Assembly: GCA_029982795.1 (NCBI GenBank)
Contig: JARRBY010000007.1
Span: 1 to 33,221 of the forward strand
Direction: 5' to 3'
DNA length: 33,221 bases
Origin: Patescibacteria group bacterium
Lineage (GTDB): Bacteria; Patescibacteriota; Patescibacteriia; Patescibacteriales; UBA12465
Within the stretch, counting starts at the first letter, position 1, and the number at the start of each line of letters is the position of its first letter. The position numbers and the translations under genes were made by a program. Below the pieces are notes generated by a model, which saw only the letters and a program-made list of their open reading frames with translations, was not told the origin of the DNA and made no database searches. Of the stretch, positions 1 to 33,221 are shown in pieces.

Positions 1-95
1 GCATCTTTATCAATTAAAAGGGAACCAAGTAGAGATTCTTCAGCTTCAAGGCTATGAGGAGGCATTTTTTCGAGCAATTCTTTTTTGTTTTCCAT
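1..95 (-). CDS. dnaB: Replicative DNA helicase DnaB, N-terminal fragment (runs off left edge)
   Basis: Reverse complement from the ATG at 95..93 reads MENKKELLEKMPPHSLEAEESLLGSLLIDKDA; PPHSLEAEESLLGSLL is the typical DnaB N-terminal signature. Absent from the ORF track because it is open at the edge. Confidence 0.85.
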   Translation of the reverse strand, partial: MENKKELLEKMPPHSLEAEESLLGSLLIDKD

Positions 96-199
96 AGCGT
101 TTAATGCTTAGCTTATAATTATTTTATATTATCTTAAGCTGAGATTTTATTCAAGACTAATTAAGACACAGTTTTTCCGCTTTCTATGCACATAAAACA

Positions 200-224
200 A
201 AAAAACCGCACCTAAGCAGTTTTT
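200..224 (-). terminator. Intrinsic terminator downstream of the tRNA-Lys/tRNA-Thr pair
   Basis: Minus strand AAAAACTGC-TTAGGT-GCGGTTTTTTT: 9-bp stem with one T-G wobble and a T tract. Confidence 0.7.
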
Positions 225-225
225 G

Positions 226-298
226 AGCCGACTGTCGGGCTCGAACCGACGACCTGCTGTTTACAAGACAGCTGCTCTACCAGCTGAGCTAAGTCGGC
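226..298 (-). tRNA. tRNA-Thr (anticodon TGT)
   Basis: Minus strand GCCGACTTAGCTCAGCTGGTAGAGCAGCTGTCTTGTAAACAGCAGGTCGTCGGTTCGAGCCCGACAGTCGGCT; full cloverleaf, no encoded CCA. Confidence 0.95.
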
Positions 299-302
299 AA
301 TG

Positions 303-375
303 TGCGCCCAGTAGGATTCGAACCTACGACCTTCTCCTTAAAAGGGAGCTGCTCTACCAGCTGAGCTATAGGCGC
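303..375 (-). tRNA. tRNA-Lys (anticodon TTT)
   Basis: Minus strand GCGCCTATAGCTCAGCTGGTAGAGCAGCTCCCTTTTAAGGAGAAGGTCGTAGGTTCGAATCCTACTGGGCGCA; full cloverleaf, no encoded CCA. Confidence 0.95.
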
Positions 376-552
376 AAACAAATAAAGGCCCAAGAAGCCA
401 AATATTATCTTTTTTGATAATAACAAAAGATAATTTTTTTGGCAAGCTTTTTTAAACGTTTTTTTAAACGTTTTTATATTTATCATTTTTATTGTTAATA
501 AAGACAATTATTTGTTAAAATACTTTTATATAATCAAGATAGTTAATCTATT

Positions 553-1788
553 ATGGCAAAAATAAATTTTAAACTTTATTCACTAGGTTGCAAGGTAAAT
601 CATTATGATGGTGCCAATTTACAAAAATTGTTATTATCAGCCGGTTTTGACATCGGTTTAAAACCTAACTTTGTTGTTATCAATACTTGTTCAGTGACTA
701 AAAAGGCAATATTGAAAGATAAACAGTTAATTAAAAAAATAAAAAAAGAAAATCCCGGGGCTCGTTTAGTTATTATGGGTTGTTGGCCGCAAACAGCAAT
801 TGTTGGAGATGATATTATCGCCGGTAATAAAGCTATTATTTGGGGGGTGGGCAATTTAAATGGTTTGGTTAAAAAATTAGTGGCCGAATTTAAACCGGTG
901 TTAAAAACAAAAGATAAAAAAAATAATTCATCTTTAGTTTTAAGTGATAGAAGTCGTTATTTTTTAAAGGTGGCAGATGGTTGTAATCAGTTTTGTTCCT
1001 ATTGTATAATTCCCCATGCTCGTGGGCGTTTAAAAAGCCGAGCGCTTGGTAGTTTGTTAAAAGAAGCAAGAGAAGCGAGTAAGGCCGGTTATCGTGAAAT
1101 TGTTTTATGTGGTATTCATTTAGGTCGTTATGGTGAGGATAAAAAAACAACAAAAATTAATCTTAGTAATTTAATTGAAGAATTATTGAAAATTAAAGAT
1201 TTGGGGCGAATTCGTCTTAGTTCTATCGAAATCAATGAAGTAAATTCGGATTTAATAAAATTAATAGCGCGGGAAAGTCGAATATGTAAACATTTGCATA
1301 TCTCTTTGCAGTCTGGTAGTACTAAAATTTTACGTTTGATGAATAGGCCTTATACCGCCGCTTATTATAAAAATCAGGTTGCAAAAATAAGAGAACAAAT
1401 TCCGGAAATTGCTATCTCTACCGATATAATTGTAGGTTTTCCCCAGGAAAGTGAAGCCGATTTTACTGCAACTTATGAATTTGCTAAAGCCTTAAATTTT
1501 AGCAAGATTCATGTTTTCCCTTTTTCCGCTCATGAAATAACCGCCGCTTATCATCTAGATGGAAAAATTAATAAAAATATAATTAATGAAAGAGCCCGAA
1601 TTTTACGTAATTTGTCTTTAAAACAAGAAAAGAAGTATCAAGCTGATATAAAAAAAGCCTATAAAAATAAGCCATTTAATTTAATTGTTGAAAAAAGTGA
1701 TGTGCCGGGAAAGATAAGGGCAAAAACAGAATTTGGTTTTGATGTTTATTTAAATGAGAGGGAAGCAAAAAAGCATAATTTTATTTAA
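553..1788 (+). CDS. mtaB: MiaB/MtaB-type radical SAM tRNA methylthiotransferase
   Basis: LYSLGCKVNHYD and NTCSV N-terminal motifs, radical SAM motif CNQFCSYCIIPHARGR, C-terminal TRAM-like region. Confidence 0.88.
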   Translation: MAKINFKLYSLGCKVNHYDGANLQKLLLSAGFDIGLKPNFVVINTCSVTKKAILKDKQLIKKIKKENPGARLVIMGCWPQTAIVGDDIIAGNKAIIWGVGNLNGLVKKLVAEFKPVLKTKDKKNNSSLVLSDRSRYFLKVADGCNQFCSYCIIPHARGRLKSRALGSLLKEAREASKAGYREIVLCGIHLGRYGEDKKTTKINLSNLIEELLKIKDLGRIRLSSIEINEVNSDLIKLIARESRICKHLHISLQSGSTKILRLMNRPYTAAYYKNQVAKIREQIPEIAISTDIIVGFPQESEADFTATYEFAKALNFSKIHVFPFSAHEITAAYHLDGKINKNIINERARILRNLSLKQEKKYQADIKKAYKNKPFNLIVEKSDVPGKIRAKTEFGFDVYLNEREAKKHNFI

Positions 1789-1849
1789 ATAAGTAAGTTT
1801 ATTTGTTACTTTTATAAATTTTTAGCGTTTCAAATAGGGAAAGTTTTAT

Positions 1850-2440
1850 ATGGCCATAGAAAATGTAGTTCAAACTGAAAATGAATTGATAAAATTAGCG
1901 CAAACCGGAGATAGGTCTGCCTTCGCCAAGCTCTATGATTTTTATATGCGCAAAATTTATGATTTTGTCTATTATAAAACAATGCAAAAAGAGCAAACAG
2001 AAGATATTGTTAGTCAGATATTTTTAAAAGCATGGAAAAATATCAATTCTTATCAGCAAAATAGTTTTTCTGCGTGGTTATATACAATTGCCAGAAATAC
2101 AGTAATAGACTTTTACCGGCAAGATAAAAATAACAGAAATATTGATGATTTTTGGGATTTAGCAAGTAATGATGATTTATTAGCTAAGGTAAACAATAGT
2201 TTGCAATTACAGAAAATAAAAAAGTTGATGATTAATTTAAAAAGTGAAGAAAGAGATATTATTATTATGCGTTTTTGGTTAGATTTGTCTTTTAAGGAGA
2301 TAGCAGAGCGTTTATCAAAAAATGAGGGGGCGATAAAGATGTCTCTGAAAAGGACTCTGGATAAAATTAAGGGAGAAGCTTTATGGTCGTTAATTATTGC
2401 TTTCCCCCAAATTGAAAATATATGGAAAAAAATGAGTTAG
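1850..2440 (+). CDS. ECF-type RNA polymerase sigma factor
   Basis: Region 2 (DFVYYKTMQKEQTEDIVSQIFLKAWKNI, FSAWLYTIARNTVIDFYR) and region 4 (RFWLDLSFKEIAERLSKNEGAIKMSLKRTLDKI). Confidence 0.9.
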   Translation: MAIENVVQTENELIKLAQTGDRSAFAKLYDFYMRKIYDFVYYKTMQKEQTEDIVSQIFLKAWKNINSYQQNSFSAWLYTIARNTVIDFYRQDKNNRNIDDFWDLASNDDLLAKVNNSLQLQKIKKLMINLKSEERDIIIMRFWLDLSFKEIAERLSKNEGAIKMSLKRTLDKIKGEALWSLIIAFPQIENIWKKMS

Positions 2441-4047
2441 AAAATATATTAGATGAATTATATCATTTTTATCCCGAATTAAAACAAAAAGAACAGGAAC
2501 TTATTGTTTTAATAAAGGAGATGAAAAGCAGTCGTCCGGAAATTGAATTTGATGAGACTTTTGCCCGAAATCTTAGACAACGTTTATTGAAAGTACCTGT
2601 TAAAGAAACTAAAAAATTTAATTTTAATATTATGAACAAGAAAATTTTTATTGCGGCGGGATCTTTGGTGGTGATAAGTTTGTTATTTATTGTGGCCATT
2701 AATATTTTTGGTCCCAATAAGACTGACGATAATTTGTGGTCAATTACTCCTTTATTTAATAATAAGGAAGAAGAGAGCCAGATTGCTTATCTCCCTTCCG
2801 GTTCTTTTGGCAGTCTTAGCGATTTAAGAATGACAAGTGGCGACGCTTCTCAGGAAGAGATGATTACTACCGGCGTGAGCAAAGATGATTTAACAGCGGT
2901 ATCTGCTGAGGGAAAAGTTGATTATTCACCAGTTGCCACTGCTGTGGGTATGGGAGCCGGTATGAATATAGACGCCAGAATGATTCTACCAATATACGCC
3001 GGTTTTGATTATAAATACAGCGGAGATGAATTTAATTTAGAACAAACGAGTGCTTTAGTGTACAGGCGTTTAAAAAATGAAAATAGTTTGGGCAGAGATT
3101 TGGCGCGCACTTTAAATTCTTTTAATTTTCCAGGAATTAATTTAGATACTTTCTCTAATCTTAAAGTTAACAGTATATCTTTTGGAGAAGACAAAGAGCA
3201 GGGTTTACTGATTAATTTTGAATTAAAAGAAGGCAGTCTTTATATTTATGAAAATTGGGAGAAGTGGCGTATTGCTGAACGTGAAGCTTGTGGTAGTAAT
3301 CAGGCTTGTTGGGATAGATTTAGAATTAGAATAGAAGATGTTCCCACTGATAGTGAATTAATTACGGTTGCTAATAATTTTTTAAGTGAACATAAAATTG
3401 ATTTAGCAAATTATGGCGAACCGCAAGTTGATAATCAGTGGCGGACATATTATGAATATGCTGAAGATAAGGCTAATTATTACATTCCTGAACAAGCGAC
3501 CGTTATTTATCCAATTTTAATTGAAGATAAGCCGGTAAGGGACCAAAGTGGTAATTATTCTGGTTTGCGTATTGGCATTAATTTATTTTTTAATAAAGTA
3601 TCTAGTTTAAATGGTTTAATCCCTTATAATTATGAGGCTTCTGCCTATGATTTAGAGACAGATAGCGCCCGTATAATTGCTTTAGCTGAAAAGGGTGGGT
3701 GGAATCGCAATTTTTATAATATAAGTAAAGAAGAAAACAAAAATATAGTTGAGTTAGGGACTCCAGAATTTTCCTATGTCCAAATGTGGCGCTATAAGGA
3801 TAACACCAGTGTTGAATTATTTGTACCTGCTTTAATTTTTCCTGTTACCAAGCGTCCAGAAATAGGTTACTACGGTAACAATTATGTAGTTTTGCCACTG
3901 GTAAAAGAGTTAATAGATGATATTGAAAAGGAAGAACAAAATTGGAATATGTTACGGCCGTTAGATTCTCCAGTTTCAATAAATGCAATTTCAGAAGGAC
4001 TAGAAGGGACAAGTACTATGCCAGTTGAAATAAAGGCGGAGGAATAA
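2422..4047 (+). CDS. Single-pass membrane protein, probable anti-sigma factor of the preceding ECF gene
   Basis: Overlaps the sigma gene end by 19 nt; about 75-aa cytosolic N-terminus, one TM helix (KIFIAAGSLVVISLLFIVAINIF), large extracytoplasmic domain. Confidence 0.6.
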   Translation: MEKNELENILDELYHFYPELKQKEQELIVLIKEMKSSRPEIEFDETFARNLRQRLLKVPVKETKKFNFNIMNKKIFIAAGSLVVISLLFIVAINIFGPNKTDDNLWSITPLFNNKEEESQIAYLPSGSFGSLSDLRMTSGDASQEEMITTGVSKDDLTAVSAEGKVDYSPVATAVGMGAGMNIDARMILPIYAGFDYKYSGDEFNLEQTSALVYRRLKNENSLGRDLARTLNSFNFPGINLDTFSNLKVNSISFGEDKEQGLLINFELKEGSLYIYENWEKWRIAEREACGSNQACWDRFRIRIEDVPTDSELITVANNFLSEHKIDLANYGEPQVDNQWRTYYEYAEDKANYYIPEQATVIYPILIEDKPVRDQSGNYSGLRIGINLFFNKVSSLNGLIPYNYEASAYDLETDSARIIALAEKGGWNRNFYNISKEENKNIVELGTPEFSYVQMWRYKDNTSVELFVPALIFPVTKRPEIGYYGNNYVVLPLVKELIDDIEKEEQNWNMLRPLDSPVSINAISEGLEGTSTMPVEIKAEE

Positions 4048-4069
4048 AATTAATATTTTTCGTTTTGAC

Positions 4070-4104
4070 AAAAAGAGCAATAAAAATATTTTTTGCTCTT
4101 TTTT
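4070..4104 (+). terminator. Intrinsic terminator after the ECF/anti-sigma operon
   Basis: AAAAAGAGCAA-loop-TTGCTCTTTTTT. Confidence 0.8.
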
Positions 4105-4177
4105 GTATTTAAATCTTGTTTAATTTCTATATTTTTGTCAGAATACAAGGGTAATAATTATTTTAAAATTGTAATTT

Positions 4178-4486
4178 ATGAAACAGACAATTTATAAGAT
4201 TGAAGTATTAGGTTCACAGTGTCCTTCTTGTCAAGAATTACAGCGACGTGTCGTTCAGGCAGCTGAGAAGTTAAAACTGGATGTTGCCATTTTGTATAAT
4301 AACGATATCCAACGCATTATTGATATTGGCTTGCAATCAGCACCAGTGTTATTAATAAATGATGAAGTTATTTTAAAGGGGCAATTATTGTCGGTAGATG
4401 AGCTAGTTACGTTATTGAAAGATTATAAAAAAGAGGGTTGTCATTGTTCTGGTACTGGTTGTAGCGGAAATTGCCATTGCCACTAG
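4178..4486 (+). CDS. Small thioredoxin-fold protein with CPSC motif and Cys/His-rich C-terminal tail
   Basis: IEVLGSQCPSCQELQRRV, PVLLINDEVILKGQL thioredoxin-like fold signature; tail GCHCSGTGCSGNCHCH. Confidence 0.8.
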   Translation: MKQTIYKIEVLGSQCPSCQELQRRVVQAAEKLKLDVAILYNNDIQRIIDIGLQSAPVLLINDEVILKGQLLSVDELVTLLKDYKKEGCHCSGTGCSGNCHCH

Positions 4487-4503
4487 AAGTTTATTTTAAA
4501 TAT

Positions 4504-4537
4504 AAAAAAAACGATGGTTTACAAGCCATCGTTTTTT
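4504..4537. terminator. Bidirectional intrinsic terminator between convergent genes
   Basis: AAAAACGATGG-TTTACAAG-CCATCGTTTTT perfect stem with A and T tracts on either side. Confidence 0.85.
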
Positions 4538-4552
4538 ATATTTTGTTTTATT

Positions 4553-5782
4553 TTATCCAAACATTAACAATTCCGGTTTAAATATCATGAGTAAACCGAT
4601 AATTAACATTAATAAGCCACCGATTAAATGAGAGGCACGCGTATATTTTGTAGTAAGGCCGGTAATACGAAGGGTTGTCATTGCAACAAAAAAGACAATT
4701 AAATCATCAAGCATGAAGAAGAAAATATAACCTAAAATGTAAAGATAATATTTCCAGGTGGCCATGTTATTTAAAGCAAGTACCTGAGTATAGACTGCGG
4801 GGAGGCCGGCTGAACAAATTAATTCAACTAAATTAACGGCAAAAGCCAGGGTGATAATACCACCAAGTGCGAGCCAGAGACTATTTTGTTGAACCGCTTT
4901 TTTTAACTTTCCAAAAGTTTTTTGTTTTTTTTCTGTTCCAACTACTTTGCAACTACTATCTTTATTAATAAAAAATTCACGTAAATTGTAGCCACCACCA
5001 AATAAAGCGACTAAACCGATGATTATTCTTACCCCTAAAATAAAGCCTAAAAATATAATCAGATTTAGCCAAGCAGCCATAAATAAGAAATAAACAATTG
5101 CTGAAGTGACAATAAAGGCAATCCCGAGTAACCACATTCTTTTTCGGTCCTTCATTCCTAAAAGTAAACTGATTAAAAAGAGTAGTACCCACATAGCGCA
5201 AGGGTTAAAACCATCAAGAATGCCTAATATGATAGTTAGTACCGGGAGAGAAAAGCTATAGATATCAACTTCACCTAAGATAGGAAGATCCATTATTTTT
5301 TGGTTGGAATCAGAAGGGCTAACAGGAGTTGTTTTAGTTTTTGTTTTTTCTATTTTAACTCCATCGGCGGGATAATTAGTAGCAATTTTAGCAATAGAAT
5401 CAGGGCAAGAAATGGAAGTACATACTTCAACTCTATCTTTTATCTCGCGAGAAGTAACGCCATCGGTATAACCAACGAAAACTTGATCACCAACTACTAA
5501 GAAGGGGACACCATCAACACGGGCATCTAAGGTACGGGCCACTTCTTGAAGAAAAATTGTATTTTTACGATTTTTATAAATTTCATACTCTTTTACTTCT
5601 AGTTGGGGGTATTCCGGTTTTAATTCTTGATAGATAAATTCTTTTTCTTGAGCACAGTGGGGGCAACCTTCACCATGAAAAAGATAGATGGTAATATTTT
5701 CATTTTGAGCTTGAGCGGGAAAGGCAAAAAATGGTAAAAATAAAAATAAAAGACTAAAAAGTAGTTTATAATATAATTTCAT
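4553..5782 (-). CDS. Secreted glutaredoxin/thioredoxin-like domain fused to CcdA/DsbD-like membrane domain
   Basis: Signal peptide, YLFHGEGCPHCAQEKEF redox motif, then multi-TM region with NPCAMWVLLFLISLLLGM and LICSAGLPAVY (paired intramembrane Cys). Confidence 0.82.
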   Translation of the reverse strand: MKLYYKLLFSLLFLFLPFFAFPAQAQNENITIYLFHGEGCPHCAQEKEFIYQELKPEYPQLEVKEYEIYKNRKNTIFLQEVARTLDARVDGVPFLVVGDQVFVGYTDGVTSREIKDRVEVCTSISCPDSIAKIATNYPADGVKIEKTKTKTTPVSPSDSNQKIMDLPILGEVDIYSFSLPVLTIILGILDGFNPCAMWVLLFLISLLLGMKDRKRMWLLGIAFIVTSAIVYFLFMAAWLNLIIFLGFILGVRIIIGLVALFGGGYNLREFFINKDSSCKVVGTEKKQKTFGKLKKAVQQNSLWLALGGIITLAFAVNLVELICSAGLPAVYTQVLALNNMATWKYYLYILGYIFFFMLDDLIVFFVAMTTLRITGLTTKYTRASHLIGGLLMLIIGLLMIFKPELLMFG

Positions 5783-5785
5783 AAA

Positions 5786-6055
5786 TTATTTTTCTTTATT
5801 CTTGTTTATAATTTCAATGATTTTCTTTTTTTCAACTTCTCCTTGCAAACGGAGGAACTCTTTATCATTTTTATCAAGAAAAACAAAGGTTGGCAATACT
5901 TCATTTATATTGTATTTTTCGACCATGTCTTTAGCAACATCAAAATCATAGTATTCGGTTTTAAGCCAGGGGTTATTTGCTTCAATTTCTTTAAAACGTG
6001 GTTTCATAACTAAACAACCGGGACACCATTTGGCGCCAAATTTTAAAATTTTCAT
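5786..6055 (-). CDS. Thioredoxin family protein (CPGC active site)
   Basis: KFGAKWCPGCLVMKPRF, EVLPTFVFLDKNDKE (cis-Pro), 89 aa. Confidence 0.88.
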   Translation of the reverse strand: MKILKFGAKWCPGCLVMKPRFKEIEANNPWLKTEYYDFDVAKDMVEKYNINEVLPTFVFLDKNDKEFLRLQGEVEKKKIIEIINKNKEK

Positions 6056-6175
6056 AATGTTTATTATATTTTAATTGGACTTATATAATAATAGCATAAT
6101 AAAAAAGATTTGAAAAAATAAAAATCAAATAAAAATTAAATTATAAGAAAATATTTTGCTAATTTTTTTATATCC

Positions 6176-6204
6176 TTGCTTTTTTTTAAAAAATATGGTA
6201 GCAT
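6176..6204 (+). promoter_or_regulatory. Candidate sigma-70-type promoter for the 6248 ORF
   Basis: TTGCTT-N17-TAGCAT upstream of the ATG at 6248. Confidence 0.4.
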
Positions 6205-6247
6205 CGGTTTTAGAACTTTTCAAATTATTAATTAAATAATAAAGGCC

Positions 6248-6562
6248 ATGGAAGTATTAGAAAGAAATTCGGACGAGGTGCTTATTGCTGAGAGTGCAGT
6301 AATTAGAAGGGCAGAAAAAAATGTTGCTGTTTTACAAGATGAGTTAGCTGAAAAAAATTGGCTGGAAATATGGCATGTTTTATGCAAAAGTGAGCTTTGT
6401 GCTCTGCCGGTTATCAGAAAAATGAGCAGTAATGTGCAAAGCAGTCTCAAAAGCATAATTCTGGAAACAAAAAGAATTTTTGTTCTAGAAAAAGAACATT
6501 TAAATCCTAGTTTAGCGTCATCGATTCAAAATGCTTTGACAGATATAACAAAAATACTTTAA
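6248..6562 (+). CDS. Hypothetical alpha-helical protein, 104 aa
   Basis: Complete ORF between a candidate promoter and an intrinsic terminator; no recognised domain. Confidence 0.6.
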   Translation: MEVLERNSDEVLIAESAVIRRAEKNVAVLQDELAEKNWLEIWHVLCKSELCALPVIRKMSSNVQSSLKSIILETKRIFVLEKEHLNPSLASSIQNALTDITKIL

Positions 6563-6586
6563 TTGTTTATTATTAGGGTTTAAAAT

Positions 6587-6618
6587 AAAAGAACGCCACT
6601 ACAAAGCGTTCTTTTTTT
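6587..6618 (+). terminator. Intrinsic terminator after the 6248 ORF
   Basis: AAAAGAACGC-CACTACAAA-GCGTTCTTTTTTT. Confidence 0.8.
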
Positions 6619-6627
6619 AATTGCGGG

Positions 6628-6699
6628 TAGTCCCTAGGGGAATCGAACCCCTGTTGTCAGGATGAGAACCTGGTGTCCTAACCACTAGACGAAGGGACC
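6628..6699 (-). tRNA. tRNA-Glu (anticodon CTC)
   Basis: Minus strand GGTCCCTTCGTCTAGTGGTTAGGACACCAGGTTCTCATCCTGACAACAGGGGTTCGATTCCCCTAGGGACTA; typical Glu D-arm, T-arm GGGGTTCGATTCCCC. Confidence 0.92.
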
Positions 6700-6706
6700 A
6701 TGTGGT

Positions 6707-7663
6707 TTATTTTAATATTTGGCCAATAATATTATTATGTCCCTTAATAAAATCACGAGAAGACATAATTTTGCCACTTTCAATTTGTAGTTTTAATATA
6801 AATAAATTACCTTGTCCACATTTTACTGTCAAGTTTCCGGAATCAAGAAAAACTTCACCAATTTTTAACTTTTGTTTTTTTGTAAAAGGCGCTACTTGAG
6901 CGGCGATTATCTTAATTAATTTATGATTAGCATAGGTAAACGTGCCTGGCCACGGATTAAGCCCACGAATTAAGCGGTCTATTTCCGGGGCTCCTTTTCG
7001 CCAATCTATCCTTCCATCTTCTTTTTTTAACATTTTTACATAAGTGGCTTTTTCATCATCTTGGGGTTTGGCTTTTAATTTACCATTTATCCAATCATTT
7101 AAGGTGGGCACTAAAACTTGACCACTTAATTGAGATAAGGTGTCATGGACATATTCTAAATTAGAGTCAGAATTTAATTTAATTTCAAATTGTTTTAGAA
7201 TTGGACCGGCATCCATTTTTTCGTTTATTTTCATTATACTAATTCCGGTTTTTTCATCCCCATTTATAATTGGAGCGTTTAGGCAAGCTGAACCGCGATA
7301 AAGGGGGAGCAGGGAACCATGTACATTGATACAACCGTAGCGTGGTAATTCTAAAATTTCTACAGGAAGAATTTTGCCATAAGCAATAACAACAATTAAG
7401 TCAGGATTAATTTTTTTTATATTTTCCTTTTCGGTTTTTAAAGTATTAGGTTGGTATATGGGAATATTATATTTTTGTGCTAAAATTTTAACAGGGGGAG
7501 CGTTAAGTTTTTTTCCTCTACCCTGTGGTTTATCAATTTTTGTATAAACAGCTTTAACAATATAACAAGGATCATTAATTAAAGCTTTTAGTCCGGGTAT
7601 AGCAAATTCAGGGGTACCCATAAAAAGAACATTTATTTTTTTATCATTGTTTGACTTGGACAT
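6707..7663 (-). CDS. fmt: Methionyl-tRNA formyltransferase
   Basis: INVLFMGTPEFAIPGLKAL, NVHGSLLPLYRGSACLNAPIINGDEKTGISIMKINEKMDAGPIL. Confidence 0.93.
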   Translation of the reverse strand: MSKSNNDKKINVLFMGTPEFAIPGLKALINDPCYIVKAVYTKIDKPQGRGKKLNAPPVKILAQKYNIPIYQPNTLKTEKENIKKINPDLIVVIAYGKILPVEILELPRYGCINVHGSLLPLYRGSACLNAPIINGDEKTGISIMKINEKMDAGPILKQFEIKLNSDSNLEYVHDTLSQLSGQVLVPTLNDWINGKLKAKPQDDEKATYVKMLKKEDGRIDWRKGAPEIDRLIRGLNPWPGTFTYANHKLIKIIAAQVAPFTKKQKLKIGEVFLDSGNLTVKCGQGNLFILKLQIESGKIMSSRDFIKGHNNIIGQILK

Positions 7664-7705
7664 AGGGTGTAATTATGGTATTATTGAGTTTATTAACTTA
7701 TTATT

Positions 7706-8329
7706 ATGTTAAATAATTTTTTTGCTTTTTTATTAGGTATCACTAAAGATTTGGGCTATATTGGTATTGGCGTGTTAATGGCAATTGAGAGTTCTTTTAT
7801 TCCCATGCCTTCAGAAATTATAGTTCCCCCAGCTGCTTATTTGGCCAGTTTAGGGCAAATGAATATTTGGTTGATTATTTTAGCGGGTGTGATTGGCAGT
7901 GTAGGGGGAGCTCTGGTTAATTATTGTTTAGGATATTATTTAGGAAGACCCTTGATTTATAAACTGGCTAATCATCGTTTTGCTAAATTTTTACTTATCA
8001 ATCCGGAAAAAATACAGAAAGCGGAAAAATACTTTTTTGATAATGCGATTTCGGCAACTTTTATTAGTCGTTTAGTGCCTGTTATCAGGCAATTAATCTC
8101 CCTTCCGGCTGGTTTTTCAAAAATGCCTTTACCCAGTTTTTTGCTTTATACCACACTGGGATCTTTTTTGTGGGTTTGCATTCTTGCGGGTTTAGGTTAT
8201 TTTATTGGTTCTAATCAAGAATTGTTAGCGCAGTATTATAATGAAATTGGTTGGTTTTTAATGATTGCCTTCGGGCTCTATGCCGGTTGGAAGATTTTCA
8301 AGGTAATCAATAAAAAGCACTCCGTTTAA
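7706..8329 (+). CDS. DedA family (SNARE-associated/VTT domain) membrane protein
   Basis: GVLMAIESSFIPMPSEIIVPPAAYLA, FISRLVPVIRQLISLPAGFSKMPLPSFLLYTTLGSFLWV. Confidence 0.9.
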   Translation: MLNNFFAFLLGITKDLGYIGIGVLMAIESSFIPMPSEIIVPPAAYLASLGQMNIWLIILAGVIGSVGGALVNYCLGYYLGRPLIYKLANHRFAKFLLINPEKIQKAEKYFFDNAISATFISRLVPVIRQLISLPAGFSKMPLPSFLLYTTLGSFLWVCILAGLGYFIGSNQELLAQYYNEIGWFLMIAFGLYAGWKIFKVINKKHSV

Positions 8330-8761
8330 ATGATCTATTTCGTGTTGGATTGTTTTAGACAGCATTTTTTCCGCAGTTAGAGTCTTTTTTTTGCCTTTAG
8401 CGTCAAAATAGATACAATTTATTTTTTTATGTCTTTTAACAGGAGCAAAAATTATTTCTCCTTTTTTATTTACAACCGATAAGCAACCTTCTTCTTCGAT
8501 TTCTTTAGCCCAAGATTTTTTGGTGATTTTAGGATTAATTAAGAAAAGAGTTTTATTGTTATGATTAATAACGACTAATCTGATATTTTTTCCTATTTGA
8601 GGAGCAGCGAGACCAGCTCCATCTTTTTCTTTCATTGTTTTTTCCATATCTAAAAGTAGTTGTTGCAATTTGCCACTTTTTAATTCTTCCATATTTATTT
8701 CTTGAGATTTTTTTCGTAGTATGGGATGAGGATAATGGATGATATCAAGTAATTTTGCCAT
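8258..8761 (-). CDS. def: Peptide deformylase (start trimmed to MAKLLDIIHYP)
   Basis: DGAGLAAPQIG, EEGCLSV and QHEIDHLNG motifs; internal Met at 8761 is the likely start. Confidence 0.93.
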   Translation of the reverse strand: MAKLLDIIHYPHPILRKKSQEINMEELKSGKLQQLLLDMEKTMKEKDGAGLAAPQIGKNIRLVVINHNNKTLFLINPKITKKSWAKEIEEEGCLSVVNKKGEIIFAPVKRHKKINCIYFDAKGKKKTLTAEKMLSKTIQHEIDHLNGVLFIDYLENLPTGIEPEGNH

Positions 8762-8765
8762 ATTA

Positions 8766-9050
8766 TTATTTCTTCTTTTTTTCATTATCAATTATTTTAA
8801 AGAAGTATTGCCATTTATTACCACCAGGGCATAATTCTTTAGTGTCATTGGCCGCTCTTTTTACAACATGAGCGGGTAATTCTTTGCAGATTTTAAAAAC
8901 AGAAGATCTTTTAAAGTTGGGAATTTCTAATTCCGTGATGATTTTAAGAGCTAAATCCTGCCAGGGATAAGCGGGCGGTTTAACCGTTTTTCTATTTTTA
9001 AATATTTCGGAAAAAGAAGAAAAATTATTATTTGTGTTTTTTTCTTCCAT
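8766..9050 (-). CDS. Hypothetical protein, 94 aa
   Basis: Compact ORF packed between def and the MEMO-like gene in the same direction; no recognised domain. Confidence 0.65.
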   Translation of the reverse strand: MEEKNTNNNFSSFSEIFKNRKTVKPPAYPWQDLALKIITELEIPNFKRSSVFKICKELPAHVVKRAANDTKELCPGGNKWQYFFKIIDNEKKKK

Positions 9051-9057
9051 ATTTTTA

Positions 9058-9876
9058 TTAAGTAAGGGTATTGTTAGCGGGAAGAATGAATTCTAAGCTT
9101 AAATAGCCAACACCAAAATCAGTTTGATAGGCAAGTATGTCCGGTTCCCAATTTTTAGTATTTAAAATTCCAAGAAGCATTAAAATTGGTTTTAAACCAC
9201 ATTCACTGGCGGCTAAAATTAGATGTTTATCCAGGTTGAGCAAATTATTAATGGCTGTTTCTGGGTAACTTAAATATTCTATTACTTTATTATCAAATTT
9301 TGGTCCCTTAGGAGAATAACCGCCAGGAGATTTTCGCATTAAGCGGTGGGAGAGATCACCGGAAGCAATAACGGCAATACGTTTTTGATTATTTTCTAAA
9401 ATTGGAAATAATTTTTCTCCAAAGGCAACTTGAATTTCCAAATCTAAATTAGTGGCAGGATTAATAGTGAGGGCTTTAAAGTCTTGATTTTGTTCTTTAA
9501 GTAAGTATAAAGGGATGCCGCTGCCATAGTCAAGGCTTAATTTTGATATTTGTTTTAAAGGAAAATCTTCTTGGAGGGCATTTTTAATTTGGTCAGCTAA
9601 GAGAATATCTCCTTTTATAATCGTTTTAGGAGGAATAAAGCCAAAATCTTGGAAGTTAATATCTAAATCAGGTGAACAATTAAGTAAAAAATTATCAGTT
9701 TGTTCGTGTCCATGAGGGGTGATAATAACAATAGAATTAATTTTACTAGCTTTTAATTCCGCTTTTATATTTTCATAAATTGTTACAGTTTTCTGCATTA
9801 AACTATGATTGGCTTTTCCAATTTCAGGAATAAGTAAAGGTGAGTGCGGGAGGAGATAACTTTTTATAATTGCCAT
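9058..9876 (-). CDS. MEMO1 / class III extradiol dioxygenase (LigB)-like protein (AmmeMemoRadiSam B type)
   Basis: LLPHSPLLIPEIG, IVIITPHGHE, VIASGDLSHRL, SECGLKPILMLLG. Confidence 0.8.
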   Translation of the reverse strand: MAIIKSYLLPHSPLLIPEIGKANHSLMQKTVTIYENIKAELKASKINSIVIITPHGHEQTDNFLLNCSPDLDINFQDFGFIPPKTIIKGDILLADQIKNALQEDFPLKQISKLSLDYGSGIPLYLLKEQNQDFKALTINPATNLDLEIQVAFGEKLFPILENNQKRIAVIASGDLSHRLMRKSPGGYSPKGPKFDNKVIEYLSYPETAINNLLNLDKHLILAASECGLKPILMLLGILNTKNWEPDILAYQTDFGVGYLSLEFILPANNTLT

Positions 9877-9877
9877 A

Positions 9878-11377
9878 TTATTGAATTACTTCGCCAAGGG
9901 GATACTGATAAAGGACTTGGGAAGAAACTGTTATTATATTAGCATCGTTATAGCCAAGGCGTTTAAATATTTCTTCATTAATAAACGCTCTTTTTTTGCC
10001 ATTGGAAATTAAGTAAACTGTAGGGTAGGAATTGGATTTTAATAGGGTGCCATCAGGAAAAAGAATAGGATCAACTTTTACGTATTTATCTAATATTTCA
10101 GGGTTTACCTTTATAATATCTTCTCCCTTGTATTTAGTATTAAGAAAAGCTTTATCCAGTAATGGGGCTTTAGTGCCATTTTCAACGTAATAAACACCTC
10201 CGGTAGTAATATCTTGTAAGAGAGCACCGGTGACATAAGTAGAGGTGGCGGTAATTGAACCGCCAATTATGTAGCCTTCCAATTCAGCAACGCTAGCGGC
10301 TTCAATTTCATCAGTGTTAAAGCCAATCCTTTTAAAAGTTTCTAAACTATCAAAGGGGCGTTTTTCTTTACCTACTAATAAGTAGATAGTTTTATCAGGA
10401 GTTTGGACTAAGGAATAATCGGGAAATTTAATATTTTCGCCTTGAGGATAAGCGGCTAATACTTCTGGTTTGGTAATGATTACTTGATTTGGAGAGAAAC
10501 GAGAAATAAAGGAGGTATAATTTAAAAATGGTCTTTTAGCGCCACCTTCAATTAACCAGATACCAGGATTATCCGCTGTTTTTAACAGGGAACCATCAGG
10601 ATAAAGTTTAGGTTGAGAAGGAGTAGTATTTATTTCTTCAGGAAAATAGCGCTTAAATAAACGATAGACGTTATAGTTGCCGTTAAAAACATGAGGAGTG
10701 TAGTTATATAAAGCGGCTGTTGCCTGATTTTGAGGAATAACGGTTATTTTTTCTTGAGATATGGTGCCATAGGGATTGGTAAAGGTATAAGCGTGGCCGA
10801 CTTTATAATTATAATTTTGTGGTTCTTTCATGTAAGCTAGAAATTGTAAAGCGGCACTATTTACTTGTTTGCCAAACCCTTTATAGTAGGGATTGCAAGT
10901 CCAATTATCCGGACAACCGTAACCTGTTGCCCAGTCTAAACGACTTTGAGTCGCATTGGAATCTTCAATTAAACTTGATTCTTTTTGAATAAGCACCAAC
11001 ATAAATTTAGGACTGATCGTTTTAATGGTGCGACATTTTAATCTTTTTTCTTCTTCGGTTGGATTTTCACTGAGAGTAACGCCCTCGCAATCAAAATTGC
11101 GATTGGTAGCGTCATAAATAATTTCGGCTGCTGTTTTCATAACACCGTTACTGTTGACGGTTATATAGTTAGCTAGGTAACTATTATATTTCTGGAGGAA
11201 ATTTTGAATGTCCGCCAAGGTCATTGAATCGGTATTTAAAATATCATCATCGGAGATGATATTATTTGGATTAAAGTCAGGATCAATCACATTTTGCGCC
11301 TTAGTTGGTGAAGAAAAAAGAGGTAAAATCACAATTGCTATAATTAAAGAATTTATAATTAAATTAGGTACTTTCAT
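9878..11377 (-). CDS. Secreted protein: lysozyme/glucosaminidase-like N-terminal domain plus four C-terminal repeats
   Basis: Signal peptide; SPKFMLVLIQKESSL...ATGYGCPDNW...AALQFLAYM...ATAALYNYTPHVFNGNYNVYRLFKRYF; then repeats of type DGSLLKT..PGIWLIEGGAKRPF.. Confidence 0.6.
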   Translation of the reverse strand: MKVPNLIINSLIIAIVILPLFSSPTKAQNVIDPDFNPNNIISDDDILNTDSMTLADIQNFLQKYNSYLANYITVNSNGVMKTAAEIIYDATNRNFDCEGVTLSENPTEEEKRLKCRTIKTISPKFMLVLIQKESSLIEDSNATQSRLDWATGYGCPDNWTCNPYYKGFGKQVNSAALQFLAYMKEPQNYNYKVGHAYTFTNPYGTISQEKITVIPQNQATAALYNYTPHVFNGNYNVYRLFKRYFPEEINTTPSQPKLYPDGSLLKTADNPGIWLIEGGAKRPFLNYTSFISRFSPNQVIITKPEVLAAYPQGENIKFPDYSLVQTPDKTIYLLVGKEKRPFDSLETFKRIGFNTDEIEAASVAELEGYIIGGSITATSTYVTGALLQDITTGGVYYVENGTKAPLLDKAFLNTKYKGEDIIKVNPEILDKYVKVDPILFPDGTLLKSNSYPTVYLISNGKKRAFINEEIFKRLGYNDANIITVSSQVLYQYPLGEVIQ

Positions 11378-11463
11378 GTGTTTATTTTTTAAATCATTGT
11401 TAGCATTAAAGTGATTTTATTATAATATATTTAGCCATTTGAAGCAATAACTAAATTTAAAAT

Positions 11464-11501
11464 AAACAAAAATCCAAATATTTGGATTTTTGTTTGTTTT
11501 A
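11464..11501 (-). terminator. Intrinsic terminator downstream of clpB (strong inverted repeat)
   Basis: AAACAAAAATCCAAATATTTGGATTTTTGTTT perfect palindrome between the clpB 3' end (11527) and the next gene. Confidence 0.75.
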
Positions 11502-11526
11502 ATCTTATTTTAATCTTATTTTAGTT

Positions 11527-14166
11527 TTATTTTTGACTAACAATTTCAACTTTATTTTTTTTATCAAGATTGATTTTAACTTTGGCTCCTTCATTAATTT
11601 TTCCTTCAATAATTTCTAGGGCTAGTTCATCGAGAATTAGATTTTGAATAATTCTTTTAAGTGGTCGAGCGCCATAGGTAATATCATATCCTTTTTCTGC
11701 CAACATCTTTTTTACCTTTGCTCCAATTTTTAAATTAATATTTTTATTAGCCAATCTTTTTTCAACTTTAATTAATTCTAAATCTACAATTTTTTCGAGA
11801 GCTTTAGGGGTCAAGCTTTGGAAGAGGACAATTTCGTCAATACGATTGATAAATTCCAGTTTAAAATTCTTTTTCAAAATACTATCTATTTTACTTTTCA
11901 TTTCTTCTCGTCTTATTTTTGAGTTTGGTTTTTCACCATCATCGGTGTTAAAGCCGATAGAATATTGTTTAATCACTTCATTTCCTAAGTTAGAAGTCAT
12001 GATAATGATAGTATTTTTGAAATTAACAATGCGCCCCTTGGAGTCTGTAAGGTGACCATCATCTAAAATCTGCAATAAAATGTTAAAGATATCGGGGTGA
12101 GCCTTTTCAATCTCATCAAACAAAACAACACTATAAGGTCGACGTCTGACTTTATCACTTAATTGTCCTCCCTCGTCATAACCGACATATCCGGGCGGAG
12201 AGCCAATTATTTTAGCGACTGAGTGTTTTTCCATAAATTCACTCATATCAAGACGAATTAAAGATTTTTCATCATTGAACATGAATTTGGCTAAAGCCTT
12301 AGCTAATTCAGTCTTCCCAACTCCAGTTGGACCAACGAAAAGAAAGGAACCAATTGGTTTTTTTTCTTCATTAATGCCCGCTCGAGAGCGACGAAGAGCA
12401 TTGGCCACCGCTTTTATCGCTTCTTCTTGTCCAACAACTTCACGGTTAAGAACTTCTTCAGCATTACTTAATTTTTTAATCTCATCTTGTAGCATTTTAT
12501 TAACGGGAATTCCTGTCCAACGAGCGACCACTTTAGCAATATCTTCTTCATCAACTTCTTCTTTTAATATACGTTGTCCTTTTTTTTGGATTTTTAAGAG
12601 TTCGGCTTGCAGATTATCTATCTTTTTTTCAAGTTCAGGAACTAGGCCGTATTTAATTTTTGCGACTTCATTTAAATCCGCTCCTTGTCTTTGGGCAATT
12701 TCCGCTTTAATTTTTAAATCTTCAATTTCTTTTTTTGATTTTCTGATATCAGAAATTATATTTTTTTCATTATTCCAGTGTAGTTCTATTTGGTTGGCTT
12801 TTTCTTTAAGTTTAGCCAATTCTTGATTTATAGCCTGAATTTTACTTGACTTCTTATTTTCACTAGTTGAAAGTCCGGCCTTATTTAATTCTAATTGTTT
12901 TATCTTTCGTTTTAATTGATCAAGTTCATCAGGCATAGAATCAATTTCCATGCGAAGTGAGGAAGTGGCTTCATCGATTAAATCAACGGCTTTATCAGGC
13001 AAGAAACGATCACTGATGTAGCGGCTTGATAGTTTGGCGGCGGCAATTACAGCGTTATCGGTAATATGAACACCGTGGTGGACTTCATATTTTTCTTTTA
13101 AACCGCGTAACATTGAGATGGTATCATCTAAACTAGGTTCAGCCACGTATATTGGTTGAAAACGTCGTTCCAAAGCAGAATCTTTTTCAATATATTTTTG
13201 ATATTCCTTAGTGGTAGTAGCACCAATAGTACGTAGTTCACCACGAGCTAAGGCTGGTTTTAACATATTGGAAGCATCCATTGAGCCTTCAGAAGCACCA
13301 GTTCCAATTAAGGTGTGGAGTTCATCGATAAAAATTATGAATTTATCATTAGATTTTACTTCTTTTAGAACTGCTTTGAGGCGATCTTCAAATTCACCTC
13401 GAAATTTTGCCCCCGCTAATAAAGATCCTAAATCAAGGGTAATTATTTCTTTGTTTTTTAAATTTTCGGGAACATCGCCGGAAATTATTCTTTGGGCTAA
13501 GCCTTCAACAATTGCTGTTTTTCCTGTTCCGGCTTCACCAATTAGAACAGGATTATTTTTGGTACGACGTAATAAAACCTGCATAATGCGTCTTATTTCT
13601 TGGTCACGACCAATTACAGGATCTAATTTTTCCTGTCTAGCCATTTCTGTTAAATTGGTGGTGTATTTTTCTAAAACACGGAATTTATTTTCGGGAAAAG
13701 GGTCATTAATTGTTTGCGAGCCTCTGAGATCTTTTAATATTTCCTTTACTTTTTCATATTCAACTTTAAAGGAAAGTAATATATCTTGAGCGGGACTAGG
13801 AACGCCAACAAGAGCAAGAAAAATATGTTCTGTTGAGATAAATTCATCATTCATGCCGTCAGCTTCTTTTTTTGCTCGTTCTAGAATAGTTGCTGTTTCA
13901 GCGGTTCCGGAAACTGCTTGGATGGGACCATCGTTTTTGTTGATTTTATCTTTGGGAAGACTGTTTAAAGCTTTAATAACTTGTTGTTCCATTTGTTCGG
14001 GGTCTATCTTTAGTTTCTCTAAAATTGGTTTTACTAAACCTTCACTTTGTTCTAAAAGAGCTAGGAAGATGTGTAAAGCTTCAATGTTGCCTTGACCATA
14101 ATCGGAGGCAATTATTTGTGAATTTATTATTACTTCTTGTGATTTATCGGTAAATTTATTAAACAT
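11527..14166 (-). CDS. clpB: ClpB-type AAA+ chaperone ATPase (with ClpC-like IGF loop)
   Basis: Double Clp_N, GEAGTGKT and GPTGVGKT Walker A, IIFIDELH and [11 protein letters not shown] Walker B, long coiled-coil M domain, LERRFQ and FINRID arginine-finger regions. Confidence 0.93.
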
Positions 14167-14190
14167 ATATTATTTATAATTTTTATTAAT

Positions 14191-14217
14191 TTAGCAGTCT
14201 TTATATTAGAGTGCTAA
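14191..14217 (-). promoter_or_regulatory. CIRCE operator (HrcA site) upstream of clpB
   Basis: Plus strand TTAGCAGTC-N9-GAGTGCTAA versus consensus TTAGCACTC-N9-GAGTGCTAA: one mismatch in 18 arm positions. Confidence 0.88.
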
Positions 14218-14221
14218 TTTC

Positions 14222-14250
14222 ATCTTAATATAATAATTTACAAGTGTCAA
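14222..14250 (-). promoter_or_regulatory. clpB promoter, sigma-70-type
   Basis: Minus strand TTGACA-N17-TAAGAT, with CIRCE starting just after the -10. Confidence 0.75.
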
Positions 14251-14296
14251 TACATTGGTAAGGGGGGTATATTTTTCTTTGTAAAAGTATTAAACA

Positions 14297-14329
14297 AAAA
14301 AATCATCGGCTGGGAATGGATGATTTTTT
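14297..14329. terminator. Bidirectional terminator-like hairpin in the clpB / 14496 divergent region
   Basis: AAAAAATCATC-ggctgggaatg-GATGATTTTTT. Confidence 0.65.
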
Positions 14330-14495
14330 AAATTTAGCGAGTAGTTTTTTGGTCACGCACTACATTGGCAAATTGAGGGGGTATTAAATTGGGATATTTG
14401 TTTTTGTAAAATAATTTATTATTGCCTTTACACGTTAACAATTTTAATTGTTTGAATTTTCCTTTTATGATAAAATAAAAATATAAATTTGCTTT

Positions 14496-14876
14496 ATGTT
14501 TAAACATAATTTTTTGACTTACGGTAGCCAAATAGTTTTCAAAATTATCTCTGATATAGTTATTTTTCCGATTTGGTGGTACAGCTTAGGTTTGGTGGAA
14601 ATGATAAAAAAGGGGTGGCATTTTTTGCATCAACGAGAAAAGGCATTAGGTTTTTCTATTTGGTTAAAAAATATTTTTGTTCCCATGTATGGGCAATATG
14701 ATTGGGCCGGGAGAATTATTAGTTTTTTTGTGAGATTGGTTCAGGTTATTTTCCGGGGCCTTGTTCTTATTTTTTGGTTAATTTTATATGTAATAAGTAT
14801 TATATTGTGGCTTGCTGGGCCAATTTTTTTGTTTTTAGCCTTGTTTTTTCAATTAATATCTTTCTATGGAGTATAG
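14496..14876 (+). CDS. Small multi-pass membrane protein, 126 aa
   Basis: Several hydrophobic segments (FRGLVLIFWLILYVISIILWLAGPIFLFLALFFQLI); overlaps the next CDS by 11 nt. Confidence 0.7.
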   Translation: MFKHNFLTYGSQIVFKIISDIVIFPIWWYSLGLVEMIKKGWHFLHQREKALGFSIWLKNIFVPMYGQYDWAGRIISFFVRLVQVIFRGLVLIFWLILYVISIILWLAGPIFLFLALFFQLISFYGV

Positions 14877-17535
14877 TAAGCAAGCAAAATTAGAGTTTAG
14901 TAAAGATAGTGTAAGCAATAATCAAGGGGCTTGGTTTTTAGGGCGGTTTTTATATTGGCAAAAAACTATAAAGAAATCATTAATAGCACTTGATCGCACG
15001 AAACGACAGCTTGATAAAATTTTAGGTTTCTTTGCTTGGCTTGTTATTTTTTTTGGTTGGGCCGCTTTTTTCTTTTGGCTCTTTCTCAATTATGAGTATT
15101 TATTGAAAGATCCGGTGTCTATCCTTTTTTTCTGGACACAGGGAGATATTTTAATTTTTATTTTTTTGGTTTCTTTATGGTTTGATCTTTATTTAGTTTT
15201 TAAATATAGTCGTCGTCGACAAGAAATAAAAAAAATTAATTATAAATTTTTTAATAAAGAAAAATTAGAAAATAAACGTTATAATGTTGCCAAATCTTTA
15301 GACGAAGAGGTGCATTTAGTTTTAGAAGATGCTTTTTTGTTAGCTTCCAAAATCCCAACACAAGTGGACATTATTCATTTTTTTCGGGCTGCTTTAAAAA
15401 ATAGACAAGTACAAAGCTTGTTTATCAGATTAAATGTTGACGTGGAAAGATTGGTAAATATGATAGATAGGCAAATTATAAAGACGGCAACAGTAGAAAA
15501 CAAGAAAGAATTAACACCTCGATTGCAAGAAGCAATAATGGAAGCTTTTGTAACTTCTTTTTATGAACAAGAAAAAAGTGTCAATGTTTTAAACATTATT
15601 TATGCTTGTTTAGATAAGGATGAAATTTTAGCGGAAATTTTATATGAACTTGAAGTAGATAGCGATAAAGTATTAAATACTGTGGCGTGGTTTAAGGTGG
15701 ATAGACAGTTAAGAGAAAGATATCAAGATTATCGTCGTTTATCATTATTTAAACCAGGTTCGGGTATGAATCGTTCTTATACGGCGATTGCAACACCAAC
15801 ACTTGATCGTTTTTCTCATGATTTAACACTGAAAGCTAAGGCCGGACAATTTGATTTATGTGTTGGGAGACAAAAAGAGATAGAGGAAATTTTTGAAAAT
15901 TTTATTGGCGGTCATGCCGGTGTTTTATTAGTTGGTCCCCATGGTGTGGGTAAAAGCGCAATTATTGGCGGTTTGGCGCAGATGATGGTGGCGGAAAATG
16001 TCCCCAAGTTTATGAAAGATAAACGGTTGGTAGAAATTGATGTTTCTCGTATTGTTAGTGGAGTGAGTGCTAGTGGCGCGCAGGAGCGTTTACTTGCTTG
16101 TATTTCTGAAGCTAACCGATCAGGTAATATTATTCTCTATATTGATAATATTGAAAATTTAGCCGGAATTAGCGCCGGTGGTGATGAAAGTTTGGATTTA
16201 TCTGAAGTTTTGTCAGAGGCTATTACTCGGGGTCATATTTTATGTTTAGCGGCGGTAACTAATCAAAATTATTCTCTCTATATTGAAAATAAGGCGCTGG
16301 GAACCGCCTTTACCACGGTTGGTATTAATGAGCCGGATAAAAATTTAGCTATTCAAATTTTGGAAAGTAAGGTTGGCTTTTTTGAAGCAAAGTATGATGT
16401 TTACATTGTTTATAACGCTCTGGAAAAAGCGGTGGAATTATCTTCGCGCTATCTAAGAGATAAGTCTCTGCCGTTAAAAGCCATTAATTTATTAGAGAAA
16501 GCGGCGCAAATATCCGCCAAAAATAGTATTAATAATCCGGAAAAACCTTTTTGCACTCAGGAAGATGTTGCTTTGGCAATTGAAGCGGAAACAGGAATTC
16601 CGGCTGGTAAATTAAAAGAAGAAGAGGGGAGTAAGTTGCTTAATTTAGAAACGGAAATTCATCGTCGTTTGGTTGATCAAGAGGAAGCGGTTAAGGCGGT
16701 ATCAGCTAGTTTAAGACGAGCGCGAGCAGCTTTGAAAGATAGTAAGCGTCCAATTGCCAGTTTTTTATTTTTAGGGCCAACCGGAGTGGGAAAGACTGAA
16801 TTAGCTAAGGCCGTCTCGGACATATATTTTGGCAGTGAAGATTATATGGTTAGAGTTGATATGAGTGAATATCAATATGAAGATAGTGTGCGAAAGATGA
16901 TAGGAGATGTTGATGGTTCTTTGGGTTATTTAACAGAAGCGGTACGAAAAAAACCATTTTCTTTGATTTTACTTGATGAGGTTGAAAAAGCTGATGCTAA
17001 TATTTTAAATTTATTTTTACAATTATTAGATGATGGACGTTTAACTGATGGTCAGGGACGCACGATAAGTTTTTCGGAGTCTATTATTATTGCTACTTCT
17101 AATATTGGGGCTAAATTTATTCAAGATAGTATTAAAAATAAAAAAAGTGTTGATGAAATTAAACAAGAATTAATTGATAAGCATTTGCGGGAGAAAATGA
17201 GACCGGAGCTTATCAATCGTTTTGATGGCATTATTGTTTTTAAACCGCTAAGTGAACGAGATATCTTTAAAATTGCCACTTTAATGTTAAAGGGAATTAA
17301 AAGTAATTTAGAAAAAAAAGGGATTGGTCTTAAGGCTGATAAAGCGGGAGTGATGTTGCTCGCAAAGGAGGGCTATGATCCTAAATTTGGGGCGCGACCA
17401 ATGCGACGTTTGTTGCAAGAAAGGGTTGAGGATGAAATTGCTAATAAAATATTATCATCGGAATTAAAGCGACGAGATCAGGTTTTAATTGATAGTCGGG
17501 CAAATATTTTAGTAGAAAAGGCTAAGAAATTATAA
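14866..17535 (+). CDS. Membrane-anchored ClpA/B/C-like AAA+ ATPase with degenerate first AAA module
   Basis: Two N-terminal TM segments (ILGFFAWLVIFFGWAAFFFWLF; ILIFIFLVSLWFDLYLVF), Clp_N-like repeats, Walker A GPHGVGKS and GPTGVGKT, D2 Walker B LILLDEVEKAD, C-terminal GARPMRRLLQ. Confidence 0.88.
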   Translation: MEYSKQAKLEFSKDSVSNNQGAWFLGRFLYWQKTIKKSLIALDRTKRQLDKILGFFAWLVIFFGWAAFFFWLFLNYEYLLKDPVSILFFWTQGDILIFIFLVSLWFDLYLVFKYSRRRQEIKKINYKFFNKEKLENKRYNVAKSLDEEVHLVLEDAFLLASKIPTQVDIIHFFRAALKNRQVQSLFIRLNVDVERLVNMIDRQIIKTATVENKKELTPRLQEAIMEAFVTSFYEQEKSVNVLNIIYACLDKDEILAEILYELEVDSDKVLNTVAWFKVDRQLRERYQDYRRLSLFKPGSGMNRSYTAIATPTLDRFSHDLTLKAKAGQFDLCVGRQKEIEEIFENFIGGHAGVLLVGPHGVGKSAIIGGLAQMMVAENVPKFMKDKRLVEIDVSRIVSGVSASGAQERLLACISEANRSGNIILYIDNIENLAGISAGGDESLDLSEVLSEAITRGHILCLAAVTNQNYSLYIENKALGTAFTTVGINEPDKNLAIQILESKVGFFEAKYDVYIVYNALEKAVELSSRYLRDKSLPLKAINLLEKAAQISAKNSINNPEKPFCTQEDVALAIEAETGIPAGKLKEEEGSKLLNLETEIHRRLVDQEEAVKAVSASLRRARAALKDSKRPIASFLFLGPTGVGKTELAKAVSDIYFGSEDYMVRVDMSEYQYEDSVRKMIGDVDGSLGYLTEAVRKKPFSLILLDEVEKADANILNLFLQLLDDGRLTDGQGRTISFSESIIIATSNIGAKFIQDSIKNKKSVDEIKQELIDKHLREKMRPELINRFDGIIVFKPLSERDIFKIATLMLKGIKSNLEKKGIGLKADKAGVMLLAKEGYDPKFGARPMRRLLQERVEDEIANKILSSELKRRDQVLIDSRANILVEKAKKL

Positions 17536-17540
17536 AAAAT

Positions 17541-19121
17541 ATGATTGCTTATTTTTTTCCATTTTTAATTAGTTTTTCTCTGGCCATAATTTTTACTCTT
17601 TTGATAAAAAAAATTGCTCTTCGATTTTCTATTGTAGATAAACCCGGTCCGAGAAAAATACATAAAAAGGCAACTCCACTTTTAGGTGGAGTAGCAATTT
17701 TTTTAGCTTTTTTCTTAACCTTATTTATTTTTTCCAAGTCATTTTTAGCTGGCAATTTAGAGTGGCAGCACTTGCTTGGTTTTTTCTTTGGCGGTTTGAT
17801 TATTATTATTGGTGGCATATTGGATGATAAATATAATTTGGCGCCAAAATGGCAATTTATTTTTCCTTTGTTGGCAATTCTGGCAGTTATTATGGGGGGA
17901 GTGACAATTGAAAAAATTACTAATCCTTTAGGAGGATTAATATATTTACAAGATTATTTTTTATTGGGTCCTTTATTAATTTCGTTGTGGCTTTTAGGCA
18001 TGATGTATACTACTAAGTTGCTTGATGGGGTGGATGGTTTGGTAACCGGGGTTGGAGCTATTGGTAGTATTATTATCTTTTTATTTACTTTAACGACTAA
18101 TTATTATCAACCAGATATTGCTTTAGCCGCTTTGATTTTGGCCGCTGCCGCCTTAGGTTTTCTAATTTTTAATTTTCATCCCGCTAAAATCTTTTTAGGC
18201 GAAGGAGGCTCTTTATTTTTAGGTTATGCCTTGGGGGTTTTATCTATAATTTCCGGGAGCAAGATTGCCATCGCCTTATTAATTATGGGTATTCCGATTT
18301 TAGATGTTGCTTGGACTATAATTCGTCGTCTTTTAGTTGGCAAGAATCCATTTCGTTTTGCTGATAAAAAACATTTACATCACCGTTTATTGGCGTTGGG
18401 TCTTAATCAGCGACAAACGGTTTTTGTCTTTTATTCTTTGTCTTTAATATTTGGGGTAAGTGGTCTTTTTTTGCAAAGTCGAGGTAAACTTTTGGCTTTA
18501 GCTTTTTTGTTATTTTTAATGATAATAACGGTGTCTTTTTTTCATTATCTTGATTATACAAATGAAAAGAAAAAGCCTAAGTTATTACTTCATGTGTGTT
18601 GCGCTCCTTGTGCTTCTTATATAAGTTATAATTATTTAGTGCCGGCATATCGTTTGACTTGGTTTTTTTATAATCCTAATTTAACTTCTCTGGAGGAATA
18701 TAATAAGCGGTTATATTATGTGAAAAAAATGGCTAAAAAATTTCACATCCCTTTAGTGGTTGTTCCTTATGAGCATGAAAAGTGGCTTAAAAAAGTGGAA
18801 GGACATGAGATGGATCCGGAAAAAGGAGAGCGTTGTTTGATTTGTTATTTTGATCGTTTAGAAAAAACCGCCCAAACAGCACAGGCTGAAAAATTTGATT
18901 ATTTTAGTACTAGTTTATTATACAGTCCTTATAAAAATATAGAGGCGTTAAAAGAGATTGGAAAAAAGTTAGAAAAAAAATATCAGACTATTTTTTTAGA
19001 TAATGATTACAGTGCGGAAAATGCTTATCATAATTCTCAGGAATTTGCTAAAAGTCTGGGTATGTACAGACAGAAATTTTGTGGTTGTGAATTTTCAATT
19101 AGAAAAAATAAACATGATTAA
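17541..19121 (+). CDS. WecA/MraY-type polyprenyl-phosphate glycosyl-1-phosphate transferase fused to QueH-like domain
   Basis: N-terminus: GGILDDKYNL, LLDGVDGL, FLGEGGSLFLGY, ADKKHLHHRLL; C-terminus from about 18576: LLLHVCCAPCAS, GERCLICYFDRLEKTA, YRQKFCGCEFS (QueH). Confidence 0.88.
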   Translation: MIAYFFPFLISFSLAIIFTLLIKKIALRFSIVDKPGPRKIHKKATPLLGGVAIFLAFFLTLFIFSKSFLAGNLEWQHLLGFFFGGLIIIIGGILDDKYNLAPKWQFIFPLLAILAVIMGGVTIEKITNPLGGLIYLQDYFLLGPLLISLWLLGMMYTTKLLDGVDGLVTGVGAIGSIIIFLFTLTTNYYQPDIALAALILAAAALGFLIFNFHPAKIFLGEGGSLFLGYALGVLSIISGSKIAIALLIMGIPILDVAWTIIRRLLVGKNPFRFADKKHLHHRLLALGLNQRQTVFVFYSLSLIFGVSGLFLQSRGKLLALAFLLFLMIITVSFFHYLDYTNEKKKPKLLLHVCCAPCASYISYNYLVPAYRLTWFFYNPNLTSLEEYNKRLYYVKKMAKKFHIPLVVVPYEHEKWLKKVEGHEMDPEKGERCLICYFDRLEKTAQTAQAEKFDYFSTSLLYSPYKNIEALKEIGKKLEKKYQTIFLDNDYSAENAYHNSQEFAKSLGMYRQKFCGCEFSIRKNKHD

Positions 19122-19797
19122 AAAAATTACAACAATAATTTTTGTATTATTTAGCTTTTTTTTGTTTAGTCAAACAGTTTTGGCAGAAATTGATACTGAT
19201 GGTGATAGCTATAGTGATGAAGCGGAAATTAGAGCTGGATATTCTCCTTTTAATTCGCAACCGATAAAGGCGACTAACAGTGATGTTGATGGTGATGGTT
19301 TAAGTGATTATTTTGAATATGTCTTTGGCACCAATCCAGATTTAGCCGATAGTGATGGTGACAGTTATAATGATTTTTTAGAAATTGATAATGCTTTTAA
19401 TCCTAATTCGCCAGTAGCGGAAAAATTACCGGTTCGGATTGAAATCAATTTGGGAGAGCAAACTTTAGCTTTTTTTGTAGCAGAAATAAAATGGCGTGAG
19501 TTTAAAGTTTCAACTGGCAAAAAGTCCATGCCTACCCCCAGTGGTGAGTTTAAAATTGTCAATAAAATTGAGAAGGCTTGGAGTCGCACTTATGGTTTAT
19601 GGATGCCTTTTTGGCTCGGTCTTGATCGGGGCGGGATTGGTATTCATGAGTTGCCATTTTGGCCCAGTGGTTATCGTGAAGGAGAAGATCATTTAGGACA
19701 AGCGGTTTCTCATGGTTGTATTCGTTTGGGAATAGGAGCAGCCGAATATGTTTATAATCATTTAAAAGTTGGTGATGTTGTTTTAATTAGACCTTAA
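19114..19797 (+). CDS. Secreted L,D-transpeptidase (YkuD) with N-terminal calcium-binding type-3-like repeats (start trimmed)
   Basis: Signal peptide MIKKITTIIFVLFSFFLFSQTVLA; DTDGDSYSDEAEI, DVDGDGLSDYFEY, DSDGDSYNDFLEI; YkuD active site IGIHE...SHGCIRL. Confidence 0.9.
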   Translation: MIKKITTIIFVLFSFFLFSQTVLAEIDTDGDSYSDEAEIRAGYSPFNSQPIKATNSDVDGDGLSDYFEYVFGTNPDLADSDGDSYNDFLEIDNAFNPNSPVAEKLPVRIEINLGEQTLAFFVAEIKWREFKVSTGKKSMPTPSGEFKIVNKIEKAWSRTYGLWMPFWLGLDRGGIGIHELPFWPSGYREGEDHLGQAVSHGCIRLGIGAAEYVYNHLKVGDVVLIRP

Positions 19798-19827
19798 CTA
19801 AAGACTGCTTTAAATGATAAAGTGTGT

Positions 19828-19833
19828 TATAAT
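19828..19833 (+). promoter_or_regulatory. Candidate -10 (TATAAT) for the beta-propeller lipoprotein gene
   Basis: TGTGTTATAATA about 22 nt before the ATG at 19854; no clear -35. Confidence 0.35.
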
Positions 19834-19853
19834 ATAAGAGAAAAAATTAAAAT

Positions 19854-22316
19854 ATGGTTAAAAAAATTATAAAAATAGGGACTTTATTTATATTTATTAC
19901 CTTTATTGTTAGTGGTTGTTCTTTTTCTTTTCCTTGGGAAAAAGATAGAAGAGGGGAATTTATTGAGATAGAAGAAGGGGGGAATGATTTGGAAATTGAA
20001 GAAGAAAATAAAAAAGAAGAATCTCAAGAGATAAATGTAGAGCGGGAATTACGTCAATTTACAAGTTTAAAAGCAGCCCAGGATTATATTAAAACACATC
20101 CCGCTTTAGCTAGTAATTTAGAACAATTAAGTTTTACTGCCAATTATGCTGCCACCAGTCAATTGGCAGTCAAGGATTTATTAAATTCTTCCGTTTTTAC
20201 TTCTCGTCCTGATTGGGTGCAAGTAGTTAATGAGTATATTTATATTTTAAAGGAAGAAAAAATACAGGTGGTATCGATTACTTCTTTAACCAGTCCCACA
20301 ATAGTCAACGAGCGCGATTTACCTTTTCAAGCACAAGAGATGAAGATTTTTGAAGATAATTTAATTGTCACCGGTATAAAAAATAATCGTACTTTTTTAT
20401 ATGTTTTTGATATTTCCAATCCTTTAAACATGGAGTTAAGAAGGGAGATAGAGCTTAGTGGCAATTATGCCGGTATGTATATAAGCGCAAAACAGCTTTA
20501 TTTTTTAACTACCAATAAGCTTGATTATCGTCAGGTTGATAATTTATTACCGGATGTTTATGTTAAAGGAAAAAGAATTGATTCACATTGTGTTTTAAAT
20601 GATGATTGTTTGCGTAGTCAAGTTTATTATTTTAATCATCCTTATAATAGTTATGGTTTTTTGTCGGTTATGACTTTTGATTTAGAGCAAACAAGCGGAT
20701 TAATTAAAAGACAACTTTATTTATTAGATGATAGTTACCGTTTATATTTAAGTAAAAATAATGATATTTACTTAACAAAAGAGCATTATTTAACGAAGGA
20801 ATATTTAGAAGCAATGGTACAAAAAGAATTATTTACCGACAGTTTGGAACCCGGTGATAAGATCAAAGTCACACAAGCTGATGCTGATGTTGAAAAATTA
20901 ACACCTATTTTTAAAAATTATTTAGATACCTTGGGAATAGCCGAAAAAGAAGAGGCGCAAATTAAAATTGAAGCGGCGCTAAAGACAAAAATAAAGGATT
21001 TAGATTATGAATTAGAAGGTGTTAGTTTATATAAATTTGTTGCCGTTGAAGGAAAGCTTAGGTACGAAGCGAAAGGGGAAGTGGCGGGTCGCTTTTTAGA
21101 TGGTAATTTTATTGATGAAGAAGCCGGTTATTTACGACTCATAACTAAACGGGGAGAATTGTGGCCACTGTTATTTTCGGGTGATCCTAAAGAGTACAGC
21201 AATGCTTATGTTTTAGATAAAGATTTAAAAATTGTTGGGTCTTTGGAAAATATTGTGACCGGGAATAGTTTAGCCCAAGCTCATTTTTTAAATAACAGAA
21301 GTTATTTATTTACAACCGAAGAAACTGATCCTATTTATGTTATCGATTGGCAAAATAAGGAAAAACCCGCTATTTTAGGGGCGTTGCAGATAAATGGTTA
21401 CACTAATTTTTATCCGGCTGATTTAGAGGGGGAGAGATTACTTGCTTTTGGAAAAACAAAAAAAGAAGCAACTGTTACCGCTTCTACCTTAACCCAGGAA
21501 GTGTTGAAATTATCACTTTTTGATTTCAGTGATTTAAAAAAGCCAAGTGAATTGAGCAGTTATATTATTGGTGATGAGCTAAGTGATTCCTTTGCTTTGC
21601 AAGATTATAAATCTTTAGCAAATATTTTTGTTAATAAAATAATTATTGTTCCCGCTTCTTTTCAAGATCAAGGAGTTTTAAGTTTTTCCGGAGTTTTGGT
21701 TTTTTCTGCTGATGCTAATGGAATTTTAAATTTACTATATCGTATCGATCACTCCGCCAATGGTCGAATTGCTAATGACAGTGTGGTTAATAATTTTACC
21801 TATTTAAATAATACGGTAAGACGTAGCTTTATAAAACAAAATTATTTATTTACTATTTCTAACAAGTATCTAAAAATAAATAATTTAAATGACGGGAGTG
21901 AGATTGCGTCTGTAATTTTATTACCAAGTCCAGAAGATGATTTGATTAATTCTAATTTTCCGACTGAAGAGTATGATCAAATTACTCCACCGGCAACAGA
22001 AGAGTTTTTTGAAGAAGAGATTATAACAAATCCAGAGGAGTATGAGATAAATCCCGAGCCTCCTCTTCCTTCACAATCAGCTGATTTTGAAATAGAACCA
22101 ATAGTTGGGGCTAATGAGGAGTTAGAGTTAAATGATGAGATGTTAGAGACAGCTCCCGAATCGGAAACAATAATTGATGAGCAACAAGCTCTGATTTATG
22201 ATGAGGTAAAGTGCAAGGCAATGTGTACTGGTTTATTGGAGTTAGAATTTGATGCTTATTGTGTTTCCGGAGAGGATACTTTAAATATCTATGATTTTTG
22301 TAATTTAGAATCTTAA
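19854..22316 (+). CDS. Lipoprotein with C-terminal beta-propeller domain (Beta_propel family-like)
   Basis: Lipobox IVSGC; recurring blade-like segments (VVNEYIYILKEEKIQVVSI, KQLYFLTTNKLDYRQV, HFLNNRSYLFTTEETDPIYVIDW). Confidence 0.7.
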   Translation: MVKKIIKIGTLFIFITFIVSGCSFSFPWEKDRRGEFIEIEEGGNDLEIEEENKKEESQEINVERELRQFTSLKAAQDYIKTHPALASNLEQLSFTANYAATSQLAVKDLLNSSVFTSRPDWVQVVNEYIYILKEEKIQVVSITSLTSPTIVNERDLPFQAQEMKIFEDNLIVTGIKNNRTFLYVFDISNPLNMELRREIELSGNYAGMYISAKQLYFLTTNKLDYRQVDNLLPDVYVKGKRIDSHCVLNDDCLRSQVYYFNHPYNSYGFLSVMTFDLEQTSGLIKRQLYLLDDSYRLYLSKNNDIYLTKEHYLTKEYLEAMVQKELFTDSLEPGDKIKVTQADADVEKLTPIFKNYLDTLGIAEKEEAQIKIEAALKTKIKDLDYELEGVSLYKFVAVEGKLRYEAKGEVAGRFLDGNFIDEEAGYLRLITKRGELWPLLFSGDPKEYSNAYVLDKDLKIVGSLENIVTGNSLAQAHFLNNRSYLFTTEETDPIYVIDWQNKEKPAILGALQINGYTNFYPADLEGERLLAFGKTKKEATVTASTLTQEVLKLSLFDFSDLKKPSELSSYIIGDELSDSFALQDYKSLANIFVNKIIIVPASFQDQGVLSFSGVLVFSADANGILNLLYRIDHSANGRIANDSVVNNFTYLNNTVRRSFIKQNYLFTISNKYLKINNLNDGSEIASVILLPSPEDDLINSNFPTEEYDQITPPATEEFFEEEIITNPEEYEINPEPPLPSQSADFEIEPIVGANEELELNDEMLETAPESETIIDEQQALIYDEVKCKAMCTGLLELEFDAYCVSGEDTLNIYDFCNLES

Positions 22317-22328
22317 AAGATAAAAGTA

Positions 22329-23093
22329 ATGAAATTATTTACAGGAAAAAAAGTTTTTTATATTTTGCCCTTAATACTGTTGGGATTAGGGGAACTTTTT
22401 GTTTTTTTTCCACACTTCTTTTTTATCGTTTTAACGGTAGGCAGTCTTTTAATTATTTTAACTACAAAAAATTTAGCGGCTAAAAATAAAAAAATAGCTT
22501 GGCCTTTATTTTTTTATTTTCCTTTAATTTTCTTTTTAGCTTCATCTTTATACGAGACATTGATACCTAATTTTTATATTGTTCAACTTTTAATTTTTAT
22601 TAATGCCTATTTTGTCTTTATTTATTTTAAAAATTTATATTATTTCTTTCGTTACGGAGCTCCTGACAGAATTGATCGTTTAGATACTTTTTTGATGGCG
22701 GGTTCAGTTCTTTCCGTCTTTTTTCTTGCTTCTTCAATTTATGGTTTGCCCGTATTTTTAGGTTGGAGTTTTTGGCCCCTATTAGCCCTTTTTTCACTAG
22801 CCGTTTTTCCGTTATTTTTTCAACCATTTATTTTGGGTAATTTAAATTTAAAGAAAAATTATTTAATCTTTATTGTCGCTTTACTTGCTTTTACACAGTT
22901 AACGGGAGTAACCTATTTACTACCTTTTAGTTTTAATATTTTAGGATTATTTAGCACTATTTATTTTTATTTATTATTTTTAATAGTGAGACTGTTTATT
23001 AGAGAACGTTTGTCTTGGCAATTGCTTAAATTTCCTTTATTCTCCAGTCTTGCTATGATTATTATATTATTATTAACCGCCCGTTGGTTTTAA
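22329..23093 (+). CDS. Multi-pass membrane protein, unknown function
   Basis: 254 aa, mostly hydrophobic segments. Confidence 0.7.
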   Translation: MKLFTGKKVFYILPLILLGLGELFVFFPHFFFIVLTVGSLLIILTTKNLAAKNKKIAWPLFFYFPLIFFLASSLYETLIPNFYIVQLLIFINAYFVFIYFKNLYYFFRYGAPDRIDRLDTFLMAGSVLSVFFLASSIYGLPVFLGWSFWPLLALFSLAVFPLFFQPFILGNLNLKKNYLIFIVALLAFTQLTGVTYLLPFSFNILGLFSTIYFYLLFLIVRLFIRERLSWQLLKFPLFSSLAMIIILLLTARWF

Positions 23094-23111
23094 ATAAACT
23101 TTCGTAAATAT

Positions 23112-24284
23112 ATGGAAAAAAAGGAAAAAACAAAAAATAATTTATTAACTTTAATCGTTTTGGCAACTTTGTTTGGTTTTATTGCCGGAGTTACCGGAGA
23201 AATAGTGATGCGTACCTATTTGTTCAATGATTTAAATCCCTCTTATTTTAACACCGAGTTTAACATCAACGATTTAAATAATAATCGTTCTAATTTAATT
23301 ATTAGAGATGCCAAAAAAGTTGTCGTTAGCCAGGATGTAAAGGTAGAGGAGACTATGTCTTCTATTCAATCAACGCTATTGCGAGTTTATAAAAAAGGAG
23401 AAGGTTTAGATGCAGCCTTATTGGAAAATAAGGTTGATTTAACCCGGGCTGTTTATTATGATTTAAATCGTCCTGATTTTATTGCTCTTTCCATTACCTC
23501 TGACGGTTGGGTGGTTGCTTCTTTAAACTCTGATATCGCCGCCGATTTTGCTTTAGAGGATTATGTGGCGGTTGATAATAATCGTAAAATTTATGAACTT
23601 GATGAAATCTCTGAGTTGGAAGATTTGCCCGGTAATTTAGTATTTTTTCATTTAGCCAAAGCGACAAATATGCCGGTGCGTTCGGTTGCTTCTCGGGCCA
23701 ATTTAGCTTTGGGTCAATCAGCTGTTGTGGTTGCCGACTTTGATAGTGTTTATTTAACTTCGGTTTCAGCAATTGAATTTCCGGAAGGAGTATTAAGTAG
23801 TGATGATTTAAATGTACGTTTAAATTTAGCGGCTGATTTAAGTGAAAAATTTGCCAATTCTTTTGTTTTCAATTTAGCCGGGGATTTAGTGGCTATAGTT
23901 GATTGGGATCGAGAACTTATTCCCGCTTTTTCTTATGTCCATTATTGGCAAAGTTTTTTCTCTGATAAAACTTTTAATCCGCCATATTTGGGTGTAAATT
24001 ATCTTGATTTAAGTCGTGTTAAAGTTGTCGGTTTGGAACAAAATAAAGGAGCGCTTTTAATAGAAAATGAAGATGTGAAAGCAGTTTTACCTAAAAGTCC
24101 GGCGGCTATAGCTGGTTTGCAAACCGGTGATATTATTACCTGGGTTAATAATAAAGAATTAGATTACAACAATGATCTTTCCAGTATTATCACTAATTTT
24201 AAACCAGGGGAAGAAATTACCATTGTTTATCTGCGTGATGGGGCGGAAACAAGTGTTAAAGTAAAGTTAGAAGCTAAAAAATAA
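23112..24284 (+). CDS. Membrane-anchored HtrA/DegP-like protein with PDZ domain, catalytic residues apparently lost
   Basis: N-terminal TM; trypsin-like fold remnants (ALSITSDGWVVASL, FVFNLAGDLVAIV) and PDZ (YLGVNYLDLS...VLPKSPAAIAGLQTGDIITWVNNKEL). Confidence 0.75.
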   Translation: MEKKEKTKNNLLTLIVLATLFGFIAGVTGEIVMRTYLFNDLNPSYFNTEFNINDLNNNRSNLIIRDAKKVVVSQDVKVEETMSSIQSTLLRVYKKGEGLDAALLENKVDLTRAVYYDLNRPDFIALSITSDGWVVASLNSDIAADFALEDYVAVDNNRKIYELDEISELEDLPGNLVFFHLAKATNMPVRSVASRANLALGQSAVVVADFDSVYLTSVSAIEFPEGVLSSDDLNVRLNLAADLSEKFANSFVFNLAGDLVAIVDWDRELIPAFSYVHYWQSFFSDKTFNPPYLGVNYLDLSRVKVVGLEQNKGALLIENEDVKAVLPKSPAAIAGLQTGDIITWVNNKELDYNNDLSSIITNFKPGEEITIVYLRDGAETSVKVKLEAKK

Positions 24285-24289
24285 TCAAT

Positions 24290-25450
24290 ATGAGTATGCA
24301 AACATTTTCCAGCTTACCTAATTTAGAAAATAAACGTGTTTTTTTACGGGTTGATTTAAATGTGCCTTTTAAAGATACAAAAGTACTTGATGATTATAAA
24401 ATTTACAAGGCGATAAAGACAATAGAAGCGCTGTTGCATAAAAAAGCAATAATTATTATTGCCACCCACTTAGGTAAGGCAAAAGGACGTTATGACAAGA
24501 CTCTTTCGACAGAGCCAATTGCGAAATATTTAGCAAAAATTTTGGGGAAAAGAATTAAATTTGTTCCTGAAGTAATTGGCAAGGAAACAAAAAAAGCGAT
24601 AAAAAATGCTGTAGCGGGGGACATAATTTTTTTAGAAAATTTACGTTTTAAAAAAGAAGAATTGGAAAATGATACAAAATTCGCTAAAGAGTTAGCAAGT
24701 TTAGCTGATATTTATATAAATGATGCTTTAGCAGTCTCGCATCGGAAGCAAGCTTCTGTGGCGGCTATAAAAAATTATTTACCTAGTTTTTCTGGATTAT
24801 TGTTAGAAAGTGAACTTAAGGCCTTTGCGCGGGTTTTAAAACCAAAAAAACCGTTAGTTATTATTATGGGAGGAGCGAAGATAAAAACTAAAGCGCCTTT
24901 AATTGCAAATTTATATAAAAATTCTACTTATATATTATTAGGAGGGGGCTTGGCAAACAGTTTTTTAAAGTATAATAAATTAGAAATTGGTAAATCACTG
25001 TATGATGCGGAGGGGGTGAAGATAATTAAAAAGCTGATGAAGGATAAATCCTATAGTCGAAAAATTATACTTCCACTTGATGTTGTGGTTTTGACAAAAG
25101 AAGGAAAAATACAGGCTAAAAATGTAAAAAAAGTTTTAAAAACTGATAATATTTTAGATATTGGACCGGAGACAATTAGTTTATATTCCACTTACATAAA
25201 AGAAGCGCAAACCTTAGTTTGGAATGGGCCAATGGGTAAATTTGAAGATGTTAATTTTCGTGCCGGGACTACAGCGATTGCTATTTTAGTTGCTTCCCGT
25301 TCTTCAGGTTATGCCTATGGTGTTGTTGGCGGCGGGGAAACAGTTGCCGCTTTACGGGGAGTTCGTATGATTGAATATGTTGATTTTGTTTCTACCGCCG
25401 GTGGGGCGATGTTAGCCTATCTAGGGGGTGAAGAAATGCCGGGCCTTTAA
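24290..25450 (+). CDS. pgk: Phosphoglycerate kinase
   Basis: KRVFLRVDLNVPF, ENLRFKKEE, GGAKIKTKAPLI, WNGPMGKFE. Confidence 0.95.
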   Translation: MSMQTFSSLPNLENKRVFLRVDLNVPFKDTKVLDDYKIYKAIKTIEALLHKKAIIIIATHLGKAKGRYDKTLSTEPIAKYLAKILGKRIKFVPEVIGKETKKAIKNAVAGDIIFLENLRFKKEELENDTKFAKELASLADIYINDALAVSHRKQASVAAIKNYLPSFSGLLLESELKAFARVLKPKKPLVIIMGGAKIKTKAPLIANLYKNSTYILLGGGLANSFLKYNKLEIGKSLYDAEGVKIIKKLMKDKSYSRKIILPLDVVVLTKEGKIQAKNVKKVLKTDNILDIGPETISLYSTYIKEAQTLVWNGPMGKFEDVNFRAGTTAIAILVASRSSGYAYGVVGGGETVAALRGVRMIEYVDFVSTAGGAMLAYLGGEEMPGL

Positions 25451-25474
25451 TTTATATATTTAACCTTAATATAT

Positions 25475-26725
25475 ATGGGAAAAATAAAAAAAATAACAGC
25501 AAGGGAAATTATTAATTCCAATGGTGAACCAACCATAGAAACAAAAATAGAATTGGATAGTGGTTTAACCGCTAAAGCATCTGTTCCCAGTGGTACTTCA
25601 GTTGGCTCTTATGAAGCCTTTGATATGAGAGATTTTGATAAAAAAAGGTTTTTTGGGCGGGGTCGTTTACGGGCCTTAGAAAAGGTGAATGAAATTATTG
25701 GACCAGCTTTAGTGGGCAGAGAAGTAACAGCGCAAGAAATGATAGATAAAAAAATGATAGAATTAGATGGTCGAGCAGATAAATCAAATTTGGGATCTAA
25801 TTCAATCCTTTCTGTTTCTTTAGCGGTGGCTCGTGCTGCTGCTTTAGAACAAAAAGAGGAATTGTATCTTTATTTGCAAAAAAAATATAATTTTGAAAAG
25901 ATATCTTTGCCAATCCCAATATTTAATTTTTTTAATGGAGGCAAACACGCTGATACTAATTTAGATTTTCAAGAATTTCTTTATATTCCCAAGAAAAAAA
26001 AGGTGGCCGAAATGATAAGACAGGGGGCGGAGGTCTATCAATCTTTGAAGCAGGAGTTAAAAATGGCTGATTATGATACTGATGTGGGAATAGAGGGAGG
26101 TTTTGCTCCTGAGCTTAATTCTAGTATTGAGGCTTTGGAATTAATTAGTGCGGCTTCTTTGCGGGCAGGGTATGAGCCAAAATTAGATTATTATTTAGGA
26201 ATTGATGTGGGCTCAGAAATGCTATATGACGAAAAGACTGGTAAATATGTTTTTGTACTTGATAATTCTTATTTAGTAAGTGAAACTTTGATTTCACTCT
26301 ATGAAAATTGGTTAGAAAAATATCCTCTACTTTATCTTGAAGACGGAATAGCGGAAAATGATTGGCCTTCTTGGCAAAAATTAACGGAGCAGTTGGGGGA
26401 GAAATTATTAATTGTTGGTGATGACCTATTTGCTACCAATATAGAACGTCTTCGTCTTGGCTTGCAAAAAAAAGTTGCTAACTCTATAATTATTAAACCT
26501 AATCAGGTAGGGACCCTAACAGAAACGATAGAATGTATAAAGTTGGCACAAAGCCATAATTATAAAATAATTATTTCTCATCGTAGTCAAGAGACTAATG
26601 ATGACTTTATTGTTGATTTAGCGGTTGCTGTCGGTGCCGATTATTTAAAAGCCGGCTCTTTATCACGGGGAGAAAGGGTTGCTAAGTATAATCGATTATT
26701 AGAAATTGGACAGATAATAGATTAA
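25475..26725 (+). CDS. eno: Enolase
   Basis: AREIINSNGEPTIE, PSGTSVGSYEA, NGGKHADTNLDFQEF, GDDLFATN, KPNQVGTLTE, SHRSQETND. Confidence 0.95.
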   Translation: MGKIKKITAREIINSNGEPTIETKIELDSGLTAKASVPSGTSVGSYEAFDMRDFDKKRFFGRGRLRALEKVNEIIGPALVGREVTAQEMIDKKMIELDGRADKSNLGSNSILSVSLAVARAAALEQKEELYLYLQKKYNFEKISLPIPIFNFFNGGKHADTNLDFQEFLYIPKKKKVAEMIRQGAEVYQSLKQELKMADYDTDVGIEGGFAPELNSSIEALELISAASLRAGYEPKLDYYLGIDVGSEMLYDEKTGKYVFVLDNSYLVSETLISLYENWLEKYPLLYLEDGIAENDWPSWQKLTEQLGEKLLIVGDDLFATNIERLRLGLQKKVANSIIIKPNQVGTLTETIECIKLAQSHNYKIIISHRSQETNDDFIVDLAVAVGADYLKAGSLSRGERVAKYNRLLEIGQIID

Positions 26726-26730
26726 TTATT

Positions 26731-27633
26731 ATGGATGATGATGAAGATAGTAAATTAAATCAAGAAATAAAAAGGCCTTCTTGCCCCTTATTTTTGCTAT
26801 TACTCGATGGTTGGGGAATTGCTCCGGCCAGTGAAGCAAATGCCCTTAGTTTAGCTAAAACTCCTTATATTGCAAAATTAATCAAAGAATATCCAGCGAT
26901 TATTCTTGATACGGTAAAGGGGAGTTTAAATAATAGGTATTTAACTTTAGGAGCAGGATCTTTAGTTAGTTCTGAGGAGCAAATTATCTATAATGATTTA
27001 ACTTCAGTCTTAGCTGGTTATAATCTAAAACAACTTAAAATATTTGATAGTGAACGTTTGGCCGCTTTAAGTTATTTTTTTAATGGTCGTCGGGAAGATA
27101 AATTAGTAGCTGAAGATTGGTTAACTATATCATCGGCTAGCAATAATCAAGCTTTTGATATCACGCTTTCAATGAAAAGGATATTTCAAGAATCAAGTCG
27201 GGCCCTTAAATTGGATTATTATGATTTTATTGTCGCCTCGGTTTCTATTCTTGATTATTTTGCTTCTTTAGAAAATATACCGGCTATAGTTAGTGCTTTT
27301 GAAAGTTTAGATAAGCTAATTAAAAAATTAGTAAATGAAATTTTAGATCAAAATGGAGTTTTAATAATTACTGCCACCTGTGGTAACGCTGAAAAAATGC
27401 TAGATTTTGCGACTGATATGGTTGATAAAAAAATTACCGATAATCCAGTTCCTTTTATTTTAATTGGTAATCAATTTAAAGGAAGAACTATTGGTCCCAA
27501 AGATGCCCCGTTAGGTGATTTAAGTCTTTTGGAAACAATGGGGTCAATTTATAATATTGCTCCTACAATCTGCAAAATAATGAATTTAGGGGAGGAAGCG
27601 GAAAATAATTTTTTAGCCAAAAGTTTAATTTAA
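26731..27633 (+). CDS. Truncated 2,3-BPG-independent phosphoglycerate mutase-like protein, likely pseudoenzyme
   Basis: LLLLDGWGIAPASEANALSLAKTPYI, YFFNGRRE, YDFIVAS, GVLIITATCGNAE match the iPGM scaffold, but the GNSEVGH and TADHGN motifs are missing. Confidence 0.78.
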   Translation: MDDDEDSKLNQEIKRPSCPLFLLLLDGWGIAPASEANALSLAKTPYIAKLIKEYPAIILDTVKGSLNNRYLTLGAGSLVSSEEQIIYNDLTSVLAGYNLKQLKIFDSERLAALSYFFNGRREDKLVAEDWLTISSASNNQAFDITLSMKRIFQESSRALKLDYYDFIVASVSILDYFASLENIPAIVSAFESLDKLIKKLVNEILDQNGVLIITATCGNAEKMLDFATDMVDKKITDNPVPFILIGNQFKGRTIGPKDAPLGDLSLLETMGSIYNIAPTICKIMNLGEEAENNFLAKSLI

Positions 27634-27643
27634 TATTTTTTAT

Positions 27644-27673
27644 AAAAAAACTCCAATAATTTTGGAGTTTTTT
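27644..27673. terminator. Bidirectional intrinsic terminator between convergent genes
   Basis: AAAAAAACTCCAA-TAAT-TTTGGAGTTTTTT. Confidence 0.85.
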
Positions 27674-27694
27674 GTTGTAAAAAGGAGTATTTTA

Positions 27695-28126
27695 TTAGTA
27701 GAAAAGAAAAAAACCTAAACTGGTTAAGGCGCCAATTATACCACCAACAATTACTTGCGCTGGAGTATGTCCTATTTTTTCTAATTGTTTGGGATATTTG
27801 TTATCAAGGAAATCATCTTCATCTAAATCTTTAACTAAAATGTTAATAGTTTTACCGTGTAGCCCCAAATAATTTCTTAGACCAATAGCATCAGCAATAA
27901 CAATGGTGGCAAAAACAAAAGAAATAGCAAATAACGGGGAACTAATTCCGTATTCTAGAGCAATGATAGTGGTTATCGCCACTACTATTGAAGTATGTCC
28001 CGAAGGCATGTCGGAATAAGAGAAAATATCGTGCCAAGTAATTTTTTGCCCCGTTGCCCGCAGGATTATTTTTAGACCTTGGGCAATCAAGAAGGCAACA
28101 ATTGGAGAGAGTAGATATATATACAT
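27695..28126 (-). CDS. Divergent PAP2 family (DUF212-type) membrane protein
   Basis: SDMPSGHTSIVVAITTIIAL, DAIGLRNYLGLHGKTIN, LEKIGHTPAQVIVGGIIGAL. Confidence 0.88.
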   Translation of the reverse strand: MYIYLLSPIVAFLIAQGLKIILRATGQKITWHDIFSYSDMPSGHTSIVVAITTIIALEYGISSPLFAISFVFATIVIADAIGLRNYLGLHGKTINILVKDLDEDDFLDNKYPKQLEKIGHTPAQVIVGGIIGALTSLGFFLFY

Positions 28127-28144
28127 ATTTATAATAACTAGTGT

Positions 28145-30157
28145 TTAGATATCTAAGTTCCTTACTTTTTTAGCGTGTGTTTGAATAAAATTTTTGCGGG
28201 GAGCAACATTATTACCCATGAGCATATCAAAAATTTGATCAGCTTTTGCCGCATCTTCAACGGTTACTTGTTTGACAATACGACGTGCCGGATCCATAGT
28301 TGTTTCCCATAATTGTTCAGGATTCATTTCTCCTAAACCTTTATATCTTTGAATACTAATTTTTACATTTTTCTTGGTATTTTCTTTTTCGATTATTTCT
28401 GAATTTTCATCTTCATCATTTTCTTCACCAACTTCAATTACTTCTTCTGTTACGCCACCAAGACTTTTTATTATATCATCTTTTTCTTTGTCAGAATAAG
28501 CATAATTAACGTTTGTTCCTTTTTTTATCTGATATAAAGGAGGTTGAGCGATATAGATATGTCCATTAGTAATTAAACCATTAAAGTGCCTGAAAAAAAG
28601 AGTTAAAAGCAAAGTCCGAATATGAGCGCCATCAACATCGGCATCGGTCATAATAATAATACGATGATATCTTAGTTTACTAATATCAAATTGTTCATCA
28701 ATATTAGTCCCCAAAGCAATTACTAAATTTTTTACTTCATTATTAGCTAACATTTTGTCTAGACGGGCTCTTTCAACGTTTAAGATTTTACCTCGTAAGG
28801 GTAAAATTGCTTGAAATCTTCGATTACGACCTTGTTTAGCACTACCTCCGGCAGAGTCTCCCTCAACGATATATATTTCACTTTCCTCTGCTTTACGACT
28901 GGAGCAATCTGCTAATTTACCCGGTAGAGTCATACCTTCCAAGGCGCCTTTACGTAAAATGGTAGCGCGAGCTGTACGTGCGGCTAATCTTGCCTGTGAT
29001 GATAAAATACATTTCCCGATAATAGCTTCAGCTTCTTTTGGGTGTTCTTCTAAAAAGGTGGTAAAATATTCTCCAAAAACACTTTCCACATAACCTTTCA
29101 TTTCAGCGTTACCGAGTTTACCTTTGGTTTGTCCTTCAAATTGCGGATCAGAAAGCTTGACGCTAATAATAGCTGTTAGTCCCTCTCTGACATCTTCTCC
29201 GGATAAATTTTCTTGTTTTTCTTTTAAAAGATTTTTATTACGAGCATAATTGTTGAGAGTTCTGGTTAGAGCGCTTTTAAAACCAATTAAATGTGTGCCC
29301 CCCTCAGGGTTATAAATATTATTAGCAAAGGCTAGTGTGGTTTCATTAAATTCATCATTGTATTGAAGGGCAATTTCTATTCGACTGTCATTAATTTCTT
29401 TATCAATATAAAAGATATTTTCATTTTTGACATTTTTATTGCGGTGTAGCGATTTAACATATGATTTAATGCCACCTTCAAAATGAAATTTATATTTTTT
29501 TTCACGATGTCCTTGTCTTTTGTCGAAAACATTAATAGTAACACCTTTGGTAAGATAGGCTTGTTGTCGTAAGCGATCTAATATTTTTCCCCAATTAAAT
29601 TCTAGTTCGGTAAAAATAGTTGAATCTGGTTTAAAAATAATTGTCGTTCCGGTGTGATCTGTTTTGCCAGTTGCTCTGATTGCTTTTTGCGGTTTACCAA
29701 ATTTATATTCTTGTTCCCAGATTTTACCATCACGGTGAATCTCAGCCCGTAAATATTCACTTAGCGCATTAACTACAGAAACGCCGACTCCGTGTAAACC
29801 ACCGGAGACTTTATAGCCTCCACCCCCAAATTTACCACCGGCATGAAGTTTTGTTAAAACTGTTTCTAAGGCGGAAACTCCGGTCGTTTTATGTTTTTCG
29901 ACAGGGATGCCCCGTCCATTATCCTCTACTTTTATCATACCGTCAGCTAAGAGATAAACGGAAATAGTATCAGCGTAACCAGCCATGGCTTCATCAATAC
30001 AGTTATCTACCACTTCCCAAATAAGATGATGTAAGCCGGTTACTGAAGTTGAACCAATATACATGCCGGGTCTTTTTCGGACCGGATCAAGACCTTCTAA
30101 AACGGTTATCTGATCAGCTCCGTATCCACTTTGTTTAGATTTTTTTTCTGTGCTCAT
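28145..30157 (-). CDS. gyrB: DNA gyrase subunit B (type IIA topoisomerase B subunit)
   Basis: VLEGLDPVRKRPGMYIGST, GGKFGGGGYKVSGGLHGVG, YIVEGDSAGGSAKQGRNR, TDADVDGAHIRTLLLT, QRYKGLGEMNPEQLWETTM. Confidence 0.95.
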   Translation of the reverse strand: MSTEKKSKQSGYGADQITVLEGLDPVRKRPGMYIGSTSVTGLHHLIWEVVDNCIDEAMAGYADTISVYLLADGMIKVEDNGRGIPVEKHKTTGVSALETVLTKLHAGGKFGGGGYKVSGGLHGVGVSVVNALSEYLRAEIHRDGKIWEQEYKFGKPQKAIRATGKTDHTGTTIIFKPDSTIFTELEFNWGKILDRLRQQAYLTKGVTINVFDKRQGHREKKYKFHFEGGIKSYVKSLHRNKNVKNENIFYIDKEINDSRIEIALQYNDEFNETTLAFANNIYNPEGGTHLIGFKSALTRTLNNYARNKNLLKEKQENLSGEDVREGLTAIISVKLSDPQFEGQTKGKLGNAEMKGYVESVFGEYFTTFLEEHPKEAEAIIGKCILSSQARLAARTARATILRKGALEGMTLPGKLADCSSRKAEESEIYIVEGDSAGGSAKQGRNRRFQAILPLRGKILNVERARLDKMLANNEVKNLVIALGTNIDEQFDISKLRYHRIIIMTDADVDGAHIRTLLLTLFFRHFNGLITNGHIYIAQPPLYQIKKGTNVNYAYSDKEKDDIIKSLGGVTEEVIEVGEENDEDENSEIIEKENTKKNVKISIQRYKGLGEMNPEQLWETTMDPARRIVKQVTVEDAAKADQIFDMLMGNNVAPRKNFIQTHAKKVRNLDI

Positions 30158-30204
30158 AAAAAAATAAAATTCCCGAAAAACAGGGTATTTTGTTGATTAT
30201 TTTG

Positions 30205-30220
30205 ATCTGAAATTTCAGAT
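30205..30220. repeat. Perfect 16-bp palindrome in the gyrB/epimerase divergent intergenic region
   Basis: ATCTGAAATTTCAGAT followed by T6. Confidence 0.7.
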
Positions 30221-30323
30221 TTTTTGTTATTCTTAATATCTATATTTTAGCAAAAAATAAGGATAAAAGCAAGCTCAGTATTGATACTTTTTTTTCTTCT
30301 AAAATCATGCTATTATGTTTTAT

Positions 30324-31250
30324 ATGACAAAAATTTTAGTAACTGGTGGAGCTGGTTTTATCGGCTCTAACCTGGTTGATGCACTAATTTTAGAAAATTA
30401 CGAGGTAACAGTAATTGATAACTTATCTTCAGGGAAAAGGGAGTATTTAAATCCTCGGGCAAAGTTTTGGCAACTAGATATAGTAAGTGAAGAAATAGAT
30501 ACAATTTTTCGGACAGAACGCTTTGATTTTGTCTATCATTTAGCTGCTCAAATTGATGTTCGTACTTCAGTTACTAACCCAAGTTTTGATAATAAAATTA
30601 ATGTCTTAGGGGGGTTAAATATTTTAGAAAAAGCAAAAAAATATGGAGTTAAGAAAGTGATATTTGCTTCAACCGGTGGAGCTATTTACGGGGAGACGGA
30701 AGAAATCCCCACTACTGAATATGCACCAACCTATCCTTTATCACCCTACGGAATTAATAAATTAGCTTTTGAAAAATATTTATATTATTATTATCAAACT
30801 TATAATTTAAATTATACAATTTTACGTTTTGCCAATGTTTATGGACCGCGACAATTTAAAGGTGGAGAAGCGGGGGTGATTGCAATTTTTGTTGATAACG
30901 CTATTAAGGGAAAAACTAGTATTATGTATGGTGATGGTAAGCAGACTCGGGATTTTGTTTTTGTCACTGATGTTGTCTCCGCTTTAATAAAAGCAAAAGA
31001 AATTGATTGTCGTGGAGAAATAAATATTAGTTTAGGACGAGAGGTTAGTCTTTTGGAAGTAAAGGCCAAAATTGAAGAGGTTTTAGGTGAAAAGATTTTA
31101 ATCCAAGTAGAACCGGCTAAATTAGGTGAGCAAAAACGTAGCTGTTTGAGTCGAGAACGAGCCAAGGCAGTGCTTGATTGGGAGCCGAAATTTGATTTGG
31201 ATCAGGGAATTAAAGAAACAATTAATTGGTCAAGGGCACAAATTAAATAA
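30324..31250 (+). CDS. NAD-dependent sugar epimerase/dehydratase (UDP-glucose 4-epimerase-like, extended SDR)
   Basis: KILVTGGAGFIGSNLVDAL, VIDNLSSGK, SPYGINK (YxxxK), YGDGKQTRDFVFVTDVV; ATG at 30324 preferred to 30315. Confidence 0.88.
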   Translation: MTKILVTGGAGFIGSNLVDALILENYEVTVIDNLSSGKREYLNPRAKFWQLDIVSEEIDTIFRTERFDFVYHLAAQIDVRTSVTNPSFDNKINVLGGLNILEKAKKYGVKKVIFASTGGAIYGETEEIPTTEYAPTYPLSPYGINKLAFEKYLYYYYQTYNLNYTILRFANVYGPRQFKGGEAGVIAIFVDNAIKGKTSIMYGDGKQTRDFVFVTDVVSALIKAKEIDCRGEINISLGREVSLLEVKAKIEEVLGEKILIQVEPAKLGEQKRSCLSRERAKAVLDWEPKFDLDQGIKETINWSRAQIK

Positions 31251-31266
31251 ATTAAAATTACAATGT

Positions 31267-31995
31267 ATGAAAAAAATAATAATTGCTAATTGGAAGATGT
31301 GTCTATCTTTTAAAGAAACGCAATTGTTACTTGAAAAAATTGCCACTTTTGATAATTATAATCATTCTTTAATTGTTTGTCCTGATTTTCTCAATCTTGC
31401 TCGAGCAGCGTCAATTTTGCGGAATACTAAAATTAAATTAGGGAGTCAAAATTGTTCCTTTCATCATCATGGCGCTTATACCGGGGAAATATCAGCTTTG
31501 GACATAAAGGAAACGGAGGCGGAATACGTTATTATTGGTCATAGTGAAAGGCGACGAATTTTTAAAGAAGATAATTCTATGATAAATCAAAAAATAAAGA
31601 TTGCGCTTGAAGCGAAATTAAAGCCGATTCTTTGTTTAGGAGAAAATTTATTAGAAAGAAATAACGGACGCACTCGACCAGTTTTGAAAGCCCAACTTAA
31701 AAATGCTTTAAAAGGAATTAAAATAAAAAAAGCTAATGATTTAATTTTAGCTTATGAGCCCGTTTGGGCGATAGGCAGTGGTCAGCCAATGGAGTATGAG
31801 GAGGCTAATAAAATGCATAAATATATTGCTGAGCGGGCTTATGCATTGACAGGAAAGAAGCTATCGGTTATTTATGGAGGTAGTGTAAAGCTTGATAATG
31901 CACATGACTTTATTAGTCAAAAGAATATTGCCGGCTTATTAGTCGGTGGAGCTAGTTTAAAGGCAGACAGTTTAAAGCAGTTGTTAAATATATAA
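31267..31995 (+). CDS. tpiA: Triosephosphate isomerase (start trimmed to MKKIIIANWKM)
   Basis: IIANWKM, VIIGHSERR, LAYEPVWAIGSG, VIYGGSV, GLLVGGASL. Confidence 0.95.
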   Translation: MKKIIIANWKMCLSFKETQLLLEKIATFDNYNHSLIVCPDFLNLARAASILRNTKIKLGSQNCSFHHHGAYTGEISALDIKETEAEYVIIGHSERRRIFKEDNSMINQKIKIALEAKLKPILCLGENLLERNNGRTRPVLKAQLKNALKGIKIKKANDLILAYEPVWAIGSGQPMEYEEANKMHKYIAERAYALTGKKLSVIYGGSVKLDNAHDFISQKNIAGLLVGGASLKADSLKQLLNI

Positions 31996-32001
31996 ATTAT
32001 A

Positions 32002-32820
32002 ATGATGATATTAATTTCTCTTATTTTAATATTAATTTCTCTCATAATTATTATTGTTATTGTCGTGAGGAAGTTTCCCGTTTTAGCAATTTTAGATGTG
32101 GAAAATATTTCCAAAGAAAAAGAGGCTAAATTTAAAGACATGATAGTAAAGGCGCGCTTGGATAGAGACTTAGCCAAGTTTAGTGGTTTTTTTGGTAATA
32201 TTTTTTTGAAAATTAACACCAGTTTAGGGCATTTATTAAAAAGAGCGCAAGATAATTTAAGCAAAATTAAGCTTAAACATGAGGTGGATAAGGACATTTC
32301 TTATCAGAAAAAAGAAAAACGTTTGAAAGATTTAAAACGACAGGCGGATGAATTTATTAAAGCAGAAAAATTTGCTGAAGCAGAAAATAATTTAGTAGCT
32401 ATTATTAGTTTGGATCAGAAAAATCTGTCGGCTTTTTTTAAATTAGGTGAAGTATATGAGGAATTGCGAAAATATCCTGAAGCGAGGCAAACTTATGAGT
32501 ATGCTTTAAAACTTAGTAAAGTATATTATAAAGAAAGAGGAAGAAGGCCAAAAATAAATCCTCAGGAAATTTATTTTTCTCTTGCGCAGCTTGAGAAAAA
32601 GGCGGGTAATATTGCAGCGGCTTATGATAATATTTTAGAGGCCTTGGAAATAGAACCGAGTAGTCCTCGTTTTCTTGATTTAATTTTGGATTTAAGTATA
32701 ATAAAAAAAGATAAAGCCGCTTCTTGGCAGTATCTTAATCGTTTATCAGAGGCTAATCCGGAAAATAAAAAATTGGAGGAAAGGAGAAGAGCAATCGAAG
32801 AAATTGAAGAAGAAGAATAA
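32002..32820 (+). CDS. Membrane-anchored TPR protein
   Basis: N-terminal TM; helical repeats AENNLVAIISLDQKNLSAFFKLGEVYEELRKYPEARQTYEYAL and AAAYDNILEALEIEPSSPRFLDLI. Confidence 0.8.
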   Translation: MMILISLILILISLIIIIVIVVRKFPVLAILDVENISKEKEAKFKDMIVKARLDRDLAKFSGFFGNIFLKINTSLGHLLKRAQDNLSKIKLKHEVDKDISYQKKEKRLKDLKRQADEFIKAEKFAEAENNLVAIISLDQKNLSAFFKLGEVYEELRKYPEARQTYEYALKLSKVYYKERGRRPKINPQEIYFSLAQLEKKAGNIAAAYDNILEALEIEPSSPRFLDLILDLSIIKKDKAASWQYLNRLSEANPENKKLEERRRAIEEIEEEE

Positions 32821-32831
32821 AATATTAAAAA

Positions 32832-32857
32832 AGAAAAAAGGCATTTTGCCTTTTTCT
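32832..32857 (+). terminator. Intrinsic terminator after the TPR gene
   Basis: GAAAAAAGGCATTTTGCCTTTTTC hairpin. Confidence 0.7.
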
Positions 32858-32863
32858 AAATTA

Positions 32864-32936
32864 GCCGTTGTAGCTCAGCTGGTAGAGCATCTCCATGGTA
32901 AGGAGAAGGTCACCGGTTCAATCCCGGTCAACGGCT
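32864..32936 (+). tRNA. tRNA-Thr (anticodon GGT)
   Basis: GCCGTTGTAGCTCAGCTGGTAGAGCATCTCCATGGTAAGGAGAAGGTCACCGGTTCAATCCCGGTCAACGGCT; full cloverleaf, no encoded CCA. Confidence 0.94.
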
Positions 32937-32945
32937 CTAAGAGAT

Positions 32946-32976
32946 AAAATCACCCCTAGGGGTGATTTTATTTTTG
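32946..32976 (+). terminator. Intrinsic terminator after tRNA-Thr
   Basis: AAAATCACCCCTAGGGGTGATTTT perfect inverted repeat followed by ATTTTTG. Confidence 0.85.
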
Positions 32977-33074
32977 TTTGGTATTATTATAAAATAATGA
33001 AAAAGAAATTATTCTGTTTATTTGGCTAATATTATAGTAATTATAAAATATATGAAATATTGCTTGAAATAGTA

Positions 33075-33103
33075 TTGACAAAAATAAGTATATATGCTAC
33101 AAT
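33075..33103 (+). promoter_or_regulatory. Near-consensus sigma-70 promoter with extended -10
   Basis: TTGACA-N17-TACAAT with TG one base before the -10. Confidence 0.8.
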
Positions 33104-33150
33104 GTTTTTACATTAAAAAGTACATTCACAAATAAATAAAAAAGGAAGAT

Positions 33151-33221
33151 ATGAAAAATCTAAAAGGAATTTTCTCTGGTATGTTAGGAGGAATTGTCTC
33201 TTCTCTTTTGCAAGATGCGGG
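33151..33221 (+). CDS. Start of an unidentified CDS (runs off right edge)
   Basis: MKNLKGIFSGMLGGIVSSLLQDAG...; preceded by strong promoter and AAAGGAAG ribosome-binding sequence. Confidence 0.65.
   Translation, partial: MKNLKGIFSGMLGGIVSSLLQDA

Follow-up and report, generated by a model that had tools for sequence, protein, structure and literature searches.

A ClpC-derived, membrane-anchored AAA+ ATPase without aromatic pore loops and its small membrane protein partner in Patescibacteria

Results

Two overlapping genes encode a small membrane protein and a Clp-like ATPase

The window analyzed here is a 33,221-nucleotide stretch of a Patescibacteria group genome of 668,587 bases (G000). It contains two open reading frames, of 126 and 889 amino acids, that share 11 nucleotides at the end of the first and the start of the second, as a preliminary description of the sequence had reported (Table 1). 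The pair is present as a single copy in this genome and is spread phylum-wide. Pfam assigns the domains AAA, AAA_lid_9, AAA_2, and ClpB_D2-small to the 889-amino-acid protein and detects no peptidase domain in it; a ClpP gene is present in the genome. The ATPase gene is followed by a frame in which a WecA/MraY-type glycosyltransferase is joined to QueH, an unusual fusion of unrelated enzymes that also occurs in one other locus (L204).

Table 1. Coordinates of the gene pair, its motifs, and the flanking genes in the window
Feature	Position	Strand	Basis
clpB (true clpB), divergent neighbor	11527-14166	-	
Small membrane protein (partner), 126 aa	14496..14876	+	ORF list, family searches, orthologues, alignments A2 and A3
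Partner motif FPIWWYSLG, W28 nearly invariant	14565..14591	+	Alignments
Partner core motif NIFVPMYGQYDWAGR...RLVQVIFR	14670..14756	+	Alignments
ClpC-derived membrane-anchored AAA+ ATPase, 889 aa	14866..17535	+	ORF list, Pfam, orthologue motifs, tree, model, fold search
Transmembrane hairpin, residues 51-115, then basic stretch KYSRRRQEIKK	15016..15210	+	Hydropathy; model helices 37-74 and 95-121
Clp_N-like helical domain, residues 141-295	15286..15750	+	ClpB alignment, model helices, TIGR02639 alignment from residue 148
D1 Walker A, intact, GPHGVGKSA	15934..15960	+	Motif alignment
D1 pore loop, KFRG lost, SGVSASGAQERL	16057..16092	+	Motif alignment, residue counts
D1 Walker B, ILYIDNIE, catalytic Glu to Asn428	16132..16155	+	Motif alignment
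D1 arginine-finger stretch, KALGTAFT, both Arg lost	16291..16314	+	Motif alignment, residue counts
D2 Walker A, intact, GPTGVGKTE	16774..16800	+	Motif alignment, residue counts
D2 pore loop, 5 residues shorter, GYVG Tyr lost, IGDVDGSLGYLTEAV	16900..16944	+	Motif alignment, residue counts
D2 Walker B, intact, LILLDEVEK	16963..16989	+	Motif alignment, residue counts
D2 arginine finger, intact, ELINRFD	17206..17226	+	Motif alignment, residue counts
D2 sensor 2, intact, FGARPMRR	17386..17409	+	Motif alignment, residue counts
WecA/MraY-type glycosyltransferase joined to QueH, downstream gene of the ATPase	17541..19121	+	Pfam

The region between the pair and clpB carries two further elements. A CIRCE-like element, TTAGCAGTC-N9-GAGTGCTAA (14191-14217), lies upstream of clpB, with a promoter-like match (TTGACA-17-TAAGAT) beside it; the element differs from the consensus by one mismatch and suggests HrcA-type control of clpB. 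As to a possible heat-shock operon shared with the pair, the element lies toward clpB, and the number of promoter-like matches between the genes does not exceed chance expectation. Between clpB and the pair there is also an AT-rich inverted repeat, AATCATC...GATGATT, followed by T (14301-14325); it is terminator-like by eye and was not called by the scan.

The ATPase has a membrane anchor and an N domain and lacks the M domain

Hydropathy identified two hydrophobic segments in the ATPase, at residues 51 to 76 and 92 to 115, in agreement with the two transmembrane helices claimed previously. The proposed Clp_N-like region fared less evenly: Pfam reports no Clp_N there, but the region aligns with the N domain of ClpB, and AlphaFold models it entirely as helices. 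Alignment with the window's own ClpB confirmed that the M domain is missing. An AlphaFold monomer of the ATPase reached a pLDDT of 79.7 and a pTM of 0.63, and Foldseek returned ClpC and ClpB as its best matches.

Many relatives of the ATPase carry an N-terminal zinc ribbon (CPxCxGxG...CxxCxGxG) that resembles the DnaJ type (L023, L025, L027-L032, L161, and L248:2768-4591). This ribbon is common in the family, and the genus of the window is without it.

D2 retains its ATPase residues, and the aromatic pore loops are lost

The motif changes in D1 that had been read by eye all held when the protein was aligned with the window's ClpB, and each recurs in 30 of 30 orthologues from the same order: the catalytic glutamate of Walker B is replaced by asparagine, both arginines of the finger stretch are gone, and so is the KFRG pore loop. 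In D2, the Walker A and B motifs and the NRFD finger are intact as described, likewise sensor 1 and the GAR sensor 2, and all five are unchanged across the 30 orthologues. The D2 pore loop is indeed shortened, being 5 residues shorter than that of the window's ClpB and devoid of the GYVG tyrosine; the orthologues share a loop shorter by about five residues and have no aromatic residue at the GYVG position. Because these changes are common to all 30 order-level orthologues, they are not due to chance.

We extended the residue counts, in a single MAFFT alignment, to 71 members of the family and 23 canonical Clp proteins. Seven ATPase residues of D2 (the Walker A Lys and Thr, the Walker B Asp and Glu, the sensor 1 Asn, the finger Arg, and the sensor 2 Arg) are present in 71 of 71 members. 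The GYVG tyrosine of D2, found in 23 of 23 canonical proteins, occurs in a single family member, and the D2 loop spans 13 to 27 residues in the family compared to a constant 26 in canonical Clp. Across the family no aromatic residue is conserved in this loop, and several members are without nearly all of it; intermediate forms read GYPG (L193), GFAG (L161), and GHLG (L156). One tyrosine, Y688, closes the shortened loop in every sequence of the order alignment, at a position that in canonical Clp corresponds to the start of the helix following the loop.

D1 motifs vary freely across the family. The D1 pore aromatic is found in 0 of 71 members, as is the second finger arginine (23 of 23 in canonical Clp), and the Walker B glutamate is kept in 30 of 71. 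Walker A of D1 decays to KR, KN, KK, or RN in many relatives, and the window copy still reads GPHGVGKS. The pore residues and D1 catalytic residues are therefore lost family-wide by this alignment, and not displaced. Between D2 sensor 1 and the NR finger there is no VGF/IGF-type loop for ClpP docking, a test that is not decisive alone, because VGF is also absent from some Patescibacterial ClpC proteins in the same comparison.

The small protein is conserved, adjacent to the ATPase, or fused to it

The 126-amino-acid protein returned nothing above the cut-off in Pfam, NCBIfam, PADLOC, or the PDB. Its conserved core takes the form PxYGxD..GR...R; among 39 copies, split or fused, P63 and R80 never vary and G72 hardly does. 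We rejected a relationship to DUF4873, which only 3 of the 39 members match and for which the window copy (E = 0.061) falls below the cut-off. A role in defense was likewise rejected: PADLOC matches are partial and confined to the AAA+ modules, with none to the small protein.

A partner profile (A2) matched 87 of 380 genomes, with many distant matches falling inside frames of ∼840 to 900 amino acids. When 20 of these distant matches were fetched, the small protein formed the N terminus of the ATPase in 13, and the two genes were adjacent in the other 7. With a wider profile (A3), 195 of 381 Patescibacteria genomes gave a match, so the predicted ATPase-partner system occurs in roughly half of the Patescibacteria (CPR bacteria) sampled. 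Named carriers of the gene pair include “Ca. Magasanikbacteria” (L068), a Saccharibacterium (L125/L242), and a Parcubacterium (L118/L243).

The weakest matches in the phylum had been picked by score and not by context, and they therefore provide a real test of the pairing. In 20 of 20 examined, the small gene immediately precedes a gene for a Clp-like protein of ∼790 to 920 amino acids; at one of these loci (L175) the ATPase is split into two frames, and at another (L188) the overlap of the two frames exceeds the automatic limit. Fusion of the small protein to the ATPase N terminus was seen in 24 proteins. The small protein had been put forward as a candidate partner, with linkage in relatives as the check, and this adjacency and fusion across the phylum support the proposal; that the pair is one conserved machine of Patescibacteria is well supported.

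Absence of the two components also tends to coincide. Among 20 Patescibacteria without a small-protein match, 18 are also without a family ATPase, nearly all having only canonical GYVG Clp proteins, and the remaining two (G065 and G044) have the family ATPase and the small domain, adjacent or fused, which the first search had missed. Among 47 genomes of other phyla, one matched marginally (G468, E = 6e-4) and had no Clp-like ATPase near the match; the three Patescibacteria within this control set all matched. Individual genomes depart from the pattern: in one (G031) the ATPase is present and no partner was detected, and in another (G027) neither was found. A third (G025) encodes a 607-amino-acid member (L248:2768-4591) that ends before D2. 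This protein keeps the zinc ribbon, membrane segments, and N domain, has a D1 that is broken including its Walker A, and adjoins a WecA-type gene, with the small protein on another contig. It may reflect a truncation or an assembly error, and may mean either decay or an ATPase-free function.

The family was not described in the open-access full texts that we searched, and we claim novelty only relative to those texts and the profile libraries searched.

The family forms one clade within ClpC and is under purifying selection

A quick maximum-likelihood tree (LG+G4) was built from the D1-D2 region, excluding the pore loop and M domain. A scan of genome contigs had yielded mostly canonical ClpC of other phyla, which served as outgroup and controls. 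All 71 members form one clade (SH-aLRT, 100) inside ClpC, nearest to Patescibacterial ClpC proteins from L180/L181 (support, 94), and fused and split members each cluster.

Nei-Gojobori counts against the nearest relative (91% identity) gave a dN/dS of ∼0.05 for the ATPase (dN, 0.052; dS, 1.09, which is near saturation) and of ∼0.11 for the partner (dN, 0.067; dS, 0.59). The family is under strong purifying selection.

An AlphaFold monomer of a natural fusion (L151) reached a pLDDT of 84.7 and a pTM of 0.76. Its small domain consists of a helix (6 to 38), a loop bearing the conserved motif, a long helix (57 to 103), and another helix (105 to 122). The membrane part is modeled as long helices in both the split and the fused protein.

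Gene neighborhoods point weakly to the envelope

Of the 29 loci of the order whose flanks are long enough, 26 have a WecA-type glycosyltransferase gene after the ATPase gene; clpB is divergently upstream in 13 of the loci. Fused genes often have a prfB-like gene beside them, and downstream of the fused ATPase in four loci (L192, L197, L198, and L199) ftsE- and ftsX-like genes come next; all of these names were given by eye. Neighbors thus differ between lineages, and they point weakly to the envelope.

Discussion

Substrate threading by aromatic pore loops is regarded as what defines an Hsp100 protein. The sequences compared here record a ClpC paralogue that gained a membrane anchor, shed both the M domain and the aromatic pore loops, and came to be linked with a small membrane protein through gene adjacency or fusion. 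The preliminary description had proposed a membrane-tethered Clp derivative that uses D2 hydrolysis for a noncanonical role, and the comparisons support this at the level of sequence. The intact D2 motifs suggest that D2 hydrolyzes ATP. Because the gripping residues are lost, we infer that the ATPase does not thread. By analogy with Torsins, it would instead remodel membrane complexes.

We envision that the ATPase forms a ring under the membrane, in which D1 would be mainly structural in the lineage of the window and D2 would hydrolyze ATP. With no gripping loops, conformational change in D2, or assembly and disassembly of the ring, could remodel membrane-bound protein complexes of the envelope. 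The small protein, positioned beside the ATPase N terminus in the bilayer, may serve as a membrane adaptor or activator. Such action would be Torsin-like without membership in the Torsin family. In the order of the window, the client might have to do with the WecA-type glycosyltransferase encoded alongside and with envelope glycan synthesis; this is the weakest step, because neighbors differ between lineages. To the proposal as one whole, a D2-powered, nonthreading remodeler of envelope membrane complexes acting with a small-protein partner, we give an even chance. A broader version would make the pair a bacterial equivalent, independently evolved and phylum-wide, of Torsin and its cofactors, serving Patescibacteria-specific envelope or host-attachment functions; it is more tentative, and we would sooner bet against it than for it.

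Some residual substrate grip is possible, through Y688 in the order or through the aromatics of the GYPG and GFAG loops elsewhere. The ATPase might be a threading unfoldase still, gripping with Y688 or with a flexible short loop, while the anchor only places it near membrane substrates. The invariance of Y688 within the order, those two loops, the ClpC-like fold, and the D2 engine all fit such an unfoldase, but no loop aromatic is kept family-wide, the loop varies from 13 to 27 residues and has nearly gone in several members, and the KFRG aromatic of D1 is missing in 71 of 71; we consider it unlikely. We would place at a similarly low level the idea of a membrane scaffold or nucleotide-gated platform, in which ATP binding by D2 holds the ring and hydrolysis only resets its assembly. 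D1 catalysis is dead in the window lineage, and G025 offers a natural D2-less member beside WecA, as a scaffold might allow, whereas the presence of the D2 Walker B glutamate and NR finger in 71 of 71 members argues for regular hydrolysis.

The presence of ClpP in the genome raises the prospect of a new AAA+ protease, formed by a membrane-bound unfoldase that docks to ClpP. The missing VGF/IGF-type loop, with the reservation given above, and the loss of the pore loops make this very improbable. Free variation of the D1 motifs and the G025 member without D2 could be taken as signs of a decaying, functionless ClpB/ClpC paralogue, but the dN/dS values, the phylum-invariant D2 motifs, and the conserved pairing largely refute decay, to which we attach next to no probability.

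Patescibacteria are among the largest groups of uncultured bacteria. What the nonthreading reading points to is a membrane-remodeling machine in this phylum that has gone unstudied. The clade, which retains the motor but not the grip and is linked to a membrane protein, offers a natural test of a Clp ring without threading. Protein families enriched in Patescibacteria are mostly poorly annotated and include many membrane proteins (PMC6744442), which makes a defined pair with clear tests useful. Genetics now exists for cultured Saccharibacteria (PMC10633639), and the conserved pair is a system to probe in them.

Among known systems, ClpC is nearest in both tree and fold (9a66 and 9rai), and the tree places the descent of the family within it. 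The two share a Clp_N-like domain, D1 and D2, and the small C-domain of D2. Unlike ClpC, the family has a membrane anchor and a nearly universal membrane partner and is without the M domain and aromatic pore loops, with D1 catalysis also lost in the lineage of the window. The two-ring Hsp100 architecture is shared with ClpB, whose M domain, a long coiled-coil, and pore loops are absent from the ATPase. The ATPase scores 534.9 bits against the ClpB profile TIGR03346, under its curated cut-off of 1232.1, and 441.1 bits against the ClpA profile TIGR02639, under its cut-off of 993.15. FtsH and other membrane AAA+ proteases likewise combine an N-terminal transmembrane hairpin with a cytoplasmic AAA+ ring, but they belong to a different AAA+ clade, and the ATPase has no detected peptidase domain.

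A parallel in action may be Torsin with its cofactors LAP1 and LULL1. TorsinA is a membrane-associated relative of Clp/HSP100 proteins that has no aromatic pore loops and acts with membrane cofactors (PMC5425593, PMC6646356). Torsin, however, has one AAA+ module, resides in the endoplasmic reticulum and nuclear envelope, and has its active site complemented by the cofactor. Because the Patescibacterial family combines two AAA+ modules with an intact D2 finger of its own, it is not a Torsin, and the analogy is one of action only.
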